The position numbers were made by a program, and so were the translations under genes. A stretch of 64,000 nt of DNA from Candidatus Nitrosotalea sinensis (GTDB lineage Archaea; Thermoproteota; Nitrososphaeria; Nitrososphaerales; Nitrosopumilaceae). Below the pieces are notes generated by a model. That model did no database searches. It worked only from the letters and a program-made list of their open reading frames with translations, and was not told the DNA's origin. This document shows, piece after piece, positions 1-64,000 of this stretch. Numbering within the stretch: the first letter of the stretch is position 1; every line of letters begins with the position of its first letter. The stretch spans positions 498,095 to 562,094 of the forward strand of contig NZ_FRFC01000003.1 of assembly GCF_900143675.1 (NCBI RefSeq), given 5' to 3'.

Positions 1-1
1 G

Positions 2-106
2 TCGCTGGGCATAACCACAGAAGGAAAGACTGATGATGATTTGAGGAGCATGGTGAACTTGAAGCTAGGCGGTTCTGCAAAACCCGATCAAGACACTAAA
101 CAATAA
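2..106 (+). CDS. C-terminal end of a truncated gene, unknown product
   Basis: An open frame runs from the window edge to a TAA at 104-106 and gives 34 residues. The end is polar and charged (it finishes KPDQDTKQ), with no membrane segment and no motif I recognise. The rest lies outside the window. It is followed by the promoter of the glutamate dehydrogenase gene, so it is a separate transcription unit on the same strand. That this is coding is supported only by the open frame and composition. Confidence 0.45.
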   Translation, partial: SLGITTEGKTDDDLRSMVNLKLGGSAKPDQDTKQ

Positions 107-122
107 ACGCGACCTCAACAAA

Positions 123-130
123 TTTAAATA
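123..130 (+). promoter_or_regulatory. TATA-like box of gdhA
   Basis: TTTAAATA lies about 30 nt upstream of the TTG start at 160. In archaea transcription starts about 22-27 nt after the TATA centre, so the mRNA would begin at or just before the start codon. No Shine-Dalgarno-like sequence precedes the TTG, which fits a leaderless transcript. Confidence 0.5.
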
Positions 131-159
131 TAATATCCCGTGAGACATATCGGTTAAGA

Positions 160-1407
160 TTGACTAAAATCGATCCATGGCAGAATGCTCTCAAGCAACT
201 TGCTGATGCCGCAAAAATTTTGAAACTTGATGCAGGTATACATGAAATGCTTGCAAATCCAAAAAAAGTTTTGACAGTATCATTGCCAGTCAAGATGGAC
301 GATGGCAGAATCAAAGTATTTACCGGATATAGATCACAACATAATGATTTTAGAGGTCCACACAAGGGTGGAATTAGATATCATCCAGATGTAACAATTG
401 AGGAAGTAAAGGCACTTTCAATGTGGATGACTTGGAAATGTGCAATAGTTGATGTTCCATTTGGTGGAGGAAAGGGTGGAATAATCTGTGATCCAAAAAG
501 ACTCTCTCCAGGTGAAAAAGAGAGATTGACACGAAGATATGCATATGCAATATCTGAAATCATTGGACCGGGTAAAGATATTCCAGCTCCTGATGTATAC
601 ACCACAGGAAAAGAAATGGCACAGATAATGGATGTTTATAGTGTAATGCACGGCCAGACAGAGCCTGCAGTTATTACCGGAAAACCAATACCAGCAGGAG
701 GTTCCCTTGCAAGAAACGTAGCTACTGGTCTTGGTGTTGCTTATTGTGTAAGAGAGGGCGCAAAGAAACTAGGCCTCAAGCTCAAGGGTGCACGAGTTGT
801 CATACAAGGATATGGTAATGCAGGCACATTTGCTGCAGAATATGTAGAAAAGATGGGTGCAAAGATTATCGGAGTAAGCGATTCTAAAGGTTCCATAATA
901 AATCCGAAAGGACTTGATTCAAAGAAAGTACTGGAATACAAAAACAAGACTGGTAGCGTAGTTGGCTATCCTGGAAGTAAAAAAGTCACAACAGAAGAGC
1001 TTCTTACAACCCCCTGTGATGTCTTGATTCCAGCCGCACTTGAAAACCAAATAACACCACAAATTGCACGAAACATAAAATGTAAAATAATTGCAGAAGC
1101 TGCAAACGGCCCGACAGTACCTGAGGCAGATGATGTCTTACACAAGAACAAAATCATGGTCATTCCAGATATTTTGGCAAATTCCGGAGGTGTATGCATT
1201 TCCTACCTAGAATGGGTACAAAACTTGCAGCGATACTACTGGACATTTGACGAAGTTGCAGGAAAGATGGAACACCACATTGTACGGGGCTTCAACGACA
1301 CATACGAACTCTCAAAGAAACACAATGTCGACATGAGAAAGGCAAGTATGATACTAGCAGTAGGTAGAGTGCTAGAGGCATTTGACGCACGAGGCCTCTG
1401 GCCGTAG
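160..1407 (+). CDS. gdhA: Glutamate dehydrogenase (Glu/Leu/Phe/Val dehydrogenase family)
   Basis: Cytoplasmic enzyme interconverting 2-oxoglutarate plus ammonium with glutamate, an entry point for ammonium in an ammonia oxidiser. At 415 residues it has the usual length of the hexameric family. Visible signatures are the substrate-binding stretch with HKGGIRYHP (68-76), Lys93, the catalytic-lysine motif PFGGGKGG (100-107), and a Rossmann nucleotide-binding loop QGYGNAG near residue 216. The start is TTG; no in-frame ATG lies close by. A stand-alone RAM/AsnC protein follows 36 nt downstream and could sense amino acids. Cofactor preference (NAD or NADP) cannot be decided by eye. Confidence 0.95.
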   Translation: MTKIDPWQNALKQLADAAKILKLDAGIHEMLANPKKVLTVSLPVKMDDGRIKVFTGYRSQHNDFRGPHKGGIRYHPDVTIEEVKALSMWMTWKCAIVDVPFGGGKGGIICDPKRLSPGEKERLTRRYAYAISEIIGPGKDIPAPDVYTTGKEMAQIMDVYSVMHGQTEPAVITGKPIPAGGSLARNVATGLGVAYCVREGAKKLGLKLKGARVVIQGYGNAGTFAAEYVEKMGAKIIGVSDSKGSIINPKGLDSKKVLEYKNKTGSVVGYPGSKKVTTEELLTTPCDVLIPAALENQITPQIARNIKCKIIAEAANGPTVPEADDVLHKNKIMVIPDILANSGGVCISYLEWVQNLQRYYWTFDEVAGKMEHHIVRGFNDTYELSKKHNVDMRKASMILAVGRVLEAFDARGLWP

Positions 1408-1443
1408 AGAAATACCTAATACTTGATATTGTGATACTATTCT

Positions 1444-1671
1444 ATGAGCAAAGCTTTTGTCGCAATACATTGTGAGACTGGAAAAGAAAATCCAGTAATC
1501 CGTAAACTCATGGAAATAAGAGGAATATCTGAAGTCACAGGTACCCTCGGTCTGTATGATGTTATTGTCAAAGTAGAAGCCTCTGATTCATTGACCCTTG
1601 AGAAAATAATTACAAAAGAAGTAAGAAAAGTACCGCATGTTCTTACTACAATGACCTTGATGGTAATCTAG
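1444..1671 (+). CDS. Stand-alone Lrp/AsnC ligand-binding (RAM) domain protein
   Basis: A 75-residue protein made only of the C-terminal effector domain of Lrp/AsnC regulators (beta-alpha-beta-beta-alpha-beta). The family pattern is visible: hydrophobic first strand, GTLGLYDVIVKVE in the middle, and a final strand ending TTMTLMVI. There is no helix-turn-helix. Such proteins form oligomers that bind amino acids, and they may pair with full-length Lrp proteins. It follows gdhA on the same strand with a 36-nt gap, so co-transcription is plausible. Two more of this type occur here (38667-38897 and 43656-43883). Confidence 0.85.
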   Translation: MSKAFVAIHCETGKENPVIRKLMEIRGISEVTGTLGLYDVIVKVEASDSLTLEKIITKEVRKVPHVLTTMTLMVI

Positions 1672-1715
1672 TTGCCACTAGACATTAGAAAATAAAAATT
1701 AAAGAAATCGAATTT

Positions 1716-2066
1716 TTAAGATGTGCTAAATGAACTGCCACAAGAGCAAGACTTGGTTACATTTGGATTGTTTATCTTAAATCCTGCACCCATGAGGCTC
1801 TCGATGTAGTCAATGTTTGCACCCTTGAGGTAGTCGACACTGTAACTGTCAATGACCATCTTTACGCCATTTTCTTCAATTACTAGATCGTCTTCTTCAG
1901 ATGCTTTTTCAAATCCCATTCCGTAGGATAATCCTGAGCATCCTCCACCTTGCACGTAGACTCGCAGAAACTCTGGCTTTTCTGTCTCTTCAGCCATGAA
2001 AGCTTTTACTTTCTCTGCTGCCTTTGGTGTAATTGTGACCAGTTTGGTGGTCTGTGTATTACTCAT
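1716..2066 (-). CDS. A-type iron-sulfur carrier (HesB/IscA/ErpA family)
   Basis: Carrier that receives Fe-S clusters and passes them to apo-enzymes in the cytoplasm. It has 116 residues, typical for the family. The three conserved cysteines are present: Cys43 in GGGCSGLSYGM, and Cys107 and Cys109 in SCSCGSSF. The gene is convergent with the RAM-protein gene and has its own AT-rich upstream region. Which of IscA, SufA or ErpA it resembles most cannot be judged without a tree. Confidence 0.92.
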   Translation of the reverse strand: MSNTQTTKLVTITPKAAEKVKAFMAEETEKPEFLRVYVQGGGCSGLSYGMGFEKASEEDDLVIEENGVKMVIDSYSVDYLKGANIDYIESLMGAGFKINNPNVTKSCSCGSSFSTS

Positions 2067-2140
2067 GAAACTAATTTTGCCTTTAAATTATAATAATCTT
2101 TTCCTACCTGACATACTAGGAATGGCAAATTAGGTAGAGC

Positions 2141-2902
2141 TTACTTTTTGGACTTGTTGACAAATGCAGTCATTCTTTCTGCTCGGTCTGGATGAGTAAA
2201 GCATAGACCCCATGTGTACAGTTCTAGTGAAAGTCCTGTATCAATGTCAGAGTTTCTTCCCTTGTTGATTGCAACCTTTGACATTCTTACTGCCATTGCA
2301 GAATTTTGTGCGATCATCTTTGCCATGTTTGTAGTCTCTTCTGCCAACTTGGCAAGCTCAACTACCTTGTTTACTAGTCCCATCTCTTTTGCTTCATCTG
2401 CTTTTACCATTCTTCCGGTAAATATGAGATCTTTAGCTTGAGAAATTCCAATTGTCCTTTGGAGTCTTTGTGTTCCGCCCCATCCTGGACATACACCAAT
2501 TGTTACCTCTGGTTGTCCCATTCTTGCAGTATCTGCAGCTATTCTGATGTCACACGCAAGTGCAAGCTCACATCCTCCACCTAGCGCAAATCCGTTGATT
2601 GCAGCAATTGTTGGCTTGCTACAGTTTTCTACTGTCCATGTTAAGAGGTGGCCAAGTTTTGCATATGTTTCTGATTCTATTGGCGAGATTGTTGACATGT
2701 AAGCAATATCTGCACCTGCAGAAAATGCCTTGTCTCCTTCTCCTGTTATTACTACAACTTTGACCGTATCATCTGATTCAATTTCTTTGAAGACCTGGAT
2801 TATCTCATTTGCAACATCCATGTTCATTGCATTGAGCTTGTCTGGTCTGTTTATCTTGACTGTACAAATTCCGTCTGCTTTTGATACGTTGACTAGGGAC
2901 AT
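2141..2902 (-). CDS. Enoyl-CoA hydratase family: crotonyl-CoA / 3-hydroxypropionyl-CoA hydratase
   Basis: A 253-residue crotonase-fold enzyme. The oxyanion-hole blocks are visible: [11 protein letters not shown] and, after [23 protein letters not shown], a [19 protein letters not shown] segment carrying the catalytic glutamate region. In thaumarchaea the homologue next to the ADP-forming 3HP-CoA synthetase hydrates crotonyl-CoA and dehydrates 3-hydroxypropionyl-CoA in the 3-hydroxypropionate/4-hydroxybutyrate carbon-fixation cycle. The ATG at 2902 was chosen because the family N-terminus begins there (MSLVNVSK). The open frame runs upstream into the neighbouring gene. The gap to that gene is 25 nt, same strand, so the two are probably co-transcribed. 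Confidence 0.9.
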
Positions 2903-2927
2903 GTCAAAACTCCTAACTAGGATGAAA

Positions 2928-5051
2928 TTAAACCTTGTTGGGTTTGACTTTTCCCCACTGGTGCAAAGCAGATGCTGCTGCAACCCAGTTTCGAATGTCA
3001 TCGTACACTGGAACGTTGTGCTTTTCAATCAATCCAGAGACTTTGGCAGTGTATGGACCACCATTTCCTCCAACAAGCAATGGCTTTTTGCCTTGCTTTG
3101 AGAACTCTCCAAGATAATCTATGATTGTCTCTTCTAATGGGTCGTCTTGGAAGACAAACCATGGCATGACAATGTCGATGTTTGGATCGTCCATGAACTT
3201 TTGTATGGAATATCTGTAGTCGTCAGCATTTGCTCCTCCTGTAACATCTGCTGGATTTCCGTTTCCAATTACATATGTTGGTGGATAATGCGCTTTCATT
3301 TCTTTGAGTGTTGCTTCTGTTACTTTACCAAGTTCCAGTCCGTACTTTTCAAACTGGTCTATTGCACCAATCATTGGTCCTGCGCCGTTGCTTACTAGGG
3401 CAACTCTTGGACCTTTTGCTGCTGGTTGCCATGCAAGTGATTTGGCAACTGATGCAAGTTCTTGGTAGCTTTCTACTGAAACAATTCCTGCCTGCTTGAA
3501 TGCACCCTGGATGATTGCATTAGAACCACCAAGTGAGCCTGTGTGAGAGGCTGCCTGTTTTGCACCAAGTGCAGTTCTTCCACTCTTCCAAATTACAATT
3601 GGTTTTTGTTTTTCCTTCATTACTTGTTTGGCAGTTTCGATGAATTTTCTTCCATCGCCAAAGCCTTCTACGTATAATGCAATTACTTTGGTTTGGGGGT
3701 CATTTGCCAAGTACCAGATCATGTCTGCTTCATCTACATCTGATCTGTTTCCATAGCTGACCATCTTTGATAGTCCAAACGAGTCTGCAGTCTCAAGGAA
3801 GCTGATTCCCATTGTACCACTTTGTGATAGCAATGCTACAGGTCCAAGTTTTGCACGAACCATTCTCTCTTGACCTTGGAATGCACAATCCAATCTGTTT
3901 GCTGCGTTGAACATACCTATGCAGTTTGGACCAATTATTCTGATCTTGTGCTGTTCTGAGAGGCTCTTGATTTGTGATTCAAAGTCTGCTCTTTCTCCAC
4001 CAAGCTCCTTTCCACCTCCTGATACAATTACCACATTGTGGATTCCTTTCTTTGCACATGCTTCAAGAACTGGAGGTGTTACTGACAAGTCTACACAAAC
4101 TACTACCAAGTCAACCTTGTCCGGTATTGCTTCAAGTGAAGGATAGCATTTCAACCCTAAGATTTCTTCTGCTTTTGGATTTATTGGATATACTTTACCC
4201 TTGTAATCATGCTTTGCAATGCTGTCAAGAACAGAGTTTCCGACTTTGCCTGGTGTCGCAGATGCGCCAACCAGTGCAACTGATTGTGGAGTAAAGAATG
4301 TCTCCATGAATTCGATGTTTGGTTTTGCCTTGGAGATTGCATCCTTTTTAATTTCCTTTCTTAGGATTATCTTTGCATCTACTACAAAGTATGATTTTGG
4401 ATATACTACAATTGGGTTAAAGTCAACGCTGTCAAAGTAGTCTGCATTGTCAACACCAATCTTTCCAATCTGAACTATTGCTTTTGCAAGCATGTTCAAG
4501 TCAATTGGTTTTGTACCTCTGTATCCTTGAAGTATCTTGGCGCCTTTGAGTTCGGTAAGCATTGATTTTGCATCATCTATTGTGATTGGAAGCATTCTAA
4601 ATGCCACATCTTTGAATATCTCAGTTAATACACCGCCAAGTCCTACCATTATTACTGGACCAAACTGTGGGTCATTTTGGAGTCCTATGATAAGTTCTAC
4701 TCCCTGCGGGACCATCTTTTCAAGTAAAATTCCTTTTACGTGAACTCCTTTCTTCTTTGAGAGTCTTGGGTACATTTCAAGAAATGCTTTCTTTACTTCT
4801 TTCTCATTCTGTAGTCCTACTTTGACTCCGCCCACATCACTTTTGTGAAGTATCTGAGGTGATACTACTTTCATAACTAGTGGAAAACCTAATTTCTTTG
4901 CAGCCTTGACTGCATCTTTTGCATTTGTTACAAGTGCATATCCTGGAACTTTGATTCCATATTTTTTCAATACTGCTTTGGATAGATCTTCGGTGATTAC
5001 CTTATGATCGGTTGCAAATGTTTCTTCAAAAATTTTTGTTACTGGATTCAA
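2928..5051 (-). CDS. 3-hydroxypropionyl-CoA synthetase (ADP-forming), acyl-CoA synthetase family
   Basis: A 707-residue single-chain member of the ADP-forming acyl-CoA synthetase (NDP-forming) family. An ATP-grasp domain comes first (residues about 5-240, with [11 protein letters not shown]). A CoA-binding Rossmann domain follows (about 255-390, [16 protein letters not shown]), then the succinyl-CoA-ligase-like domain with phospho-histidine region [15 protein letters not shown]. In Nitrosopumilus the neighbour of the hydratase is the 3-hydroxypropionate-CoA ligase, which saves one high-energy bond per turn of the carbon cycle. TTG start preceded by GGAGAG about 8 nt upstream. Substrate is inferred from the family and pairing. 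Confidence 0.88.
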
Positions 5052-5133
5052 AAGGATCTCTCCTCTTTATTTGCAGATCGCAATGTGATCTGTGTCTTTT
5101 TGTATACCATGACGTGATCCGAAGGTCTAAGTG

Positions 5134-5145
5134 TTTTATATTAAA
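5134..5145 (-). promoter_or_regulatory. TATA-like box of the carbon-fixation operon
   Basis: On the minus strand this reads TTTAATATAAAA. It lies about 85 nt upstream of the 3HP-CoA synthetase start, which predicts a leader of roughly 60 nt. The leader contains the Shine-Dalgarno-like GGAGAG and, at 5075-5091, an imperfect palindrome with AGATC/GATCT arms. A further GTGATC lies at 5114-5119. A leadered transcript contrasts with the leaderless genes elsewhere in the window. Confidence 0.4.
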
Positions 5146-5203
5146 CTTTTGTCACATTGTTCGATCTAATTTCAAGTCATTTGACAAAAACCAAGTAAAT
5201 TCT

Positions 5204-5893
5204 TCAGAGGCTAAACTCTGACTTGAAGTTCTGGTAGAACTTACTCAAATTCTCTTTTACTGTGCCAATCTTTTGGGGTATCTGTTTTTCTATTATGTCT
5301 GGATGAATGTATGGCAATGTCGCAAGTTCTGCCTTGGATTTTTCAAGCCATAGTTTTATGGCAGATTCATCTACCTCCAAGTGAAACTGTACCCCGATTG
5401 CACTACCTATCTTTAGCGCCTGGTTTTGGTATTGCTTTGAATGTGCAAGCCTTATTGCACCATCTGGAAGATCAAACGTATCTCCGTGCCAATGAAATAC
5501 GAGCGATGGACTCTTTATCCCACTGAATATCTTGGAACGAGAAAGATTGTCAAACTCGATATCATCATAGAACCCAATCTCTTTTCTGTCTCCTTTGTAG
5601 ACTTGGGCCCCAAATGCCTTGGCAATTAACTGTGATCCAAGACATATGCCTAAAACCGGAATCTCTTTTTTCACAGATTCTCTGATTATTTCCATCTCTT
5701 GTCTTAGGTATGGAAGATCATCGTTTGCACTCTCTGGTGCTCCAAGAATTATTATTGCATCAGGATTTGTCTGTGGAATTTTTTCATTTTTTGCAAGAAC
5801 TGCAGTTATTCCAAAACCGTCTGACCTTATCAGATCTCCTAATCTACCAATTCCTTCAATTCTTGTATTTTGAATCACTAGAAAGTCTGTCAA
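5204..5893 (-). CDS. Class I glutamine amidotransferase domain protein (GMP synthase-like)
   Basis: A 229-residue stand-alone glutaminase-type domain. The catalytic triad is complete: nucleophile Cys84 in GICLGSQ, and His171 and Glu173 in GVQFHLEV. An HWHGDTFDLP block (134-143) is typical of the GMP-synthase-like amidotransferase group that includes gamma-glutamyl hydrolases of polyamine or lysine metabolism. No synthetase partner is adjacent, so the acceptor is unknown. TTG start. It is divergent from the TOPRIM gene, with 41 nt between start codons, so the two promoters must overlap. Confidence 0.8.
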   Translation of the reverse strand: MTDFLVIQNTRIEGIGRLGDLIRSDGFGITAVLAKNEKIPQTNPDAIIILGAPESANDDLPYLRQEMEIIRESVKKEIPVLGICLGSQLIAKAFGAQVYKGDRKEIGFYDDIEFDNLSRSKIFSGIKSPSLVFHWHGDTFDLPDGAIRLAHSKQYQNQALKIGSAIGVQFHLEVDESAIKLWLEKSKAELATLPYIHPDIIEKQIPQKIGTVKENLSKFYQNFKSEFSL

Positions 5894-5934
5894 GTCCTAA
5901 AAACTGCTTAATAGTTTGGATTGTAATTAAGTTT

Positions 5935-6315
5935 GTGAATTTTACGCCAGATGAGATCTCAAAAGTTCATGATTTTATAAAATCACTAAACTCAAAACAT
6001 AACAGCATTGTAGTTGTAGAGGGAAAACGAGACGAGGCCGCACTCAAAAGACTTGGCTTTGTTGGAAAGATTTGCCAGTTTCATAGCTTCAAGGGGCTGA
6101 TAAAATTTGCAGACAGCATGCCCCAGTACAAAAACCTGATACTTTTACTAGACTCGGACAAAAAGGGCAGATATCTCACAAAAAGAATAATGTCACAGCT
6201 TCAGCACCGGATGTCCATTGATCTCACTTTTAGAAAGAAACTAACAATTGCAACCAGAGGCAGGATAAGAAACATTGAAGATCTCTCTGTTTACCTTTCC
6301 AAAGAGGTAGAATGA
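5935..6315 (+). CDS. Small TOPRIM-domain protein
   Basis: A 126-residue protein that is essentially one TOPRIM fold. The conserved glutamate lies in VVVEGKRDEAALKRLG and the DxD pair in LLLDSDKKGRYL. The family is shared with primases, topoisomerases and RNase M5-like nucleases. A GTG start at 5935 was chosen because the TOPRIM begins soon after; the longer open frame upstream runs antisense through the amidotransferase gene. It lies 72 nt before dnaG, another TOPRIM enzyme, on the same strand. Role unknown; nucleic-acid cleavage or rRNA/primase-related processing is possible. Confidence 0.78.
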   Translation: MNFTPDEISKVHDFIKSLNSKHNSIVVVEGKRDEAALKRLGFVGKICQFHSFKGLIKFADSMPQYKNLILLLDSDKKGRYLTKRIMSQLQHRMSIDLTFRKKLTIATRGRIRNIEDLSVYLSKEVE

Positions 6316-6387
6316 GCCTCTGTGGAATAAGCACTTATATCGAACCATCATCAAAATTAATTGATCAAAAATTAAGAGGATAATGAT

Positions 6388-7533
6388 TTGTCGTATAAGG
6401 GAATTGTCAAGTATCACGTTAAGCTCAGCTTCGACGTCGATGGACTCGTTGAAAAAGCCGATATCATAGGCGCAATTTTTGGCCAGACAGAAGGTCTGCT
6501 TGGCCCAGAAATGAACCTTAATGAACTCCAGAAGGTGTCGAAGGTAGGACGAATAGAAGTCAACACCACGGCATCGTCTACTCAAACAAAGGGAGATGCT
6601 TTAATTCCTATGAGCACTGATATCAATACTGCAGCTCTCATTGCAGCCGCAATTGAGAGCATCGATAAGGTCGGCCCATTCCAAGCATCATTCAAACTAG
6701 ATGCAATTGATGATATTAGAACAGCCAAGAAAAAAGAGATTGTAGACAGAGCAAAAGATATTGTCCAAAAATGGTCTACCAAGACAATCAGTGAAGGTGA
6801 AGAGATGCTCAAGGATGTCTCTGATGTTGGCTCTGCAGGCAAGATAGCTTCATTTGGAAAAGAAAAGCTTGCATGCGGTTCTGGAGTATTTGATTCTCCA
6901 TGGATAATACTTGTCGAAGGCAGAGCAGATGTGATAAATCTATTACGAGCAGGTTTTGATAACGCACTTGCAATCGAGGGTGCAAGAATTGATGAATCTA
7001 TCAAGTCTCTATGTGATTCTAAATCCAAAGTAGTTGCATTCCTTGATGGTGATAGAGCAGGAGGATTCATACTAAAAGAACTCAAGTCTCTTGTAAACAT
7101 CGATGTTGTACACAGAGCACCTGACGGCGTAGAGGTTGAAGAGCTCACACCAATCCAAATTGCAGAAATTCTCAAAGAGACTGCAGAGGACATGAAAAAA
7201 GAAACAGCAAAACCCGTCCTCAAGGATGTAAAAGATGAACCAATCGCAAATGTTGTCAAAAAGGTATACTCTCAACTCAACGAATCATTGGAAGCAATAG
7301 CACTTGATGATGGCACAAACACACTCTTCAAGGTTCCAGTAAGCGAGGTTGTAGGAAAACTTGCTCCAGGCTCTGGAATAAAATATCTCATACTTGATGG
7401 AATCATAACACAACGACTGGTCGATTCTGCCAAGCAAGCTGGAATTGGATTCCTAATTGGACATAGAATGGCTAACCTAAAATCCACTGACGGGCTGACC
7501 CTCAAAACATTTACAGAGCTCGGCGTAGCATAA
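6388..7533 (+). CDS. dnaG: Archaeal DnaG (TOPRIM primase-like protein)
   Basis: A 381-residue archaeal DnaG. The N-terminal block with GAIFGQTEGLLG (27-38) is diagnostic. The TOPRIM domain has ILVEGRADVINLL followed by FLDGDRAGG. The C-terminal block with LAPGSGIKYLILDGIIT is also typical. Archaeal DnaG has some primase activity and is also a structural component of the RNA exosome. The TTG start at 6388 gives the conserved N-terminus SYKGIVKYH and is preceded by AGAGGATAATGA, a plausible ribosome-binding site. ribK follows after 6 nt, so the genes are probably in one transcript. Confidence 0.95.
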   Translation: MSYKGIVKYHVKLSFDVDGLVEKADIIGAIFGQTEGLLGPEMNLNELQKVSKVGRIEVNTTASSTQTKGDALIPMSTDINTAALIAAAIESIDKVGPFQASFKLDAIDDIRTAKKKEIVDRAKDIVQKWSTKTISEGEEMLKDVSDVGSAGKIASFGKEKLACGSGVFDSPWIILVEGRADVINLLRAGFDNALAIEGARIDESIKSLCDSKSKVVAFLDGDRAGGFILKELKSLVNIDVVHRAPDGVEVEELTPIQIAEILKETAEDMKKETAKPVLKDVKDEPIANVVKKVYSQLNESLEAIALDDGTNTLFKVPVSEVVGKLAPGSGIKYLILDGIITQRLVDSAKQAGIGFLIGHRMANLKSTDGLTLKTFTELGVA

Positions 7534-7539
7534 AATTAG

Positions 7540-8235
7540 ATGCCAGATCTAAAGATTCAACACATTCTTACACTTGCAGAACTTTTCACAAAAGGCGCAC
7601 GCTATAATTTTGTACCAATAACCACATCTTCTCTTGGAAAAAGTATCAATAAATCACAACAATCTGCATCAAAACACCTAGTAGAGCTTGAGGCAAGCGG
7701 ATATGTGGAAAGACTTCGAAGCGGACAACGAGTCTCTGTTAGAATAACAAACAAAGGATACGCAGAGATGCTCAAAATCTCATCTATCTTAAAATCAAGT
7801 CTTGAGTCAGTTCCAGGACATTTGGAATTCAAGGGAACAATAAGTTCTGGAATGGGCGAGGGTGCATACTATATGTCCATGAAAGGATACACAAAGCAAT
7901 TCAAAACAAAACTGGGGTATGTCCCGTTTCCCGGTACCCTAAATGTGAAATTAAAAGACAAGGAGTCTATTGAAGCCAAGCGCTCCCTTGATGCATATCC
8001 TGCAATAATGGTTGATGGATTCTCAGATGGGAAGAGAACCTATGGATGGGTCAAGTGCTACCCTGCAAAAATAAACGGCATAAATGCAGCGTTGATACTA
8101 CTTGAGAGAACGCACCATGATGACTCCATTGTAGAACTGATCTCTGAAGAAAATATCAAAAAGGCAACTAAACTCTCAACAGGCTCCAAGGTAACAATTA
8201 GAGTACCAATGAGTGCAAAGATTACACAAAACTAG
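7540..8235 (+). CDS. ribK: CTP-dependent riboflavin kinase with N-terminal winged helix
   Basis: Phosphorylates riboflavin to FMN using CTP, as in other archaea. It has 231 residues. A winged helix-turn-helix domain occupies about 5-85 (SQQSASKHLVELEASGYVER is the recognition region). The kinase domain follows, with ISSGMGEGAYYMS (101-113) and YVPFPGTLNVKL (127-138), both family signatures. The fused DNA-binding domain suggests it may also act as a flavin-responsive regulator. It lies 6 nt after dnaG. Its 3' end overlaps the convergent FAD synthetase gene by 4 nt. Confidence 0.93.
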   Translation: MPDLKIQHILTLAELFTKGARYNFVPITTSSLGKSINKSQQSASKHLVELEASGYVERLRSGQRVSVRITNKGYAEMLKISSILKSSLESVPGHLEFKGTISSGMGEGAYYMSMKGYTKQFKTKLGYVPFPGTLNVKLKDKESIEAKRSLDAYPAIMVDGFSDGKRTYGWVKCYPAKINGINAALILLERTHHDDSIVELISEENIKKATKLSTGSKVTIRVPMSAKITQN

Positions 8236-8849
8236 ATCCCATAAATTGACTTGCCATAATCATGCTCTATCTTGGAACTCTTGATGTCTGGTATTGGTGA
8301 TTGGAGTCGTGCAATGGAGACATCAATTCCAATTTTTTTGCATCCATCTGTGATGAACTTTTCTTGATGTATCTGATCGTATCCTAGTGCAATAATGTTT
8401 GGTTTTACAAGCTCAACTGACTTGAAAATGTCTCCCTCTTGTCCCACTATTGCCAAATCCACCATTGAAAGTGATCTTACCAAATCTCTCCTAAGTTCCA
8501 TGTTGTGAAGTGGTATCCTGTTCTTCATCTTCTGTGCAGTCTTGTCTGTTGCAATGACCACTACAAGCACATTGCCAAGCGCCTTGGCAGCACGAAGTGT
8601 GTGAATGTGTCCCGGATGTATGATGTCAAACACTCCTCCTGCAAGAACTATGCGAATAGAATTCTTCCCAATCTCTGTCAGAGATTTTCTATTACCTTCT
8701 ATGAATCCGTTTTTTACAAGATGGTCTATTCTCTCTTCTAGATATTCTGTACTTAGTGCAAGTTTTCTTCGTATGATGTCAGTAGCAGTCTCACCTGAGA
8801 TTGATGCCACAAAAAATGCTGTGATTATCTCTTTATCAAATGCGTCCAA
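8232..8849 (-). CDS. ribL: FAD synthetase (archaeal cytidylyltransferase type) with N-terminal helix-turn-helix-like extension
   Basis: Transfers AMP from ATP to FMN to make FAD. The nucleotidyltransferase domain starts near residue 66 with VLAGGVFDIIHPGHIHTL, including the HxGH motif (78-81), and ends with an IALGYDQ block typical of RibL. The enzyme alone is about 150 residues; this protein has 205. The extra 60 N-terminal residues look like a winged-helix fold (an EYLEERIDHLVKNGFIEG stretch). TTG start. Convergent with ribK, with overlapping stops, so the FMN- and FAD-forming steps sit tail to tail. Confidence 0.9.
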   Translation of the reverse strand: MDAFDKEIITAFFVASISGETATDIIRRKLALSTEYLEERIDHLVKNGFIEGNRKSLTEIGKNSIRIVLAGGVFDIIHPGHIHTLRAAKALGNVLVVVIATDKTAQKMKNRIPLHNMELRRDLVRSLSMVDLAIVGQEGDIFKSVELVKPNIIALGYDQIHQEKFITDGCKKIGIDVSIARLQSPIPDIKSSKIEHDYGKSIYGI

Positions 8850-8888
8850 ATTTATTCCCTAGAGCGAAACTATTACAATTTGATTTAT

Positions 8889-9935
8889 CTATAAACTCTG
8901 TGCCCAGGGATCTATTCCTCTTGATAGCCTCAGCGCATCAATTAATCCCTCTGCGTATCCTATACTAAGTACTGCAAGCTCCTCTTTTCCTTCCTTTTGA
9001 AACTTTTCTGCATCATCTATGTAGAGCTGGGCATTTTCTATTACAGGTGAGAGTGTCTTATCATCTTTGAACATCTTGACCACTTCTTCTAGTGCGCCCC
9101 TTGCCTTTGGAATGTACCTTGAGAGCATCTGATCTGATATCTTGACAATCTTGGATGAGTTATCAAACGGCTCGTCAAGACACGTGGAAAATATCTTGAT
9201 TGCATCATGTTCTGTAAAGTGTAGTCTTCCCGGTATGATGATTGTATGTGGTGGCTTGCCAAAATCTGTCTTGACCAGGGTCCCAAGTTTTCCTGAAATT
9301 ATCTTCTGACTCTTTGAGCCAATTCTTGACGCAACAATTGCAAATGTAGACTGGTCAATTACATTTCTCTTCTGTCCTTTTTCTGTCTCAAGCAAATTTG
9401 ATATGGCATCTCTTGGGTCCAAAAAAAAGTTTGAGCTATTGTCAAACTCTAGTATCAACAAACTATGGCTTCCCTTTACCATGTTTTCATATATTGTATA
9501 GTATACAGTTGCAAGTGACGGAAGTTCCCGCATGATTGTCACAGGCCTTCCGATCTTGTAGTGATGTAATCCGCATTCTCCAATCAACGATGTAATTGCA
9601 GATGCAGCATGAATTGTCCTTGTCTTTATCTTGTCCTGTTCTGCTCTAGTTCTAAGCTCAAGATGTGTTGTTGCAACATATGGGTCCCCATATGCCAAAA
9701 GTACGACATTTTTCTTTTTTGCAAGCTCCAATATTACCTTGCCATCCTCCACCATCCATCTTGGAGCTATCGTAAGTTTTCCTTTTACTAATTTTTTTAT
9801 CTTTGATATTTCTTGCTTTGATATTGGACTTGTAAAAACTTCAAAAAATGTCATGTCTGCTTTTTTCAATACCTGAATTGTACTTGTACTTGCACCTTCA
9901 AGGCCTGATATGCCAAGGCCTACAAACCATAACAT
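8889..9935 (-). CDS. dphB: Diphthine synthase fused to a C-terminal DUF357 domain
   Basis: S-adenosylmethionine-dependent methylation of the modified histidine of elongation factor 2 (diphthamide pathway). Residues 1 to about 260 form the tetrapyrrole-methylase-like fold: MLWFVGLGISG at the start, LLAYGDPYVATTHLEL, and PVTIMRELPS. Residues about 265-345 match the DUF357 pattern of archaeal helical proteins (ENAQLYIDDAEKFQKEGKEE, then GYAEGLIDALRL). The usual enzyme is about 260 residues, so this 348-residue protein is a fusion. Its neighbours are unrelated. Confidence 0.9.
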   Translation of the reverse strand: MLWFVGLGISGLEGASTSTIQVLKKADMTFFEVFTSPISKQEISKIKKLVKGKLTIAPRWMVEDGKVILELAKKKNVVLLAYGDPYVATTHLELRTRAEQDKIKTRTIHAASAITSLIGECGLHHYKIGRPVTIMRELPSLATVYYTIYENMVKGSHSLLILEFDNSSNFFLDPRDAISNLLETEKGQKRNVIDQSTFAIVASRIGSKSQKIISGKLGTLVKTDFGKPPHTIIIPGRLHFTEHDAIKIFSTCLDEPFDNSSKIVKISDQMLSRYIPKARGALEEVVKMFKDDKTLSPVIENAQLYIDDAEKFQKEGKEELAVLSIGYAEGLIDALRLSRGIDPWAQSL

Positions 9936-9973
9936 TACAAAAACTCTCTCAAGTCTATATTTTGAGCTTCGTT

Positions 9974-11113
9974 TTATCGCTTGGACTGGCTTTTGAACTC
10001 ATGTAGTCTCTTAAGGTGAGATAACATTCTCTTAAAGACCTCAATGCTTCGCAAAAACTCGTCTGTTGAGACTCTCTCATCAATGGTGTGGGATGCATGC
10101 GGATCTCCAGGACCGTATGTCACAACAGGTATGTTCAAAGAGTTTCCTATGATGTTCATGTCTCCAGTTCCTGTTTTTCTTATCAGCTGCGGTTTTACCT
10201 TCTCTATATCCATTATTCCAAGTGTCAATGCACGGACAAGTGGTGAGCTATGCGGTGCCTCAAACGGTTCAGTTTCATCTATTACTGAATAAAATGCATT
10301 TACTCCCTGTTTTTTTGACACCTCTTCTACCGTTGTTGCAATTCTTTCTCCAACCATCTTGCAGTTCATGTTTACTGGAATTCTAATATCCATTATCGCA
10401 TCACACTCTAGCGGTGTTACATTGTGACTGGTTCCTCCCTTGATTTCAGTAAGTGATGATGTCAACATCATGCTCTTTGCAAGACCTTCCTGGTTTTGTT
10501 CTAGAGATTTTTTCAATGCATTTGTAAAAACGTAAGATTCTTCAATTGCATTTTTTGCAAGCCATGGTGCACTTGCATGTGCACTATCGCCAACATTTAC
10601 TCTGAGATTTATTGCAATTCTTCCCTTGTATGCAATTGTGATATTGTTTATTCCACTTGGCTCTCCAAATATTGCATAATCTATCTCCGGTTTTTGTTTT
10701 ACAAGATTTTTAATTCCAGTAGCGTTTCCTTCCTCATCTACTACTGCTGCAAATGTGACTGTACCGTTGTTGTTGCTCTGTACTGATGCTGCTGCTAAAA
10801 GCATAGATATCAATGGTGCCTTGGCATCTGATGCACCACGACCATAGATGTAACCATTCTCTGTCCTGACCTTTATCTTTCCTGGAACCGTATCCATGTG
10901 ACCGCACAACATTATTCTTGGATACCCAGATCCTTTGGTAGCAGTAAGATTTCCTACATCATCAATGCGAATATCATCAAATCCAAAATCATCACACTTG
11001 TCTGCTAAAAATTCTGCAAGAGGCTTTTCTGCAAGAGATGGCGTGTAAAGTCTTAGAGCCTTCTCTAGAACCTTTATTGAATATCTTGGTGTGCTTGTAA
11101 CTGACGAGTCCAA
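9974..11113 (-). CDS. lysK: [LysW]-lysine / [LysW]-ornithine hydrolase (M20 family)
   Basis: Final step of LysW-dependent synthesis: releases lysine or ornithine from the carrier. A 379-residue M20 metallopeptidase fold with metal-ligand motifs CGHMDTVPG (first His/Asp), GRGASDAKAP, the catalytic DEEG, GEPSG, and a C-terminal HTIDE block. TTG start 3 nt after the lysX stop, so translation is probably coupled. As only one lysK is present in this two-pathway cluster, it probably serves both the lysine and the arginine branches. Confidence 0.9.
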   Translation of the reverse strand: MDSSVTSTPRYSIKVLEKALRLYTPSLAEKPLAEFLADKCDDFGFDDIRIDDVGNLTATKGSGYPRIMLCGHMDTVPGKIKVRTENGYIYGRGASDAKAPLISMLLAAASVQSNNNGTVTFAAVVDEEGNATGIKNLVKQKPEIDYAIFGEPSGINNITIAYKGRIAINLRVNVGDSAHASAPWLAKNAIEESYVFTNALKKSLEQNQEGLAKSMMLTSSLTEIKGGTSHNVTPLECDAIMDIRIPVNMNCKMVGERIATTVEEVSKKQGVNAFYSVIDETEPFEAPHSSPLVRALTLGIMDIEKVKPQLIRKTGTGDMNIIGNSLNIPVVTYGPGDPHASHTIDERVSTDEFLRSIEVFKRMLSHLKRLHEFKSQSKR

Positions 11114-11116
11114 TTC

Positions 11117-11965
11117 TTACTTTCCTTGGTTTATTGCGTAATCAATCATCATTGCTGGTATATTTACGCCAGTAACTCTGACAGTATTTTTGTATTCCGT
11201 TGTATTGTTCACTTCATGTACAACAAGTCCCTGCTCCTTGCTTTCCATGAGATCTACCCCAACTATCTGTCCCTGGACTGCTTCTTTTGCCTTGATGCAA
11301 ATATCTTCAAGTTCTTTTGTGACCTTTAGCTCCTCTGCTCTTCCTCCAAGTGCCATGTTTGTCTTCCATTGATCATCACCCGAATAGCGATATATTGCAG
11401 CAACAACCTTGTCCCCAACTACAATGGCCCTAATGTCACGTGGAGGTCTGTTTACAAATTCTTCCAAATAGTATACTTGGTAAATTGGATACATGCTCTC
11501 TCTACTCTCTATGATTGCCTCTGCAGCTTCCTTGTCTTTTATCATGGCAATCATTCTTCCCCAACTTCCCACCGTCGGCTTGATCACCATTGGATATCCC
11601 TTTTTGTCCAGTAACTCTAGTGCAGATTCTTGTGAAAATGCAACTGCGCTAAATGGAGTTGGAATTCCTTTTTTTAGCAATAGCATGTGAGTAAATAATT
11701 TGTTTCCAGCAAATATACTGGTGTTCAATGAATTGATCACGTTTACACCCTTGCCTTCAAGTGCAGCAGTAGAGTGCAGACTGCGATAATAACTAACACA
11801 TCGTTGTATTACTGTTCCATAATCTTCTTTACTTTTATCTAAATTAATGGACAGATTCTTACAATCCACCATTTTTGCATCGATGCCTTTTTCCTTGGCA
11901 GCATCATGGAGTGCTTTTTCTTCCCACCTGATGGTATCGTAGAGAATCGATAAACCGGAACTCAC
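11117..11965 (-). CDS. lysX: Lysine biosynthesis ligase LysX (ATP-grasp, aminoadipate-LysW ligase)
   Basis: Joins the alpha-amino group of 2-aminoadipate to the C-terminal residue of the carrier LysW. A 282-residue ATP-grasp ligase with KPTVGSWGRMIAMI and a metal/substrate block VHEVNNTTEYKNTV. Assigned to the lysine branch because it lies between lysK and lysW1, downstream of homocitrate synthase. Its C-terminal block NTVRVTGVNIP resembles what I recall of Thermus LysX more than the paralogue at 17011. GTG start overlaps the lysW1 stop (GTGA). The LysX/ArgX distinction is inferred, not proven. Confidence 0.85.
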   Translation of the reverse strand: MSSGLSILYDTIRWEEKALHDAAKEKGIDAKMVDCKNLSINLDKSKEDYGTVIQRCVSYYRSLHSTAALEGKGVNVINSLNTSIFAGNKLFTHMLLLKKGIPTPFSAVAFSQESALELLDKKGYPMVIKPTVGSWGRMIAMIKDKEAAEAIIESRESMYPIYQVYYLEEFVNRPPRDIRAIVVGDKVVAAIYRYSGDDQWKTNMALGGRAEELKVTKELEDICIKAKEAVQGQIVGVDLMESKEQGLVVHEVNNTTEYKNTVRVTGVNIPAMMIDYAINQGK

Positions 11966-12126
11966 TGGCCCCAGTCCTCACCAACAGATTGTGCTGGTTT
12001 TAGCTCAAAGCCTGAGGATCCCTTGGCAAGCTCAAAACTTGCGCCACAGTCAGGGCATGTTACTATCTCTCCTTCCATCGAGTCCTTTGGAGGGTTGATG
12101 TTTGCGTCACATTCTAAACATTTCAT
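11962..12126 (-). CDS. lysW: Amino-group carrier protein LysW (lysine-side copy), C-terminus EDWGQ
   Basis: A 54-residue acidic carrier with a zinc-ribbon-like set CLEC (3-6) and CPDC near residues 24-27, ending EDWGQ. In characterised LysW the last residue is Glu, whose side-chain carboxyl forms the isopeptide bond with aminoadipate. Here the last codon is CAG (plus-strand ctg at 11965-11967), followed by TGA. The second copy at 17869 ends in GAG. Frame, length and family motifs are otherwise intact, and the gene overlaps lysX by 4 nt. Either Gln is deamidated, the codon is a sequence error, or this copy works differently. Confidence 0.88.
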   Translation of the reverse strand: MKCLECDANINPPKDSMEGEIVTCPDCGASFELAKGSSGFELKPAQSVGEDWGQ

Positions 12127-12198
12127 ATTCTATTCCTGTTCTAACCTCTCATTTTGCGACATTAATTATCTTTTGGCTTGGGCATATCTTTAGGAAAA

Positions 12199-13389
12199 TC
12201 ACTTCTTTTTTCTTTCCATGCTCTCTTCTGACTTGATTATCTTTTGTTCTAACTTGTCATCAAGGGGTATCTCAAGCAAGTCTCCCATCCTCAAGTTCTT
12301 TAGCCCTGCAGCAACTGATTTGGCATGTTCCTCATTTTGGTCAAGACCTAAAAGCGACATTAGATATGCCGCACCATTCTTTCCTGCAAGCTCTCCGAAG
12401 ACTATTCTCCTCCTGTTTCCTACCACCTTTGGCTCTATTGGCTCATATGCTGCAGGGTTTCGCAGTATTGCAGCAAGGTGAGTTCCTGCCTTGTGCTTGT
12501 ATGCTGTAGGTCCTACAATTGGCTTTGAATCGTAAGGAACAATGTGTGTATATTGCTCGATGAGCCTTGATAGGTCCATTAGCATATCTAGCCTAAAGTT
12601 ATTTGGTGACTTGTATAGGTATGTCAATGCAACTGCAGTCTCTGCAAGTGCGGGTATCCCAGTTCTTTCTCCGATGCCATCTATTGTGGTGTGAATCTGG
12701 TCTGCTCCTCCATCACATCCTGCCAAAGCATTTGCAAGTGCAAGCCCAATATCGTTATGGCAGTGCACATCAAGTGCAGTATCAATCTCATCTCGGACTG
12801 ACTTGACAAAGTGATACATTCCATTTGGTCTCATTATTCCAACTGTATCTGGAAGACTGATTCTATCAACCCCTGCATCTGAAATCTCTTTGCACACTTG
12901 GAGCAAAAATTCTGGATCTGCCCTGCTTCCATCTTCGACTGTAAATCGCATCTTTAGTCCATGCGATTTTGCATATTCAACTGTTTCAACTGATCTTCGC
13001 AATGCTTCTTCTCTTGTAATCCTAAGCTTGTCCTTCATGTGAATCTCTGATATTCCAAGATATGTTGCCATCCATGTGGCATCACAATCAAGTGCAACAT
13101 CTACATCCTCTTTTAGCGCACGAACATGTGCTACAATGTCTGCCTTTAGGCCCTGCTTTATGATTGTCTTTGTTGCTTCCTTGTGATCAGGTGATACCAC
13201 TGGTGATATCTCTATTTGATCAACTCCAAAATAATCAAGCATCCATGCAATCTGGATTCTCTGCTTGTTTGAAAAAGTAACACCTGGGTGCTGTTCTCCT
13301 TCTCTTAGAGTACTGTCAAGTATTCTAATCTTCTTTGGCTTGACACCCATCTCATTATACTTGTATGCGTAAATGTTTGCATCATCCAT
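12199..13389 (-). CDS. lys20: Homocitrate synthase (LeuA/Lys20 family)
   Basis: Condenses acetyl-CoA with 2-oxoglutarate in the first step of aminoadipate-route lysine synthesis. It has 396 residues. A DRE-TIM barrel begins with RILDSTLREGEQHPG, has metal-binding HCHNDIGLALAN, and continues TTIDGIGERTGIPALAE, which resembles homocitrate rather than isopropylmalate synthases. Position supports this: it is the promoter-proximal gene of the lysW1-lysX-lysK run. An ATATTCG-type palindrome overlaps its TATA-like box. Isopropylmalate or citramalate synthase is the main alternative. Confidence 0.85.
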   Translation of the reverse strand: MDDANIYAYKYNEMGVKPKKIRILDSTLREGEQHPGVTFSNKQRIQIAWMLDYFGVDQIEISPVVSPDHKEATKTIIKQGLKADIVAHVRALKEDVDVALDCDATWMATYLGISEIHMKDKLRITREEALRRSVETVEYAKSHGLKMRFTVEDGSRADPEFLLQVCKEISDAGVDRISLPDTVGIMRPNGMYHFVKSVRDEIDTALDVHCHNDIGLALANALAGCDGGADQIHTTIDGIGERTGIPALAETAVALTYLYKSPNNFRLDMLMDLSRLIEQYTHIVPYDSKPIVGPTAYKHKAGTHLAAILRNPAAYEPIEPKVVGNRRRIVFGELAGKNGAAYLMSLLGLDQNEEHAKSVAAGLKNLRMGDLLEIPLDDKLEQKIIKSEESMERKKK

Positions 13390-13412
13390 TTGGATTTTTT
13401 ACTGCCTTTTGC

Positions 13413-13430
13413 GAATATAAACATATTCGT
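13413..13430 (-). promoter_or_regulatory. Palindrome over the TATA box of the homocitrate synthase gene
   Basis: A perfect 7-bp inverted repeat, CGAATAT-aaac-ATATTCG. On the minus strand the arms enclose TTTATATT, the best TATA-like box, 24-32 nt upstream of the ATG at 13389. A further ATATTCG copy lies at 13495-13501, just after the end of the Lrp gene. A protein bound here would compete with TBP, so it is a strong candidate repressor site, plausibly for the adjacent Lrp-family regulator. Confidence 0.6.
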
Positions 13431-13504
13431 ACAGAAATCGTCTATTTTTGCTGTTTTTGAAACGATTTTAGGCGATTTTCAGAATTCTGACACGATATTC
13501 GTTT

Positions 13505-13924
13505 TTAGGTTACTGTACGCAATATGATTACAGTATTGGTGTCAAACACACCTGGAACCTTTCGTAATTCATCAATGCAGACATTAATGTCTGTAATTGT
13601 TGGCGCCTTGATGATTGTAGCAATGTCATACTGGCCTGTTATCTCAAATACCGTGTGCACTCCTCTTAGCTTGACTAGCTTTGCAGAAACCTTTGATGTA
13701 TCAGTTGACGAATCAACTGATATCAAAATTATTGCACTAGTTGAATTGGCATCTCCTGTCTCTATTGTGAATTTTTTTATCGTACCGCCATCTGTTAAAT
13801 TTTTTACTCTTCTTCTGACTGCAGATTCTGACAGGCCAAGCTTTTGACCAATTTCTACAAAGGACTGTCGCGAGTCCTTCTTTAGCATGTCAATTATGGT
13901 GTCATCTGTCTTGTCTCTAGACAT
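13505..13924 (-). CDS. Lrp/AsnC family transcriptional regulator (LysM-like)
   Basis: A 139-residue full-length regulator. The N-terminal helix-turn-helix (about 5-60) contains QSFVEIGQKLGLSESAVRRR. The C-terminal RAM domain (about 65-139) contains GQYDIATIIKA. It is embedded between lysJ (8-nt overlap) and homocitrate synthase in the lysine/arginine run. In Sulfolobus the Lrp-type LysM controls lys genes, so this is the natural candidate regulator. Palindromic ATATTCG sites lie directly downstream. The identity of its ligand is inference. Confidence 0.88.
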   Translation of the reverse strand: MSRDKTDDTIIDMLKKDSRQSFVEIGQKLGLSESAVRRRVKNLTDGGTIKKFTIETGDANSTSAIILISVDSSTDTSKVSAKLVKLRGVHTVFEITGQYDIATIIKAPTITDINVCIDELRKVPGVFDTNTVIILRTVT

Positions 13925-15092
13925 TTCTTCTCTGTTCCTCTTTTGTTAGTATTATGTCTAGAGTTTCTAAAGCTTTGTTTATCTCAGATTCTGATATCAC
14001 GAGAGGCGGCAACAATCTGAGTATGTTCTTGCCCGAGTACAAGAGGAGCAAGTTGTTTGCAATTCCGTCAAATAGAATATCTTTGACCTCAAACTTCATC
14101 TCCACGCCAATCATCAATCCCTTTCCTCTTACTTCGCGTATTACTTTGTGCTTTTCTTTTAGTCTCTCAAGGCCTTCTCGGAACAATTTGCCGTTTTTCG
14201 CAGCATTTTCTACAAGTCCGTCTTCTGTTAAAGCATCTATTGCACCGATTCCAGCAGCACATGATAACGGGTTGCCACCAAATGTGGATGACTGCTCTCC
14301 CTTGCTAATTGACGCTAAAATATCTGGTCTGACAAGTGTTGCACCCATTGGTACACCACCTGCAATTCCTTTTGCAAGGCACATAATATCTGGTACCGTA
14401 TCCCAGTGCTGACTTGCCCACATCTTTCCTGTTCTTCCAAGTCCTGCCTGAATTTCATCAAATACCAAAACTATTCCCTTTTCGTCACACAACTTGCGCA
14501 CCTCTTGCAAAAATCCGTCCGGTGCAACATTGATTCCACTCTCGCCCTGGATTGGCTCCATTATTACCATTGCAGTATCTGAATCCACTACATTTCGCAA
14601 TGCCTCGATATCGCCAAATGATGAAAAGTTTACAGTATCTACAAGCGGCTCAAAGGCCTTGCGATATTTTTGATTAAATGTTACAGATAATGATCCTAGT
14701 GACTTGCCATGGTACGAGCCATTCATTGCAACCATTTTCTTCTTGCCTGTGAACTTGCGCGCAAACTTGATTGCAGCTTCTACTGCTTCTGTTCCGCTGT
14801 TATTCAGGTATACTTGGCTGAGATTTTTTGGTGCAATTTTGATGAGCTTTTCCAAAAACTCTTCGCGTGTCTTGTTGTATAGTGAACTGTGCACTGTAAT
14901 TATTTTGTCAAGTTGTACCTTGAGTGCCTTGACAACTCTTGGGTTGCAGTGACCCACAAGTGCGACACCATATCCTCCCATACAGTCAATATACTCTTTG
15001 CCGCTTGCATCCCATACCTTGGCTCCTAATCCTCTTTCTATTGTAACGGGAAATCTCTGGTAGATGCTTCCCATGAATTGATCTTCTGTCAT
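13917..15092 (-). CDS. lysJ: [LysW]-aminoadipate semialdehyde / glutamate semialdehyde aminotransferase
   Basis: A PLP-dependent class III aminotransferase of 391 residues. Visible blocks are GVALVGHCNPRVVKAL, SYHGKSLGS, the DEIQAGLGRTG block carrying the PLP-contacting aspartate, and the Schiff-base lysine in CLAKGIAGGVPMGA. It transfers an amino group from glutamate to the LysW-bound semialdehyde in both lysine and ornithine routes. The ATG at 15092 was preferred to an upstream TTG because it forms an ATGA overlap with the lysZ stop. It overlaps the Lrp gene by 8 nt. Confidence 0.9.
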   Translation of the reverse strand: MTEDQFMGSIYQRFPVTIERGLGAKVWDASGKEYIDCMGGYGVALVGHCNPRVVKALKVQLDKIITVHSSLYNKTREEFLEKLIKIAPKNLSQVYLNNSGTEAVEAAIKFARKFTGKKKMVAMNGSYHGKSLGSLSVTFNQKYRKAFEPLVDTVNFSSFGDIEALRNVVDSDTAMVIMEPIQGESGINVAPDGFLQEVRKLCDEKGIVLVFDEIQAGLGRTGKMWASQHWDTVPDIMCLAKGIAGGVPMGATLVRPDILASISKGEQSSTFGGNPLSCAAGIGAIDALTEDGLVENAAKNGKLFREGLERLKEKHKVIREVRGKGLMIGVEMKFEVKDILFDGIANNLLLLYSGKNILRLLPPLVISESEINKALETLDIILTKEEQRRNV

Positions 15093-15889
15093 CTTGTAAT
15101 CACCGTGCAATTATCATGATTTATTGCTGCTGATATTGGGTTTTCCTTTTTACCGTTTGCAACAAGTGCCTCTTTTACTCCCATCTCTAATGCCTCTGTG
15201 GCTGCAAGTATCTTCTTTTCCATTCCAAATCCAATTTTTGGCAAAATTGCCTTTGCTTCTGCAAGAGAAAGTTTTGTAACAAGTTTTTCCTCCATTAGCA
15301 ATCCGTCCACATTTGTCAAGAACAATATTTTGTCAGACTGCATCTTTCCTGCAACATACGCTGCTGCCCTGTCTCCATCCACATTGAGAAAGTCACACTC
15401 TTCACTTATTGCAATTGGAGAAATTACCGGTACATATCCTTGATCTAAAATGGAATGTACAAGCTTTGCATTTACGTCCTGGATTTTTCCAGTATATCCT
15501 CCATCTATTACCATCTTGCGACCCTTGTCATTCATTACAATTAGCTTCTTTTTTCTCTCTGCTTGAATTATCTTGCCGTCAACCCCTGACAATCCTACTG
15601 CATTGATTCCATGTTTTTGAAGCATGCCAACTATCATCTTGTTTATCTTTCCCGACATGACCATTGTGAAAATCTCTGCAGTCTCCTTGTCAGTAAACCT
15701 GCTCTTGATTCCTCCTGGTGATACTATGAATTTTTGTTCCTTTCCCAGAGCTTCTGATATCTTGGTTACTTCCTTTCCTCCACCGTGTACCAGAATTAGT
15801 TTCTCTTTTTCTGATACTTGCTTGATGTCAGATATTGTAGTGGGGTGAAGACCATCTACCACACTTCCTCCTATTTTTATTGTAATCAT
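15089..15889 (-). CDS. lysZ: [LysW]-aminoadipate/glutamate kinase
   Basis: Phosphorylates the LysW-attached aminoadipate (lysine route) or glutamate (arginine route). An amino-acid-kinase fold of 266 residues: glycine-rich IKIGGSVVDG (3-12), LVHGGGKEV (33-41), and an FLNVDGDRAAAYVAG block. It lies 4 nt after lysY and overlaps lysJ by 4 nt, so it is translationally coupled. A single copy in a cluster with two ligases implies a bifunctional role, as in Sulfolobus. Confidence 0.92.
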   Translation of the reverse strand: MITIKIGGSVVDGLHPTTISDIKQVSEKEKLILVHGGGKEVTKISEALGKEQKFIVSPGGIKSRFTDKETAEIFTMVMSGKINKMIVGMLQKHGINAVGLSGVDGKIIQAERKKKLIVMNDKGRKMVIDGGYTGKIQDVNAKLVHSILDQGYVPVISPIAISEECDFLNVDGDRAAAYVAGKMQSDKILFLTNVDGLLMEEKLVTKLSLAEAKAILPKIGFGMEKKILAATEALEMGVKEALVANGKKENPISAAINHDNCTVITR

Positions 15890-15893
15890 TTTT

Positions 15894-16946
15894 CTATACT
15901 GGAGTTAGCGGAGAATATGAAATTCCTTCCATCTCGTTGAATCCTGCCATTACATTCATGTTCTGAATGGCAGAGCCTGCAGCACCCTTCATGAGGTTGT
16001 CTGATGCAGATAAGACTACGAGTCTGTTATTGTCTTCATCAATGTCAAACCCAACATCACAAAAGTTCGAACCTACTACAAACTTTGGATCTGGGAATTT
16101 GTAAAATCCTTTCTTGTCCCTGATTAGCCTGACAAATCTTTCATTCTGGTATTGTTCACGGTACATCTTCCACAAGTCCATCTCACTTACCTGTTGCTTG
16201 AGAAAGACATGGTTTGTACACAATATTCCTCTTACAATGTCTACTGCGTGTGGACTCATTGATACTTTGATCTTGCTTCCTGCCGCCTGGCTTAGTTCCT
16301 GCTCTATCTCACCTGTGTGTCGGTGTTTTGCTGGCTTGTATGGTCTAATTACACCTGACCTCATGGCATGGTGTGTACCGGAGACTGTTCCAGCACCTGC
16401 GCCTGAAGAGCCAATTTTGGAATCAACCACAATGTGTTCTGTATCAATTATCTTCTTTTTGATTAGCGGATACAATCCAAGAATTGATGTTACTGCCATG
16501 CATCCAGGACACGAGACTATCTGAGATTTTTTTATCTCTTCTCTGTGAAGCTCTGGTACTCCAAAGACTGATTTTTCTAGCAACTCTGGGTGTGGGTGTT
16601 GCCATCCGTACCACTTGTCATAATCTGCAGGGTTGTGGAGCCTGTAATCTGCGCTAAGGTCAATTACCTTCATTCCTCGGTCGTATAATGCCTTGACAAT
16701 ATCTACTGCAGTTCCATGTGGTACTGCTGTAAAGACCAAGTCACACTTGTCTGTTAGTTTGTCATAATCTAATTCTGAAAATGTAAGATCTGTAAATCCC
16801 TTCAAGCTTGGCTGAACTCGAGATATGTATTCTCCGACATACTGTCGAGAGGTAACCATTGTGATTTCTGCATGTGGGTGACTAACAAGTAACCTAAGGA
16901 TTTCTCCACCGACATAACCTGATGCACCGACCACACCTACTCTCAT
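15894..16946 (-). CDS. lysY: [LysW]-aminoadipyl / glutamyl phosphate reductase
   Basis: NADPH-dependent reduction of the LysW-bound acyl phosphate to the semialdehyde. A 350-residue ArgC-family protein. The Rossmann motif VGVVGASGYVGGEILRLL is at the start, the catalytic cysteine lies in VSCPGCMAVTS, and the HRHTGEIEQEL block follows. The gap to argX upstream is 64 nt and to lysZ 4 nt. Like lysZ and lysJ it is single-copy here and probably serves both pathways. Confidence 0.92.
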   Translation of the reverse strand: MRVGVVGASGYVGGEILRLLVSHPHAEITMVTSRQYVGEYISRVQPSLKGFTDLTFSELDYDKLTDKCDLVFTAVPHGTAVDIVKALYDRGMKVIDLSADYRLHNPADYDKWYGWQHPHPELLEKSVFGVPELHREEIKKSQIVSCPGCMAVTSILGLYPLIKKKIIDTEHIVVDSKIGSSGAGAGTVSGTHHAMRSGVIRPYKPAKHRHTGEIEQELSQAAGSKIKVSMSPHAVDIVRGILCTNHVFLKQQVSEMDLWKMYREQYQNERFVRLIRDKKGFYKFPDPKFVVGSNFCDVGFDIDEDNNRLVVLSASDNLMKGAAGSAIQNMNVMAGFNEMEGISYSPLTPV

Positions 16947-17010
16947 AGATACTTTCCTACCATGATACAGTATAATTTAAACTCTAAATTTTTTTTCAAC
17001 TTTTAGATTT

Positions 17011-17868
17011 TTATCGCTTGGCGTAGCTTATTGCGTAATCGATCATTTCTTTTGGTATGTTTTTCTTGGAAACTTTTGCCATTCCCTTAAATTCTACAGT
17101 GTTGTTTACTTCATGCACCACAAATCCGCGTTTTTCGTCTTCCATGACATCGATTCCAAGTATTCCTCCGCCTACTGCCTTGGATGCTTTCATGCAAATG
17201 TCTTCTAATTCCTTTGTTATCTCACATGCAATAGGCTCTGCACCAAGTGCAATGTTTGTCTTGAATCCTCCTGATGATGTCCTATACATTGCAGCGATCA
17301 GATTGTCCCCTATTGATATTGCCCTGATGTCTCTTGGTGGGCGCGGAACTACCTCTTGTAGGTAGTATATTCTGTCTAGAGGGCCATCATTTAGTTCTCG
17401 AACCTCAATTATGGCATCAGCGGTCTCTCTGTCCCTCAAAGGCACTATACCTCTTCCCCAACTGCCTATGATTGGCTTTATCACAAGTGGATATCCATGC
17501 TTTTCCAGTGTCTCCACTGCTGCCTCTGATGAAAATGAAAAGTATGTCTTGGGTGTTGGTACGTTATGCTTTTGCAATAACAAAGATGTAATCATCTTGT
17601 TTCCACAATTGTTTGCTACTTCGGTTCTATTGAGTACTGGAATATCTAAAAATTCAAGAGCTGCTGTAAAATGAAGACCACGAAAGTAACTTACGCATCT
17701 TTCTAACACTACATCTCCAAAATCGTAGTCGCTTCTCTTACTTTCAGTGGTAAATTGGGTAGTCTTTGCATCGATCATCTTCGTATCGTGTCCTAGCTCG
17801 ATTGCTTTTTGCTCAAGCATCTTCTCTTCGAGTCTTACTCTATCAAACACGATGCGAACCTTGGGCAT
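17011..17868 (-). CDS. argX: Glutamate-LysW ligase ArgX (ATP-grasp, LysX paralogue)
   Basis: A 285-residue ATP-grasp ligase homologous to LysX at 11117 (KPIIGSWGRGIVPL, DVMEDEKRGFVVHEVNN). It attaches glutamate to LysW in arginine synthesis. Assignment to the arginine branch rests on position: it follows lysW2 and argG directly. It also differs in the substrate-side block (TVEFKGMAKVSKKNIP against TTEYKNTVRVTGVNIP). Its ATG follows the lysW2 stop with no gap (TAAATG), so translation is coupled. Specificity needs a structure-based comparison. Confidence 0.85.
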   Translation of the reverse strand: MPKVRIVFDRVRLEEKMLEQKAIELGHDTKMIDAKTTQFTTESKRSDYDFGDVVLERCVSYFRGLHFTAALEFLDIPVLNRTEVANNCGNKMITSLLLQKHNVPTPKTYFSFSSEAAVETLEKHGYPLVIKPIIGSWGRGIVPLRDRETADAIIEVRELNDGPLDRIYYLQEVVPRPPRDIRAISIGDNLIAAMYRTSSGGFKTNIALGAEPIACEITKELEDICMKASKAVGGGILGIDVMEDEKRGFVVHEVNNTVEFKGMAKVSKKNIPKEMIDYAISYAKR

Positions 17869-18036
17869 TTACTCTCCCCAATCTTCGCCGACTTTCTCAG
17901 CATGCTTTAATTCACAAACGCTGCCATTTTTGGAAGCAATCTCAAAATCTGCTCCACAGTCTGGACATGAGACTAACTCTCCAACACTTGCATCGTCTGG
18001 AATTTTTATTATTGCATCACATTCTGGGCAATTCAT
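17869..18036 (-). CDS. lysW: Amino-group carrier protein LysW (arginine-side copy), C-terminus EDWGE
   Basis: A 55-residue carrier with CPEC (3-6) and CPDC in the middle, ending EDWGE. The terminal Glu that accepts glutamate or aminoadipate is present. The ATG at 18036 is preferred over an in-frame GTG at 18051: GAGGTGA lies 11 nt before the ATG, and the shorter form has the family length and the usual N-terminus. The Shine-Dalgarno overlaps the argG stop. It is a paralogue of the 11962 copy but only moderately similar, so it is not a recent duplicate. Confidence 0.9.
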   Translation of the reverse strand: MNCPECDAIIKIPDDASVGELVSCPDCGADFEIASKNGSVCELKHAEKVGEDWGE

Positions 18037-18047
18037 TCTTTGATCAT

Positions 18048-19238
18048 TCACCTCTTTTTTAGTAATTTATTAGCTTCTGTTGATTGAAGCCCCCACAGCT
18101 CAACGAATCCTTTTCCAAGAGTTTGGTCAAAAGTAGAACCAGCTCCATATGTTGCCAGATCATGGCTGTACAATGAATATTCTGATTTTCGTCCAACAAC
18201 TCGAAGGCTTCCTTTGAACATTTTGAGCTTGACAGTTCCGCTAACCCTCTTCTGTGTAGCATTGATAAACATATCTAAATCATTTTTGAGTGGATCTTGC
18301 CACAAACCAGAATATGCTAACCATGACCATTCTGAATCAACCATTGATTTGAATTTCAATTCATGCTTTGTGAGAACCATCTTTTCAAGATCTGTATGGG
18401 CCTCTATGATGCATGTAGCACCTGGGGTTTCATAGACTTCGCGTGACTTTATTCCTACAACCCTGTCTTCGATATGGTCTACAATTCCGACTCCACTTGC
18501 GCCTGCCTTTTTGTTAATGTACTTGATTAATTCAATTGGATGCAGTCTCTTTCCGTCAACTGCAACGGGAATTCCATTCTCAAATTTAATCTCGATATAC
18601 TGTGGCTTGTCAGGCAAATTCTTTGTCTTTACCCAGATGAATGCATCATCTGGTGGCTCTGAGAACGAGTCCTCCATGTCTCCACCTTCAATTGCTCGTC
18701 CCCACAAGTTCTGGTCTATGCTAAATCTTTTTGCAGTGGTATCAATTGAGATGTTGTGTCGCTTGGCATATTCTAGCTCTACGTTACGAGTAAGGTTGAG
18801 ATCACGTATTGGTGCAATGATTGGAAGATTAGAGCCTGAACGGTATGTCACATCAAATCTTACCTGGTCGTTGCCTTTTCCGGTACAACCATGTGCAAGT
18901 GCAGATGCATTTTCTTTTCTTGCAACTTCTACAACTTTTTGTGCAATCAGTGGACGCGCAAGTGCTGTTGCAAGACAATATTTTTTCTGGTACAGCGCAT
19001 TTGCCTTTATTGCAGGAAAGATAAAACTATCAACAAATTCTTGTCGTGCGTCAATATTGTAATGTTTCAAGACTCCAAGACTTTTTGCCTTGGCTGAAAT
19101 CTTTTTGAGATTGTCTTCTTGGCCTACATCTACTGTAACTGTGACAACATCCAGGTTGTGTTTTTCTTGTAGATATTTTATCACAACAGATGTATCCAGT
19201 CCGCCAGAGAAAGCAAGAACAGCTTTTCCTTTTATCAT
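18048..19238 (-). CDS. argG: Argininosuccinate synthase
   Basis: ATP-dependent condensation of citrulline and aspartate. It has 396 residues, with P-loop-type AFSGGLDTSVVIKYL at the N-terminus, HGCTGKGNDQVRFD and SIDQNLWGRAIEGGDMED, all family hallmarks. It is the first gene of the minus-strand arginine run and carries the most elaborate upstream region (a 9-bp inverted repeat flanking the TATA-like box). The partner argH is not in this window. Confidence 0.96.
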   Translation of the reverse strand: MIKGKAVLAFSGGLDTSVVIKYLQEKHNLDVVTVTVDVGQEDNLKKISAKAKSLGVLKHYNIDARQEFVDSFIFPAIKANALYQKKYCLATALARPLIAQKVVEVARKENASALAHGCTGKGNDQVRFDVTYRSGSNLPIIAPIRDLNLTRNVELEYAKRHNISIDTTAKRFSIDQNLWGRAIEGGDMEDSFSEPPDDAFIWVKTKNLPDKPQYIEIKFENGIPVAVDGKRLHPIELIKYINKKAGASGVGIVDHIEDRVVGIKSREVYETPGATCIIEAHTDLEKMVLTKHELKFKSMVDSEWSWLAYSGLWQDPLKNDLDMFINATQKRVSGTVKLKMFKGSLRVVGRKSEYSLYSHDLATYGAGSTFDQTLGKGFVELWGLQSTEANKLLKKR

Positions 19239-19247
19239 TGAGGTTTT

Positions 19248-19286
19248 CTGTGATCAGAATTTGGAATTTATCTTTTATGATCACAG
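19248..19286 (-). promoter_or_regulatory. Inverted repeat flanking the argG TATA-like box
   Basis: CTGTGATCA (19248-19256) and TGATCACAG (19278-19286) form a perfect 9-bp inverted repeat with a 21-bp spacer. The spacer on the minus strand holds ATAAAAGATAAA, the likely TATA element, about 30 nt upstream of the argG ATG. Two bound protomers would bracket the TBP site, a usual arrangement for archaeal repression. The regulator is unknown; the Lrp at 13505 is a candidate, although its putative sites near 13413 have a different sequence. Confidence 0.6.
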
Positions 19287-19378
19287 GCCGATCTTTTTTA
19301 TTTTGCAAAAATTTTTTTCATCTTGTGATTTTGCCAACTAGTGATATCGCAAGTTAGTCCAAGCTAAAATTCGATCAC

Positions 19379-19409
19379 TATTTAAGATAAATATTATAAC
19401 GACGTTATA
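19379..19409 (+). promoter_or_regulatory. Promoter and 15-bp palindromic operator of the ABC transporter
   Basis: A TATA-like TATTTAAG (19379-19386) is followed by the perfect palindrome TATAACG-a-CGTTATA (19395-19409), which covers the expected transcription start. The leader of about 60 nt holds the 6-bp palindrome GGCGCC and the Shine-Dalgarno-like GGAGAT, 10 nt before the ATPase start. Operator placement over the start site suggests repression when substrate is plentiful. Confidence 0.6.
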
Positions 19410-19468
19410 TGAAAATCGGCGCCTTGTATGGCACTTCTAGACTGTACTCTATCGGAGATTATTGAAAA

Positions 19469-20248
19469 ATGACCAAACTCCAGGCAAAAAACATTGTAAA
19501 ACACTTTGATCATAACGGAAATTCTGTTCTTGCCCTGGATGGCGTCAACTTGAATGTAGAAGAAGGGGACTTTGTGTGCATTGTAGGACCATCAGGATGT
19601 GGCAAATCTACTTTTTTGAATATCGTAGCAGGACTTGAAAAGCCAGACTCGGGTGAAATTCTGCTTAACGGCAAGCCAATCTCAACACCAGGCCCTGACA
19701 GGACTATGGTATTCCAAGAAGGTGCACTGTTTCCGTGGCTTAAGGTGATTGATAATGTAGAGTTTGGACTAAAGATGGCAGGAATACCAACCGAGGAGCG
19801 AAGACAGATATCTCAAAGATATCTTGACATGATGCAGCTTACAAAATTTGCCGACTCGTATACGTATCAACTGTCCACTGGAATGAAGCAACGTGTTGCA
19901 ATTGCGCGTGCACTTGCAATGGATCCAGAAATACTGTTGATGGATGAACCATTTGCAGCACTTGATTCTCAAACACGAGACTTGTTGTTAGTGGAACTGC
20001 AACTAATCTGGGAGAGGACAAAAAAGACAATCATATTTGTCACACACAATATTTCAGAATCTGTAATACTTGGAAACAAGGTAGAGGTATTCAAAAACAG
20101 ACCGTCCAAGATAAAAAAAGAGATACTGATTGATTATCGAAGACCGCGACTTGCAGAAGACGAGAATCTGCAGAAATTTTACCACCAAATTCTTGATGAG
20201 CTACGAAGTGAAGTCATGGCAAAAACCAAGAGTGATGAAAATGGCTAG
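19469..20248 (+). CDS. ABC transporter ATP-binding protein, nitrate/sulfonate/taurine type
   Basis: A 259-residue ATPase of the SsuB/TauB/NrtD group. Walker A GPSGCGKST (39-47), Q-loop MVFQEGALFPW, signature LSTGMKQR (Gly-Gly replaced by Thr-Gly-Met as in this group), Walker B LLMDEPFAALD, and switch histidine in FVTHN. It energises import with the permease and binding protein that follow. Overlaps the permease start by 8 nt. Substrate unknown: nitrate, sulfonate, taurine, bicarbonate or a vitamin precursor are all used in the family. Confidence 0.93.
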   Translation: MTKLQAKNIVKHFDHNGNSVLALDGVNLNVEEGDFVCIVGPSGCGKSTFLNIVAGLEKPDSGEILLNGKPISTPGPDRTMVFQEGALFPWLKVIDNVEFGLKMAGIPTEERRQISQRYLDMMQLTKFADSYTYQLSTGMKQRVAIARALAMDPEILLMDEPFAALDSQTRDLLLVELQLIWERTKKTIIFVTHNISESVILGNKVEVFKNRPSKIKKEILIDYRRPRLAEDENLQKFYHQILDELRSEVMAKTKSDENG

Positions 20249-21029
20249 TATTGTAAAATCTCATAATCTTGAGGATGCTGCAAACGCTGCACTGATGATT
20301 GCAGCATTTGTTGGGGTATGGCAACTTGTATTCATGTTGGGTATATTTCCAAAGATATCGCTTCCATCACCTGCAATGGTTGCAACAACATATGCAAAAC
20401 TTGTGCTAAATGGTACGCTGCCTCAAGGCGTTGGTGTGACACTTGCAAGACTTCTTGGGTCTTTTGCAGTATCTATCATACTTGGTACCTTGATTGGGTT
20501 TGCAATGATAAAATTCAAAGGATTTGGAAAAACATTAAACTCTTTTTCTGCAGGACTGTTGTCATTTCCAAGTATTGCATGGGTACCATTTTCCATACTG
20601 TTGATAGGATTTGACGAGTTTGGAATAATGTTTGTAGTTGTGATGAGCTCGATTTTTTCAATAATGATATCGACATACAGCAGCATCAGAAATATTCCAT
20701 CCATCTACATTGATGCGGCAAAGAACATGGGCGCATACGGACTGTTGTTGTTCAGACATGTTACCATTCCTGCTGCTACTCCATCCTTGATAATTGGTCT
20801 AAGACAGGCGTGGTCATTTGCATGGCACGCAATAATTGGTGCTGAGATACTAATGTCAATTGTAGGCCTTGGTCACATACTCTCGGTTGGAAGAGAGTTT
20901 CTTGACATGAGTCAAGTAATTGCAAGCATGATTACGATATTTACAATAGGACTTCTTGTGGACAGATTTTTGCTCCAAAAACTAGAAGGCAACATCAGAA
21001 ACAAATGGGGACTAGATCATCACAGATGA
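20241..21029 (+). CDS. ABC transporter permease, nitrate/sulfonate/taurine type
   Basis: About 262 residues with six predicted membrane segments and the BPD_transp_1 coupling region SIRNIPSIYIDAAKNMGA followed by FRHVTIPAATPSLIIGL. The ATG at 20241 is preferred because GAGTGA lies just upstream and the family N-terminus starts there; ATG at 20235 is an alternative. Overlaps the ATPase gene by 8 nt. The binding-protein start follows its stop after 1 nt, so the three genes form one operon. Confidence 0.9.
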   Translation: MASIVKSHNLEDAANAALMIAAFVGVWQLVFMLGIFPKISLPSPAMVATTYAKLVLNGTLPQGVGVTLARLLGSFAVSIILGTLIGFAMIKFKGFGKTLNSFSAGLLSFPSIAWVPFSILLIGFDEFGIMFVVVMSSIFSIMISTYSSIRNIPSIYIDAAKNMGAYGLLLFRHVTIPAATPSLIIGLRQAWSFAWHAIIGAEILMSIVGLGHILSVGREFLDMSQVIASMITIFTIGLLVDRFLLQKLEGNIRNKWGLDHHR

Positions 21030-21030
21030 C

Positions 21031-22122
21031 TTGGATAGACATGACAAATCACAAAGGAGTGTTATATCATTGAACTCTGGAATCAAGTTTGCAATATCTG
21101 GTACAATAATTGCAATTGTAATTGCACTCAGTGCTGTTTCACAACCTGTGCAAGAAAAAACAATGGCTTCATCTGATTCGGGAAATGTTTTGCGAATTGG
21201 ATACTTTCCAAACATCAACCACGCCCAAGCGGTAATTGGTGTAGGAAATGGAGACTATCAAAAAACTTTGGGCGATATTAAACTAGAATCACAGGTATTC
21301 AATGCAGGACCTTCTGCAATAGAGGCACTCTTTGCAAAAAGAATTGATGTTGCATATGTGGGCCCAAATCCTGCAATAAACGGATACATCAAAAGTGATG
21401 GAAACGGACTTAAGATAATTGGCGGCGTCTCAAGTGGAGGCGCAGTCTTTGTTGTGCGAAATGATGCAGGGATACATTCTGTCCATGACCTGTCTGGCAA
21501 AAAATTTGCCTCGCCACAGCTTGGAAACACTCAGGATGTAGCATTACGTTCCTATGTTATCAAAAATGGATTCAAGACAACAGAAAACGGAGGAAATGTA
21601 ACCATAACTCCTGCAAACTCTGCTGACATTGTTACAATGATGTCAAAAAAAGAGCTTGATGGAGCATGGGTTCCAGAACCATGGGGAACAATACTTGCCA
21701 AACAGACAAACAGTACCATACTTGTAGATGAAAGAGACCTATGGCCTAATGGCAAGTTTGCAACTGCATTAATTGTTGCAAGATCTGATTACCTACAAAA
21801 CCATCCTGACGTAATCCAAAAATTATTGCAGGCTCACGTGCAAGAAACTTTGTGGATAAACAAAAACAAGGCTGATGCAATAAACCAATTCAATACCCAG
21901 GTGCAAAAACTTACTGGCAAGACAATGCCTAATGATGTCATATCTGAAGCCTTTACTAGGATGGATTTCACCTATGATCCAATACAATCCTCGGTGCTAA
22001 AATCTGCAGATGATGCATTTAATCTTAGATTTTTAGGCGAGAAAAAACCAGACCTTTCAGGAATATTTGATCTGAGTATCTTGAACAAAGTTCTACAACA
22101 ACAAAACTTGCCTACTGTCTAG
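21031..22122 (+). CDS. ABC transporter substrate-binding protein (SsuA/TauA/NrtA-like), membrane-anchored
   Basis: A 363-residue exported binding protein. A hydrophobic segment at about 17-37 (KFAISGTIIAIVIALSAVS) serves as signal anchor. The periplasmic-binding fold starts at RIGYFPNINHAQAVIG and includes a VFNAGPSAIEALFAKRIDVA block, AYVGPNPAINGY and DGAWVPEPWG, all typical of the NMT1/SsuA group. TTG start. It converges on the 22119 gene with a 4-nt overlap of stops. Substrate cannot be read from sequence. Confidence 0.9.
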   Translation: MDRHDKSQRSVISLNSGIKFAISGTIIAIVIALSAVSQPVQEKTMASSDSGNVLRIGYFPNINHAQAVIGVGNGDYQKTLGDIKLESQVFNAGPSAIEALFAKRIDVAYVGPNPAINGYIKSDGNGLKIIGGVSSGGAVFVVRNDAGIHSVHDLSGKKFASPQLGNTQDVALRSYVIKNGFKTTENGGNVTITPANSADIVTMMSKKELDGAWVPEPWGTILAKQTNSTILVDERDLWPNGKFATALIVARSDYLQNHPDVIQKLLQAHVQETLWINKNKADAINQFNTQVQKLTGKTMPNDVISEAFTRMDFTYDPIQSSVLKSADDAFNLRFLGEKKPDLSGIFDLSILNKVLQQQNLPTV

Positions 22123-23171
22123 TCTTTTCTCTTTTTTAGAATCATAACTATGACAGCAGCTGCCCCAATCGGAATTGCAATCAAGATGTAATTTCTGTAA
22201 TCTTCTTTCTGTGATGCTTGTGCTGTTGCTGGGTCTCCAAATCCGGAGATTGCAATATGTTGTACAGATTTGGGGCCAAGCGTCAACGCAACATGCCAAT
22301 AGCCATCAGGGTCCTTGCTTTGTATGAACTGGGCTGGTTTGCCATCTGAGAGCACTGAAAACTTTTCAGATTCAGATTCTTCTGGGAACATGAAATTCAC
22401 ATACCCTGTATCAGGGAATGGGTATCTCACAGTTGCAGTGATACTGCGGGTGTCATAGTTAAACTGGACATCTGTGACAGAGCCTGTTGTAAGATATGTA
22501 AAGTTGTACGGCTTGCCATCTTTTGTCATGGTAACTTGAATTGTAGGATTGTCACTTACTACAAAACAACTGTAATAACTAACAGATGTTGCATGCTGCG
22601 GGTCTGGATACATGGAAAATGCAACCTTCTGACCAGGGTCTATCTTGGAGATTGTCTCGATGCTCTTTCCAACATCCAAGAATTTGCCATCCTTCCCATA
22701 TATGGCAGCAAAAATCTTGATTCCATATGCAGGTGATGTACTGTTGTTTAGTATCATGCCTGTCTCATGGCCGTCTCCGTGTTTTTTGAGTGTCTTGTCG
22801 TATATGACATCAACATCTGGGTTGACATGACTTGTTGTTATGTATGAGACCTGTGGTCTGTCAAGTGTTGCATCTTTTCCCTTGATCTCTGGTATTTGTA
22901 TCTTGAAAGGAATATCTTTTTGTGAATTTACTGTAGATAGAGTATAGTTTTGTGAATAAACGCTAGAGCCATCCTTGATGTTTATTGTTATAGTTGGGAC
23001 AATGGATACATCCTGGGTATTTTTTACCGCACCAATTACTGTGTAGGTACCATTGATGTCATAAAATCCAGAATACTCATCATCAGGTATCCACACATTG
23101 GCAAATGCCGGATGGACTGCAATAACAACTCCTACCAATCCAAAAATCATGCATATTGAAAATAATCTCAT
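22119..23171 (-). CDS. Secreted protein with C-terminal membrane anchor, unknown function
   Basis: 350 residues. A signal peptide (1-24, ending AFA) is followed by a beta-rich extracellular part with several N-x-S/T sequons, and residues about 326-345 form a membrane helix followed by KKRKD. The layout suggests two or three immunoglobulin-like beta-sandwich units (FxAB/DUF-type stalks) displayed outside the S-layer side of the membrane. No catalytic motif seen. It is opposite in orientation to the transporter operon, so a link to transport is only positional. Confidence 0.75.
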   Translation of the reverse strand: MRLFSICMIFGLVGVVIAVHPAFANVWIPDDEYSGFYDINGTYTVIGAVKNTQDVSIVPTITINIKDGSSVYSQNYTLSTVNSQKDIPFKIQIPEIKGKDATLDRPQVSYITTSHVNPDVDVIYDKTLKKHGDGHETGMILNNSTSPAYGIKIFAAIYGKDGKFLDVGKSIETISKIDPGQKVAFSMYPDPQHATSVSYYSCFVVSDNPTIQVTMTKDGKPYNFTYLTTGSVTDVQFNYDTRSITATVRYPFPDTGYVNFMFPEESESEKFSVLSDGKPAQFIQSKDPDGYWHVALTLGPKSVQHIAISGFGDPATAQASQKEDYRNYILIAIPIGAAAVIVMILKKRKD

Positions 23172-23237
23172 GTTGTAATATGCTCTAGATGTCTTGTCTT
23201 TAATTTTAAGCTAGGTGCTAATTATCAATTATATTTT

Positions 23238-23990
23238 TTAGAGTTGATTCAATAGGTTTAGCGCTACTGCAAAATCATTTGGAGAGCTAAGCAATACGCT
23301 TCCTGCTGTCTTTTCTACCTGCTTGACAAACGATACTATGTCTTTGCTGTATTGGGACCAATCAAGGTTTAGCATCTGGGCTGATTTTTTGTTCTTCTCT
23401 GATGACACCAAGATACATGGAATAACTCTGAATCCTTGCGGTTTTAGATGGTCCACTATTCTTGTGACTTGGTCTATGGAACTAATTACCTGGGTGATGA
23501 ACCCCTTTGGCTGGGCCTCTATCTTTTTGTGCATCTTTTCAAAGTTGGGCTGGCTTGATACTGACAAGTACATGTCAATTCTTTTTGAAAATCCTTGCTC
23601 GTTGAACTGCCTTACAATATCACTTGGCACAAGCCCTGAATCTTGAGGACCCTGGGGTGGGGCATCGCCCTTGAGAACCAAGACCCCATTTAGATTCAAT
23701 AAAATTGCATCACATATTGTCTGCGTTATTGATGTAATGTTTCTGTCTCTGACTCGAATGCTTGCAGTAACGCCAATTTTATTGTTGGAATTTCGCACAA
23801 AAAATCCTGCAGTGATTGGGGATACACGAGGAACTCCAAGTACTGAATCTGTAAGGTGTATGCCATCGCAGACCTTGCCAATTTCTAGTGCCCTCTGTTT
23901 TAGTCTCTCAACAGAGCCAGACAATTGGTCATGGGATAGTATGGTATCTTCAATTACTTTTGGCGGGTTTATCTCGTAGATTATTGTCAT
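23238..23990 (-). CDS. Methylenetetrahydrofolate reductase-like protein
   Basis: A 250-residue TIM-barrel protein. It starts IIYEINPPK, has GIHLTDSVLGVPRVSP, and contains a central LVLKGDAPPQGP block comparable with MetF, where the glycine-aspartate loop binds the folate substrate. MetF normally has about 290 residues. It is divergent from the split methionine synthase genes, which fits a role in supplying methyl groups. The FAD-binding motifs are not obvious, so the cofactor and exact reaction are uncertain. Confidence 0.72.
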   Translation of the reverse strand: MTIIYEINPPKVIEDTILSHDQLSGSVERLKQRALEIGKVCDGIHLTDSVLGVPRVSPITAGFFVRNSNNKIGVTASIRVRDRNITSITQTICDAILLNLNGVLVLKGDAPPQGPQDSGLVPSDIVRQFNEQGFSKRIDMYLSVSSQPNFEKMHKKIEAQPKGFITQVISSIDQVTRIVDHLKPQGFRVIPCILVSSEKNKKSAQMLNLDWSQYSKDIVSFVKQVEKTAGSVLLSSPNDFAVALNLLNQL

Positions 23991-24119
23991 TATTTGATTC
24001 TCATGGCTACTTGATTATAACCTTTGAAGAGCATTGTTGTTATATTCAAAAACAAAACAGAATTAAATCGATTAAACTTACCAAAAATTGGTTTGGATAA
24101 ACTCCCACTTGATGTTTTA

Positions 24120-25052
24120 ATGAAACAAAAGATTGTACTTTTTGATGGTGCAATGGGAACTGAAATCCAGAAACTAAACCCAAAGCCAGAAGACTTTCCA
24201 GATGGAAAGGATGGATTCAATGATGGTCTGTCCTTTACAAGACCCGAGTGGATAAAAAAAATTCACCGTACATATCTTCAAGCAGGTGCTGATTGTATTG
24301 AAACTAACACCTTTGGCTCTAACAAGCTAAAACTGGATGAATACGGTTATGGAGACAAGACGCTAGAGTTTAACAAAAAAATTGCCCAGCTTGCAGTTGA
24401 TGTGACAAAAGAGTTTACTGATAAACCAAGATACGTGATTGGCTCTATGGGTCCTACTGGATTCTTACCAAGCTCAAATGATCCTTCGCTTGGGCAGATA
24501 TCACTTGATGAAATACGTCAGGCATTTGAGATACAGGCAGAGGGATTGATTGCAGGCGGAGTTGATGCATTACTTGTTGAGACAAGCCAGGATATCCTTG
24601 AGGTAAAACTTGCAATAGAGGGGTGCCATGAGGCCTTTGAAAAGACTGGAAAAAAAATTCCAATAATTGCAAATGTCACACTTGACAAGTATGGCAAGAT
24701 GCTTCTTGGTACCACTGTCCAAGCTGCATACACAACAGTATCTGAAATGGGAATTGATGCATTTGGATTGAACTGTTCCACAGGTCCTGTAGAGATGGTC
24801 CCAAGCATCCAGTGGCTTGACGAACAAGGATCGCTACCATTGCTTGTTGTGCCAAATGCTGGAATGCCTGAAAACCAGGGGGGAAAAGCAGTATACAAGA
24901 TGGAGCCAAAAGAGATGGCTCACGTAATGGCTGACTTTTTGGTGCAATACCCACATGTTAGAATAATTGGTGGATGCTGCGGTACAAATCCTGAGCATAT
25001 TTCGCAGTTACGCCAAATAATTGACAAAAATCAGGCAGGAAATAACCGCTAG
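24120..25052 (+). CDS. metH: Methionine synthase, homocysteine-binding subunit (MetH N-terminal module)
   Basis: Homocysteine S-methyltransferase barrel of about 310 residues. FDGAMGTEIQKL is at the start, ETNTFGSNKLKL follows, and the zinc-binding cysteines are the GLNCSTGP cysteine and the pair in GGCCGTNPEH. It is the first module of cobalamin-dependent MetH, encoded separately. The ATG at 24120 fits the family N-terminus; an in-frame TTG at 24024 would begin upstream of the probable transcription start (TATA-like GATTATAA near 24013). The second subunit starts 30 nt downstream. Confidence 0.9.
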   Translation: MKQKIVLFDGAMGTEIQKLNPKPEDFPDGKDGFNDGLSFTRPEWIKKIHRTYLQAGADCIETNTFGSNKLKLDEYGYGDKTLEFNKKIAQLAVDVTKEFTDKPRYVIGSMGPTGFLPSSNDPSLGQISLDEIRQAFEIQAEGLIAGGVDALLVETSQDILEVKLAIEGCHEAFEKTGKKIPIIANVTLDKYGKMLLGTTVQAAYTTVSEMGIDAFGLNCSTGPVEMVPSIQWLDEQGSLPLLVVPNAGMPENQGGKAVYKMEPKEMAHVMADFLVQYPHVRIIGGCCGTNPEHISQLRQIIDKNQAGNNR

Positions 25053-25082
25053 GTATTTAGAAAAAGATCTTTACATCAAATA

Positions 25083-27587
25083 TTGTTGAAAATTCAGCGA
25101 GTAAGCTCTGCACTAAAGGCAGTAGATCTTTTGCAAAATCCGCCGCCATTGATTATAGGTGAGAGACTAAATGCACAAGGGTCCAAGAAGGCAAAAGAAT
25201 GTGTCTTAAATGACAACTATGAGGAGCTCGTAAAACTTGCAAGGGACCAAATTGAAGATGGAGCACACTGCCTTGATGTCTGTGTTGCAACAACAGAGCG
25301 CTCAGATGAACTGGAATTTATGAAAAAACTTGTAAAAATGCTTAGCCTTGAGATTGATGCTCCACTTGTAATTGACTCCACAGAACCAAAGGTTATTGCA
25401 GCAGCACTTGAGCAAATACCTGGCAAGCCAATAATTAATTCGATAAATCTTGAAGGTGACGGCAGCAGATTCCATCTGCTTGCACCCATGATGGTAAAGT
25501 ATGGAGTTCCTGCAGTTGCCATGTGTATAGGGCCAAAGGGGATGGCCAAGACTCCGCAGGAAAAATTAGAGACTGCCGAGCTGCTTGTGGAAACAGGAAA
25601 AAAGTATGGCCTGACAGAAGAGCATTTCATATTTGATGTACTTACATTTACCCTTGCAACAGGTGAGGCAGAATTTTTAGATGCTGGGAAAAATACGTTA
25701 GAGGGAATAAAACTTGTCAAGCAGAAATTCCCACATTCGTTTACCACGCTTGGCTTGAGCAATGTTAGCTTTGGTCTTGCGCCACGGGCACGAAAGATAC
25801 TCAATGCAGTATTTTTGTATCATGCTGTAAAATATGGTCTTGACACTGTAATCATCAACCCAAAAGATGTCATACCATACACTGAGATAGATGACAAGGA
25901 AAAAAGACTTGCAGAGGATTTGATATTTAACAAGCACCAAAATGCGCTTGCAGAATTCATTGCACACTTTGAGAGTACCAAAAATACGGTACAGGCTGCT
26001 GCAAAAAAAGTAGATGTAGACCCAACATGGCCTGCTGGAAAGAGGGCAAACTTTAGGATTGTAAATAGGCTCAAAGATGGGATAGAAAACGATGTTGTAT
26101 CTGCAATTGCAGAAAAGATAACTTCAAAATTTGATACATCAGAAAAGGATGGAAAATTATCAATTAATGCTTCAAAGGAGGCAACACACCAAGCTGCCAT
26201 ATCTACTCTAAATGATGACTTGCTTCCTGCAATGAAAGAAGTAGGTGACAAGTTTGGCTCAGGTGAGTTGATTCTCCCATTTGTTCTCAAATCTGCAGAG
26301 TGCATGAAGGCATCTGTTGCAGAGCTTGAAAAGTATCTCCTAAAAGAAGAGGGCTCTAGCAAAGGAAAACTAGTCCTTGGAACTGTATATGGTGACGTAC
26401 ATGATATTGGAAAAAATCTTGTAAAAACAATCTTTGAGAATAACGGCTATACAGTATATGATCTTGGAAAACAAGTTCCGATGCAAAAGTTTCTTGAAAA
26501 AATTGAAGAGGTAAATGCTGATGCTATTGGGTTATCAGCTCTTTTAGTGTCAACATCAAAGCAGATGCAATTTTTTGTAGAACATGCAAGAAAAAACAAC
26601 ATGAAGATTCCTGTTTTGTGTGGTGGTGCTGCAATAAATTCAAACTATATCAACCGGGTTGCAAAAGAAGGCGGAGTCTATTCTCCTGGGGTATTTTATT
26701 GCAAAACCATGTTTGATGGATTAAAAATGATGGACAAATTGGTATCTCCTGAACGAGAGCAATTTGTATCAGAGTGGAAAAAGAAAATTGAGGACTGGAA
26801 AGAGCCGGTGTTTGAAAAAGCAGAGGTGCCAGAGTTTGCACACAGCGGAATTGTACCTGTAGCACCTCCTGTATTTTCTGGAATCAATAAAGTAACAAGG
26901 CTAGAGCCTGGAGATATTGACCTAAACGAGGTCTGGAAGTATCTCAACAAGAAATCTCTTTTTGTGTTGTCATGGGGAATAAGAGGGCAGGCAGCAAAAG
27001 AGACAGAAAAAGAGCATGAAATCTTGCTTGAACAGTGGAAGAAAAAAATTCTTGATGAAAAATTATTTGAGCCAAGGGCAGTCTATGGATTTTTTACGTG
27101 TCACGATGTGGATGGAAATCTTGTGGTGGACCATCCAAGCGGAGAAAAGTTGTCATTTGATTTTCCACGCTCTTCAAAGCAAAAACATCTGTGCCTTACT
27201 GATTACTTTGGAAAAGATGACATTGTTGCATTCCAGGCAGTAACTGTTGGAACAAAAGCATCTGATATCATAGAAGAGTGGAACAAGCAAGACAAGTACA
27301 CTGATGCATACTATTTGCATGGACTAGCAGTAGAGACTGCAGAAGCAATGGCAGAGTGGATTAACAACAAGATTAGAGAGGAATTAGGTATAGGCCCAAA
27401 GAGGGGACTGCGATACAGTTGGGGATATCCAAGCTGCCCTGATGTCTCACAGCATCACATTGTGTGGAAACTATTAGAGCCTCAAAAGTCTGGCATGACA
27501 CTAACAGAGGCAGGACAAATCATTCCAGAACAGTCCACTGCTGCAATCGTGGTACATCATCCGGAAGCAGAATACTTTGTTCTGTGA
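25083..27587 (+). CDS. metH: Methionine synthase, folate/cobalamin/activation subunit (MetH C-terminal modules)
   Basis: 834 residues with three MetH modules in order. The pterin-binding barrel covers about 20-290 (LIIGERLNAQGS, VIDSTEP). The cobalamin-binding module covers about 330-570, with the cap helix bundle and GDVHDIGKNL near 437-446, whose histidine is the lower cobalt ligand. The AdoMet reactivation domain covers about 620-834 (RYSWGYPSCPD). Bacterial MetH is one chain of about 1200 residues; here the homocysteine module is a separate gene. TTG start at 25083 (or the next TTG at 25086). Fits cobalamin-producing thaumarchaea. Confidence 0.93.
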   Translation: MLKIQRVSSALKAVDLLQNPPPLIIGERLNAQGSKKAKECVLNDNYEELVKLARDQIEDGAHCLDVCVATTERSDELEFMKKLVKMLSLEIDAPLVIDSTEPKVIAAALEQIPGKPIINSINLEGDGSRFHLLAPMMVKYGVPAVAMCIGPKGMAKTPQEKLETAELLVETGKKYGLTEEHFIFDVLTFTLATGEAEFLDAGKNTLEGIKLVKQKFPHSFTTLGLSNVSFGLAPRARKILNAVFLYHAVKYGLDTVIINPKDVIPYTEIDDKEKRLAEDLIFNKHQNALAEFIAHFESTKNTVQAAAKKVDVDPTWPAGKRANFRIVNRLKDGIENDVVSAIAEKITSKFDTSEKDGKLSINASKEATHQAAISTLNDDLLPAMKEVGDKFGSGELILPFVLKSAECMKASVAELEKYLLKEEGSSKGKLVLGTVYGDVHDIGKNLVKTIFENNGYTVYDLGKQVPMQKFLEKIEEVNADAIGLSALLVSTSKQMQFFVEHARKNNMKIPVLCGGAAINSNYINRVAKEGGVYSPGVFYCKTMFDGLKMMDKLVSPEREQFVSEWKKKIEDWKEPVFEKAEVPEFAHSGIVPVAPPVFSGINKVTRLEPGDIDLNEVWKYLNKKSLFVLSWGIRGQAAKETEKEHEILLEQWKKKILDEKLFEPRAVYGFFTCHDVDGNLVVDHPSGEKLSFDFPRSSKQKHLCLTDYFGKDDIVAFQAVTVGTKASDIIEEWNKQDKYTDAYYLHGLAVETAEAMAEWINNKIREELGIGPKRGLRYSWGYPSCPDVSQHHIVWKLLEPQKSGMTLTEAGQIIPEQSTAAIVVHHPEAEYFVL

Positions 27588-27616
27588 TGGTATATCACAA
27601 CAACAAAAGACAATAA

Positions 27617-28180
27617 TTGATTATTTCTCTAGTATCAACGTTGGATACAAAAGAACTAGGTAAGATCCTGTCTTGTCCTATTACAACAAAAGTAAATGCA
27701 ACTGGAAGGCTTGCAGCTGTAATGATTATTCTGTTTGGAAAACAGCCTTCAGTCTTGATGACTGAAAGACCAAAAACCATGAATCATCATGCAGGTGAGA
27801 TTGCGTTTCCAGGCGGAACCTGGGAAAAAGATGATGGCGACCTACTAGATACTGCAATCCGGGAAACTAGAGAAGAGCTTGGAATTGAGATGACACGCTC
27901 TATGGTTATTGGAAATCTAAAACCTGTTACAACACTAAATTCTGGTTTTACAATACTTCCGTATGTGACAATACTTGATGTTCTGCCAAAAATTACTCCA
28001 AACTCAGAGATTGCATCACTGCTTGAGATACCTCTTGTACCTTTGTTGCATACCATTGAAGATGACAAAGATCCTGCCCACAAGTCCATCATGGAGATGT
28101 ACACCTTCAAGTTTGAGAACCACTTGATCTGGGGTGCATCTGCAAGGATGCTCAAGCAGATGCATGACAAGATCTTGTAA
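27617..28180 (+). CDS. NUDIX hydrolase, CoA pyrophosphatase (NudL)-like
   Basis: 187 residues. The segment VLMTERPKTMNHHAGEIAFP precedes a complete NUDIX box, GGTWE through REELG (metal-binding REtrEE pattern). The upstream LRxHxGEIAFPGG-like pattern is typical of the CoA-pyrophosphatase subgroup, which cleaves CoA or its derivatives. TTG start at 27617, 29 nt after the methionine synthase stop, same strand. The exact substrate is inferred from subgroup resemblance. Confidence 0.83.
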   Translation: MIISLVSTLDTKELGKILSCPITTKVNATGRLAAVMIILFGKQPSVLMTERPKTMNHHAGEIAFPGGTWEKDDGDLLDTAIRETREELGIEMTRSMVIGNLKPVTTLNSGFTILPYVTILDVLPKITPNSEIASLLEIPLVPLLHTIEDDKDPAHKSIMEMYTFKFENHLIWGASARMLKQMHDKIL

Positions 28181-28209
28181 CCGATTGATACCTTGGTATC
28201 TGAGATTCA

Positions 28210-28217
28210 TTTAAAAA
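28210..28217 (+). promoter_or_regulatory. TATA-like box of the eL39-eL31 operon
   Basis: TTTAAAAA lies 23-30 nt upstream of the ATG at 28240, with no Shine-Dalgarno sequence in between. This predicts a leaderless mRNA, common for highly expressed archaeal genes. Confidence 0.5.
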
Positions 28218-28239
28218 GAGGCTAAAATGTCAAATTTTT

Positions 28240-28398
28240 ATGGCTGCACACAAGTCAACTCCAAGAAAGAACAGGTTGATGAAGAAAATAAAACAGAACA
28301 AATCTGTACCAGCTTGGATAATTGTTAGGACAAAGCGTAGAGTGCGAACAAATCCTAAGAAGAGACAGTGGCGCAGAACGGATGTGAAGGTGGGATAA
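28240..28398 (+). CDS. rpl39e: Large-subunit ribosomal protein eL39
   Basis: A 52-residue, very basic protein starting MAAHKSTPRKNRLMKKIKQN and ending WRRTDVKVG, with the family core VPAWIIVRTKRRVRTNPKKR. eL39 lines the lower part of the polypeptide exit tunnel. The stop codon TAA at 28396-28398 is immediately followed by the ATG of eL31, so the two are co-translated. The gene falls below common length cut-offs and is easily missed. Confidence 0.95.
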   Translation: MAAHKSTPRKNRLMKKIKQNKSVPAWIIVRTKRRVRTNPKKRQWRRTDVKVG

Positions 28399-28905
28399 AT
28401 GTCGACAGAAGCAACAGAGAGAATTTACACTATTAACCTTGGAAAGGTACTCTTGTCACCAAACAACCAGAGGGCAAAGAGGGCAATCAACATGATAAGA
28501 GAGTTTGCCATAAAGCACATGAAGTCTGAGAATATCAAGATTGAAGAAGAGATTAGTCACTTGGTATGGGCACGAGGAATAAGACATCCTCCAAGAAAGA
28601 TTAGAGTCAAGATTACAAAAGATGACGGAAATGTCATTGTATCAAAATACCAAGAAGAGAAAAAGGCAGAAGAGACAAAATCTGAGAAAAAATCAGACGA
28701 CAAGAAAAAGTCTGACAAGTCAAAAAAAGAAGAAAAGAAAGTAGAGGAAAAGAAGGAAGATAAGAAGGAAAAGGTAGAGAAAAAGGCAGAAGAAAAGAAA
28801 GAGTCCAAGACTGAAGAGAAACCAAAGAAGGAAGAAAAGAAGGCCGAAGAGAAAGCAGTAGAAGAAAAGAAAGTAAAGTCTGAGAAAAAGACAAAGAAAG
28901 AGTAA
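28399..28905 (+). CDS. rpl31e: Large-subunit ribosomal protein eL31 with a long Lys/Glu-rich C-terminal tail
   Basis: 168 residues. The eL31 fold occupies about 1-88 (YTINLGKVLLSPNNQRAKRA, SHLVWARGIRHPPRKIRVK). The usual archaeal protein ends there, but here about 80 more residues follow, composed almost entirely of Lys and Glu with some Ser, Asp, Ala and Thr (repeating KKEEKK/EEKK units). The tail probably forms a charged helix or disordered arm near the tunnel exit, where eL31 sits. It follows eL39 without a gap. In many archaea eIF6 follows eL31; here it does not. Confidence 0.93.
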   Translation: MSTEATERIYTINLGKVLLSPNNQRAKRAINMIREFAIKHMKSENIKIEEEISHLVWARGIRHPPRKIRVKITKDDGNVIVSKYQEEKKAEETKSEKKSDDKKKSDKSKKEEKKVEEKKEDKKEKVEKKAEEKKESKTEEKPKKEEKKAEEKAVEEKKVKSEKKTKKE

Positions 28906-28911
28906 TCTAGT

Positions 28912-28946
28912 CTTTTTGAAACTTAGAAATTTTAATTTTTAAAATT
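28912..28946 (+). terminator. T-rich terminator between convergent genes
   Basis: After the eL31 stop the plus strand carries several T runs (CTTTTTG, TTTTAATTTTT, TTTTATT). The complementary strand is A-rich, with TTTAAAATTTTAAAAATT usable in both directions. Archaeal termination needs only such T tracts. The convergent FtsZ-like gene ends at 28947. Confidence 0.4.
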
Positions 28947-29903
28947 TTATTCTATTTGATCTAGTACAAGGTCGATTTTTACACTTGCATCGGGTTCATC
29001 CCAATCAAGTACATTTTCTTTTGGAATAAATCCCAACGGGTCGTACTTGTCAAAGCGGGTCTCACCTTCAATTGATGTCAACAACACTACCTTGGAGCTC
29101 TCCCCAGCAGTAAGAGACATGCTTACGCGTGTACTGTCATCTCCAAATATGCCGCTGATTGTGTTTACCATTGAATTTAAAACTCCGATTGGAACCTTGT
29201 TTCCGCCTACCACGTACATTAGTGCACTCTTGATGTTTCCAGGTGTTGCATCCTCGTAGAGCATCTTGATTGAATCTCTAAGTGATGTCTCTACACTTGG
29301 CATGTCTTTGCTTGTTGAAAGTATGCTTGTTTCAAGTGGCAAAGATGATGAGCTCTTTAACGTAGATACTACGTGAAGCAATGCCGCATTTGTTATCTCA
29401 TTGCACTTGACTGGTGTAAGGTCTGGATTGCTCTCAAGCAATGCATCATTATCTATTATGACTGTACAATCTGAATTTGCCTTTAGTCTCTTAAGAGACA
29501 CCCCTGAGAAAAATATCCTGTCTTTTTCAAACTTGAACGGCATTATTCCAAAGGAGAGCACGCTTTTTCCTGATTCCTTGCCTATCTGAGATACTACTGG
29601 GGCAAGGGCTGCGCCAGACTTGCCTGCAAGGTTTGCTACAACTAGAACCGTGGAATAGTTTGATATCTTTTCTTCAATGGATTCTCTTGCTCCAAATGAG
29701 ACGCCCCTGATCAAGTATGCTGAAGGGTTCAAGATAGGACTGGTATTGATTAAAATCTTTGAAACATCATGATTCAAATCTCGCGCATCATGGCTTATCA
29801 AAAGGCAGTCATGACCAAGAGTGCCTTTGATATCTAGTGCTAGTTTGCATCCTGCACCGCCAAGGCCTATAATTAAAACTGGTTCTTTCATCTGAAATTC
29901 CAT
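28947..29903 (-). CDS. Divergent FtsZ homologue with degenerate GTP-binding signature
   Basis: 318 residues. The N-terminal Rossmann start IIGLGGAGCKLAL matches FtsZ. MPFKFEKDR matches the FtsZ block after strand S5, and CTVIIDNDALL matches the ribose-contact region. However, the family signature GGGTGTG is replaced by NLAGKSGAAL (91-100), and I see no NxDxxD catalytic T7 loop. The thaumarchaeal FtsZ homologue of Nitrosopumilus is similarly odd; those cells divide with Cdv proteins and the protein does not mark the division site. It is probably a non-canonical or inactive GTPase. GGAGT precedes the start. Confidence 0.82.
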   Translation of the reverse strand: MEFQMKEPVLIIGLGGAGCKLALDIKGTLGHDCLLISHDARDLNHDVSKILINTSPILNPSAYLIRGVSFGARESIEEKISNYSTVLVVANLAGKSGAALAPVVSQIGKESGKSVLSFGIMPFKFEKDRIFFSGVSLKRLKANSDCTVIIDNDALLESNPDLTPVKCNEITNAALLHVVSTLKSSSSLPLETSILSTSKDMPSVETSLRDSIKMLYEDATPGNIKSALMYVVGGNKVPIGVLNSMVNTISGIFGDDSTRVSMSLTAGESSKVVLLTSIEGETRFDKYDPLGFIPKENVLDWDEPDASVKIDLVLDQIE

Positions 29904-29977
29904 GACTCCTTCTTGCTTACAAAATTGATTAAAAAACTTTGTTGCTTAGTTTTGATCCAAACTCGGATCTAAATTAT

Positions 29978-31243
29978 TTAGCTCACTGTACCATACAGCC
30001 CATTGGGTGCAGCGCCTGTTATCTTGACATTTACTTTGTGTCCCAATTCTACATACTGGTCTGTTACTATCTGCTTGTAGGCAAAGTTTCTTCCCTTTGT
30101 CTTTCCTTCTGATCGCTCATCGAATAGCACCTGGCCCTCCCATCCTATCCATTCCTTGTTTCTCTCAAGTGATATCTTCTTTGCAAGATCAAATACTATC
30201 TTGCTTCGCCTCTTGACTTCTGAAATGTCAATCTGTTCTAGCTTGGCTGCCTTGGTGCCGTCTCGTGCGCTATATCTTGAGAGATTTACAACATCAGGCC
30301 TTGTTGATTTTATCAAGTCTACTGTCTTGACAAAGTCCTCTTCAGTCTCTGTTGGAAAGCCTACTATGATATCAGTAGCAATGGTAAACTTTTCAAATTT
30401 CTCCCTAAATGCAGCGTTGGCGTCATGGTATATCTTGGCAGTGTGCTGTCTTTTCATCTCTTTTAGCACCTTGTCGCTTCCGCTCTGGACTGGAATATGC
30501 AAAAACTTGAAGACTCTGTCACTCTCAAAGCTTCCTAGTAATCCCTTTTGTATGCGTGGAAGATACATTGGGTTCATCATGCCTACCCGTACCATGAAAT
30601 CCTGTTTTATCTCAGATACATTGCTTACAAGCTCAGGCAAACTAGAGCCGATATCTAGTCCATAGCAGCCGTTGTCAGTTGATGTAAGCCATACTTCGAC
30701 GCATCCGTCTTTGATCTCTTGTCTTACTTGGCGTACAATGTCTCCGACTCGATAGCTTTGTAATTCTCCTTTTGAAATTTTTGTCTGACAAAATGTGCAC
30801 TGGCTCATGCATCCGCTTGCAATTTCTATTATGCCTACAACTGGGTTGAGTCTGACCTTTGGCAGTCCGACTTTGCTTGCATCGGTATCTTCAAGTTCTA
30901 TTTTTTTTATTCCATGCAACGTAGATTCTATTACATCAAGTGTTCTTCCAAGTGAGTTTGGTCCAAGCATGCTTGCATTGGGGCTAAATTTTTCTACAGT
31001 ATTTTTCTCTGCTTTTGGAAGACATCCTGCAACAACAAGTGGTGCGCTGCGAAGTTTCTTTATCCGATGTACCATCTTGTGTGCAGTAACATCTTTGACA
31101 GAACATGTTATCAGTACACTAAGATCTGAATCTTTTTCACTTGCTGCAAGTGTGTGGCCTCCATTTACGACAAGACCTGATATCATTTCAGAATCTGCAA
31201 AGCTTGCAGAACAACCATGTGCCTCTACCCAGATCTTGGCCAT
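29978..31243 (-). CDS. tRNA t6A37 methylthiotransferase (e-MtaB, radical SAM)
   Basis: Converts t6A37 of tRNA to ms2t6A. A 421-residue MiaB-family protein. The N-terminal UPF0004 domain has cluster cysteines in HGCSAS, ITCSVKD and AGCLPKA. The radical SAM motif is CMSQCTFCQTK. A TRAM domain (about 355-421) holds VLFDERSEGKTKGRN. This organisation matches the archaeal/eukaryotic e-MtaB (CDKAL1) group. The gap to the fumarase gene upstream is 3 nt, so the two are co-transcribed. Confidence 0.92.
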   Translation of the reverse strand: MAKIWVEAHGCSASFADSEMISGLVVNGGHTLAASEKDSDLSVLITCSVKDVTAHKMVHRIKKLRSAPLVVAGCLPKAEKNTVEKFSPNASMLGPNSLGRTLDVIESTLHGIKKIELEDTDASKVGLPKVRLNPVVGIIEIASGCMSQCTFCQTKISKGELQSYRVGDIVRQVRQEIKDGCVEVWLTSTDNGCYGLDIGSSLPELVSNVSEIKQDFMVRVGMMNPMYLPRIQKGLLGSFESDRVFKFLHIPVQSGSDKVLKEMKRQHTAKIYHDANAAFREKFEKFTIATDIIVGFPTETEEDFVKTVDLIKSTRPDVVNLSRYSARDGTKAAKLEQIDISEVKRRSKIVFDLAKKISLERNKEWIGWEGQVLFDERSEGKTKGRNFAYKQIVTDQYVELGHKVNVKITGAAPNGLYGTVS

Positions 31244-31246
31244 TGC

Positions 31247-32647
31247 TCATCCGAGAAGTTCGTTTACTTCTTTTTCAGTCAATAATTCTTTTGCAACGAC
31301 AAGCTGTCTGATTGTCTTGCCTGTCTTGAGAGACTCTTTGAACAAGTCTGCACTTGCCTGGTATCCAATCTTTGGTGCAAGCAAGGTGACAATTACTGGA
31401 CTGTTTTCTATGTACTGGCCTAGCTTGGTCTTGTTTGCAGTCAGTCCCTCAATTAGGTTCTTTGAGAATATTGGCACAAAGTTTCGCAGCATGTCCATTG
31501 AATCTAGTACTGATTTTACCATTACTGGAAGCATCACATTCAACTCAAACTGTCCTGCCTGTGCTGCAAGTGCCACCGTAGAGTCTTTTCCTATTATATC
31601 AAAACAGACCATATTCATGCATTCTGCAAGAGATGGGTTTACCTTTCCTGGCATGATTGACGAGCCTGCATGGACTGCTGGGATTCCTATCTCTGATAGT
31701 CCTGCAACAGGGCCTGATGCCATGAGTCTGATGTCGTTTGCTATTCTTCCAAGCTCTAGTGCCAGGTTTCGTAATGTAGATGACATTTTTGCAACTGCAA
31801 ATCTACTCTCTAGTCCGAACTGCATGTCCGGTTCTGGCTTGAGTGAAAGCCTTGAAATTTTAGCCAACTCTGAAATTGCAATTGTTCTGTATCCTTTTGG
31901 TGTGTTTGCACCAGAGCCTACTGCAGTTCCTCCAAGTGCAATTTTTTCAAGTTCTTTTTTTGCTTCAACTATTGCATCGCAGGCCTTGGCAACTGCAGTT
32001 GCATATGCTGCAAATTCACTTCCCAATGTAACAGGAAGTGCATCCATGAGATGGGTTCTTCCAATTTTTTGATAACTTGAAAATTCTTTTGCCTTTTTTG
32101 CAAGTGTCTTGATTAGCTCATCAATTGCTGGTATGACTTGGACTGTATCAAACAGTATGGAAACATGCATGGCAGTTGGAAATGTATCATTGCTTGACTG
32201 CGACATGTTGACGTGATCATTTGGATGGAGCGATTCATAATCTCCTTTTTTCTTGCCAAGTATCTCTAATGCAATATTTGCCAAGACTTCGTTTGTGTTC
32301 ATGTTAAATGCAGTGCCTGCACCAGAGTTGATTGCCTCTACTACAAACTGGTCCAAATGTTTTCCTGATAAAACTTGGTCACATGCCTTGACTATGGCAT
32401 CTCCTCTTTTTTTGTCAAGTGCCTTTACTTTCATGTTTGCAACTGCTGCTGATCTTTTAATCATTACAAATGCCATCACAAGATAGGGATGAGACCTCTG
32501 TCCTGTCACGTGGTATTGTTTTATGGCTCTTGCAGTGAATGCACCATAGTATGCTTCTGCTGGAATCTCTACTTTTCCTAAAGAATCGGTATCTGTTCTA
32601 AACTTCACGTCACCACTGGAATTAATTTTCCTAATATGCATTCGCAT
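31247..32647 (-). CDS. fumC: Fumarate hydratase class II (aspartase/fumarase superfamily)
   Basis: 466 residues. The superfamily signature GSSIMPGKVNPSLAE (MPGKVNP) is present, with HPNDHVNMSQSSNDTFPTA upstream. The latter, and the Gly in MPGKVNP, favour fumarase over aspartase (which has MPAKVNP), but the segment SGAGTAFNMNTNEVLANIAL has an aspartase-like look. Fumarase links succinate/fumarate and malate in the oxidative and anaplerotic part of carbon metabolism. The start could be the first or the third codon (MRMHIRK). Confidence 0.87.
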   Translation of the reverse strand: MRMHIRKINSSGDVKFRTDTDSLGKVEIPAEAYYGAFTARAIKQYHVTGQRSHPYLVMAFVMIKRSAAVANMKVKALDKKRGDAIVKACDQVLSGKHLDQFVVEAINSGAGTAFNMNTNEVLANIALEILGKKKGDYESLHPNDHVNMSQSSNDTFPTAMHVSILFDTVQVIPAIDELIKTLAKKAKEFSSYQKIGRTHLMDALPVTLGSEFAAYATAVAKACDAIVEAKKELEKIALGGTAVGSGANTPKGYRTIAISELAKISRLSLKPEPDMQFGLESRFAVAKMSSTLRNLALELGRIANDIRLMASGPVAGLSEIGIPAVHAGSSIMPGKVNPSLAECMNMVCFDIIGKDSTVALAAQAGQFELNVMLPVMVKSVLDSMDMLRNFVPIFSKNLIEGLTANKTKLGQYIENSPVIVTLLAPKIGYQASADLFKESLKTGKTIRQLVVAKELLTEKEVNELLG

Positions 32648-32713
32648 TTTTGGAATTATACGTGGTCCAGAGTTGTAAGAATGTGATAATTTCTCAAGAA
32701 ATTTCCCAATAAG

Positions 32714-32725
32714 TTAATATATTTA
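32714..32725 (+). promoter_or_regulatory. TATA-like box of nirK
   Basis: TTAATATATTTA is centred 25 nt before the ATG at 32745. No Shine-Dalgarno precedes the start, so a leaderless mRNA is likely. It is divergent from fumC, with 97 nt between the start codons. The strong, uninterrupted A/T element fits a highly expressed gene. Confidence 0.55.
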
Positions 32726-32744
32726 GATTTGAACATTCGAAACG

Positions 32745-34082
32745 ATGAACAGACGATACAGTATGATGTCAATTGCCGCAGTAGTGGCAGTGGCAGGATT
32801 ATTGTTCGCAAGCACATATTCACAGACTCAGATGACTGCATCTACTCAGAATATTCCAAGTGCATCAGCACAAGGTATGATGAGAGCAGTCGATGACATG
32901 GGCGGTGTCAAGTTACAGATGCCAAGCGCATTTGCACAGATACCAGCAGATCAAGTTGATAGTATGGTCGCACAAGGACGCCATGTTGTAGATGTCAAGT
33001 TAGTTGCACAAAGCGCTGACTTGCCAATCATGGGCGGTGGTAAATACCATGCATTGACCTTTAACGGTCAAGTCCCAGGACCAACAGTAAGAGTTACCCA
33101 AGGCGATATCGTCAGAGTAACACTCACAATACCTTCAACTGAATCAACACCACACTCCATAGACATGCACGCAGGACAACTAAGTGCAACAAACTTTGGA
33201 GCAGTGAAGGTTGGTCAATCTAACACCTATGCATACATCGCTGAGGTTCCTGGTGCATTCAAGTATCACTGTGAAGGTGTCAATCTAGCTTCAATGGACC
33301 AACATGTATTGTCCGGCATGTACGGAGTTACAATCGTAGATCCATTGGACGGTTACAAGCCATTGATTGTAGACCAGACTGTAGCCCAAAACGGCAAAGT
33401 CTCAGTAGTACATCAACGCTATGAAGCCGATGCAAAAGAATTTGTCTTAGAGTACAACCAATTGTACTTGACAGCAGATGGCAGCTATGATCAGACAGCA
33501 ATGTTCTTACACAACACCACACAGACTGTTGTAAACGGTATGGCATTTGGTTACACACCAAACGCAGACATCAACAAGCTGATAAAAGGTGATCCAAGCA
33601 AGAACGTCTTCCCAGTACAACCCTGGAATGACCCAGCACTAAAGCAATATCAAGGACATCCATTGTTTGTCGACCTTAACACACACTACAGAATCTTTGT
33701 AGTCAATCAAGGTGACATGCCAGTATTCTTCCACATAGTTGGTGGAATGTTGGATCGTGTATCACAAGGTAATCATGTACAAGCTCAAGGTAGCCAAACT
33801 TGGTTAATTGGTGGTTCACAGGATGCAATCATTGATACTGTCTTTAACAGCCCTGGTGCATATGTAGCAGTCAATCATGACTATGCAGCAATCTTTACAG
33901 GTGCGGCCACAGTATTTGTCGCAGGCGACCCATTCAATTTGGGCTACAAGGCAGGCGATATGCCAAACCCATCTGATGCAGTACCTCCATTGGGCATGAA
34001 CTCTATTCCACAAAAGGAAATCGTTCACTGTCTATGTACTGATAACCAGTCAGCTGCAATTGCGACATCTATTAGCGGGTAA
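32745..34082 (+). CDS. nirK: Copper nitrite reductase NirK (thaumarchaeal type)
   Basis: 445 residues, exported through an N-terminal signal (hydrophobic about 7-24, with AQ cleavage candidates). Two cupredoxin domains. By analogy with known NirK, His137 (type 1) and His142 (type 2) lie in PHSIDMH, His175 (type 2) and Cys176 (type 1) in KYHCEG, and His187 and Met192 (type 1) in DQHVLSGMYG. His330 in FFHIVGGM is the second-domain type 2 ligand. All seven are present. NirK reduces nitrite to NO and is strongly expressed in ammonia-oxidising archaea. A 60-residue C-terminal extension ends with an HCLCTDN motif. Confidence 0.93.
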   Translation: MNRRYSMMSIAAVVAVAGLLFASTYSQTQMTASTQNIPSASAQGMMRAVDDMGGVKLQMPSAFAQIPADQVDSMVAQGRHVVDVKLVAQSADLPIMGGGKYHALTFNGQVPGPTVRVTQGDIVRVTLTIPSTESTPHSIDMHAGQLSATNFGAVKVGQSNTYAYIAEVPGAFKYHCEGVNLASMDQHVLSGMYGVTIVDPLDGYKPLIVDQTVAQNGKVSVVHQRYEADAKEFVLEYNQLYLTADGSYDQTAMFLHNTTQTVVNGMAFGYTPNADINKLIKGDPSKNVFPVQPWNDPALKQYQGHPLFVDLNTHYRIFVVNQGDMPVFFHIVGGMLDRVSQGNHVQAQGSQTWLIGGSQDAIIDTVFNSPGAYVAVNHDYAAIFTGAATVFVAGDPFNLGYKAGDMPNPSDAVPPLGMNSIPQKEIVHCLCTDNQSAAIATSISG

Positions 34083-34088
34083 ATCCCC

Positions 34089-34117
34089 AACTTTTCTCTT
34101 TTTGTTTTGATATTTTA
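34089..34117 (+). terminator. T-rich terminator after nirK
   Basis: Directly after the nirK stop the strand reads in T runs (ACTTTTCTCTTTTTG, then TTTTGATATTTTAT). No stem precedes it, which is normal for archaeal intrinsic termination. Confidence 0.45.
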
Positions 34118-34174
34118 TAATCTTGATTATGGTTTTTTGTTACATGGTATGCAAAATGAAATCAACAGGACACA

Positions 34175-34188
34175 TTGTTAACTAACAA
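34175..34188. promoter_or_regulatory. Palindrome upstream of the 34234 membrane-protein gene
   Basis: TTGTTA-ac-TAACAA is a perfect inverted repeat with GTTAAC at its centre, and GTTAGACAAC follows a few bases later. It lies just upstream of TTATAATT (34203-34210), the likely TATA element 24-31 nt before the ATG at 34234. The site could bind a regulator next to the promoter. Confidence 0.4.
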
Positions 34189-34233
34189 GGTTAGACAACT
34201 GTTATAATTGCAAATTAAATTATGTAATTAAAA

Positions 34234-34731
34234 ATGAGTCAAACGTTTTCAAAAGACAGGAAAATTTTGATATTTTCTTTGGTTACAGCAGCTGCAACAG
34301 TGATTGCAGGAATTATGCATTTGCAAATGGTACCTGGTAACATATCGCGCAACACAGGGGAGGGAATTTTATTTCTTGTAGGTGGACTGGTGCAGATATT
34401 CTGGGCAGTGCCTGTAGTCAAACGATGGGGAAAAGTTTGGCAGATAATTGGACTGGTGGGAACTGGCGCCTTTATCTTGATGTGGTATCTTGATAGGCTT
34501 CACCTCATGCCGGAAGGAAACATTCTGGGAGGAGGACAAGGTGCTCAAGAGCACACTCCCCGAGAATTTCCGCGAGGAAACATGACTGGGGGTGAGTTCC
34601 CACGAGGTCCAAGACCTCCGCAGCTGGGGCTTCAGATAGGAAAAATCTTGTTCCCACCAATTGAGCTCTTCCAGATCGCCTTTATTGGGCTGTATGCATG
34701 TCTTGCAAAGATGATATCAAAAAGACAATAA
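34234..34731 (+). CDS. Integral membrane protein, unknown function
   Basis: 165 residues with about four membrane helices (about 12-30, 43-60, 69-86 and a C-terminal one at 140-158). Between helices three and four lies a Gly/Pro/Arg-rich loop with two copies of EFPRG separated by 8 residues. No family recognised. It is downstream of nirK, after a terminator and with its own promoter. The charged end KMISKRQ is probably cytoplasmic. A role linked to NO or nitrite chemistry is conceivable only from position. Confidence 0.7.
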   Translation: MSQTFSKDRKILIFSLVTAAATVIAGIMHLQMVPGNISRNTGEGILFLVGGLVQIFWAVPVVKRWGKVWQIIGLVGTGAFILMWYLDRLHLMPEGNILGGGQGAQEHTPREFPRGNMTGGEFPRGPRPPQLGLQIGKILFPPIELFQIAFIGLYACLAKMISKRQ

Positions 34732-34795
34732 TATTTTTTTAAATTATTTTTTTGACTTGGCAATGATTATATTCTGTGTATGATGGCCATCTTTC

Positions 34796-35728
34796 ATGTC
34801 GATGAATCAATCTGTATTGATATGTGATCAGGTAGCACCAATTCTAAATGAAATTTTACAGAAAAATGGTCTGCAAATTACATACGAGCCAGAGATTACT
34901 CCAGATCAAATAAAAGAAAAGATTGCAAATTTTGATATTGTTATAGTTAGAAGCAGAACAAAAATCACAAAGGAGATGATAGAAAAAGCATCCAAGTGTA
35001 AGATAATTGCACGTGTTGGTGTGGGATTGGATAACATAGACACTGAAGCTGCAAAGGCAAAGGGGATTCGAGTAATCAATGCAGTAGAAGGTGCAATGAA
35101 TGCGGTTGCAGAACTTGTACTTGGTTTGATGTTATCACTTGCAAGAGAAATCCCAAGGGCCGACAGGGAAATTAGAAACGGAAAATGGCTCAAAAAAGAA
35201 CTGATGGGAAGTGAGCTCTCAGGAAAATACTTGGGTATTGTTGGATTGGGAAACATTGGCAAGAGACTTGCCAAGCTTGCACGTGCACTTAACATGAATA
35301 TCATTGGGTTTGATGTAATGCCTATTGCAGATGACTTTGCACGCGAAGTAGGACTGATAAAAGCAGACATTGACACATTGCTGTCAAGTGCTGACTATGT
35401 CTCATTTCATGTACCGCTCACAGAGACAACACATCATCTTGTAAATGCAAAAAGACTCTCTACTATGAAAAAAACTGCTTACATCATAAACACCTCACGA
35501 GGAGAGATAATTGATGAAGATGCATTGTATGATGCATTACAGCAGGGTAAACTTGCAGGTGCCGCACTTGATGTCTTTGAGAAAGAGCCTGCTGTAGGAA
35601 ACAAACTCACAACGCTGCCAAATGTGGTATGCACTCCTCACATTGGTGCACAGACAAAGGAAGCACAAACACTTGCTGCAAATGTCATAGGCGAAAAAAT
35701 AATAATGATTCTCCGCGGCGTTATCTAG
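34796..35728 (+). CDS. serA: D-3-phosphoglycerate dehydrogenase (D-2-hydroxyacid dehydrogenase family)
   Basis: First step of serine synthesis from 3-phosphoglycerate. A 310-residue short form without ACT regulatory domains. Substrate-side ARVGVGLDNID, NAD-binding GIVGLGNIGKRLAK, catalytic Arg in INTSRGEIIDEDAL, and the catalytic histidine in TPHIGAQTKEA. Other 2-hydroxyacid dehydrogenases share this pattern, so substrate is likely but not certain. The stop overlaps the GTG start of the next small gene. Confidence 0.87.
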   Translation: MSMNQSVLICDQVAPILNEILQKNGLQITYEPEITPDQIKEKIANFDIVIVRSRTKITKEMIEKASKCKIIARVGVGLDNIDTEAAKAKGIRVINAVEGAMNAVAELVLGLMLSLAREIPRADREIRNGKWLKKELMGSELSGKYLGIVGLGNIGKRLAKLARALNMNIIGFDVMPIADDFAREVGLIKADIDTLLSSADYVSFHVPLTETTHHLVNAKRLSTMKKTAYIINTSRGEIIDEDALYDALQQGKLAGAALDVFEKEPAVGNKLTTLPNVVCTPHIGAQTKEAQTLAANVIGEKIIMILRGVI

Positions 35729-35994
35729 TGGATGCCAAGATAGCGCCATTACTTGTGATGCTTGCAATTCCAGTATCAGTTGCATTTGCAGACTCGGGTT
35801 CAATGACTTTGCAAGACCAGATACTGGATAAAATAAACTCGTTGTTGCATCAAAAACCAAATTTCTCATTAGATTTTGGAAAAAAGCAAGTAACTGAATA
35901 TTCTCTTATTGGTGCAATCGCACTTGTTGTGGTACTTACAATTACATCATCTGCAAGACGCAAGACAGCCAAGCCAAAAGGAAAACTAGGCTAA
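35728..35994 (+). CDS. Small exported protein with C-terminal membrane segment
   Basis: 88 residues from a GTG at 35728 that overlaps the serA stop (TAGTG). Signal-like segment at 5-20 ending AFA, a short soluble part (about 22-50), a membrane helix at about 57-73 and a basic tail KTAKPKGKLG. This length fits a membrane-anchored surface peptide. Coupling with serA suggests shared transcription, but the function is unknown. Its last 9 nt overlap the convergent gene at 35986. Confidence 0.65.
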   Translation: MDAKIAPLLVMLAIPVSVAFADSGSMTLQDQILDKINSLLHQKPNFSLDFGKKQVTEYSLIGAIALVVVLTITSSARRKTAKPKGKLG

Positions 35995-36612
35995 AATTAT
36001 TCCCTTTTGCATTAGATATTTTATTGCCATTCCAAAATCATTGTCTGATATGGAGCTGTCTGCCCACCACTTGAAATTATTTTTGAACCATTGTGGTATA
36101 TGTGGTTGATTTGATTGGACATAGTTTGGAATATCTATTATCTTGTCATTTACAAGTTCACGAATCAAGCTAGTGTATGCATTATCTGACTGGTCTCCCT
36201 GCTCTAATGTCTTAACAAGTGACTTGAGCTCAACCGGTATTGCAATCTTGCCAGAATCTATGATATCAAAAGATGTACTTGTGGTAAAATTAGAATACTG
36301 TGCATTTATTCTGTATGTACCTGGATCAAAGTTTATTTTGTAAAATGGAACAGGTGTGGTAATTGTTGTGTTTGTCTGTGTTATTGGAAGATTGATTGGG
36401 GCACTTGTCTTGTTTGAGCTGTCGATGATATGCAGTATTACCATCTTGGATGAGAGATCAGGGACTAGAATGTTAATTGAGAGATAATCGCCATACTCGT
36501 AGGTCTTTTTGTTTGTAGAGATCTCAAGGGATGATACTGCAAAAGCAGAGTTGATTCCAAATAGTACCATCAGTATGACTGCAAATGCCAAGACCAGTAC
36601 TGGCTTGTTCAT
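35986..36612 (-). CDS. Secreted protein with a thaumarchaeal WFKNN-WWAD repeat-type C-terminal domain
   Basis: 208 residues: signal peptide (1-24, AFA), a beta-sandwich region (about 25-120) with several N-x-T/S sites, a helical part, and a C-terminal module containing IPQWFKNNFKWWADSSISD and then FGMAIKYLMQKGII. Modules of the type IPxWFKNNAxWWADxxI...GIxYLxxxGII recur in many thaumarchaeal exported proteins and probably serve cell-surface binding. No enzyme motif found. Confidence 0.75.
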   Translation of the reverse strand: MNKPVLVLAFAVILMVLFGINSAFAVSSLEISTNKKTYEYGDYLSINILVPDLSSKMVILHIIDSSNKTSAPINLPITQTNTTITTPVPFYKINFDPGTYRINAQYSNFTTSTSFDIIDSGKIAIPVELKSLVKTLEQGDQSDNAYTSLIRELVNDKIIDIPNYVQSNQPHIPQWFKNNFKWWADSSISDNDFGMAIKYLMQKGIILA

Positions 36613-36700
36613 GATTTTGAGATGAAAATTTATTTCATATAGTCTTTGCTTGAATTTTTATTATACTGGGCAAAAAAGTGCCAATTTTTGTCTAACAGAA

Positions 36701-36708
36701 TATAAAGG
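36701..36708 (+). promoter_or_regulatory. TATA-like box of rpl15e
   Basis: TATAAAGG lies 21-28 nt upstream of the ATG at 36729. That spacing makes the ATG the first translated codon of a leaderless mRNA and argues against the in-frame GTG at 36720. Confidence 0.5.
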
Positions 36709-36728
36709 GTAAATTTGTAGTGCGGTGT

Positions 36729-37187
36729 ATGCCAAGTAGACAGGATCAAATCTGGATAAACATGTGGAAGGAAAATTCCCCAGAGCTTAGAGCCAAGGCA
36801 ATCGAATGGAGAAAACAAAATGCTCTAGTTCGCATAGAAAGGCCAAGCAGAATCCAGAGGGCACGAAGACTTGGATACAAAGCAAAACAGGGAATTGTCG
36901 TAGTAAGAATGCGCGTAGGAAAAGGTAACATGCGCAAGAAAAGACCAGTTGCAGGAAGAAGACCAAAGCACCTTGGTGTGTTGAGAATCAAGCCAGCACT
37001 TGGAATGCAGCATGTTGCAGAACGCAGGGTACTTGAGAGATTTCCAAACATGAATCTTCTTGGATCATATTATGTTCATCAAGACGGCTTGTACCTCTGG
37101 TACGAAGTAATACTTGCAGACCCATCTCATCCACGAATCATAAAAGACAAGGAAATTCGTGGAAAACTTGCTGTCTTGAGAAATTGA
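36729..37187 (+). CDS. rpl15e: Large-subunit ribosomal protein eL15
   Basis: 152 residues, strongly basic. Family features: IERPSRIQRARRLGYKAKQG, VVRMRVGKGNMRKKRP, LGSYYVHQDGLYLWYEVILAD. eL15 sits deep in the large subunit. Archaeal eL15 is often about 190 residues with a longer N-terminal part, so this is a compact form. The ATG at 36729 is chosen from the TATA spacing. The stop overlaps the TTG start of the next gene (TTGA). Confidence 0.93.
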   Translation: MPSRQDQIWINMWKENSPELRAKAIEWRKQNALVRIERPSRIQRARRLGYKAKQGIVVVRMRVGKGNMRKKRPVAGRRPKHLGVLRIKPALGMQHVAERRVLERFPNMNLLGSYYVHQDGLYLWYEVILADPSHPRIIKDKEIRGKLAVLRN

Positions 37188-37684
37188 AGTCTATACTGAT
37201 TTTGTCTGTTATACTTGTAGCATTGGGCATGGTGACAGTTCCTGTCTTTGCGCAGGAGGTAGTTACTGGAAAACAACTTGATCATCCTGGAATAAAGTGG
37301 ATTTGGAAGATACATGCCGAAAATTATACCTTTGATGTGGTAACAGTATCAAACTATGACATGTCAAATGTTACATTTAACAAACAAAACAAGGAACTTG
37401 ACTTTTTAGGAAACAGCTCATACCCTGACAAGGTTGCAGAAATTGATATTCCTAAAAATCTAATCGGAGGAAATCTCACTGTTTTACAGGATGACAAGCC
37501 AGTATCTGCAATTGTAGCTCCTGGAACTGATTCAAATACTGTAATGTTGAAATTCAATCAGACAGGTGCTGTAAAGACAAGTGTCATAGGAACTACGTAT
37601 CTTCCAGAGTTTTCAAGCATTGTACCGCTTGTCATGATATTGGCAGTATCAATGATGTTGATTGTATCTAGATTGAAATTCTAA
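37184..37684 (+). CDS. Exported protein with PEFG-CTERM-like sorting tail
   Basis: 166 residues. Signal peptide at 1-23 (ending VFAQ), a soluble domain with several N-x-T/S sequons, then YLPEFSSIVPLVMILAVS and a short basic end. The layout PEF plus hydrophobic helix plus basic residue matches the thaumarchaeal PEFG-CTERM sorting signal (here PEFS). Such tails probably direct processing by an archaeosortase-type enzyme. TTG start overlapping the rpl15e stop, so it is expressed with a ribosomal protein. Confidence 0.75.
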   Translation: MKSILILSVILVALGMVTVPVFAQEVVTGKQLDHPGIKWIWKIHAENYTFDVVTVSNYDMSNVTFNKQNKELDFLGNSSYPDKVAEIDIPKNLIGGNLTVLQDDKPVSAIVAPGTDSNTVMLKFNQTGAVKTSVIGTTYLPEFSSIVPLVMILAVSMMLIVSRLKF

Positions 37685-38340
37685 AATCCGTTGTTATAGT
37701 CTTCCCACATGTTTGCCCTTGTTGTCAGTTTGTTCATCTGGTAAAACATTCCGCCTACGATTCCTGCTTGGTAAAATGCATACAGGTACACTTGTGAGTG
37801 TGTGGGGTCAGAGTGGGTAAATGTCATTGCAAGCATTGAGAAAAATATGTAGGTTCCAACAAATGTGAATAACTTACTAAGGACTCCTTCCATGCCGACT
37901 ATTCTTTTTGTGGCAGCAGCCATTATTGTAATGCTTGATACAATCAAAAATGTCAGTCCTCCGTTTGCTTGGATGAAATCTGATGCCCATGGGATTAGTC
38001 CATCTGAAAAGATTGACTTGTGGACAGGATGTGCTCCTCCATGAAGTGCAAATGATACTGTGGTAAATATGGCACCCATGATAAACAAGAACAAGAATAT
38101 CTTGTAGATTGCCCTCTTGGTAGGACTGCGGGATTCTGATGGATGCATCACCCTGTCAGTCATCCTCAGTCCGTACAAAAATCCGATTCCAAATGATGGT
38201 ACAAACATGATATCAATAATCAATGGTGATTGTTTTATGGCAGCGTCAATTGATGGGCCAAAGACTAGGTATACAATTAGGGCAGAAGCAGCAGCGCTTG
38301 CAAATATGGCAATATCAATAGCGCTACGGTTCTTCTTCAT
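37681..38340 (-). CDS. Multi-spanning membrane protein, unknown function
   Basis: About 219 residues from the ATG at 38340, with six or so membrane helices and a short HGGAHPVHKS loop containing three histidines. Upstream in-frame codons extend to 38481, but that would run into the divergent gene at 38480. A TTG at 38370 is a possible start, since a TATA-like TTTTAAAC lies about 15-20 nt above it. It converges on the 37184 gene with a 4-nt overlap. No family recognised. Confidence 0.65.
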   Translation of the reverse strand: MKKNRSAIDIAIFASAAASALIVYLVFGPSIDAAIKQSPLIIDIMFVPSFGIGFLYGLRMTDRVMHPSESRSPTKRAIYKIFLFLFIMGAIFTTVSFALHGGAHPVHKSIFSDGLIPWASDFIQANGGLTFLIVSSITIMAAATKRIVGMEGVLSKLFTFVGTYIFFSMLAMTFTHSDPTHSQVYLYAFYQAGIVGGMFYQMNKLTTRANMWEDYNNGF

Positions 38341-38479
38341 CTCAAATAGGTCTACTCCCCACTCATCCAATCTGGAATATCGTTTAAAATTAGAAATTAA
38401 AGAAGGAAATCGAAATGATTTTGCCTTTCTTATCAACTCATTTTTGCCTTTTATTTGGGATGTGAGGGAAAGTAATATC

Positions 38480-38692
38480 ATGAAACGGGGGATTTTGGTG
38501 ATTTTGGCTGGCGTTGCAGTTATGGTATCTGGAATTGTATTTTATCTGCAGGGAAATTCAATTGTTGGGCCTACCTACTCGTTCATGTATTCAAATCCGA
38601 AATGGATTGTAAATGGCCCACTGATTGCAATTGGTGGAATTTTGATACTTGTTGCAGGTCTTGGAATCAGCTTACAACGCCTAAGGTCATAG
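38480..38692 (+). CDS. Small two-helix membrane protein
   Basis: 70 residues: helix 1 at about 4-23, a short outside loop with Gly, Tyr and Pro, helix 2 at about 46-63, then a basic end QRLRS. A longer open frame upstream runs antisense through the neighbouring membrane-protein gene and was not used. The 3' end overlaps the convergent RAM gene by 26 nt. Function unknown. Confidence 0.6.
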   Translation: MKRGILVILAGVAVMVSGIVFYLQGNSIVGPTYSFMYSNPKWIVNGPLIAIGGILILVAGLGISLQRLRS

Positions 38693-38897
38693 TAGACCTG
38701 ACTCGTGCCAGCTGGCGAATCTGCTTTGTAATTAGACTGTCCATCTGGGATTCTGTATCAGCCTGAGCCTCTACTACGATATCATAGTCTCCGTATACAA
38801 TGTGTGCACCCTTGACTTTTTCCATCTTTTTGAGTTTTTCAAGAATCTCGTTTTCTGCACCAAGCTCGCAACCGATCAAAACGTACGCTTTTTCCAT
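38667..38897 (-). CDS. Stand-alone Lrp/AsnC ligand-binding (RAM) domain protein
   Basis: 76 residues of RAM domain alone: start MEKAYVLIGCELG, GDYDIVVEAQADT in the middle, end STMTLGVVS. No helix-turn-helix. It resembles the protein at 43656 more than that at 1444 in its opening (VLIxCxLG). Probably an amino-acid-binding oligomer. Convergent with the 38480 gene, and its last codons lie antisense to that gene's end. Confidence 0.83.
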   Translation of the reverse strand: MEKAYVLIGCELGAENEILEKLKKMEKVKGAHIVYGDYDIVVEAQADTESQMDSLITKQIRQLARVRSTMTLGVVS

Positions 38898-39001
38898 GGT
38901 ATAATAGATTAGAACACAAACTTAAACCCTATTCTGGATTTATACAAAAATTTTGTATACTACCGGATGGAGTTAAATGGCGGCCGTTCAAGTTGATTTG
39001 T

Positions 39002-39262
39002 ATGGGATTGTTTGGAAAAAAACCAAAAGATGATACTGTCGACCAGATGCGTATCTTGCTTGACAATTTCCAGTTTGCTGACTTACAAAAATTCTGCACC
39101 GAGACATTTGGCAAGACAGCATCAATGGACCCAGAGCATCTCTCAAGTATAGAAGCACTTGATTTTCTGTGGGACCAATACCACAAGGGCAAGGTCCAGT
39201 TTTCACAGCTAAAAGAATTTGCATTAAAAAATGATGTTGTATCTGAGAGCTTTTTTGAATAA
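39002..39262 (+). CDS. Small soluble protein of unknown function
   Basis: 86 residues, start MGLFGKKPKDD, then two or three amphipathic helices with Asp/Glu/Lys and hydrophobic heptad-like spacing. No membrane segment or metal motif. The ATG at 39002 is preferred over a TTG at 38993. Ends directly against the convergent thioredoxin-NHL gene with no spacer. Function not recognised. Confidence 0.6.
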   Translation: MGLFGKKPKDDTVDQMRILLDNFQFADLQKFCTETFGKTASMDPEHLSSIEALDFLWDQYHKGKVQFSQLKEFALKNDVVSESFFE

Positions 39263-40756
39263 TTATATCTGAATGTCTAGTGTCTGCAATAGATTTGTCT
39301 TCAAGTCATAGATGCGTATTAGGTGGTTGTTTGTGTCTGCGATGTACAGTTTATCATCGTACCATTTGACATCACTTGGCTCGTAGAGAAAAAGTGTGTC
39401 ACAGCTTGGGTCGTCCAATTTACACATGGTGCTAGTTTCTTTCTTTCCTACAACGGTGGCAACCTGCTCTGTTGTCTTGTCAATTATTCGAATTGCAGAG
39501 TTGTATGTGTCTGCGACAAAAATTTTCTCTTGCGTGGAGCACACCCCTAGTGGGTGTTGAAATAGCGCTTGGTTTGAGTTGCCATCCTTGTGGCCAAATG
39601 CAAACAGTCCGTGTCCTACGACTGTCCTGACGTATCCAGTGTTAAGGTCAAGCTCCCTGACTGATGAGGTCTCACTGTCTACAAAATAGATTATGTCATT
39701 GTGTAGAAAAATCCCGCTTGGCTGTGCAAGTAGTGCGCGTGTCCTGTCTGCATCAACAATATCTTCTTGTCCTGTTCCTGCAAACGGTCTTGCAATGTCT
39801 GTGGTGGTATCATATTCCCACAGTTGGTGATTTCCTGCCATTGCAATGAAAACAAGATTGTCTTTTGTTGTTACATCCCATGGAGAAGAGATTGCAGTCT
39901 CTTTCCCCCTTCCTCCAGGTGATCTCCACGGTCCCTGTCTTCCAGTTCCTACAAGTGTAGTGACTTGATTTTTCTCCAAGTCTATCTTACGCAATGCATG
40001 ATTTTCAGTGTCTGCTACAATGATGGTATAATCGTTGTACCATGCAACTCCTTGCGGTCTCCAAAATGATGCTTGAGATAGGTTACCATCTTGGAGTCCT
40101 GGCTTGCCGTTTCCAATGACATGCAAGACTTTGCCTGACGTATCTGTTACAAGTATCCTGTTGTGGTTTGAATCTGATATTGCAATTTTTTTATTAAATA
40201 TTGATATCTTGCCTGGAAATGAGAGTGTAGTGGCATCTTTTTTTATGGTATGATGTATGACAATTGGTTCTCTTGCAAGTGTGTGGGAGTTGGAGTGTTT
40301 CTCCAAGAGCACATCTATGGTGTCTTCAATCATCTCTTTTTGGCCCTCGCCTGACTGTCTGTACACCAGTGTGCCGTTTGGGTCGATTATTGCAATTGTG
40401 GGCCAGCCGTTTACGCCAAAATTACTCCATACTGTCATGTTTTGGTCTACAATTACTGGATGAGATATCTCGTATCTTGCAACTGCCTGGGCAATGTTTT
40501 GCTTTTCTTTTTCATTGAAAAACTTGGCAGCATGAACTCCGATGAATACAACTGGTGAGTCTTTGTATTTTTTTTCAAGCTCTGCAAGTACTGGAAGTGT
40601 ATGCATGCAGTTTATGCAGCAATAGGTCCAAAAATCTAAAACTATGACATGTCCTCTTAGTTTCTCAAGTGAGAGCGGCTCTTTTGTGTTTATCCACTCA
40701 AACTCTTGAGGAAACTCTGGTGCTTTTGTAACCTTGGAAAATATGTTGTCAAACAT
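39263..40756 (-). CDS. Thioredoxin-like domain fused to NHL-repeat beta-propeller (NHLRC2-like)
   Basis: 497 residues. An N-terminal thioredoxin/TlpA-like domain (about 12-150) has a Cys-x-x-Cys centre in WTYCCINCMHTLP (Cys47, Cys50). It is followed by an NHL beta-propeller (about 170-490) with repeats such as GVAWYNDYTIIVADTENHAL and DVKWYDDKLYIADTNNHLI. The arrangement equals that of animal NHLRC2. No signal peptide, so cytoplasmic redox function is likely. It is divergent from a metal-transporter-like gene. A TATA-like ATTAAATAAG lies about 25-34 nt upstream of the ATG. Confidence 0.88.
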   Translation of the reverse strand: MFDNIFSKVTKAPEFPQEFEWINTKEPLSLEKLRGHVIVLDFWTYCCINCMHTLPVLAELEKKYKDSPVVFIGVHAAKFFNEKEKQNIAQAVARYEISHPVIVDQNMTVWSNFGVNGWPTIAIIDPNGTLVYRQSGEGQKEMIEDTIDVLLEKHSNSHTLAREPIVIHHTIKKDATTLSFPGKISIFNKKIAISDSNHNRILVTDTSGKVLHVIGNGKPGLQDGNLSQASFWRPQGVAWYNDYTIIVADTENHALRKIDLEKNQVTTLVGTGRQGPWRSPGGRGKETAISSPWDVTTKDNLVFIAMAGNHQLWEYDTTTDIARPFAGTGQEDIVDADRTRALLAQPSGIFLHNDIIYFVDSETSSVRELDLNTGYVRTVVGHGLFAFGHKDGNSNQALFQHPLGVCSTQEKIFVADTYNSAIRIIDKTTEQVATVVGKKETSTMCKLDDPSCDTLFLYEPSDVKWYDDKLYIADTNNHLIRIYDLKTNLLQTLDIQI

Positions 40757-40757
40757 G

Positions 40758-40812
40758 ATGGTACCATGAATTTCGTATTTTGCTTATTTAATTCATGTAC
40801 AATTATGGTACC
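40758..40812. promoter_or_regulatory. Divergent promoter with repeated ATGGTACC element
   Basis: The palindrome ATGGTACCAT (40758-40767) touches the start of the thioredoxin-NHL gene, and a second ATGGTACC lies at 40805-40812, toward the transporter-like gene. Further on, GGATAG (40824-40829) and CTATCC (40845-40850) form an inverted repeat. The two ATGGTACC copies, 47 bp apart in the region separating divergent genes, suggest shared control. Confidence 0.45.
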
Positions 40813-40900
40813 TTGATGAATATGGATAGATCTTCCTATAGATCCTATCCAGGGGGGGAGGATAATGTTTTTAGATGACTGTTAATTATGGAAAGCAGAT

Positions 40901-41563
40901 TTGATACATCCTCTAACCTATGTGATAGGGGCAGCAGTTGTAGGAATATTGCACATGTCAGCACCTGATCATTGGTTGACTCTATGTGTCCTTGCACAAA
41001 ACAAGCGCTGGGCTCCAAAGAAACTCTTTGGGATATCGCTTGTTACAGCCATAGGTCATGTGGCACTATCAATAGGAATGGGATTGGCAGTTGTCGCTGT
41101 AGGATTACTAATCTCTCACTTGATTGCTCGCTATTTGGATATGATGATAGGAATAATCATGGCATCAGCAGGTCTTGCTGTAGGTGTTGTATCATTGCTC
41201 AAAAAAGAGCACCATCATCACCATGGTGAACATGATGATCACAACCATGACCATGATATCAAGTCTAGAAATCTATCTCAGAAAATAGGATACTTTGCAA
41301 TCTTGGGTGCAGCACTTTCTCCGGATCCTAGCATAATTCCAATTTATCTTTCTGCCATCTCTTCTGGATTTTATTTTGCACTGGAACTCTCAGTTGTGTT
41401 TGCAGCTGCATCAATTCTGACTATGTTACTTTTGGTCCAACTGGGTAAGTTTGGGCTTGCAAAAACATTTGCCAGGATTCCTGCAAAGTACAATGATTCC
41501 ATGGTTGGATTTGTAATTGCGGCAATTGGAATTTACATTCTTGTTTCTAGTTATGTTGGATAA
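40901..41563 (+). CDS. Metal-ion transporter-like membrane protein with His-rich loop (NiCoT/RcnA-like)
   Basis: 220 residues with six or seven helices. Segment GILHMSAPDHWLT near residue 16-28 has the HxxxxDH pattern used by nickel/cobalt transporters of the NiCoT/RcnA superfamily. A cytoplasmic loop (about 105-122) is extremely His-rich (HHHHHGEHDDHNHDHD), as in RcnA. A CsoR/RcnR-family regulator follows 45 nt downstream, as in known metal-efflux pairs. Direction of transport and metal are not determined. TTG start; the upstream ATG at 40888 is out of frame. Confidence 0.75.
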   Translation: MIHPLTYVIGAAVVGILHMSAPDHWLTLCVLAQNKRWAPKKLFGISLVTAIGHVALSIGMGLAVVAVGLLISHLIARYLDMMIGIIMASAGLAVGVVSLLKKEHHHHHGEHDDHNHDHDIKSRNLSQKIGYFAILGAALSPDPSIIPIYLSAISSGFYFALELSVVFAAASILTMLLLVQLGKFGLAKTFARIPAKYNDSMVGFVIAAIGIYILVSSYVG

Positions 41564-41608
41564 ACCATCCGATTAGATAAATATCGCCAAAATGAAAATT
41601 ATCTTGAC

Positions 41609-41866
41609 ATGACTCACCATAAACTTCCTGAGATCAAAAAAAGATTGGCAAGAATAGAAGGACATGTCAAAGGAATAGGAAAAATGATTGATGAGGGAAA
41701 AGGCTATCCTGAGATTGTGCAACAAATAACTGCAGTGAGGGCAGCGCTTGACAGTACAATGGAGATAATCATTGAGGATCTTGTAGATCATGTAAATTTG
41801 AATACCAACAACAAAGGCAAAAAGGCTGCAAGTGATCTAAAAGATACTGTATCTAAGATTCTATAG
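41609..41866 (+). CDS. CsoR/RcnR-family (DUF156) metal-sensing repressor
   Basis: 85 residues, an all-helical DUF156 protein: KKRLARIEGHVKGIGKMIDE then QQITAVRAALDSTM. The N-terminus MTHHKL offers His3 and His4 (RcnR uses His3). The family Cys after the first helix is replaced by Tyr (KGYPEIV) and the second Cys by Asn (DHVNLN), so there is no Cys; His in VDHV remains. This is unlike Cu-sensing CsoR and closer to His-based sensors. It follows the transporter-like gene and its stop region overlaps the convergent antiporter by 6 nt. Confidence 0.8.
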   Translation: MTHHKLPEIKKRLARIEGHVKGIGKMIDEGKGYPEIVQQITAVRAALDSTMEIIIEDLVDHVNLNTNNKGKKAASDLKDTVSKIL

Positions 41867-43207
41867 TTTTTTTACATCTTTTTTCGAAATCTTGCTCAAA
41901 TCTATTGTCGTGATTATTACAGTTGCAATTATTATGACAAAGGCAATCTCGGTGTAGACTTTGGCATGAGGTATGGAAAATGTTATTGCAAATGTTGCAA
42001 GCACTGCAGCTGCAAGTCCCCTTGGCACCATTGCCCTTACTACTCTTCTGTCAAACTGGGCAAACTTGGATGGGGTCAGACACACTCTTGTCAAGACTCG
42101 TCGTGACATGTAAATTGCTATTGCCATTATGATTCCTACCAATATGTATCGCAGCTGGCCAAACTCTGCAATCAAGCCGACAAATACAAAGAAAAATGAC
42201 CTGACAAGAAACGTAATCTCGTCATGGAATGTATCTTCCATTGATATTTCTGGCATCTTGAATCTCAGTCGCCTTGATACCTCTGTTCTATTTCCTAATA
42301 CGAGACCAAATACAAGCGCAGTGAGGGCCCCTGACTCGCCAAGAGACTTGGCAGCAAAAAAGAGCACAAACAGTACTGCAAGTGTGAGCATGTATGCGTG
42401 CTTGATGTTTGTTATCTTTGAAAATCCATAAAGCCATGGTATTCCAACTCCAAGGCCCAACCCGAATCCTACTGCTAACTCTCTTGCAAATCCTGACGCA
42501 AGTGATATGCTACTGAAATGGCCTGATGTTATTGCTTCAAAGAGCAAAAATGCTACTATTGTTGCCAAGATGTCTGTCATGGCTGATTCCAAAATGAGAA
42601 TTGATCTTGTCTCTTCTGATATGGGCAACCTTTTAGCTATGGCAAATACTACAATTGGACTAATTCCTCCAAGTATTGCACCCGAAAGCAATGCGTTAAT
42701 CCACGGCCATCCAAATGCATAGACTGCAAGGGGAGCAACAATTGCAAGTGTTGCTGCAAAACTAAGTATGGATAAAAGAAGGGAATAGTGTGCAGTCCTG
42801 ATTACTGTCTTGATGTCAAGACTGATTCCTCCATCAAACATGATTATGATCAACGCAAGTGATGCAAAGTACGGGATTATCCTAAATGCTGTGGAATTGT
42901 CTACAACTCCAAAGATTGGGCCTAGTACAAAACCTACTATTGTTAAAAAGAGAACTTCAGGAACTCCAGTCTTTCTAAAAAATGCCTCTCCTGTAACTCC
43001 TACAAATACAATTACTGCAATTGCTAGAAAAATTACTTGAGGAGAGGTAAGGTCGCTAGTTCCAAATACATTTTGTATGATACTGTGATTTATTTTGGCT
43101 ATCTCGGTCTTGATGAAATTTGATTGTAGTGTATTGTTTATCTGATCTGAGATATTTGCAGTTACTACTGCTGATTGGATGCCTTGTGTGATATTTTGCA
43201 AGTCCAT
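41861..43207 (-). CDS. Cation:proton antiporter (CPA family, NhaP-type)
   Basis: 448 residues with about 12 membrane helices. Family segments: IIMFDGGISLD near residue 115-127, GGISPIVVFAIAKRLPIS (the core loop at the ion-binding helix), and LARFD... helices at the end. No TrkA-N or TrkA-C regulatory domain after the membrane part. Functions in Na+ or K+ and pH balance. A second antiporter of a different lineage is at 57449. Convergent with the CsoR-like gene by 6 nt. Confidence 0.85.
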   Translation of the reverse strand: MDLQNITQGIQSAVVTANISDQINNTLQSNFIKTEIAKINHSIIQNVFGTSDLTSPQVIFLAIAVIVFVGVTGEAFFRKTGVPEVLFLTIVGFVLGPIFGVVDNSTAFRIIPYFASLALIIIMFDGGISLDIKTVIRTAHYSLLLSILSFAATLAIVAPLAVYAFGWPWINALLSGAILGGISPIVVFAIAKRLPISEETRSILILESAMTDILATIVAFLLFEAITSGHFSSISLASGFARELAVGFGLGLGVGIPWLYGFSKITNIKHAYMLTLAVLFVLFFAAKSLGESGALTALVFGLVLGNRTEVSRRLRFKMPEISMEDTFHDEITFLVRSFFFVFVGLIAEFGQLRYILVGIIMAIAIYMSRRVLTRVCLTPSKFAQFDRRVVRAMVPRGLAAAVLATFAITFSIPHAKVYTEIAFVIIIATVIITTIDLSKISKKDVKKL

Positions 43208-43299
43208 GGTCTTGTGAGTTTTTTTGAGATGAGTCTAGTCAGAAAGTTTTTGCATTGTATGCACTGGTGTTAAATCTCAAATTGTTTGTTTATGTTCCA

Positions 43300-43324
43300 G
43301 TCGTAATAAATATCTAGATACGAC
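43300..43324. promoter_or_regulatory. Inverted repeat upstream of the zinc-finger gene
   Basis: GTCGTA (43300-43305) and TACGAC (43319-43324) form a 6-bp inverted repeat with a 13-bp AT-rich spacer. Immediately after it comes a TATA-like TTTTATTA, about 30 nt before the ATG at 43361. It could be an operator above the promoter. Short arms make chance occurrence possible. Confidence 0.3.
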
Positions 43325-43360
43325 AGTTTTATTATGCTGTAATTTTTTATTTATGGTATC

Positions 43361-43651
43361 ATGAAACTTTTCAAAAAGAAATTCAGCTGCGACCAATGCA
43401 AGTCATCATTTAATGAATATGATGATTTGATCAACCATGCAAGACATGAGCATCATCATACCATCGCAAAATGTGAGCATTGTGGAAAAGAGTTTGTACA
43501 TGAAAAAGACAGACTACATCATGCGCGAGAAGAACATCAAAAGAAGATGGAGGGACGCATACACAAAAACGAACACAAGCATGAAAACAAGTCTCCATCA
43601 CCTCAGGATGAGGTAGATGCTCACACAAGAAACTTTGGGGATAACCTCTAG
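43361..43651 (+). CDS. Two-finger C2H2 zinc-finger protein
   Basis: 96 residues. Finger 1: CDQC (10-13) with H-x-x-x-H ending at about 32. Finger 2: CEHC and a paired histidine ending HAREEH. Both have the C-x2-C ... H-x3-4-H classical pattern with a hydrophobic core residue. The tail is charged (HKNEHKHENK). Archaeal C2H2 proteins are small and probably bind DNA or RNA. Separated by 4 nt from the convergent RAM gene. Confidence 0.82.
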   Translation: MKLFKKKFSCDQCKSSFNEYDDLINHARHEHHHTIAKCEHCGKEFVHEKDRLHHAREEHQKKMEGRIHKNEHKHENKSPSPQDEVDAHTRNFGDNL

Positions 43652-43655
43652 GATA

Positions 43656-43883
43656 TCATTGCGCAAATAATGTCAATACGCTATGGACTGGCCCGAGTCC
43701 AAGTATTTTTTGTCTTACTATATCTGTGAGTTCTTTTTCTGTTTTTGTCTCTAGTTTTGCTACAACATCGTATACTCCGTGCGTTGCTTGTACTTCTTTT
43801 ACGTATTCTATTTCTTGCAGTGATTTCACAATTTGTTCTTCTTTTCCTAAATCACAGTTTATGAGAACAAATGTTTCATGCAT
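43656..43883 (-). CDS. Stand-alone Lrp/AsnC ligand-binding (RAM) domain protein
   Basis: 75 residues: HETFVLINCDLGKEEQ at the start, HGVYDVVAKLETKTEK in the middle and HSVLTLFAQ at the end. It lacks a DNA-binding domain. Similar in form to the proteins at 1444 and 38667. It probably assembles as dimers or higher oligomers with amino-acid pockets between subunits. Flanked by unrelated regulatory genes (zinc finger, START-like, TFB). Confidence 0.83.
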   Translation of the reverse strand: MHETFVLINCDLGKEEQIVKSLQEIEYVKEVQATHGVYDVVAKLETKTEKELTDIVRQKILGLGPVHSVLTLFAQ

Positions 43884-43970
43884 GATTATCTAAATTACAT
43901 TTCTTGTATATCAATAAGCTAGATTGCAGTGTGTACTAGCTAGGCTTTAACCTGACAATTCCATACTGGG

Positions 43971-44441
43971 TTGATGATCAAAGTAGTTTCTAAAATTATG
44001 ATAAATTCTTCTGCCAAACAAGTATGGAATGTAATATCTGAAATTCAGCGCGATCCATATTTTTGGAAAGGAATGTCTCGTGTTAGAACAACATCAAAAA
44101 ATGGAAATGCTCTGACACGTCAGGTGACACTTGCAAATTCTGAAAAGTGTTTGCAGAAAGTCATCTTGTTTCCAATAGAAGGGATTCACATTCGATGGAC
44201 GAGGGGAATGATTACCGGTACGAAAGATATCATGATAACTCAGATTGGAACTCAAACGCTTCTTGAGGTTGAGATGAATTATGAATTGCATGGAATTGCT
44301 CAAGTTCGCTCAAGGAGCATATCTGAAGAATTACGTGACGAGGCAGAACTTGCAGTTCATTTGGTAAAAGAAGAGATTGAAAAGACTCAGGCTTTTCCGA
44401 CTGAATCTAGAAAACAATGGGCGGATATGATACATGAGTAA
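43971..44441 (+). CDS. START/SRPBCC-like (polyketide cyclase fold) protein
   Basis: 156 residues. It begins IKVVSKIMINSSAKQVWNVI, the SRPBCC start pattern, and continues with antiparallel strands and a C-terminal helix. The fold binds hydrophobic ligands; no catalytic residue is evident. It overlaps the TFB gene by 8 nt, so the two are co-translated and possibly functionally linked. Ligand unknown. Confidence 0.75.
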   Translation: MMIKVVSKIMINSSAKQVWNVISEIQRDPYFWKGMSRVRTTSKNGNALTRQVTLANSEKCLQKVILFPIEGIHIRWTRGMITGTKDIMITQIGTQTLLEVEMNYELHGIAQVRSRSISEELRDEAELAVHLVKEEIEKTQAFPTESRKQWADMIHE

Positions 44442-45384
44442 GAGAAAACAGGTGCTGGAAAGGCCAGAGATATCAAAAAAATCCTCTTCTGAGTATTCCT
44501 GTATTACATCAGGATGCAAGGGATGGCCGATAATTACTGACAATTCTTCAGGTGAAATTCTATGTGGTTCATGTGGGCGAGTTTTAGAAGAAAGATCCCC
44601 CGAATCAGCACCGCTTTTTGAGTCTGATTCTGTAGACAGTCCAAAAAGAAACTTTGGTCTTGCAAATTCGCTTACAATGTATGATATGAACATGACAACC
44701 GTAATGTCAGATAGAGATGGCATGGGTAAATCTCTGTCAAGTGTAAACAAGAATGCGTTTTACAGATTAAAGATACTAAATACTAGAAGCGCAGTTGCTG
44801 CAAAAAACAAGACTCTGCGTTCTGCACTTGTATTTCTTAATGTGCTTCAAGTCAAACTTGCATTACCTGATTCTGTAGCAGAAAACTCGGCTCATCTGTA
44901 TAGAAAAGCAATGAGGGAAAAAATGACTGTTGGGAGAAAATCAAAAAATCTTGTATGTGCATGCGTGTATGTTGCATGCAAACAGGCCGGAGTTCCAAGA
45001 TCTTTGGGCGAGATATCGCTTACAAGCAATATTGGTAAAAAAGAACTTGGAAGAACGTATAGAACTTTGGTAGAAGAAATGAGTCTATCCCTTGAACCAT
45101 TTAGTTCAGTGGAATTTCTTGCCAAGGTTGCAAATGAGGCTCAAGTCTCTGAAAAATCACAGAGAAATGCGCTAGAACTGCTGCTGACACTTGAAAAAGC
45201 TGGCATGACTAGAGGGAGAAACCCAAAGGCAATGGCTGCTGCAACTTTGTATCTGTCTTGTATATTAAATGCAGAGCAAAAGTCACAATCTGAAATAACT
45301 CGAGCATCAGGGGTTACATCTACTACAATTCGTGCAAGATATTATGAGATAAAAAAATTCATCCTGGGACCTGAAGAGAGATAA
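44434..45384 (+). CDS. tfb: Transcription initiation factor IIB (TFB)
   Basis: 316 residues. A zinc ribbon with Cys23, Cys28, Cys44 and Cys47 (C-x4-C ... C-x2-C, the first pair wider than usual), the B-finger/linker region (about 55-95), and two cyclin folds (about 120-210 and 220-310) with VCACVYVACKQAGVPR and AMAAATLYLSC. TFB recruits RNA polymerase to TBP on the promoter. Thaumarchaea carry several TFBs; this is one of them. Translationally coupled to the SRPBCC gene. Confidence 0.93.
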   Translation: MSKRKQVLERPEISKKSSSEYSCITSGCKGWPIITDNSSGEILCGSCGRVLEERSPESAPLFESDSVDSPKRNFGLANSLTMYDMNMTTVMSDRDGMGKSLSSVNKNAFYRLKILNTRSAVAAKNKTLRSALVFLNVLQVKLALPDSVAENSAHLYRKAMREKMTVGRKSKNLVCACVYVACKQAGVPRSLGEISLTSNIGKKELGRTYRTLVEEMSLSLEPFSSVEFLAKVANEAQVSEKSQRNALELLLTLEKAGMTRGRNPKAMAAATLYLSCILNAEQKSQSEITRASGVTSTTIRARYYEIKKFILGPEER

Positions 45385-45417
45385 TTTTTTTAAAAATCTG
45401 GAAAGATAGTAATTTTA

Positions 45418-45528
45418 CTATCGTCTTCTATGTATGGTGAAAACTCCAACAGCAGAAGCAAGCGCACTTACTGCTGCCATTGCAATCCATGCATACATCT
45501 CTCCTGTGGGATCTGGAGACATTTGCAT
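45418..45528 (-). CDS. 36-residue single-helix membrane microprotein
   Basis: An ATG at 45528 opens a 36-codon frame to TAG at 45418-45420. The protein starts MQMSPDPTGEM, has one membrane helix (WIAMAAVSALASAVGVF), and ends with basic TIHRRR. A TATA-like TTTTTAATAAAA lies about 27 nt upstream, so the mRNA would be leaderless. Signals (TATA spacing, clean helix, positive-inside end) support a real gene. Function unknown. It converges with the TFB gene. Confidence 0.62.
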   Translation of the reverse strand: MQMSPDPTGEMYAWIAMAAVSALASAVGVFTIHRRR

Positions 45529-45547
45529 GTATAGTATTGCTGTATTT

Positions 45548-45560
45548 TTTATTAAAAACA
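45548..45560 (-). promoter_or_regulatory. TATA-like box of the 36-residue microprotein gene
   Basis: On the minus strand, TTTTTAATAAAAA is centred about 27 nt upstream of the ATG at 45528. The spacing is right for a leaderless archaeal transcript starting at or next to the ATG. Confidence 0.45.
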
Positions 45561-45675
45561 CGATTAACACAGTTCATCCAAATTTATTAACTTGGAATTT
45601 TTTGACAATGTCTTTGCAGGGATCTTTTTGATGATGTACAACTCTTAAAAAGAGATCATTGGTTATTATGTCAAG

Positions 45676-46206
45676 TTGAGTTCAAACCCTAAAAAGACAT
45701 CCACCATAACATTTCGGCTTGATGATGCTACCATAAAGCGACTACGTAGTGAATCATCCACCCGACAAGTCAGTACGAATACTCTGGTAAACCAGGCACT
45801 AAAGCAATTTCTGGATTGGGGAATGTACGAGTCCACAATTGGATTTGTACTGATAAACAAACAGGTCTTTGTACATGTCTTTGAAAAATTAACCCAAAAA
45901 GATGTAATTCAGATTGCATCTCGCGTTGGAAAAGACGAGGTAAAGAACATGGCCTTATTCATGAAGGGAAAGATGGATGTCAAATCGTTTTTGTCATGGT
46001 TTGAGCTGCGCATGATAAATTCGTCAGTTCAGGTAAGCCACATACAGGAAGATGAATTTCATAGATATGTGATGAAGCATGAGCTTGGGAAAAATTGGTC
46101 ATTATATCACAAAACCATACTGGAATTAATCTTTGAAGAAGCGTTTAACAAAAAAATTAATGTAAAAATTGACAAGACGATGATATCCTTTGAGTTCTCA
46201 GAATGA
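45676..46206 (+). CDS. Ribbon-helix-helix DNA-binding domain with uncharacterised C-terminal domain
   Basis: 176 residues. The N-terminal ribbon-helix-helix has TSTITFRLDDATIKRLRSES, followed by TNTLVNQALKQFLDW. The C-terminal region (about 65-176) is not a known toxin or effector domain as far as I can see. TTG start at 45676; the ATG at 45669 is out of frame and hits a stop at once. A TATA-like CTTAAAAAG precedes it. No toxin partner gene follows, so it is not an obvious antitoxin. Confidence 0.75.
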   Translation: MSSNPKKTSTITFRLDDATIKRLRSESSTRQVSTNTLVNQALKQFLDWGMYESTIGFVLINKQVFVHVFEKLTQKDVIQIASRVGKDEVKNMALFMKGKMDVKSFLSWFELRMINSSVQVSHIQEDEFHRYVMKHELGKNWSLYHKTILELIFEEAFNKKINVKIDKTMISFEFSE

Positions 46207-46472
46207 TTTTGTAATTATCATTTTGTGAGAATAAGAAATTATTTTTCAAATTTTAAAAATTATTTTAGAAAAATTTTTTAATTCTACAAATATGTTTTTT
46301 ACACAAGAGATAAATAAGATGATTTTTTTTGAAAAATATTTTTTTGTTTAAAATTTGAAAAATAATTTTTTGATTTTTTTTGCAGTCATCATATTTATTT
46401 TCTTTGGAAAAAATTATAATTTTATTTTTCATGGACAACACTTAACAATGATGATATCGTATCAATGTAACT

Positions 46473-47867
46473 ATGAAAAAATTAAATCAGTCTTGGTCAG
46501 AATCAACTGCTCCAACATACAAATCATACACTCTAAATAATTTCAGAGAAATTCCACAAATAAAAAAACTTCCGCCTAGACAACAATTTGAGATGGAAGT
46601 TGTAGGAAATGTTCTACCATTTAAGACAAATAATTATGTGATTGAACAGTTGATAAATTGGAAAAACATACCTGATGATCCTATCTTTAGGCTTACATTT
46701 CCACAAAAAGAAATGCTAAGACCGCACCATTACAAGGAGATGGAATCTGCTCTAAAACAAGACCTGGGAACAAGGGAAATCCAAAAAGTTGCAAACAAAA
46801 TAAGGATGCAGCTCAACCCGCATCCTGCAGGGCAGATGGAACATAACGTTCCGCATCTAAAAGATGGCACAAAACTATACGGAATGCAGCACAAATACAA
46901 AGAGACAGTGCTTTTCTTCCCAAGCCAGGGTCAGACATGTCATGCATATTGCAGCTTTTGTTTTAGGTGGCCACAATTTGTCGGTATGGATGAATTTAGG
47001 TTTGCAATGAAGGAATCAGAGTATCTGGTTCAGTATCTAAGGGAACATCCTGAAGTAACAGATGTCTTGTTTACAGGAGGTGACCCAATGATAATGAATG
47101 CAAGATTGTTTTCACAATATGTTGATTCTTTGCTTGATGCAAACTTGCCAAATTTGAATACAATTCGAATAGGCTCTAAAGCACTATCTTACTGGCCATA
47201 CAAGTTTCTCACTGATGGTGACTCTGACGAGATGCTTGAATTGTTTAGTCGTGTCACTGGACGCGGAATACATTTGTCCTTCATGGCTCACTTTAATCAT
47301 CCTGTTGAATTGTCTACAGAGGCAGTCAAGATTGCAATAAGGCGCATTCGAAGTACTGGCGCTCAAATTAGAACACAATCACCGGTCTTGAGGCACATAA
47401 ACGACAATTCTGATACGTGGGCTCAGATGTGGAAAAATCAGGTGGCATTGGGCCTTGTGCCGTACTATATGTTTGTGGTAAGAGATACTGGAGCACAGCA
47501 CTACTTTGGAGTTCCTCTTGTAGAGGCACAAGAAATATTTCGAGATGCATATCAAAAAGTCAGTGGTCTTTGTAGAACAGTTCGAGGACCAAGCATGTCT
47601 TCCACTCCTGGGAAGATACAGATTCTAGGTGTTACTGACATTGGTGCAAAAAAGGCAATTGTAATGCGCTTTTTACAGGGAAGAAATCCTGACTGGGTCC
47701 AAAGGCCGTTTCTTGCAAAATATGATGAGGGTGCTATCTGGATAGATGATCTGGAGCCATTTGCAGGCAAGCAGTTCTTCTATGAAGGTGAGCTAAAGGA
47801 GATGTTACAGAGTGAGACTGAAAAAGGCGGCCAAGATGTCAGTATTGCAGGCGGCGGGCCTCCATAA
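46473..47867 (+). CDS. KamA-family radical SAM aminomutase-like protein
   Basis: 464 residues. Radical SAM cluster motif CHAYCSFC (Cys156, Cys160, Cys163), GGDP (202-205) for SAM binding, and a putative PLP lysine Lys381 in STPGK in place of the PGGGGK of lysine 2,3-aminomutase. Asp338 in the VVRDTG block seems to align with one of the two substrate-contact Asp residues of lysine 2,3-aminomutase. The second, in the DAPGGGGK region, is replaced by Ser/Thr. So lysine, glutamate or another amino acid may be the substrate. It lies 9-21 nt from the glutamine synthetase homologue, same strand. Confidence 0.85.
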   Translation: MKKLNQSWSESTAPTYKSYTLNNFREIPQIKKLPPRQQFEMEVVGNVLPFKTNNYVIEQLINWKNIPDDPIFRLTFPQKEMLRPHHYKEMESALKQDLGTREIQKVANKIRMQLNPHPAGQMEHNVPHLKDGTKLYGMQHKYKETVLFFPSQGQTCHAYCSFCFRWPQFVGMDEFRFAMKESEYLVQYLREHPEVTDVLFTGGDPMIMNARLFSQYVDSLLDANLPNLNTIRIGSKALSYWPYKFLTDGDSDEMLELFSRVTGRGIHLSFMAHFNHPVELSTEAVKIAIRRIRSTGAQIRTQSPVLRHINDNSDTWAQMWKNQVALGLVPYYMFVVRDTGAQHYFGVPLVEAQEIFRDAYQKVSGLCRTVRGPSMSSTPGKIQILGVTDIGAKKAIVMRFLQGRNPDWVQRPFLAKYDEGAIWIDDLEPFAGKQFFYEGELKEMLQSETEKGGQDVSIAGGGPP

Positions 47868-47888
47868 ATTTACACCTTGGTATGGAAG

Positions 47889-49331
47889 ATGATGGTACAG
47901 GATACACTGGATAGAATCAAAAACAACAAGATAGACTTTGTAGATTTTTGGTTTGTAGATGTATTTGGAGAATTACACAGCGTAAGCATTCCATCTTATT
48001 CTCTAAATGAGGAGCATTTCGTAAATGGGCTTGAAAAACTTGATGCAAGCTCCATTCGAGGTTTCAAATCTGTAAACAAGTCTGACATGTTGCTTGTACC
48101 TGATCTTTCTACATATGTTGTTCTGCCTCCTGTGTATGATGATGGGCAGAGGAAAAATGCTAGGATGTTTGCAAATCTGTATGAGAGTGATGGTAAAAAT
48201 GAGATACGGTACAATAGGGATTCTAGGTTCATAGCGTCAAAGGCAGTTGAAAAACTAGGAAAATTTAGATTGACCAAAGCCATGTGGGGACCGGAACTGG
48301 AATTTTTTATATTTGACAAAGTAAACCTGTTTCCATCTGCTATGGGCGCGATGCATTCCTATGGGGGATCTGGATATTCTATCAAATCAAGTGAGGCTCC
48401 ATGGGAGGGTGGAAATGCAAGCACAAGGATTGGCCTAAAGGGAGGATACTATCCTGCACAGCCGCGTGATACCCTTGAAGGTATTAGAAAAGACATCTGT
48501 GATGATGTGTACAGATACTTTGGGATTAAAGTGGAGGCACAGCATCATGAAGTTGCAACATCAGGACAATGTGAGATAAATCTACTGTACAACGATACTC
48601 TTGCTGCGGCAGATGGGGTTGTGTCAGTAAAAAACTTGGTGAAGGTAAAGGCAAGAAAAATGGGTAAAGTTGCAACTTTTATGCCAAAACCAATCTATGG
48701 GGACAATGCGTCTGCAATGCATATACATCAAAGTTTGTGGAATGGCAACAAAAATGCCATGTATGATCCTGATGATGTATCAGAACTAAGCCAGATTGGC
48801 AGGTATTATATCGGTGGATTACTTGACCATGCGTCTGCACTGTGTGCAATATCAAATCCGACTACAAATTCCTATAAAAGACTTGTACCGGATTTTGAGG
48901 CGCCTGTCAATATATGCTGGGGTGTGGGAAATAGATCTTCTGCAGTACGGGTTCCAATGTATCTTCATGGAAATGAATACAGTAAAAGAATAGAATATCG
49001 TGTGCCTGATCCTACTGCAAACATATACTTGCTAGAGGCTGCATTGCTGCTTGCAGGACTTGATGGAATTCATAACAAGAAAGACCCTGGAGACCCTGTT
49101 GAAGAAAATATCTACCAGATGACGCCTGAACAAAAAAGAAAATACAACATTAGTTCTCTCCCGTATACTCTACATGATGCACTTGGATCTCTCCAAAGCG
49201 ATAAAAAATTCTTGGAAGATGTGTTTACAAGTGACTTTGTTGATTCGTATGTAGAAATGAAAAATTCAGAATGTAAATCGTTTGCTCAGACTCCTACGGC
49301 ATGGGAGGTCTCGATGTATATTGATGTTTGA
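47889..49331 (+). CDS. Glutamine synthetase type I homologue
   Basis: About 480 residues. Family blocks: GPELEFFIFD (metal Glu), HHEVATSGQCEIN, ASAMHIHQSLW (ATP/metal His), NPTTNSYKRLVPDFEAP, NRSSAVRVP and EYRVPDP. No tyrosine adenylylation motif is recognisable. Start: ATG at 47889 or 47892, preceded by GGTATGGAAG; a TTG at 47877 is an alternative. Adjacent to an aminomutase, it may make glutamine or act on a different amino acid (for example a beta-amino acid). Whether it is the housekeeping GlnA is unclear. Confidence 0.88.
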   Translation: MMVQDTLDRIKNNKIDFVDFWFVDVFGELHSVSIPSYSLNEEHFVNGLEKLDASSIRGFKSVNKSDMLLVPDLSTYVVLPPVYDDGQRKNARMFANLYESDGKNEIRYNRDSRFIASKAVEKLGKFRLTKAMWGPELEFFIFDKVNLFPSAMGAMHSYGGSGYSIKSSEAPWEGGNASTRIGLKGGYYPAQPRDTLEGIRKDICDDVYRYFGIKVEAQHHEVATSGQCEINLLYNDTLAAADGVVSVKNLVKVKARKMGKVATFMPKPIYGDNASAMHIHQSLWNGNKNAMYDPDDVSELSQIGRYYIGGLLDHASALCAISNPTTNSYKRLVPDFEAPVNICWGVGNRSSAVRVPMYLHGNEYSKRIEYRVPDPTANIYLLEAALLLAGLDGIHNKKDPGDPVEENIYQMTPEQKRKYNISSLPYTLHDALGSLQSDKKFLEDVFTSDFVDSYVEMKNSECKSFAQTPTAWEVSMYIDV

Positions 49332-49334
49332 TGT

Positions 49335-50036
49335 CTAACCATTGATGAATTTTGCCTCGTACATCTTTTTTGCATACTGGATTGATATTGAATCCGAGTG
49401 CTCTGTAATTGACAACTCGCGCAAGTTAAACACATCACTTTCAAGCTGGAGTATCAATTCTGTGGGTGTTTTTACTACTGCCTTGTAGGGAACTCCTTGT
49501 TCTGTGGGGCATGTTACTGTCAACTGGGTTCCATCTGATACCCCGAGGCAGTTGTTGTATGTGTATGATGGGTCTTCTGATTTGGTACTAGTCTGGGTAT
49601 CTTGAGGTGGTGTGCTTTTTGGAGTGTCAGGTGTTGGTGTATGCGGTATTGGTGTGTCAAGGCTTGGTGCTGAGACTATTCTCTCGGGCTGTGATTGTTT
49701 TATCTGATTTTGGGCAAAACTATCTGAAAACACGGCATAGTTTGTAACTGATATTGCCAAAACAATGATTCCTGCTATGATGATTGATATGGCAATGGGA
49801 TTGGCATGTCTTTTTTCTTTTTTCTTGGGTGGAACCTCTGAGAAGCTTTGAACTGTGGCAAGTCTCTCTTTTTTGGTTGTAATGTATGGCTCAAGATAGA
49901 CATGATGATTGTGAATCTCTTCTACTGTTTTTCCAGAACATGTTCTGCATATTTTTTGTATAGTCTTTTTACACTTGGAACATGTGGACCACTTGATAAG
50001 CTCTCCTCCACAAGTCCTGCATGACTTGTCAGGCAT
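49335..50036 (-). CDS. Membrane protein with N-terminal zinc ribbon
   Basis: 233 residues. Two treble-clef-like CxxC pairs (CRTC 5-8, CSKC, CRTC) with histidines form a cytoplasmic zinc-binding part, a membrane helix (about 75-97, IAISIIIAGIIVLAISVTNY) follows, then a Pro/Thr-rich spacer and an extracellular domain. A cytoplasmic zinc ribbon linked to an extracellular domain suggests a sensor or anchor. It overlaps the upstream gene by 8 nt, so it forms an operon with the 50029 protein. Confidence 0.7.
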   Translation of the reverse strand: MPDKSCRTCGGELIKWSTCSKCKKTIQKICRTCSGKTVEEIHNHHVYLEPYITTKKERLATVQSFSEVPPKKKEKRHANPIAISIIIAGIIVLAISVTNYAVFSDSFAQNQIKQSQPERIVSAPSLDTPIPHTPTPDTPKSTPPQDTQTSTKSEDPSYTYNNCLGVSDGTQLTVTCPTEQGVPYKAVVKTPTELILQLESDVFNLRELSITEHSDSISIQYAKKMYEAKFING

Positions 50037-51120
50037 TGTGCTTACCTCTGTGAGTCTTTACAAATATTACAACACCTGCCATTATTGCAGCTGCTGCAGA
50101 TGATAATCCAATTACAATTTCATTCCACATGAAATTGTTTCTAGCTGGCATCTGTGTGGAATTGGTTTGTGTTGTTGTGTACACTATTTGGGATGTTGTG
50201 GTATTCTCCTTGGTAGTTGTATTTTCTGGAATTGGATTTGTTTTGGTTGTATTGGTTGATACTTTGGTGATGTTTACTGGTATCTTGATTGGAACTATTG
50301 GTTGACTTGTATTGTTTGTGTTTGGAATAGTTTGGTTTGTAATTTGCATGGTATTGTTGTTTGGAAGTCCAGCGTCAGGGCCTGGCACTCCCATCTGATG
50401 TGGAAGCTTGCCAATTACTGCTAATGCTTGTCTTATTTGCTCATCAGTCCATCCGCGTAACCTGAGATCTTGGTAAAATTGGGCTTGGCTTATTGTGCCA
50501 TTTTGATATTCCTTGAGGATGGTATTGCCATTGTCTGCAACAGGACTTGATGATATCTGCAGTGGATTGCCGTTAACTTGGAATGGAATTGTGTTTGTAA
50601 TGTATTTCTGGTCAAGGTCTGTCTCAAGGACCCATCCTATTTTGATGTCATATGTTCCCTGGGGCTCGTTTTTTGTATTGCATAGAGTTGAGAACCTCTC
50701 TACTGTCTTGCCGTTTATTGTAACATCGCAGACTGTATTTTCAAGACCGTTTAGAATTACTGGCTTGGGGTTGCTTGTGCTTGGCAATGCAAATGTTATG
50801 GTCCTGTTTGTGAGGTCTTGGTTTATTGCATCATCATGGGTGTATATTGGAAAACAGTCCTGGCCGCCGCAATGACTTGATATTGCAGTACCAAATGGTT
50901 GGGAGAATGGCAAATAGATGTACAAATCTGGATATGGGTAACTTGTCTTTGATATGTCTGGTATGTGCGATACTGTAATGGTGACTAGGCTTCCTGGAGC
51001 TCCTGTGTTTGATGATATTGATACGGTAGGGCTTCCAAGTGTGCTCAAGTCTGTAACTGCCCATGCGTGACTAATTGGTAAAATCGCAAGAAACGATAAC
51101 AGTATGATTCTAGTCTTCAA
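50029..51120 (-). CDS. Secreted protein with C-terminal membrane anchor
   Basis: 363 residues. Signal peptide at 1-22 (ending HAWA), an extracellular domain to about 200, a helical segment with YQNGTISQAQFYQDLRLRGW that recalls a SHOCT-like unit, a Thr/Asn-rich low-complexity linker (about 255-325), and a membrane helix near 335-355 ending in basic residues. Probably a cell-envelope protein with a glycosylated stalk. Function unknown. Confidence 0.7.
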   Translation of the reverse strand: MKTRIILLSFLAILPISHAWAVTDLSTLGSPTVSISSNTGAPGSLVTITVSHIPDISKTSYPYPDLYIYLPFSQPFGTAISSHCGGQDCFPIYTHDDAINQDLTNRTITFALPSTSNPKPVILNGLENTVCDVTINGKTVERFSTLCNTKNEPQGTYDIKIGWVLETDLDQKYITNTIPFQVNGNPLQISSSPVADNGNTILKEYQNGTISQAQFYQDLRLRGWTDEQIRQALAVIGKLPHQMGVPGPDAGLPNNNTMQITNQTIPNTNNTSQPIVPIKIPVNITKVSTNTTKTNPIPENTTTKENTTTSQIVYTTTQTNSTQMPARNNFMWNEIVIGLSSAAAAIMAGVVIFVKTHRGKHNA

Positions 51121-51198
51121 TTATGGAAAACCTAAATTCATGATTAATAAAACTTGGGCGGAATTTATCAGTGAGATCTTTTTTGTACCTGATTTTTT

Positions 51199-52413
51199 CT
51201 AAAATCCCGCTGATACTGGATCTTGTGGCTTGATTATTTCACGAAGCAATATTGTCGCATAAGATCCACGGGATAAAGTAAATTCCACATATGGTTCCTT
51301 TATTGCAAAATCGCTGCACAATATGGTAGATTGCCTAAAGCCTCCTTCTTCGCTTGCCTCTTGCATCTCCTTTGTGAAAAATTCCTTTGGTGTGATTTGC
51401 TCTTCTGTAAGGATATTTGATATGAAACTATCAAACCTGTTTTTCTTTGAATATGAATATCCTACAAGGGGAATTGCAAGCCTCTGGTCCGGGTCATTTT
51501 CATATCTTCCTAGATTGTCATCCTTGTCAAAGCAGACATCGCCTTGCTGTGGATGCAGCAAGTCTTCGCCATAATCATGTGCTTGAGATACTGTCTGGTT
51601 GAAAACAAATGACTGGTATGCCTGCACAAAGAATCTTCGCAACTGTATGGGTATTGCACGCAGTGCCTTGAGGGGGTCTCCGTGGGATATCATCTCAGAG
51701 AGTACTGTTCTCTCAATGTCCATTTGAGGGGGGACCATATCCATGACTTGGGAGTAAGATGACTTGTCTTTTAGCATTTGGCGTACCTTGTTGTTTTGGG
51801 GGGTGTCATACTCTGAGGTAAAAGACAGCAGGGTCTCTACTGCATGTTCGAAATTTTTCTGCAAAATTGCTTTTCCTATCAAATGTGATACTGGCCTTTT
51901 GCTTCCAAATCTTTGATATCCAAAAAAGTTGAGAATCTTGTCTTGGTCTTGGAATACTGAAACTTTGGTAAAATCTGCATCTTCAATTTTTATCTTGAAA
52001 TGATTTCCTATCATGTCTTTTTTTGTTAATGGCTTTTGCACCAGTCCGATTTTTTCTAGTGTGTATCTGTTTGTGACTAGAGTGTTAGCAGACCTTCCTG
52101 TTGTCATGTCGCATACATATTGTTCCGTGGTTGCAGTTGCATCCTTGAGTCCAAGTGCCTTTAGTCGCAATCCGTATTTTGTAAAAATGTCAGATAATGC
52201 GTGATTTGTGTCGATTCCTTGTTTTTTTAGCTTGTATACTGTGTAACTTCCAGAAGAAGATATCTTGTCAAGTGCTTTTTGGCGTAATCGCTCCATGACA
52301 AAAAACTGCTCTGGAGATGACTTGATTTTTCCGCCAGTTCCTTCTGTTTTTGTACTATATGTTGAGATTCCAATAATTTTGTCTAGGTTGGGAACCTTAC
52401 TGGATTGTGACAT
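51199..52413 (-). CDS. truD: tRNA pseudouridine(13) synthase
   Basis: Converts U13 of tRNA (and U35 in some archaea) to pseudouridine. 404 residues. Catalytic block LGLKDATATTEQYV with the active-site Asp, and QRFGSKRPVSHLIGKA (the NxFGxxR-like motif). It begins with the typical IGIxxYSTxTxGxGGKIK region. Overlaps the end of the upstream gene by 17 nt, so translation may be coupled with that surface protein. Confidence 0.93.
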   Translation of the reverse strand: MSQSSKVPNLDKIIGISTYSTKTEGTGGKIKSSPEQFFVMERLRQKALDKISSSGSYTVYKLKKQGIDTNHALSDIFTKYGLRLKALGLKDATATTEQYVCDMTTGRSANTLVTNRYTLEKIGLVQKPLTKKDMIGNHFKIKIEDADFTKVSVFQDQDKILNFFGYQRFGSKRPVSHLIGKAILQKNFEHAVETLLSFTSEYDTPQNNKVRQMLKDKSSYSQVMDMVPPQMDIERTVLSEMISHGDPLKALRAIPIQLRRFFVQAYQSFVFNQTVSQAHDYGEDLLHPQQGDVCFDKDDNLGRYENDPDQRLAIPLVGYSYSKKNRFDSFISNILTEEQITPKEFFTKEMQEASEEGGFRQSTILCSDFAIKEPYVEFTLSRGSYATILLREIIKPQDPVSAGF

Positions 52414-53944
52414 TGATGTATTTGGATATGGTTACATCTTGGTATCTTGCACCGGCTAGGATCTGGTAGGTTCCTGGACTTGCAAAGTTGTCTGCAGAGA
52501 TTGTTATCTTGACGCTTGTTGGCTTGTTTACTGTAACATTACCTTGAGATGACATGATTGAGATGGTTTGAGGTCCTGAGGTGTTTGATGTTACTATGGA
52601 GACTGGAGATGTGAGGGTGTCTTGCGGTGTGATATCTAGTGATACTGTGGCATTTTGTCCTCTGTGGACTGTAAGTGAGGACTCGGATGTAGTTACGTTT
52701 AGTGGCAATGGGACGCTTGAATCAAGTAATCCGATGTTATTTTCAACCCATTCTGTAAACCAGACTTTGTTGTGGTCTAATGTAAAGTCTAGTACTTGGG
52801 CTACTCCACAGTCTTTCATTGGTCCACAATCAGACCAGTTTGGATTCTTGGATGGAACCAAGTATTCTACAAGTGACTGGGATGCTGGGTCGTATACTCC
52901 AAGACTGTTTGCAACTTGCTCGTTGAACCAGAGTCTTCCCTTGTCATCAAAGTGGTCCCAGTAGGGTCTTGATATTGGCGTCTTGATTAATCCTGATGCG
53001 TTTCCATATGATGCTACTTGGGGCGGTGATGTTGTGTGTTTTGTAAATTGTGATGTTACAGGATCAAAATCGAAAAAGAAACTGCTTGCAGTGTCCATTA
53101 TCCATAATTTTCCTGAAGAGTCTATTGTAATTCCATTTGGAGCTTGGATGTCTTGTGGAAGTGGATACTGTGTAGAGTTGCCAGTCTTTTGATCATACTT
53201 GACAAGGCTTCCTCCTTGTTGGTATATCCATGCTGTGTACCATACATTGTTTGCAGAATCTGTTACCATTGCACTAGTGAAATTGTATTTTTGTGGTGAT
53301 TGAATGCTTGTTATGCCAAGGTCTGGACTTGTGTTATCTGTTGTAAATACTCCTAACTTTCTACCGGTAAAGTCATTAACATATGCATTCTTTCCGTCAA
53401 TTAGTAACATTTGTGGGAATGAGCCGTCCTGGGTTTGGCTCTTTGGGAATGCAAATCTCTGATAGCTCTTGTCTGAAGGGTTGAACTTCCAGATGAGAAC
53501 GTGTTGTGAGTCTGTAACCCATATGTTGCCATCTTGTGCAGATGCCAGTCCCCACATCATTGATTTTTCACCTTTCTGCCACTGGGTGTTTGGAAACTCT
53601 TGGAATGTCTTTGAAGAAAGATCAAACTTGCCCACATTTCCAGTGTTTGATTCTGTAAACCAGACTGCTCCTGACGGGTCTGTTATGATTGCAAGTGGCT
53701 GGGTACATGCGGTAGGAATCTTGAATTCTGTTATGTATTTGGTTGACTTGGCAGGACCTGTATCACAAAAGGTTGCTCTCTTGTCGTCTGGATAATTGTC
53801 TGCAGGTGTGTTTGTGATGGTAGTGTCTGCAGGCTTGGTCTGGGTAGCAGTTCTTCCGCCGCCTAGAAATGCAACACTGACTGTAGAAACTATGAAAATT
53901 GCCATAAACGCTAAAGCAAGAAGCTTTTTCGTGTTTTTATTCAC
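52397..53944 (-). CDS. Membrane-anchored beta-propeller protein (virginiamycin B lyase-like)
   Basis: 515 residues. N-terminal membrane anchor (about 7-28), then a seven-bladed propeller built from repeats such as PLAIITDPSGAVWFTESNTG and GLASAQDGNIWVTDSQ (Vgb/SMP-30 type), ending about 410, and a C-terminal immunoglobulin-like domain with many N-x-T/S sites. The lyase active-site residues cannot be verified, so a binding or scaffold function outside the cell is as likely as catalysis. A large family in thaumarchaea. Confidence 0.82.
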   Translation of the reverse strand: MNKNTKKLLALAFMAIFIVSTVSVAFLGGGRTATQTKPADTTITNTPADNYPDDKRATFCDTGPAKSTKYITEFKIPTACTQPLAIITDPSGAVWFTESNTGNVGKFDLSSKTFQEFPNTQWQKGEKSMMWGLASAQDGNIWVTDSQHVLIWKFNPSDKSYQRFAFPKSQTQDGSFPQMLLIDGKNAYVNDFTGRKLGVFTTDNTSPDLGITSIQSPQKYNFTSAMVTDSANNVWYTAWIYQQGGSLVKYDQKTGNSTQYPLPQDIQAPNGITIDSSGKLWIMDTASSFFFDFDPVTSQFTKHTTSPPQVASYGNASGLIKTPISRPYWDHFDDKGRLWFNEQVANSLGVYDPASQSLVEYLVPSKNPNWSDCGPMKDCGVAQVLDFTLDHNKVWFTEWVENNIGLLDSSVPLPLNVTTSESSLTVHRGQNATVSLDITPQDTLTSPVSIVTSNTSGPQTISIMSSQGNVTVNKPTSVKITISADNFASPGTYQILAGARYQDVTISKYINVTIQ

Positions 53945-54024
53945 AAAATCTTGGCGGTTTCTACCTTGTTATATCTTATTCGTGGGATGTATCCTTGGTA
54001 TCATCTTTGATAACGTGGTTTCTG

Positions 54025-54033
54025 ATTATTATA
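54025..54033 (+). promoter_or_regulatory. TATA-like box of the 54057 zinc-ribbon gene
   Basis: ATTATTATA is centred 28 nt upstream of the ATG at 54057. The transcript would be leaderless. It lies within the intergenic region shared with the divergent propeller gene. Confidence 0.45.
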
Positions 54034-54056
54034 CTTCAAAGCCTGATTTTTTCACA

Positions 54057-54197
54057 ATGACAACAGTGCAGGTTCCATACACTTGTAAAAAATGCAAAAA
54101 TCAATTCAGTGTAACAATGAAACTTGGAGAGCCTATGGTTTCTAGACTGTGTCTAAAGTGTGGCGGCATTGCAATTGCCCCTGAAAACTTGTTCTAG
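54057..54197 (+). CDS. 46-residue zinc-ribbon protein
   Basis: 46 residues with two CxxC pairs: CKKC and CLKC. Start MTTVQVPYTCKKC, end IAIAPENLF. A longer in-frame open stretch upstream is antisense to the propeller gene and has no other support. The ATG at 54057 sits at leaderless distance from a TATA-like box. A very small zinc-binding protein, possibly nucleic-acid or ribosome associated. It is convergent with the artubulin operon, 1 nt from the coiled-coil gene. Confidence 0.68.
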   Translation: MTTVQVPYTCKKCKNQFSVTMKLGEPMVSRLCLKCGGIAIAPENLF

Positions 54198-54198
54198 T

Positions 54199-54744
54199 CT
54201 ATTTTCTCTTGATTGAGAGTGTCTTTTGTACTTCGTTGATGCTGCTGAGGAACTTTTGCTTTGCTTCGTATTCGTCTGTCACCTTGATGGTTATCTCTGA
54301 AGCTGAAAACATGACGTCTTTGACAAGTATTGGTGGTGTGAGTCCTAAAAGCTCACTTAGTATGGCAAGTATGTTGTTGTATGTTGAATTGTTTTTGTAA
54401 TGAAATATTGTATTTCCGTCTGCAACCTTTGGGTTTGGCTCTAGCGGTATTACAAGATCATGTGATGTAAATTCTGTGATAAATAATGAAATGTCTTCTT
54501 TGACTTTGGTGCTAAGTTCCTCTTTTTGTGCAATTAGTTTTTCTTTTGCCTTTTCCAGATCTGTTGATGCATCGTAATAATCTTGGCCAATCATTTTTGC
54601 AAACGTGGATTCTGTCTGGCTCTTGAGTGGAATTTCATGAATTCTGAAATTTACTGTTGCAAGCTCGTCTTCTGTGTCTTTTAATTGGGTTCTGTTTTCT
54701 CTGATGCGGGTTGCAACTTGTTCCAAGAATGTAAAGTCAGCCAT
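54199..54744 (-). CDS. Coiled-coil protein encoded next to artubulin
   Basis: 181 residues. An N-terminal helix pair (about 10-100) has heptad-like spacing and many Glu/Lys (an IRENRTQLKDTEDELATVNF stretch), then a folded C-terminal domain with beta strands. No membrane segment. It lies 2 nt after the artubulin stop on the same strand, so it is certainly co-transcribed. A role as partner, chaperone or filament-binding protein is inferred only from this tight linkage. No named family recognised. Confidence 0.72.
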   Translation of the reverse strand: MADFTFLEQVATRIRENRTQLKDTEDELATVNFRIHEIPLKSQTESTFAKMIGQDYYDASTDLEKAKEKLIAQKEELSTKVKEDISLFITEFTSHDLVIPLEPNPKVADGNTIFHYKNNSTYNNILAILSELLGLTPPILVKDVMFSASEITIKVTDEYEAKQKFLSSINEVQKTLSIKRK

Positions 54745-54746
54745 TT

Positions 54747-56135
54747 CTAGCTAAACTCGTGGACTACATCCATAAGACTTGCCTTGAATTCTTCTGTAGT
54801 CAATCCCCACTTGCCATATTCATCTTTGAATGCATCCCAGGATGCTTCGGCCTCACTTGCAATCTCTAGAATTTTTGGTCCTATTGCCTTTGTATTGACA
54901 AGTATTGTGACATTTGCTTGTTCTGTTTCAAGTATTGGAATCTTGATGAATATCATTCTTGATTCCTCGATGTGGAATCTGTCCTTTATCATGTTCTTGA
55001 GAGTCTCTCTTTCTTTTGCCTCAAAGTCTCCCTTTACTTTGACAAGTGCACAACATGAATCCTTTGGACCTCCCTTGTCTCTTACATCGTTGTCATCGAT
55101 ATCAAACAGTACTGCATCTTCTTTCTTGTTGATGTGTTCTACTATTCCCTCCATTGTGTTGTGCTTGGTACCTGTCATCAAATCAGAGCTCCATTGTCTT
55201 TCTTCTGGAATGATTGGAATCACCCACGGGATTGCAAATCTTGGTCTTTTTGTTGCAAGCCATGTTCTATAGTTTGACATGTCCCATTCTGTCTCTCTTG
55301 CAAAAGATGCAATAAACATCGAGATTGCATTTGCTGCAATCAAGTTCATTCCTCTGTAATCTTTCCACCCGACTTCGTGTTCTTTTGGAAGATCATCTAT
55401 GATAGATGACATCTTGTCTAGTCTTTTCTCGTGTCTTTGCGCAAGCTCTCTTAATCTCTTGTTTGAAAATAGAATAGAACAGTCACTGTACTTTATCTGG
55501 TGTTCTAGGTTCATGACGATGTTGATTGCAGATGCTTCTAGTATGACTGGGTCCCAGCCAAATTCTGGCAATAATCCAAATGATGCAATTGTTGCGTGTT
55601 CCTTGGTGTCTTTTTTGATGTATTGCATGAAAGCACTTGCAAATGAAGCGCCCGTTCCGCCTCCCATTGCAAATGGAATTGTAAATCCTCTTACTGGTTC
55701 TGGTGAAAGACTTGCAAGTTGCTTTTGCATGTCATATTTTGTACTTACTTCTTTGATGAATCTGGTACGGCCTTCTGCCCAGTTTCTTGCAGCGCCTCCT
55801 GCACCAGAGATTACGTGTTTGTCTCTTAATGCAAACAAGTCTGGATATGATTGTAATATCAAATTGGCAGCTCTTGGGTCAAGGTCAATTAGTAGAGCTC
55901 TTGGAATAAGTGGAATCTCGCTTCCTCCATAAGAGTTTGGAAATCGAAGAATTGTACTACCGTATCTTTTTAGTATGCGGGATTCATCTTTTTCTCCCTT
56001 GAGTGTTGGCTTGAGTGGGTCTGCACCTACATCTAACAACAATCTTCTATATGCTTCTGCACCAAGACCAATGCCGCAATGACCAAAGGATGTCATTATC
56101 ACTGGGGCCGGGGGTAATGGAGCAAATTTTGACAA
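54747..56135 (-). CDS. Archaeal tubulin (artubulin-like)
   Basis: 462 residues, tubulin length rather than FtsZ length. Blocks in tubulin order, aligned by eye: T1 GHCGIGLG (18-25; tubulin GQCGNQIG), IPRALLIDLDP (77-87; VPRAILVDLEP), GAGGAARNWAEG (111-122; GAGNNWAKG), T4 GGGTGAS (158-164), T5 with Asp195 and Glu200 (LPEFGWDPVILEASAIN), SNKRL (224-228, Asn for the base), and a core H7. The T7 loop reads TEWDMSNY (282-289), lacking a catalytic Glu in the usual place. No acidic tail. Probably assembles into filaments, GTP-dependent. TTG start, with GAGTGAT upstream. Confidence 0.9.
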   Translation of the reverse strand: MSKFAPLPPAPVIMTSFGHCGIGLGAEAYRRLLLDVGADPLKPTLKGEKDESRILKRYGSTILRFPNSYGGSEIPLIPRALLIDLDPRAANLILQSYPDLFALRDKHVISGAGGAARNWAEGRTRFIKEVSTKYDMQKQLASLSPEPVRGFTIPFAMGGGTGASFASAFMQYIKKDTKEHATIASFGLLPEFGWDPVILEASAINIVMNLEHQIKYSDCSILFSNKRLRELAQRHEKRLDKMSSIIDDLPKEHEVGWKDYRGMNLIAANAISMFIASFARETEWDMSNYRTWLATKRPRFAIPWVIPIIPEERQWSSDLMTGTKHNTMEGIVEHINKKEDAVLFDIDDNDVRDKGGPKDSCCALVKVKGDFEAKERETLKNMIKDRFHIEESRMIFIKIPILETEQANVTILVNTKAIGPKILEIASEAEASWDAFKDEYGKWGLTTEEFKASLMDVVHEFS

Positions 56136-56173
56136 ATTTAATCACTCTTTGAAAGCGGATCTTGTCTCTTTAA

Positions 56174-56181
56174 CCATATAG
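56174..56181 (-). promoter_or_regulatory. TATA-like box of the artubulin operon
   Basis: On the minus strand CTATATGG precedes AGTGATTAAA by about 30 nt. The predicted transcript starts near 56150 and carries GAGTGAT as ribosome-binding site about 8 nt before the TTG start at 56135. The region 56136-56283 has no gene, so the artubulin pair has its own promoter. Confidence 0.45.
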
Positions 56182-56283
56182 TGCAAGATTGTACAGTCCA
56201 TACTTGATAGTTGTAGACATGATTTGCCGTTTTCAATCCTGTGTCTTGATTGGGTTTTTTTGCATTTAAGATTTGGGAATGAA

Positions 56284-56580
56284 TTATTCTTCTTCAGTTA
56301 GAGCTTTTTTGAGGACACGAAATTCCTCTATTGATATTTGGCCTTCTGCCAGTCTCACCCTGAGTACCTCAAGTGATGTATCTCTTTTGGGTGGGGGAGT
56401 AACTGGTTGTTCTTTTTCTGGAGTATCAGGGGACTCGAGTAAATTTTGGATGTATCTATAATCTGACATGACAACTGGCTCGCCACTTTTTATCTCCTCA
56501 ATTATGTTGCGTAATCTCTTGGTGTCTCCTCTACCTGATGCAAGCAGGCCCTTGATTGTTTTTAGCATATCTTCTGACAT
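56284..56580 (-). CDS. SHOCT-domain protein
   Basis: 98 residues. A helical N-terminal part (about 1-45), a Pro-rich linker (PEKEQPVTPPP), then a C-terminal SHOCT unit, roughly EVLRVRLAEGQISIEEFRVL. SHOCT domains often mediate oligomerisation. It lies 1 nt after the TPR gene, so the two are one operon, and precedes the artubulin promoter by about 100 nt. Function unknown. Confidence 0.75.
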   Translation of the reverse strand: MSEDMLKTIKGLLASGRGDTKRLRNIIEEIKSGEPVVMSDYRYIQNLLESPDTPEKEQPVTPPPKRDTSLEVLRVRLAEGQISIEEFRVLKKALTEEE

Positions 56581-56581
56581 T

Positions 56582-57391
56582 TTATTTTACCACTGTCTTG
56601 AATCTTGAATCCCCTTTTATCTTATCGAATGCTAAATCTGTTGCCGCCCACTTTTTTATGGTTTTGCCGTAGTGAGATATTGCTTGTGCAAGAAGTATCA
56701 GAGCATCATCATTTTGGCCAAGAAGTGCTTTGCTTCGTGCTTTGGCATAAATTATTGTACCGTTTTTGGGGTGTTCTTTTAGTATTTTATCAAAGATCTC
56801 AATTGCCTCTTGGTGTCTTCCAAGTTCTGACAATTCTGTTGCCTTGTAAAATATTGCCTCATTGTTATCTGGTTCTTTTGTTAGTATTTTGTCAAAATAT
56901 GAAAGGGCCTCTTCATGTTTTTTCTGCTTGCCTAACACTAGTCCCTTGTAGTATGTTGCTTGCATGTTTTCAGGTTCTTGCTCCAGAACTTTATTTAGGC
57001 AATTGATTGCATCATCGTATTTTTCCAGTCGTATGCTTGCAATTCCTTTGTTGTACAAGGCTGGAATGTAATTGGGATTGTTTGCAAGTGCCCTGTCATA
57101 GTATGTCACTGCCTTGGCAAACTCCTGAGACTCGGCATGATGATTTCCTAAATTATTTAGTGCATCTGTGTGATTTGGGTCAAGTGAAATTATTTTTTCA
57201 AAACATGATGCAGCATCTTTGTTCTTTTTTAGGGCAAGCAGGGACATGCCTTTATTGTATAGTACATCTGTGTTTTCTGGATCTTGTTTAATTGCCTTGT
57301 CAAAAAATGAGATTGCCTCTTTATGCCTTTCTAGTTTTGCATAACTTGCTCCCTCTGCAATAATTTTTTGAATTGAATCTTTATCGGCCAT
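56582..57391 (-). CDS. Tetratricopeptide repeat (TPR) protein
   Basis: 269 residues consisting of six or seven TPR units of 34 residues (for instance EAISFFDKAIKQDPENTDVL, then DALNNLGNHHAESQEFAKAV). No signal peptide, so cytoplasmic. TPR arrays form scaffolds for protein complexes. Same strand as SHOCT and artubulin, gap of 1 nt to SHOCT. It could help assemble a complex, but the link to artubulin is only positional. Confidence 0.88.
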   Translation of the reverse strand: MADKDSIQKIIAEGASYAKLERHKEAISFFDKAIKQDPENTDVLYNKGMSLLALKKNKDAASCFEKIISLDPNHTDALNNLGNHHAESQEFAKAVTYYDRALANNPNYIPALYNKGIASIRLEKYDDAINCLNKVLEQEPENMQATYYKGLVLGKQKKHEEALSYFDKILTKEPDNNEAIFYKATELSELGRHQEAIEIFDKILKEHPKNGTIIYAKARSKALLGQNDDALILLAQAISHYGKTIKKWAATDLAFDKIKGDSRFKTVVK

Positions 57392-57448
57392 TGCTATATG
57401 GTAAATTGTTCTTGGTATCTTGTTTAATTCTTTTTGATGTATTGTATT

Positions 57449-58729
57449 CTATGTTGTTGTCTCTTGGACTGTTTCAGGAAATGCCTTTTTGATGTATCTT
57501 GTAAGTACTGGGTATTGGATTATCAATGACGACAAGACTACTCCGAAGGTAATTGTCTTTAGTATCTCTTTTATCTCGCTTTCCGGTAAAGTCGCAACAA
57601 GGGCAACTGAGAGTGCACCTCGCATTCCGCCAATCATGACAACATGTCTCCACGTTTTGTCTGTTTTTTCTTTAGTAAATCTATGTGTGACTGCAAGTAT
57701 TGGATATGTTGATACTGCTCTTGCTGCAAGTACTGCAACAACTGCAAGTGCAATTAATGGTACGTTTTGGCTTATTCGTACCATGTCCATGCTCAAACCT
57801 AGATACAAAAATGCTACCGAGTTTGCAAAAAATGCAATCATTTCCCAAAAGTTTGAAGCGTATGTTCTGACCTTTTCACTGATATACTTGGGTTTTCTCA
57901 GTACCACTCCAAACCAAAGTCCTGCAGCAGCTGCTGCTACAAGACCTGACATGCCAAGCGCATTTGCAATTATCAAAGAACCGAAAAGTACAGCAACTGA
58001 GAGTGCAGTTTCCGAAAATGGCTCTTCGAGTAATCCGTGTAGGAACTGGGAACCTACTGCAAGGCCTATGCCTATTGCAATTCCTCCGAAAAATACAAGT
58101 GCAAAGTGACCTATTGTCTCCAAAATGTTTACATTAATTTCTGTAGTACTGCCTGCTGCAAGAAGAGATCCTTGTGATGCTGCAATTGCCATGATTGAAG
58201 AAAATATAATTACACCTGCAGCATCGTTGAAGCTTGCTTCTGACTCCATTAGTGTTGCAAGAGATTTTGGAATCTTGACTCTCTTGAATACCTCTATTAC
58301 TATTGCTGCATCTGTCGGTGCAATGAGGGCTGCAAATGCAAATGCAACTATTGTTGGAAGTCCTGCCAAATATGACAGCAAAAGGCCTCCGACTATGGTG
58401 GCAAGTCCTACTCCAATTGTTGCTAGTGCAAGTGCCGATATTCTGACGGTCTTGAATTGTTCACGGTCTATCTTCATCATTGCTTCAAAAATTAGAGGCG
58501 GTATGACAAAGTAGAGGATAAGCTTTGGATCTACCTTGAATCCTGAAATGTTTGGAATTCCATGGCCTGTAAAGTCTAGTACGGAAATTGCTATTCCTAT
58601 ACCGACAAGAATCATGGTGTATGGAATTTTTACCTTTGATGCGATAAGGGATGCTAGAAAAATTGTCAAGAGGAAAACCGGAATTACGTATTCGTTTGAT
58701 AATAAATGACCTAAACTTAGCTCTGACAT
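57449..58729 (-). CDS. Cation:proton antiporter (CPA1/NhaP-type)
   Basis: 426 residues with about 12 helices. The essential motif at the ion-binding helix is complete: ALIAPTDAAIVIEVFKRVKIP and then ESEASFNDAAGVIIF (the ND pair of CPA1). GGMRGALSVAL near the C-terminus is another family block. Exchanges Na+ for H+. Two antiporter genes in one window suggest ion and pH control is important. No regulatory C-terminal domain. Confidence 0.88.
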   Translation of the reverse strand: MSELSLGHLLSNEYVIPVFLLTIFLASLIASKVKIPYTMILVGIGIAISVLDFTGHGIPNISGFKVDPKLILYFVIPPLIFEAMMKIDREQFKTVRISALALATIGVGLATIVGGLLLSYLAGLPTIVAFAFAALIAPTDAAIVIEVFKRVKIPKSLATLMESEASFNDAAGVIIFSSIMAIAASQGSLLAAGSTTEINVNILETIGHFALVFFGGIAIGIGLAVGSQFLHGLLEEPFSETALSVAVLFGSLIIANALGMSGLVAAAAAGLWFGVVLRKPKYISEKVRTYASNFWEMIAFFANSVAFLYLGLSMDMVRISQNVPLIALAVVAVLAARAVSTYPILAVTHRFTKEKTDKTWRHVVMIGGMRGALSVALVATLPESEIKEILKTITFGVVLSSLIIQYPVLTRYIKKAFPETVQETTT

Positions 58730-58773
58730 CTGTAAACTCTAGTGACCAAATTATAAAAATCGTTCTTAATTGA

Positions 58774-58980
58774 TTATTTTCTTCGGTTTAGCTCTTGTTT
58801 GTCTTTTCTTAAAATTCGAAATCCCAAAAATATTCCAAGAGATATGTTTACCATTCCAAGTGCTGTTAGGATAAAGTTTGGCTTGGTAAATACAATCAAT
58901 CCCATGAAAATGCCCCAGAATCCTGCTATGAGAAACATTACTGTGATTATGGATTGCTTGCGGCGGGAGGGATTACTCAT
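58774..58980 (-). CDS. Small two-helix membrane protein
   Basis: 68 residues. Two helices (about 13-30 and 37-54) separated by a short loop, with basic ends at both termini (SNPSRRKQS and KQELNRRK), predicting both ends in the cytoplasm. No family recognised. It lies upstream of the antiporter gene on the same strand, separated by 44 nt. Confidence 0.6.
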   Translation of the reverse strand: MSNPSRRKQSIITVMFLIAGFWGIFMGLIVFTKPNFILTALGMVNISLGIFLGFRILRKDKQELNRRK

Positions 58981-59042
58981 TAGCGAGTCTCTGATTTTGT
59001 GGCACTATTAAACATTGAGAGGTGAGTTGTTCTGTGATGTAA

Positions 59043-61529
59043 CTAGGATAGCTCTTTTCTTGTGGTTTCTATGAAATTGGAATTGATTCGGATTCTCTCT
59101 AGTGTCTGTGCCAGTTTCATCTCAGTTCCTGGAACATGGTGTTTTGTAAAGAATTTCTTGATCTCTCTTTCTTTTTCCATGCTTGATTCAATTGATACGC
59201 TACCTACAATTCTATTCAAAAGTGGATTTCCTACTCCAAATCTTGTAACAATACCCCTCCAATTCTGTTTTATCCATGGCCATACAAGCTCTTTTCCCTG
59301 TGGGTTTGTTACCATTCTTGCAATTGGTTGGAATAAGTTTTGAGTTCTGACTTCTTTTGAAAGTGTAAATGCAAGTGTTTTTGATAATAATTTTTTATCT
59401 TGAAAGTTTGCAAGGGTACTGAGCAATCTTACCATCTCTTCCTGTGTTGGTGCTTTACGGTATAATGATAATATCTTTTGGTATGTTGATGCGTCTCCAT
59501 TCCATGATATTACAGAATATACAGGACCACGAAGATCTGGCTCTAACTTGCCTGTTTTTAGCAGGTTTGCAAATCTTGCTTGCGCTTCTTTGACAATATC
59601 TTTGTCTTTTAATCTTCCAAGTGAACTTATCACTTGACCACGCAAAAGGGCTACAGTGGATCGTTCTCCCTCTGACTTGTCCCATCCAAGTTTTACGAAT
59701 ATCTTGTTAAAGAAATCAAGATTGAATTCTTTTATCTCGTCCCAAAACGCTTCCCCTGATGATAATATGTAGAAAAAGTTCAGACTGCTGATTATGTCTG
59801 ACAATACAACGTAATCATCTTCATTTTCGTAATGTCTTACAAAGTCAAGATATTCTCTAAATGATATCTGCTTTGACAGGCATAATGCTACAAGGTCATG
59901 ATGGATGCTCCATCTGTCTACATTTGATATTGTCTTGTCTTCTACTTGGATGCCTAGCTCATCTAGCGCATTATTGTCATATTTTACACGATAGAATCCC
60001 TTCTGACCGTCATTTACCTTGAACCAGCCTGACTTGTGAGGTATGGTTACTGGACCTTTCATTAATTTGGTGACTGTTCTGTCTTTTGTTCTCACTGAGA
60101 GTGGGATTATCCATTTTCCGGTCTTGCTCTTGCCATTTGACTCTAGTAGGAATCTGCTTTGTGTTAGTTTCAATCTGGAATTTTCTGCCTTGACTTTTAT
60201 AACTGGGTATCCTACCTGTCTCACCCATGTGTTCATCATCTGTCTTACTGGTTGTCGTGAAGCAGAACCAAGTGAATCCCAAAGGTCTTCTGTGGTTGCA
60301 TTTGCATATTCGTGTTTTTTCAAATAACTGTAGAGTCCTTTGCGGAAATTGTCCGGTCCAATGAAATTTTCTAGCATCATGAGTACACATCCTCCCTTGT
60401 TGTAGCTGATTTCATCAAATATTTGTCTGACATCAGCTGGGCTTTTTACAGGAACATCAATTGGGTGAGATGATTTTAATGAATCAAGACTGAGGCCTCC
60501 TGTCATTTCTGAAATTAGGAATTGGTCCCAGAAATCCCATTCTGGATATAGTGCGTCAACTGCCTTTGTTGCCATGAATGTTGCAAAGCTTTCATTGAGC
60601 CAGAGATCATTCCACCACTTCATGGTAACTAGATTGCCAAACCACTGGTGTGCGATTTCATGTGCGATTACTTCGGCAATGTGTTGCTTTGTTTCAGTAG
60701 ACGAGGTCTTTGGATCGTAGAGAAGTATTGTCTCTCGGAATGTGATTGCACCCCAATTCTCCATTGCGCCTGATGCAAAGTCAGGTATTGCAATCATGTC
60801 AAGCTTTGGAAGTGGATATGCAATCTTGAAATATTTTTCAAAATATGATAAGAATTGTTTTGTAAATTCAAGTGACAGTCTTCCTTGTGATATCTTGCCT
60901 TTTGTTGTAATTACTCGAATCAATGTTTTGCCTGATTTGGTTGAGATTGACTCAAACTCTCCTACTGCAAGATAGAGCAAGTATGTTGACATTATAGGAG
61001 TGGTGTCAAAATGATATAGCGTCTTTTTGCCTATGTTTCTCTTTGAGATTACGGGCATGTTTGATATTGCGGTATGGTTCTTGTTTACCAAAAGTGAGAC
61101 GTCAAATGTTGCTTTTGCCTCTGGCTCATCCCAGCATGGAAATGCCCTTCGTGCATCTGCAGCTTCAAATTGGGTGGTGGCAAGATACTTTTCTTTTCCG
61201 TTGAACTTGTATTTGCTCCTGTAAAATCCAACTAGTTTGTCATTTAGCTGACCGATAAAATCAATTGAAATTGTTGCATTGCCATTTATCTTTTGGGCTA
61301 GTACAAGTGTTATCTCTTCTGTCTTTTCGTTAACTATTGCCCTTGTCTTTATTATCTTGTTATTCCAGGAGATGCTACATTGTTTTATCTCAATTTCTGC
61401 TGCATGAAGTGTTATCTTGTTTGTAGGGCTTGATACTTTGATTGCTATCTTTTCGCTTCCTCTAAATGTAAAATTATCAAAATTTGGCTCAAATTCTATC
61501 TGATAATTTATTGGTGATACTTGTCTCAC
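59043..61529 (-). CDS. M1 family metalloaminopeptidase (tricorn-interacting-factor-like)
   Basis: 828 residues. Exopeptidase motif GAMENWG (254-260), zinc motif HEIAHQW (290-296) with the downstream Glu313 in NESFAT. An N-terminal beta-sandwich domain, a thermolysin-like catalytic domain, then a helical C-terminal domain of the ERAP1 type. It would remove amino acids from peptides made by the proteasome. No signal peptide, so cytoplasmic. GTG start at 61529. Confidence 0.94.
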   Translation of the reverse strand: MRQVSPINYQIEFEPNFDNFTFRGSEKIAIKVSSPTNKITLHAAEIEIKQCSISWNNKIIKTRAIVNEKTEEITLVLAQKINGNATISIDFIGQLNDKLVGFYRSKYKFNGKEKYLATTQFEAADARRAFPCWDEPEAKATFDVSLLVNKNHTAISNMPVISKRNIGKKTLYHFDTTPIMSTYLLYLAVGEFESISTKSGKTLIRVITTKGKISQGRLSLEFTKQFLSYFEKYFKIAYPLPKLDMIAIPDFASGAMENWGAITFRETILLYDPKTSSTETKQHIAEVIAHEIAHQWFGNLVTMKWWNDLWLNESFATFMATKAVDALYPEWDFWDQFLISEMTGGLSLDSLKSSHPIDVPVKSPADVRQIFDEISYNKGGCVLMMLENFIGPDNFRKGLYSYLKKHEYANATTEDLWDSLGSASRQPVRQMMNTWVRQVGYPVIKVKAENSRLKLTQSRFLLESNGKSKTGKWIIPLSVRTKDRTVTKLMKGPVTIPHKSGWFKVNDGQKGFYRVKYDNNALDELGIQVEDKTISNVDRWSIHHDLVALCLSKQISFREYLDFVRHYENEDDYVVLSDIISSLNFFYILSSGEAFWDEIKEFNLDFFNKIFVKLGWDKSEGERSTVALLRGQVISSLGRLKDKDIVKEAQARFANLLKTGKLEPDLRGPVYSVISWNGDASTYQKILSLYRKAPTQEEMVRLLSTLANFQDKKLLSKTLAFTLSKEVRTQNLFQPIARMVTNPQGKELVWPWIKQNWRGIVTRFGVGNPLLNRIVGSVSIESSMEKEREIKKFFTKHHVPGTEMKLAQTLERIRINSNFIETTRKELS

Positions 61530-61562
61530 AGAATTTTTGTTCTTGCATACTCATAATATACT

Positions 61563-62066
61563 TTAGTGAAAAACGTGAACCAACCATCGTATAAAATGAA
61601 CTCCAAAAAATACGATTGCAATTGCCTTTACGGTTTTACCAGTTGTCATAAATATTGTGTATTTTACAATGTTGTATCTTTTTGTTCCAGCTACTATTGA
61701 TACAATATCTCCAACAATTGGAATCCATGGTGACAAGAAAATTACTGTGGACCATCCGTATCTTGACATTATTGAGATACCTTTCTGTTCATATTTTTTC
61801 TCTGGAGTTTTTCTGAGTTTTTTTAGCAATCGCCCGTTGTACCCCAAGTAATACGCAATGTATCCCCCAATTATGGAGCCGACTGTAAGTGTTAAAAATA
61901 TCTCAAATGGATCAATTCCGCCAAGTAACAGGGCAGATACTGTCAATTCTGTAGGTATTGGGATGAAACTTGAGAATACTCCATTGAAAAAAAGTCCCAA
62001 AAGGCCATACTTGATAAACAATGCATCACGAAATACCGAATGGATAATTTCAGTCATCATTGTCAC
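61563..62066 (-). CDS. VTT/DedA-like membrane protein
   Basis: 167 residues, four or five helices. Family region: SPWIPIVGDIVSIVAGTKRY, a re-entrant-type segment of the SNARE-associated/VTT (DedA) superfamily. Related proteins translocate lipids or support membrane homeostasis. Separate from the M1 gene by 33 nt, same strand, and preceded by the 62076 gene with a 9-nt gap, so these may form an operon. Confidence 0.78.
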   Translation of the reverse strand: MTMMTEIIHSVFRDALFIKYGLLGLFFNGVFSSFIPIPTELTVSALLLGGIDPFEIFLTLTVGSIIGGYIAYYLGYNGRLLKKLRKTPEKKYEQKGISIMSRYGWSTVIFLSPWIPIVGDIVSIVAGTKRYNIVKYTIFMTTGKTVKAIAIVFFGVHFIRWLVHVFH

Positions 62067-62075
62067 AGCTTGATT

Positions 62076-62309
62076 TTAGTTCATTTTAAATGAATTGCCG
62101 GATTTTACATCATGATCATAAATTGCATTGCCTAATTTTTTGAGAAGCTTTGTTTTTGATTTTTGTGCTTTTTTGTCATGACTATAGTCTTTTTTTTCTA
62201 TCAGGTCATGAAGGCGTTCAAGTTCTGCACGTGAGAGTGCATTGACGCCTCTTGTAAATACAATATCTAATAGTTGTAATCGCTCAAGATCCTCGCTGTT
62301 GTTTTGCAT
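62076..62309 (-). CDS. Small charged helical protein of unknown function
   Basis: 77 residues, rich in Lys, Glu, Asp and Leu, no membrane segment. Two helices are likely (LQLLDIVFTRGVNALSRAEL and KAQKSKTKLLKKLGNAI). Divergent from the DUF167 gene, with 42 nt between the start codons. No family recognised. Confidence 0.6.
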   Translation of the reverse strand: MQNNSEDLERLQLLDIVFTRGVNALSRAELERLHDLIEKKDYSHDKKAQKSKTKLLKKLGNAIYDHDVKSGNSFKMN

Positions 62310-62351
62310 GAATTGTAACTGTGTATCTTTAATATTTGTCTTACATCAAAG

Positions 62352-62570
62352 GTGTCAGTGCTCTACAAGGTATCGGTGTCGTTTCACAAAGACTTTATCA
62401 AAATTACAGGTGATCAAATGGAGCTTGGTATAATGGCCAAACCTGTAAAGGGAAAGGCAAATCTTGAAATCATAAAAAAAGTTGCAGAGCACTTTGGAGT
62501 CTCAAAATCTAAAATACGGATTGTGTCTGGGGAAAAATCACAAGACAAGATAATTGAAGTCATGTCTTGA
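62352..62570 (+). CDS. DUF167 / UPF0235 (YggU-like) protein
   Basis: 72 residues. MAKPVKGKANLEIIKKVAEH and VSKSKIRIVSGEKSQDKII are the family's core segments (the xxPxxGKAN motif). The family is widespread; some members bind nucleic acid and its function is unsettled. GTG start at 62352. Full domain length, not truncated. Confidence 0.85.
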   Translation: MSVLYKVSVSFHKDFIKITGDQMELGIMAKPVKGKANLEIIKKVAEHFGVSKSKIRIVSGEKSQDKIIEVMS

Positions 62571-62610
62571 TTCTACCAAACCCTAAAAAACAAGAAAAAT
62601 TACCTGTTTT

Positions 62611-63012
62611 TTGATGTACAAGACTCTGGTTGCAATCACGTTATCTGTTGTGTTGATGTCGTTTGTTTTACAGCCGGGTTATTCTCAAGTAGCAAAATCA
62701 AATGCCATACTTGAGAATGGTGTATGGCATACAACTGTTGGAAAACAAGTCCAAATAACAACCGATGTTGCAAACAGCCAAAACCGAGACCAGCCGTTTG
62801 CCTATATTGTACAAATTCAGAACCAGGATGGAGTTGTGTATTCTTTGTCATGGATAACTGGAACACTTGATGCAGGTCAGTCTCTTAGTCCTTCACAATC
62901 TTGGACTCCTACTGCTCCTGGAACTTATACTGCTCAGGTCTTTGTGTGGGCAAGTGTGGGAAACCCTGATGCCTTGTCGCCTCCTGTGACGATGCAAATC
63001 TTGGTATCATAG
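62611..63012 (+). CDS. Secreted immunoglobulin-like protein
   Basis: 133 residues. Signal peptide at 1-25 (ending YSQ), then a beta-rich domain of about 100 residues with TTDVANSQNRDQPFAYIVQI and TPTAPGTYTAQVFVWAS, resembling a fibronectin/Ig-type sandwich. No membrane anchor, so free secretion or envelope association. Related small domains are common in thaumarchaeal exported proteins. Function unknown. Confidence 0.7.
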   Translation: MMYKTLVAITLSVVLMSFVLQPGYSQVAKSNAILENGVWHTTVGKQVQITTDVANSQNRDQPFAYIVQIQNQDGVVYSLSWITGTLDAGQSLSPSQSWTPTAPGTYTAQVFVWASVGNPDALSPPVTMQILVS

Positions 63013-63051
63013 ATTCGGATCAGTTATAATTTAGAAATTTACAGCAAATCT

Positions 63052-63387
63052 ATGGATAAAAGGAGAAGACTCTCAACTTATCTTGTTATTGCAGTTGCAT
63101 TTGCCTTTAGTATTTACTTTATTGCTTCTCCCTTTTTGTCTCCATCGGATCAAAGTGGCACAATACCGGGTCTTAATCAAAGTCCTGATTCTGTATCTAC
63201 ATTGACAAGTGATATTGATTCATGCATGACAACGCCAAGCTCTGATTGTGATCAAGAGATGCTTCAGATAGGCAAGTACTGTGATGCAAACAAGGGACAA
63301 AACATATCAATTTGTTCTGATGCACGGGTTTCACAATACATCAGCAATAGGGGACTGGAAAGGCCTGTAATAAACACTGGAAGTTAA
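63052..63387 (+). CDS. Small exported protein with N-terminal membrane anchor and cysteine pairs
   Basis: 111 residues. Membrane anchor at about 8-26, then a soluble part with Cys in DSCMTTPSSDCDQ, GKYCDANKGQNISICSDA, four cysteines that could form two disulfides outside the cell. Basic start MDKRRRLS. A TATA-like TTATAATTTAG lies 25-30 nt upstream, fitting leaderless transcription. No family recognised. Confidence 0.65.
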   Translation: MDKRRRLSTYLVIAVAFAFSIYFIASPFLSPSDQSGTIPGLNQSPDSVSTLTSDIDSCMTTPSSDCDQEMLQIGKYCDANKGQNISICSDARVSQYISNRGLERPVINTGS

Positions 63388-63394
63388 TTTAGAA

Positions 63395-63850
63395 TTATTT
63401 CTGGGCTTCTTGCATTATTTTTTCCATGTTTTGTTTTATGAATGGAATTATCTTTTTTGTAATTGTATTGTGAAAGTCATCTGCATCAGGATCAAATGAC
63501 AGCAACAATACATGTGCAAGTCTTCTGTTTTCATCGGCAATTGGTATTGTAGCTCTGATGAGTTTTGTATAGTGTGAGCTGGCGTATGATATCTTTCCAA
63601 GTAAATACTCCCATCTCAGTCTGGTGTACTGTCTTGTGGCAGCAGTTATTGCATACTGGGCTCTCTCTTCAGGTTTCATGACTGGAATCAATCCTGGCCT
63701 TTCTGCAACGCCTTCTAGTGTTCCATCACCATCTGCAATTCCTGCAAATCTTATTTTTTTATCAAGTAAAACTACGTTTTTGCAAAAGTCATCAAAAAAA
63801 ACCATTTTCAATAATGGTGTAACATACAAGCTATATTTGCTTTCTGTCAA
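63395..63850 (-). CDS. Thaumarchaeal protein of unknown function (DUF6659-like)
   Basis: 151 residues, mixed alpha/beta without membrane segments. Notable stretches are FAGIADGDGTLEGVAERPGL and YTRLRWEYLLGKISYASSHY, a pattern I associate with a Nitrososphaeria-specific sensor-like family (name recalled, not checked). TTG start. The preceding open frame ends 2 nt upstream on the same strand, so they probably share a transcript. Confidence 0.65.
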   Translation of the reverse strand: MTESKYSLYVTPLLKMVFFDDFCKNVVLLDKKIRFAGIADGDGTLEGVAERPGLIPVMKPEERAQYAITAATRQYTRLRWEYLLGKISYASSHYTKLIRATIPIADENRRLAHVLLLSFDPDADDFHNTITKKIIPFIKQNMEKIMQEAQK

Positions 63851-63851
63851 A

Positions 63852-64000
63852 TCATGGCTTGTCTTGTTGTATGTTTGAAGGCTTTATTTTTTGAAATACA
63901 ACATTACACAATAACATAAAACCAATCCATATTCCTAGCATCAGGATTGGCGTATAATGGCCTAGACACTGGCTACACACAAACTTGTTGACAAGAAATA
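63852..64000 (-). CDS. C-terminal end of a gene running off the window, membrane protein
   Basis: An open frame enters from the window end and stops with TGA at 63852-63854, giving at least 48 residues: VCSQCLGHYTPILMLGIWIG, then a helix continuing MLLCNVVFQK, then a hydrophilic end IKPSNIQQDKP. One membrane helix with a preceding CxxC is visible. The stop is 1 nt from the TTG start of the 63395 gene, which supports a real operon. The product cannot be identified from this fragment. Confidence 0.5.
   Translation of the reverse strand, partial: FLVNKFVCSQCLGHYTPILMLGIWIGFMLLCNVVFQKIKPSNIQQDKP

Follow-up and report, generated by a model that had tools for sequence, protein, structure and literature searches.

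Amino-group carrier proteins of the LysW family that are encoded with a C-terminal glutamine in place of the attachment glutamate

Introduction

Lysine and arginine are synthesized on LysW in major groups of archaea, including the ammonia oxidizers, and the Glu at its C terminus is regarded as its defining attachment site. In the Natrinema homolog ArgW, Glu54 is the measured attachment site and an E54A variant is an arginine auxotroph, according to the accessible sections of the report (PMC10433800). The metabolic model of Nitrosopumilus maritimus likewise assumes ordinary LysW chemistry in the part of that paper available to us (PMC6038301). A different small protein, Pup, can carry a Gln, and the portion consulted of a study of its deamidase Dop describes an enzyme with two activities, deamidation of Pup-Gln and cleavage of Pup from its conjugates (PMC8599861). 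The open-access literature yielded no mention of an EDWGQ ending, although earlier mention in subscription papers is possible. Deamidation of an amino-group carrier protein was likewise not found in the open-access literature, which was covered partly by titles and the beginnings of abstracts. Here, we describe a LysW that is encoded with Gln as its last residue, follow that ending through related and distant genomes, and weigh how such a carrier might be used.

Results

The lysW1 locus. The window, by which we mean the whole 64,000-nucleotide stretch of Candidatus Nitrosotalea sinensis DNA that was analyzed, contains a minus-strand lysine/arginine cluster in the order argG, lysW2, argX, lysY, lysZ, lysJ, an Lrp-type regulator, a homocitrate synthase-like gene, lysW1, lysX, and lysK. 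The features are as follows.

9974 to 11113, minus strand: lysK, M20 metallo-hydrolase releasing lysine or ornithine from LysW, candidate LysW deamidase (TIGR01902, 259.7 bits; PF01546; PDB 5xoy, [LysW]-lysine hydrolase)
11117 to 11965, minus strand: lysX, ATP-grasp ligase loading LysW, with a GSWGR motif (TIGR02144, 340.6 bits, cutoff 275.6; alignment)
11962 to 12126, minus strand: lysW1, zinc-ribbon amino-group carrier protein of 54 residues (NF041070, 82.8 bits, cutoff 75; PF21344, 43.7 bits, cutoff 27)
11965 to 11967, minus strand: final sense codon of lysW1, CAG (Gln) instead of GAG (Glu) (sequence; conserved across the family)
12199 to 13389, minus strand: homocitrate synthase-like gene upstream of lysW1, named from its context (TIGR02146, 379.1 bits, under the cutoff of 413.55)
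13917 to 15110, minus strand: lysJ-type aminotransferase (TIGR00707)
15089 to 15889, minus strand: lysZ-type [LysW]-aminoadipate/glutamate kinase (NF010662, 291.1 bits, cutoff 194)
15894 to 16946, minus strand: lysY/argC-type reductase (TIGR01850, 427.4 bits)
17011 to 17868, minus strand: argX-type LysX paralog of the arginine side, beside lysW2 and argG (TIGR02144, 296.2 bits)
17869 to 18036, minus strand: lysW2 (argW), C terminus EDWGE (translation; NF041070, 87.3 bits)
18048 to 19238, minus strand: argG, argininosuccinate synthase (NF001770, 532.3 bits)

The genome encodes two LysW proteins in total, LysW1 and LysW2. The initial annotation had pointed to a difference between their ends, and sequence and translation bear it out: lysW1 closes with GGC CAG TGA (EDWGQ), the CAG at 11967-11965 and the TGA at 11964-11962, whereas LysW2 closes with EDWGE. 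LysW1 contains the zinc ribbon, MKCLECD...VTCPDCG (CxxC...CxxC), which is kept in relatives, and it fell short of the narrower lysW model TIGR01206 (26.2 bits against a cutoff of 53.2). It is thus a LysW homolog by profile, but the attachment Glu, a defining functional feature, is not encoded. The start of lysX overlaps the lysW1 stop by 4 bases, so that the LysX-type ligase is directly adjacent, and the cluster is kept in relatives. The G of the CAG codon also belongs to lysX, whose start codon GTG (11965-11963) begins with it; since a GAG codon would leave an identical GTG, the overlap does not force the Gln.

The Gln ending is conserved within the order. The pattern EDWGQ followed by a stop was sought in 400 genomes of the order, with the reversed pattern as a control. 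It matched in 277 genomes, and the control matched in none of the 400. Gln-ended LysW occurred in 205 of 232 genomes in the family of the window (f1), in 66 of 70 in family f8, and in 6 of 7 in family f2, all three presumably ammonia oxidizers; the pattern was absent from all 91 genomes in fourteen other families of the order. Consistent Glu among relatives, which the initial annotation had named as a sign of a local error, was therefore not seen in f1. Further genomes of the window's genus (e.g., G087, G132, G162, and G180) share the CAG TGA end. EDWGE followed by a stop matched in 309 of the same 400 genomes, most f1 genomes encoding a Glu-ended LysW as well. In the aligned relatives, Gln-ended carriers retain the zinc-ribbon cysteines and EDWG, and every carrier residue besides the last is kept.

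Gln and Glu have been exchanged repeatedly on both carriers. LysW loci were read from 59 genomes, including that of the window; these were picked partly for odd counts and so give no frequencies. All 108 LysW proteins read end in Gln (50; CAG or CAA) or Glu (58; GAG or GAA) and in nothing else. All four combinations of lysine-side and arginine-side endings occur. Gln/Glu is found in most of f1 and in genus g23 of f2, and Glu/Glu in five f1 genomes of genus g7 and in genus g50 of f2. Gln/Gln occurs in the f8 genera g41, g51 (which we take to be Nitrososphaera-like), g62, and g63 and in two of three genomes of the f1 genus g8, and Glu/Gln in the f8 genera g53 and g57. Outside f1, f2, and f8, the pair was Glu/Glu wherever both LysW genes were read. 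On a tree built quickly from six proteins joined end to end, with 60 rows, several of them biased in composition or under half filled, the ending changed at least six times on the lysine side and at least three times on the arginine side. Gln is therefore not a mark of the lysine side. The initial description of it as lysine-side holds for the window; as a rule it fails, since elsewhere Gln is on the arginine side, on both carriers, or on a single shared one.

The four combinations occur in genomes with one shared LysZ/LysY/LysJ/LysK set. Given the interchange on both carriers, these shared downstream enzymes suggest that both endings reach the same loaded form. EDWG followed by any residue and a stop was also sought in 121 genomes; among the matches listed, there were endings in Asp, Val, Tyr, Cys, and Arg, and those checked were not LysW. 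Given the limitation to Glu and Gln, the last residue must offer a gamma-carbonyl.

Two assemblies or groups stood apart. One 4.9-Mb assembly with 6% contamination (G207) contains two lysine-side clusters with differing endings (L108 and L109) and is probably a mixed bin. In the f1 genus g8, the second LysW was found without ArgX or argG alongside (L306 and L307), unlike in the rest of the family.

Gln-ended LysW is often the sole carrier. Genomes of genus g29, presumably Nitrosocosmicus-like, encode a single, Gln-ended LysW, and three of them (G007, G041, and G049) are single contigs. LysX adjoins this LysW, and ArgX is located beside argG in the same cluster (in the clusters of G041 and G049). 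At two g29 loci (L185 and L186), ArgX adjoins argG without a LysW of its own, and the two ligases seem to share a single LysW. A Glu-ended LysW was not found in g29, g51, families f25, f30, and f48, or several bacteria, where LysX is beside the Gln-ended one.

Outside the order, the Gln pattern matched in 15 of 250 genomes of the phylum. Fourteen of the matches are LysW by reading (G435 and G449 by position); that in G427 is a chance match, the LysW of this genome ending in Glu. A second match in G007 was dropped because TGG is not a stop. LysW was single and Gln-ended in 8 of 8, 4 of 4, and 1 of 1 genomes with Gln in f25, f30, and f48, respectively, and the f51 genome contains one Gln-ended and one Glu-ended LysW. 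In several of the Gln-ended proteins (L181 to L183 and L188 in f25; L178 in f30), a zinc-binding Cys position is occupied by His (ELFEHEECG or ELFEHQDCG).

A scan of named genomes for AEDWGQ followed by a stop gave 61 stretches, of which 42 were rejected as chance matches and 19 are LysW, a floor because the pattern skips EDWGQ carriers without the preceding Ala. The archaea among the 19 include Terraquivivens, Caldarchaeum, Heimdallarchaeota, and others; the bacterial labels are Sulfitobacter, Wirthbacteria, Krumholzibacteriota, Gemmatimonadetes, Holophagae, Acanthopleuribacter pedis, and Sulfidibacter corallicola. A LysX-type frame was present in the fetched DNA for 18 of the 19, the remaining LysW being located at the end of its stretch. 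In all 13 named genomes searched, three of which repeat genomes in the f25/f30/f48 count, the Gln-ended LysW is the only one, with two further weak partial matches in one genome. Among named strains, Sulfidibacter corallicola M133 and Acanthopleuribacter pedis KCTC 12899 have a Gln-ended LysW as their sole carrier. Such carriers are located inside lys operons (in Caldarchaeum, Terraquivivens, and bacteria), and the complete chromosome of S. corallicola has its sole, Gln-ended carrier together with the set LysW-LysX-LysY-LysZ-LysJ.

The reverse situation is found in one f1 genome assembled as a single contig (G246), in which lysX and lysK are present and the single LysW ends in Glu. No lysW1 was recognizable there between the homocitrate synthase gene and lysX (L305). 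It therefore appears that a LysX of Gln-lineage origin can work with a Glu-ended partner.

Search for a deamidase or an adapted ligase. No Gln-specific gene was found among the candidates tried. A Dop/PafA-like deamidase (PF03136) was absent from all 15 genomes searched, including that of the window, with Corynebacterium glutamicum positive as a control. The protein-glutamine deamidase CheD was present in 4 of the 15 and absent from the window's genome and most Gln-ended ones. About 4 kb beyond lysK, the window contains a standalone class-I glutamine amidotransferase (PF00117; 5204-5893, minus strand), with close relatives in most ammonia-oxidizer-type genomes tried and absent from two. As a candidate deamidase it was rejected: close relatives occur in most of the Gln-ended genomes tried, but the Gln-ended genomes G096, G239, G414, G517, and G407 contain only distant paralogs, and a close relative is also present in the Glu-only genome G003.

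LysX keeps the motifs of its Glu-using relatives, and no column of the lysine-side LysX alignment separates Gln from Glu partners. Four candidate signals were discarded. A loop deletion before WKTN seemed to track Glu partners in five genomes, but it was also found in Gln-partnered LysX of the same genus (13 of 20 fetched; the motif was unmatched in the other 7). The Arg of the ARGG motif is replaced by Leu in 43 of 43 lysine-side LysX proteins of f1, f2, and f8, including Glu-partnered ones, and LysX of Wirthbacteria and Krumholzibacteriota keeps it with a Gln-ended LysW alongside, so that its loss does not track Gln. Column 10 of ArgX (Lys with Gln, Arg with Glu) is confounded, as all Gln rows are from f8. 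A replacement of LysK at the base of the clade proved to be a divergence step like that of LysY, with no special signal.

Discussion

The Natrinema data, in which Glu54 bears the amino acid and E54A abolishes arginine synthesis (PMC10433800, sections consulted), mean that a sole carrier ending in Gln must either undergo conversion or work in some other way. Conversion to Glu is favored by the restriction of endings to Glu and Gln, by the shared downstream enzymes, and by the lack of any lysine-side LysX column that tracks the ending. We consider it slightly better than an even chance that LysW1 is a working carrier encoded in a pro-form, its Gln changed to Glu once before a normal cycle, with LysK as the most parsimonious deamidase. 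The side-chain amide of the terminal Gln would be hydrolyzed to Glu before loading, and LysX would then place aminoadipate on the gamma-carboxyl of LysW-Glu. LysZ, LysY, and LysJ would modify the loaded aminoadipate, and LysK would free lysine, leaving the carrier for reuse. One deamidation turnover per carrier molecule would be sufficient.

We infer both the deamidation and its agent. LysK, a member of a family (PDB 5xoy) that hydrolyzes the gamma-amide joining the last residue of LysW to lysine or ornithine, is the simplest candidate because it already acts on a gamma-amide at the same residue. The lysK gene follows lysX in the window and in the ammonia-oxidizer relatives read with enough flank. 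Against LysK, M20 enzymes usually require a carboxylate on the amino acid that they release, and ammonia has none. Further, the 15 kb read from the f48 genome showed no LysK near LysW, and neither did the 20 kb surrounding LysW that were read for Sulfidibacter, Acanthopleuribacter, and Holophagae. Dop offers a precedent for such a dual role, since conjugate cleavage and Gln deamidation are attributed to one enzyme in the consulted part of that study (PMC8599861). Pup-like deamidation had been raised in the initial annotation; deamidation ahead of loading fits best, whereas the absence of a Dop/PafA relative makes the parallel one of logic and not of homologous machinery. The steady Gln/Glu split of f1 is left unexplained if both endings are equivalent, which counts against a pro-carrier.

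It is unlikely that the Gln is used directly. According to the initial annotation, LysX cannot activate a Gln amide, which is a reasonable view on chemical grounds. LysX might activate the amide oxygen by phosphorylation or exchange the amide ammonia for the amino acid in an ATP-driven transamidation, and the carrier would then keep its Gln while amino acids are made on it, no deamidation step being needed. We know of no direct carboxamide activation by LysX-type ATP-grasp ligases. The discovery of only Glu and Gln as endings is compatible with direct use, as is the origin of Gln in several lineages without one common extra gene among those tried, and an attack of the Pup-Gln side-chain amide oxygen on ATP, discussed for Dop in the consulted portion of PMC8599861, is a proposed precedent. 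The retention in LysX of Glu-user motifs, with no lysine-side column following the ending, argues against this, as does the use of Glu partners by closely similar LysX proteins in close relatives.

A free C-terminal carboxylate exists with any side chain, and other RimK-family ligases are understood to make alpha-linked glutamate bonds. In Gln-ended carriers, the last residue might accordingly bear the amino acid on its alpha-carboxyl, the side chain remaining free. We regard this as improbable: an irrelevant side chain should have admitted other residues, none of which was found among the LysW proteins checked, and one LysZ/LysY/LysJ/LysK set would need to accept both alpha- and gamma-linked substrates in one cell.

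The changed role entertained in the initial annotation, in which LysW1 would stay unloaded while Glu-ended LysW2 serves both ligases, is quite improbable. The presence of a Glu-ended LysW in most f1 genomes would allow it, and G246, with LysX, a single Glu-ended LysW, and no recognizable lysW1, suggests that one carrier can serve both ligases. However, LysX adjoins a Gln-ended LysW in g29, g51, f25, f30, f48, and several bacteria in which no Glu-ended LysW was found, closed and complete genomes with LysX in the lys cluster among them, and LysW1-type proteins retain every carrier residue apart from the final one.

In archaea and many bacteria, Gln-tRNA arises by conversion of Glu-tRNA(Gln), and the Gln-ended lineages that we recognize probably use this indirect route. 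A small share of CAG codons might therefore be read as Glu, and trace LysW-Glu could be enough since the carrier is recycled. We think this very unlikely, as elongation factors reject mischarged tRNA and an inefficient ending would hardly be expected to stay conserved for so long. A sequencing or assembly error, the last option of the initial annotation, can be dismissed, because the codon recurs in most f1 genomes and also in closed genomes from other families, with no control matches.

For genomes whose sole LysW ends in Gln, the accepted scheme lacks a step: either an unassigned protein-glutamine deamidation or an amide-using ligase. The recurrence of the swap in archaea and bacteria, often in a sole carrier, indicates that cells must possess some means, so far undescribed, of activating or using the Gln.

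Comparison with known systems

LysW1 shares with LysW/ArgW of Thermus, Sulfolobus, Thermococcus, and Natrinema (NF041070, PF21344) the zinc ribbon, the EDWG motif, and a location beside LysX/ArgX within a lys/arg cluster. In the proteins that have been studied, the terminal residue is the Glu carrying the amino acid, as described in the sections consulted (PMC10433800), whereas the encoded last residue of LysW1 is Gln. LysW differs from Pup as an unrelated zinc-ribbon protein that carries metabolites, not target proteins, and a Pup_ligase-family gene was found in 0 of 15 genomes searched. In PEARL peptide-scaffold biosynthesis, the amino acid is joined via the alpha-carboxyl, and the gene set differs from that of the LysW system. 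In species without the PupQ type, Pup is encoded with Glu. PEARL resembles the LysW system in that amino acids, there 3-thia-alpha-amino acids, are made on the C terminus of a carrier peptide (PMC9303977). The likeness to PupQ-type Pup with Dop is that of a small protein with an encoded C-terminal Gln, which in Pup must become Glu before ligation, as stated in the portion consulted (PMC8599861). Gln-ended LysW gives a second, unrelated case of this Pup-Gln logic.

Follow-up and report, generated by a model that had tools for sequence, protein, structure and literature searches.

The artubulin gene of Candidatus Nitrosotalea sinensis, an acid-soil-type ammonia-oxidising archaeon, is followed directly 3' by the gene of a small coiled-coil protein (CC), and these two tubulin-side genes form a genuine, deeply conserved unit. 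A possible kinship of artubulins with the ancestors of eukaryotic tubulin has been under discussion since 2012. In the window, the whole stretch of 64,000 nucleotides that we analysed, artubulin (54747..56135, minus strand; 462 aa, TTG start) and CC (54199..54744, minus strand; 181 aa) are preceded by genes for a TPR protein (56582..57391, minus strand; 269 aa), whose assignment is unambiguous, and a SHOCT-type small protein (56284..56580, minus strand; 98 aa), whose match to Pfam SHOCT is weak (E 8.3e-4, 19.5 bits; curated cut-off 27). A check of the open reading frames found these four consecutive minus-strand genes exactly where the sequence-only reading of this DNA had put them, and with the gaps it gave: 1 nt between TPR and SHOCT, 148 nt between SHOCT and artubulin, and 2 nt from the artubulin stop to the start of CC.

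We searched 400 genomes and found CC in all 87 that carry a credible artubulin. The count leaves out G191, where the match (3.9e-4) covers 68 residues within a 904-codon frame, and includes G375, where the end of artubulin stands at a contig edge immediately before CC. Among 80 named artubulin loci, CC lies directly downstream in 77, in the same order and on the same strand, with a gap of about 2-18 nt; the other three stop at a contig edge. This adjacency is far beyond chance. The pairing is constant across four families, and in the window's own family CC accompanies artubulin in 66 of 66 genomes, the sole extra CC match being a broken remnant. The pair is the only common element of at least six unrelated gene surroundings, and the main groups of the CC tree and the artubulin tree are congruent. 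In four pairs whose genes are intact, dN/dS is 0.052-0.117 for CC and 0.021-0.041 for artubulin, which indicates purifying selection on both proteins.

It had also been proposed that artubulin and CC are a tight unit served by their own promoter region, and this holds: besides the 77 loci, there is a conserved upstream element (56168..56220, minus strand) whose end is a TATA-like TTAAAG lying 38 nt ahead of the start codon. The element stands directly 5' of artubulin in Nitrosotalea, the TA_20-type group, Nitrosotenuis and two further lineages, while the genes beyond it differ. Our search expression matched 33 of 44 upstream regions; ten of the other 11 carry a variant recognised by eye, and one (L155) begins inside artubulin. 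Each of four genomes contains the 17-nt core just once without mismatch, and that copy is the one at artubulin. In the same four genomes, a search for a wider regulon gave mismatch-tolerant matches that in total did not exceed a reversed-pattern control. A 16-codon upstream open reading frame before artubulin also appeared conserved. Its mean entropy is 0.50, 0.48 and 0.56 at codon positions 1-3 (21 distinct 51-nt sequences, first codon excluded), and the lack of codon periodicity, together with early stops in some copies, led us to interpret the region as promoter element instead.

Artubulin itself carries a Tubulin/FtsZ GTPase domain above the Pfam threshold (PF00091, 2e-16, 61.3 bits; curated cut-off 33) and is closer to tubulins than to FtsZ, its top solved relatives being Asgard and eukaryotic tubulins. 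The nearest by sequence are the Asgard tubulins AtubA and AtubB (1.2e-16; 1.7e-21 in a profile search), aligned over the GTPase half only (PMC13394414; 9f6t, 24rt); in the available text of the same source, the branch that carries the artubulins is very long and its position is never fully resolved. Over its full length, the window's artubulin is 75-81% identical to loci titled Nitrosarchaeum and Nitrosotenuis, and 75-77% identical to the full-length Nitrosarchaeum-titled ones. The GTP-binding G-box GGGTG (residues 158-162; 55650..55664, minus strand) occupies invariant columns in 26 of 26 alignment rows. So does the counterpart of the T7 loop, RETEWDMSNYRTWL (residues 280-293; 55257..55298, minus strand), with R280-L293 invariant in all 26 rows. 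We aligned this segment to the alpha-tubulin T7 loop with hhalign, at a low score, and with MAFFT. In the low-scoring hhalign alignment, the invariant D285 falls under alpha-tubulin D251, and N288 stands at the position of E254; we take D251 and E254 to be the catalytic Asp and Glu of that loop. All 26 rows finish at VVH-x-FS or an equivalent, and none has the acidic C-terminal tail of eukaryotic-type tubulin. The structure model of artubulin (mean pLDDT 54) was too poor for use. A Thaumarchaeal FtsZ-like gene also lies in the window (28947-29903; 318 aa), with no CC adjoining. This protein shares artubulin's superfamily and genome but is encoded by a separate gene without CC, and FtsZ-like open reading frames of Nitrososphaeria match it rather than the artubulin profile.

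CC belongs to no recognised family, as the sequence-only reading had said: its matches in Pfam and NCBIfam are all below threshold. The AlphaFold2 model (mean pLDDT 89.5) confidently predicts a long helical hairpin, with helices at residues 4-51 and 60-92 (54469..54735, minus strand), followed by a small C-terminal alpha/beta domain at about residues 104-180 (54205..54435, minus strand), which is the portion that a short, Nitrososphaeraceae-like form of the protein keeps. A Foldseek search with this model returned no match at E <= 0.001. VIA-align matches fall mostly on residues 1-98 and are to helical hairpins, such as the arms of seryl-tRNA synthetase, at Z of about 9-11, a level that any helical hairpin would be expected to give. 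CC has no Pfam Snf7 match at E <= 1 that would make it an ESCRT-III protein. The order of strands and helices, judged by eye, suggested that the C-terminal domain might be Pcc1-like, but we set this aside because profiles did not back it: hhalign against local Pcc1 rows gave a probability of 0.1 or less. Ordinary Pcc1-family genes are located elsewhere in 13 of 15 genomes searched.

In one Nitrosotalea genome (G086), artubulin is missing altogether, and SHOCT and CC for the most part, through a single deletion that spared TPR, and what is left of CC contains stops; another genome (G195) lacks artubulin and has a CC with three internal stops. The two genes were thus lost or decayed together in both. 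In G119 and G220 the GTPase half of artubulin is gone while the CC frame is still open and conserved, so decay of CC is not forced by breakage of artubulin. CC also occurs without artubulin: at full length, with the hairpin-tip motif F-A-R-x-I-G kept, in six Nitrosocaldaceae-like genomes; in its short form in 29 Nitrososphaeraceae-like genomes; and at a contig end in G258. We looked for a hidden artubulin in the Nitrosocaldaceae-like genomes and found that the single PF00091 gene is FtsZ-like in five of five tested, where the Thaumarchaeal FtsZ-like gene stands in place of artubulin. The suggestion that CC is a dedicated partner of artubulin therefore stands within the window's family but not in two others, and outside that family, through these 6 and 29 genomes, the refutation that the sequence-only reading had named, CC being widespread without artubulin, partly holds. 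The CC family extends beyond artubulin, so CC was probably an older protein recruited for this use, or else it persisted in two families after artubulin had gone.

In our view artubulin and CC probably work together, their genes expressed jointly from a promoter specific to artubulin, with CC as an obligate accessory protein whose hairpin cross-links or tethers filaments. Artubulin itself is a two-domain tubulin-family GTPase, and its gene and that of CC would be transcribed from this single promoter. The alpha/beta domain and the hairpin of CC would most likely bind artubulin or an artubulin protofilament, and the hairpin, with helices of 48 and 33 residues, would act as a spacer, either cross-linking filaments or anchoring them to some other part of the cell. 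For the pair we thus infer co-transcription, direct binding, the formation of filaments and their cross-linking. CC might instead be an artubulin chaperone or assembly factor, like the tubulin cofactors, that binds the monomer and aids folding or nucleotide loading without touching the filament. Such a role would suit a small protein with a coiled-coil hairpin whose gene comes straight after that of the tubulin, with one copy for each artubulin, but CC shows no above-threshold similarity to any cofactor family listed in Pfam or NCBIfam, and it is kept at full length in genomes where the FtsZ-like gene is the sole member of the tubulin superfamily; we consider this reading rather unlikely.

That CC does housekeeping work of its own, for example in RNA or ribosome maturation, and has no tie to artubulin beyond borrowing its promoter, is distinctly improbable. 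This reading draws on the retention of CC in several artubulin-free lineages and on the setting of the short form: of the 11 loci fetched, 9 have it just upstream of a NEP1 rRNA-methyltransferase gene, and an RNase P Rpr2/Rpp21 gene flanks it on the other side in six. Yet in the window's family CC without artubulin survives only as a broken remnant, and Nitrosopumilus-type genomes listed without artubulin lack CC too; a housekeeping gene would be expected to stay, and CC disappears along with artubulin. The sequence-only reading had joined all four genes into one candidate system. Such a system would be cytoskeletal, and TPR would play the part of Prosthecobacter Bklc, a TPR protein that, in the available text of PMC5372463, binds bacterial tubulin and lipid. 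The order TPR-SHOCT-artubulin-CC is indeed constant in Nitrosotalea and its TA_20-type sister group wherever the contig permits. Around artubulin as a whole, however, only CC is constant: TPR adjoins it in 34 of 80 loci and SHOCT in 36, all within these two groups except for one SHOCT (L133). The artubulin-CC pair has a separate promoter element, and TPR persists without artubulin in G086, so the constant TPR-tubulin linkage of the btub-bklc kind is absent. TPR and SHOCT are local neighbours outside the artubulin-CC system, and we give a four-gene cytoskeletal system very little probability.

Our preferred two-gene reading recalls Prosthecobacter btubA-btubB-bklc, which the accessible text of PMC5372463 describes as tubulin genes in one unit with a small accessory gene whose product, Bklc, binds tubulin filaments. 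There the accessory is a TPR protein and the tubulins are an A/B pair, whereas here a single tubulin is joined by a predicted helical hairpin with an alpha/beta domain. The sequence-only reading knew of no published description of this neighbourhood. Artubulin neighbourhoods were in fact drawn in 2012 by Yutin and Koonin, who stressed an upstream Snf7 (ESCRT-III) gene (PMC3349469), and again in a 2023 paper that mentions coiled-coil genes (PMC9871819), but in the available parts of these two papers CC is not presented as a partner that artubulin always has. The Nitrosarchaeum/Nitrosoarchaeum artubulin of the 2012 paper belongs to the same gene family as ours, and those loci also carry CC directly downstream. 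The Snf7 neighbour, which matches Pfam Snf7 at 2.1e-9, is found next to artubulin in no more than 7 of 80 loci, every one of the Nitrosarchaeum type, in contrast to the constant CC.

The published functional guess for artubulin thus rests on a neighbour that is here confined to one genus-level group, and a 2013 paper, in its available text, treats the function as still to be tested (PMC3835317). The constancy of CC across four families turns artubulin function into a direct question of whether CC binds artubulin and what the pair builds. CC offers a concrete handle on the role of artubulin, with G086 and G195 as natural knock-outs and G119 and G220 as natural truncations for comparison. More tentatively, it is possible that artubulin and CC are an ancient two-component cytoskeleton of the ammonia-oxidisers' order; CC would then be the first recognised archaeal tubulin-associated family, its hairpin engaging the filament, and may have been re-used after artubulin loss in Nitrosocaldaceae-like archaea, possibly with the FtsZ-like protein.

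The four minus-strand genes that the sequence-only reading had grouped into a tubulin system were located as open reading frames with the coordinates and gaps it claimed: a TPR gene (56582-57391), a small SHOCT-type gene (56284-56580), the gene for the archaeal tubulin-family protein artubulin (54747-56135, 462 aa, TTG start) and that for a coiled-coil protein, here CC (54199-54744, 181 aa). The host genome is 1.6 Mb long and 99.9% complete. Its artubulin shares 96% identity with the Candidatus Nitrosotalea devanaterra protein and 99% with one from a metagenome-assembled Thaumarchaeota genome, which points to a Nitrosotalea-type ammonia-oxidising archaeon as the source. The protein matches Pfam PF00091 (2e-16), and its best solved relatives, which cover the GTPase half, are the Asgard tubulin AtubA by single sequence (1.2e-16) and a chain labelled Heim-alpha-tubulin/AtubB by profile (1.7e-21). 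An alignment of 26 artubulins, drawn from four families of a single order, shows no variation in the GGGTG box or in the stretch RETEWDMSNYRTWL, and none of the sequences has an acidic tail. In a low-scoring alignment, RETEWDMSNYRTWL falls on the T7 loop of alpha-tubulin, with a catalytic-type Asp retained and Asn at the position of Glu 254. One further tubulin-superfamily gene of the genome encodes a thaumarchaeal FtsZ-like protein of 318 aa (28947-29903, minus strand), and no CC gene adjoins it.

The pairing of artubulin with CC is highly conserved. A scan of named genome contigs with an artubulin profile gave 86 loci, of which the best 80 were analysed. In 77 of the 80, CC lies directly 3' of artubulin, on the same strand and after a gap of about 2-18 nt. 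The contigs of the remaining three loci (L134, L152 and L162) end inside artubulin or no more than about 50 nt past its end. In a phyletic survey of 400 genomes of the class, artubulin was matched in 88 and CC in 125. One artubulin match (G191) was short and spurious and was left out, and CC is present in all 87 credible artubulin genomes. Within the window's family, the genomes with artubulin and those with CC are the same 66, the sole exception being G086, which holds a CC remnant without artubulin. The pair is preceded by PepN (assigned by eye), NhaP, TPR and SHOCT genes in Nitrosotalea and its sister TA_20-type group, and by a divergent VWA gene at five of the eight family f4 loci retrieved. 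It lies between Nre and an exosortase-like gene in Nitrosotenuis, and between Snf7 and a mechanosensitive channel gene in Nitrosarchaeum; other arrangements occur as well, and genus names were assigned by matching contigs to titles. Two genomes carry two complete pairs each (G111 and G374), and those of G111 (L072 and L073) differ in their surroundings. Across many gene surroundings, the constant element is the artubulin-CC pair.

The 148-nt gap upstream of artubulin contains a conserved block about 50 nt long (56220-56168, minus strand), read as an artubulin-specific promoter element, which ends in TTAAAG, 38 nt 5' of the TTG start codon. This block is present in Nitrosotalea. Altered forms of it stand directly 5' of artubulin in the TA_20-type group, in Nitrosotenuis, at one of two f5 loci and in UBA8516; several genera share it although their genes farther upstream differ. 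Searched for in four genomes, its 17-nt core gave a single exact match in each, always at artubulin. Comparison of the upstream regions ruled out a small ORF. Most f4 loci have another, TATA-like sequence at this place. A conserved block before artubulin supports the proposed division of the four genes into two transcription units.

In two genomes artubulin and CC were lost or decayed together. In G086 (L049), a 99% complete Nitrosotalea genome, a single junction, read by eye, fuses SHOCT at about codon 18 to CC at about codon 144; artubulin is removed, the CC remnant contains stops and the upstream TPR gene is intact. This genome is a natural artubulin knock-out. In G195 (f9) artubulin is missing and CC has three internal stops. 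Pointing the other way, two Nitrosopumilus-type genomes have artubulin without its GTPase half, lacking the first ~293 residues in G119 (L081:3810-4325) and the first ~228 in G220 (L082:6421-7206), with the C-terminal half open and followed by an intact CC. Compared with intact relatives, dN/dS is still low: 0.033 (G119) and 0.019 (G220) for the artubulin fragments and 0.075 and 0.056 for CC. These deletions may be recent or may stem from assembly; if not, the C-terminal half is still functional together with CC. Since the G220 CC falls inside the Nitrosarchaeum group of the CC tree and its artubulin fragment matches a Nitrosarchaeum-type counterpart at 92% identity, joint transfer of both genes, or misbinning, is suggested.

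CC occurs without artubulin in 38 of the 125 CC genomes of the survey. Besides the G086 remnant and the broken G195 gene, these are G258, in which CC sits at a contig end and no PF00091 gene was found (94% complete genome), and two groups whose family names we inferred. Six Nitrosocaldaceae-like genomes (L041-L046) have a full-length CC behind a radical-SAM gene; the five tested each have one PF00091 gene, which is FtsZ-like. The other 29, Nitrososphaeraceae-like, carry a short CC that mostly lacks the hairpin described below; of the 11 loci retrieved (L050-L060), nine have it just 5' of the gene for the rRNA methyltransferase NEP1, and in six of the 11 it adjoins RNase P Rpr2/Rpp21. In a phylum-wide sample of 300 genomes, with no f4 or f9 genome among those listed, the CC profile matched 23, all from f1, f2 and f3. 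The CC tree gives good support to each of the groups f2, f3, f4 and f9, but has long branches where f2 and f4/f9 meet.

CC has no above-threshold family in Pfam or NCBIfam, and a scan of all 42 CC relatives for known families returned scattered weak matches only. An AlphaFold2 model built with these relatives (mean pLDDT 89.5) predicts helices at 4-51 and 60-92, then an alpha/beta domain with helices at 123-133 and 158-180. The first two helices probably form a hairpin, judging from their prediction and from hairpin matches in structure comparison. Over 30 long CC sequences from artubulin loci, conservation is strongest in the linker (residues 94-105, 0.75), next in the last helix (0.72), then at the N-terminus (0.69) and at the hairpin tip (0.67), and weakest in the second hairpin helix (0.48), a pattern that would suit a spacer bearing its contact sites at either end. 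We propose that artubulin has in CC an obligate accessory protein, which would most likely act as a filament cross-linker or tether. The putative partnership is the reading we lean towards; cross-linking in particular is a distinctly more tentative suggestion. The main rival would make CC a chaperone, which we consider rather improbable.

In the portions of the literature available to us, a neighbourhood figure legend in PMC3349469 (2012) includes a "conserved hypothetical protein" that could, but need not, be CC; that paper stressed the Snf7 neighbour of artubulin. PMC9871819 repeats the Snf7 link and reports coiled coils as frequent in genes near archaeal tubulin-like genes, PMC3835317 places the artubulin of Nitrosotenuis uzonensis away from Snf7, and PMC13394414 leaves the position of artubulin undecided. 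The available text of these four and of PMC5372463 and PMC7613921 does not describe CC as a constant artubulin partner. Among the best 80 of 86 loci, Snf7 adjoins artubulin in seven (L145-L151), all of Nitrosarchaeum type and four titled Nitrosarchaeum. Among these loci the Snf7 link of the 2012 paper is confined to the Nitrosarchaeum type, and the constant neighbour of artubulin is CC.

Follow-up and report, generated by a model that had tools for sequence, protein, structure and literature searches.

The locus studied here raises the question of what a tubulin-family protein does in an ammonia-oxidising archaeon, and with which other protein it works. The window, i.e. the whole stretch of 64,000 nucleotides that was analysed, belongs to a 1.6 Mb genome (G000; 10 contigs, 99.9% complete) for which the closest matches among public records are assemblies of Nitrosotalea and of related thaumarchaea (84-99% identity). 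This genome encodes an AmoA of archaeal type (E=3e-108), which bears out the initial annotation as regards the host: it is an ammonia oxidiser of Nitrosotalea type. The gene product (Table 1) matched the Pfam tubulin GTPase domain PF00091 with E=2e-16 and a score of 61 bits, above the cut-off of 33 bits, its reading frame is intact in relatives (67-99% identity), and sequence comparison places it among the artubulins, which are tubulin-family proteins of thaumarchaea. This family was named in 2012 in Nitrosarchaeum (PMC3349469) and is also treated in PMC9871819 (2023) and PMC13394414 (2026); from 2012 onwards, its members have been invoked as possible ancestors of eukaryotic tubulin, or as its cousins. 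The artubulin family is already known; what is added here is a conserved gene pair, a wider distribution and an observation on the T7 loop.

Table 1. Features of the artubulin locus and of the same window (positions are those of the window).
Feature	Position	Strand	Remarks
FtsZ-like gene of the same genome	28947-29903	(-)	
Partner gene	54199..54744	(-)	181 aa; start 2 nt past artubulin stop
Artubulin gene	54747..56135	(-)	462 aa, TTG start; predicted tubulin-family GTPase
T7 / synergy loop block RETEWDMSNYRTWLA	55254..55298	(-)	residues 280-294; almost unvarying in family
Asn288 codon	55272-55274	(-)	position of alpha-tubulin catalytic Glu254
T4 glycine loop GGGTGAS	55644..55664	(-)	residues 158-164; GGTG invariant in 70 artubulins
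T1 nucleotide loop FGHCGIGLGA	56058..56087	(-)	conserved in 70 artubulins; aligns with tubulin GQxGxQIG
Conserved non-coding upstream stretch	56136..56225	(-)	with TGTCTAYAACNATCAAG (56203-56219) and ACAATCTTGCACT..GGTTAAAG
SHOCT-like small protein and six-repeat TPR protein	56284-57391	(-)	upstream of artubulin, close genera only

A small gene directly downstream follows artubulin on the same strand and in the same order at every locus that could be checked on a contig, with a gap of usually 2-19 nt, some alternative starts overlapping. It was present in each of the 72 family genomes with artubulin and in each of the 87 in the class sample, and it is the sole other gene family common to all ten taxonomic groups within 9 kb of artubulin; one genome (G298, loci L099 and L100) carries two complete artubulin-partner pairs. 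No artubulin was encountered without its partner, but the partner can occur in the absence of artubulin. A sensitive partner profile indeed revealed homologues in artubulin-less genomes of two further families, f2, where the protein is full length and diverged and its gene adjoins a radical-SAM gene, and f3, where it is about 120-160 aa long, lacks the coiled-coil arm and is encoded at most loci near ribosome-biogenesis genes. The partner is therefore not strictly artubulin-specific and may have another role. Remnants of the partner gene broken by stop codons were found in two genomes of artubulin-bearing families (G212:C12:39861-39983 and G330:C30:2055-2580), in neither of which artubulin was found, and in genome G359 the contig stops at the place expected for artubulin. 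Since one deletion can remove both adjacent genes, co-loss is weaker evidence than conserved adjacency, and it is the adjacency, kept amid scrambled flanks, that provides the stronger evidence for a link between artubulin and its partner. The same small coiled-coil gene always coming after artubulin suggests a two-protein filament system.

As for the partner itself, structure prediction gave an N-terminal helical hairpin or coiled coil (residues 4-92, pLDDT mostly 70-88), followed by a C-terminal alpha/beta domain with a basic tail, in a model of moderate overall quality (pLDDT 68) for which no PDB fold match was obtained at E<=0.001. Profile matches of the partner to PDB entries were dismissed as coiled-coil noise, and its Pfam matches to Mis12, Sos7, Spc24 and Zwint, weak and scattered, were rejected as coiled-coil bias. 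It should also be mentioned that eight f3 loci (L125-L131 and L136), in genomes without artubulin, hold a short homologue of the C-terminal domain, and that at most of these eight loci the neighbours resemble, by eye, ribosomal protein S19e, an RNase P component and a Nep1-like methyltransferase.

The nucleotide site was compared across 70 distinct artubulin sequences. In tubulin and FtsZ, the active site of one subunit is completed by the T7 loop of its neighbour, which provides a catalytic acid, E254 in alpha-tubulin and D212 in FtsZ. Conservation of T1, T3 and T4, together with D195, N225, Y260 and N264, in the 70 artubulins leads us to expect GTP binding. The blocks GHCGIGLG, IPRALLIDLDP, GAGGAARNWAEG and GGGTG, on which the tubulin assignment had first been based, are all present, and those checked are conserved throughout this set; the D and E proposed to match tubulin in the T5 block fared differently, D195 being invariant and E200 being replaced by Gly in 14 of the 70 sequences. 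Residue 288 is Asn in 69 sequences and Ser in the remaining one, with no acid at the T7 catalytic position: both MAFFT modes, tubulins included, set E-W-D-M-S-N opposite N-V-D-L-T-E, and thus N288 opposite E254. The register of this alignment could be off, and an acid elsewhere, E283 or D285, could be the catalyst. Human microtubules with alpha-tubulin E254N show no GTP hydrolysis and are stable (PMC8764682), and human beta-tubulin carries a Lys at the T7 position, where hydrolysis is unsupported (PMC13394414). From the family-wide replacement of the catalytic acid by Asn, slow or assisted hydrolysis and a long-lived filament are predicted, so that T7 yields a sharp yes/no prediction on GTP hydrolysis.

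We favour, with a probability of roughly 60%, the reading that artubulin works with the downstream-encoded protein and forms GTP-binding protofilaments in which hydrolysis is slow or partner-dependent. Artubulin would bind GTP and form protofilaments by head-to-tail assembly, in which each T7 loop presumably meets the nucleotide of the next subunit; with Asn in place of the catalytic acid, GTP hydrolysis in such a filament would be slow or would need assistance, and the filament would be long-lived. The coiled-coil partner would be the best candidate for a protein that regulates, cross-links, tethers or completes the filament, thereby taking the place of the ESCRT-III (Snf7) link in the scheme, and cell shape, an internal scaffold or segregation may be the cellular jobs concerned. 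Cdv division, for its part, goes on in relatives without artubulin. The conserved partner appears as the obvious missing component for reconstitution, and no report of a biochemical test of any artubulin was found in the literature searched.

The T7 change could instead mark lost filament dynamics, artubulin then being a tubulin-like protein that binds GTP without polymerising and serves in signalling or as a scaffold. This would suit the missing catalytic acid, a C-terminal half diverged beyond detection and the fact that no filament has been reported in cells of this kind (PMC7613921), yet we regard it as rather unlikely, given that all the nucleotide loops are kept and that the T7 loop is among the least variable parts of artubulin across the 70 sequences, a near-invariance expected if T7 still contacts the neighbouring subunit.

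The distribution of artubulin was broader than described in the literature found. The gene was found in 34 of the 37 genomes of the window genome's genus, where it is standard, and the suggestion that the window might come from a new lineage carrying artubulin gives way to that of a known family in a Nitrosotalea-type genus; the statement that artubulins were reported only from Nitrosoarchaeum was likewise incomplete, the artubulin of Ca. Nitrosotenuis uzonensis having been published in 2013 (PMC3835317). Artubulin occurred in 72 of 250 genomes of the family and, using the family profile, in 87 of 400 class genomes, belonging to four families of the order (f1, f4, f5 and f9). AmoA was absent from all f4 and f9 genomes tested, whereas those tested from f1, f5, f2 and f3 encode it: the range of artubulin extends beyond ammonia oxidisers. 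Beyond the order, neither the class sample nor the phylum sample contained an artubulin, and the plasmid search yielded none. In the GTPase-domain tree, artubulin sequences group by family, with f4 and f9 against f1 and f5, which suits vertical descent with many losses, for example in most genomes of genus g15, better than a recent arrival. A late arrival in Nitrosarchaeum is unlikely, as artubulin also occurs in families without amoA. Tentatively, and with somewhat less than an even chance, artubulin and the 181-residue protein may make up a cytoskeletal module of two components that has not been described before. It would be ancestral to a large part of the thaumarchaeal order and would predate ammonia oxidation or be independent of it; its tubulin, unable to hydrolyse GTP by the usual T7 acid, would show partner-dependent dynamics, the partner being absent, decayed, arm-less (f3) or diverged (f2) in lineages devoid of artubulin. 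The wider distribution also supplies divergent artubulin sequences for better trees.

A link with ESCRT-III was proposed in 2012 from two genomes, and the loci of genus g11, which are Nitrosarchaeum-like, do show a CdvB-like gene adjoining artubulin as in PMC3349469, the neighbours CdvB, CMP/dCMP deaminase and DNA polymerase matching the published Nitrosarchaeum context. We nevertheless consider it improbable that ESCRT-III (CdvB/Snf7) is the main partner of artubulin in cell division. Among the other groups with listed neighbours, none showed CdvB/Snf7 adjoining artubulin, and the Snf7 candidates of the window genome lie about 450 kb or more from artubulin, none of them next door; the absence of an Snf7 neighbour had already been noted for N. 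uzonensis (PMC3835317). Moreover, 178 of the 250 family genomes are without artubulin, and N. maritimus, which is among the organisms lacking it, divides with Cdv (PMC3349469). The constant partner and the rare CdvB adjacency weaken the gene-neighbourhood argument for an ESCRT-III partnership.

The placement of artubulin on the tubulin side was examined with a family profile built from 18 diverse artubulins. This profile matched the Heimdall tubulin at 1e-22 and Loki tubulins at 1e-17 to 2e-14, and human gamma-, beta- and alpha-tubulin at 5e-14 to 6e-11, versus E=4.7 for CetZ1 and E>1000 for three FtsZ; the best solved-structure matches of the GTPase domain were likewise Asgard tubulins (1e-16), then eukaryotic tubulins (1e-12). 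The human references were checked against PDB letters, one alpha residue being swapped for the PDB letter, the CetZ letters were those of PDB chains, and TubZ, whose best-known copies lie on toxin or virulence elements, was for that reason left out of the reference set. In a GTPase-domain tree, artubulins, Asgard tubulins and eukaryotic tubulins stood apart from CetZ and FtsZ with a support of 100/100, and forced groupings of artubulin with CetZ (p 0.0024) or with FtsZ (p 0.0023) were rejected. In the GTPase-domain alignment, the IPRA-x-LxDLxP and N[WYF]A blocks were found in artubulin, with NWAEG conserved in the 70 sequences; FtsZ and CetZ lack both blocks, as initially claimed. That artubulin is a divergent FtsZ or CetZ is hardly credible: a superfamily fold and the T4 glycine loop are common to all and the PF00091 model covers both, but profile, profile-profile and tree tests favour tubulin, the tree rejecting such groupings at p about 0.002, and a separate FtsZ lies in the same window. 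The tree does not fix the branching order inside the tubulin side, where branches are long, and neither it nor the 2026 trees (PMC13394414) settle how artubulin bears on the origin of eukaryotic tubulin.

Significant tubulin similarity spans approximately residues 12-235, so that the original description of an alignment along most of the length was too strong. The C-terminal half (236-462) scored 18.8 against tubulin, compared with 13.6+-2.4 for column shuffles, the highest of which reached 20.9: as regards the intermediate and C-terminal helical domains of tubulin, the full-length global profile alignment looked sensible, yet this half alone remained within the shuffle range, as did C-terminal homology read from N-[ST]-[TK]-A-I and a downstream EF motif, which was convincing by eye and was rejected. 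An AlphaFold2 model of artubulin, computed from an alignment of near-identical sequences, reached a pLDDT of 33.

Bacterial tubulins offer a useful comparison: in Prosthecobacter, BtubA and BtubB share an operon with a TPR (kinesin-light-chain-like) gene. Artubulin resembles this system in being a prokaryotic tubulin accompanied by a gene for an accessory protein, and a TPR gene also lies near it, two genes upstream, but the constant partner of artubulin is not a TPR protein; the TPR neighbour, kept only in genera g1 and g18, was rejected as a BtubC-like partner. The Asgard tubulins (AtubA/AtubB and OdinTubulin) are the closest solved relatives of the artubulin GTPase domain, and AtubAB are described as GTP-hydrolysing heterodimers that form microtubules (PMC13394414), whereas there is usually one artubulin gene, whose product carries Asn at T7 and is accompanied by a coiled-coil partner rather than by a second tubulin.

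Closer to the window protein, the artubulins of g11 (75-77% identity) and g16 (79-81% identity) are full length and carry the same motifs, and the window protein is, by these alignments, orthologous to the published Nitrosarchaeum artubulins. The downstream partner is common to the window locus, Nitrosarchaeum and N. uzonensis; the window locus differs from Nitrosarchaeum by the lack of an Snf7 neighbour and by its upstream genes (SHOCT and TPR proteins). Text searches of openly readable papers, with supplements and subscription papers outside their scope, returned no report of artubulin in Nitrosotalea, and no description of the partner's conservation or of the T7 Asn was found in the artubulin passages of the literature. 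Lastly, a conserved short upstream reading frame, MSTTIKYxLYNLALYG, was rejected as a peptide, its frame being broken in several loci. The non-coding stretch that precedes artubulin is strongly conserved across genera g1, g18 and g16, its TGTCTAYAACNATCAAG part occurs in exact form only once in the genome, and it is possibly a promoter or regulatory element.
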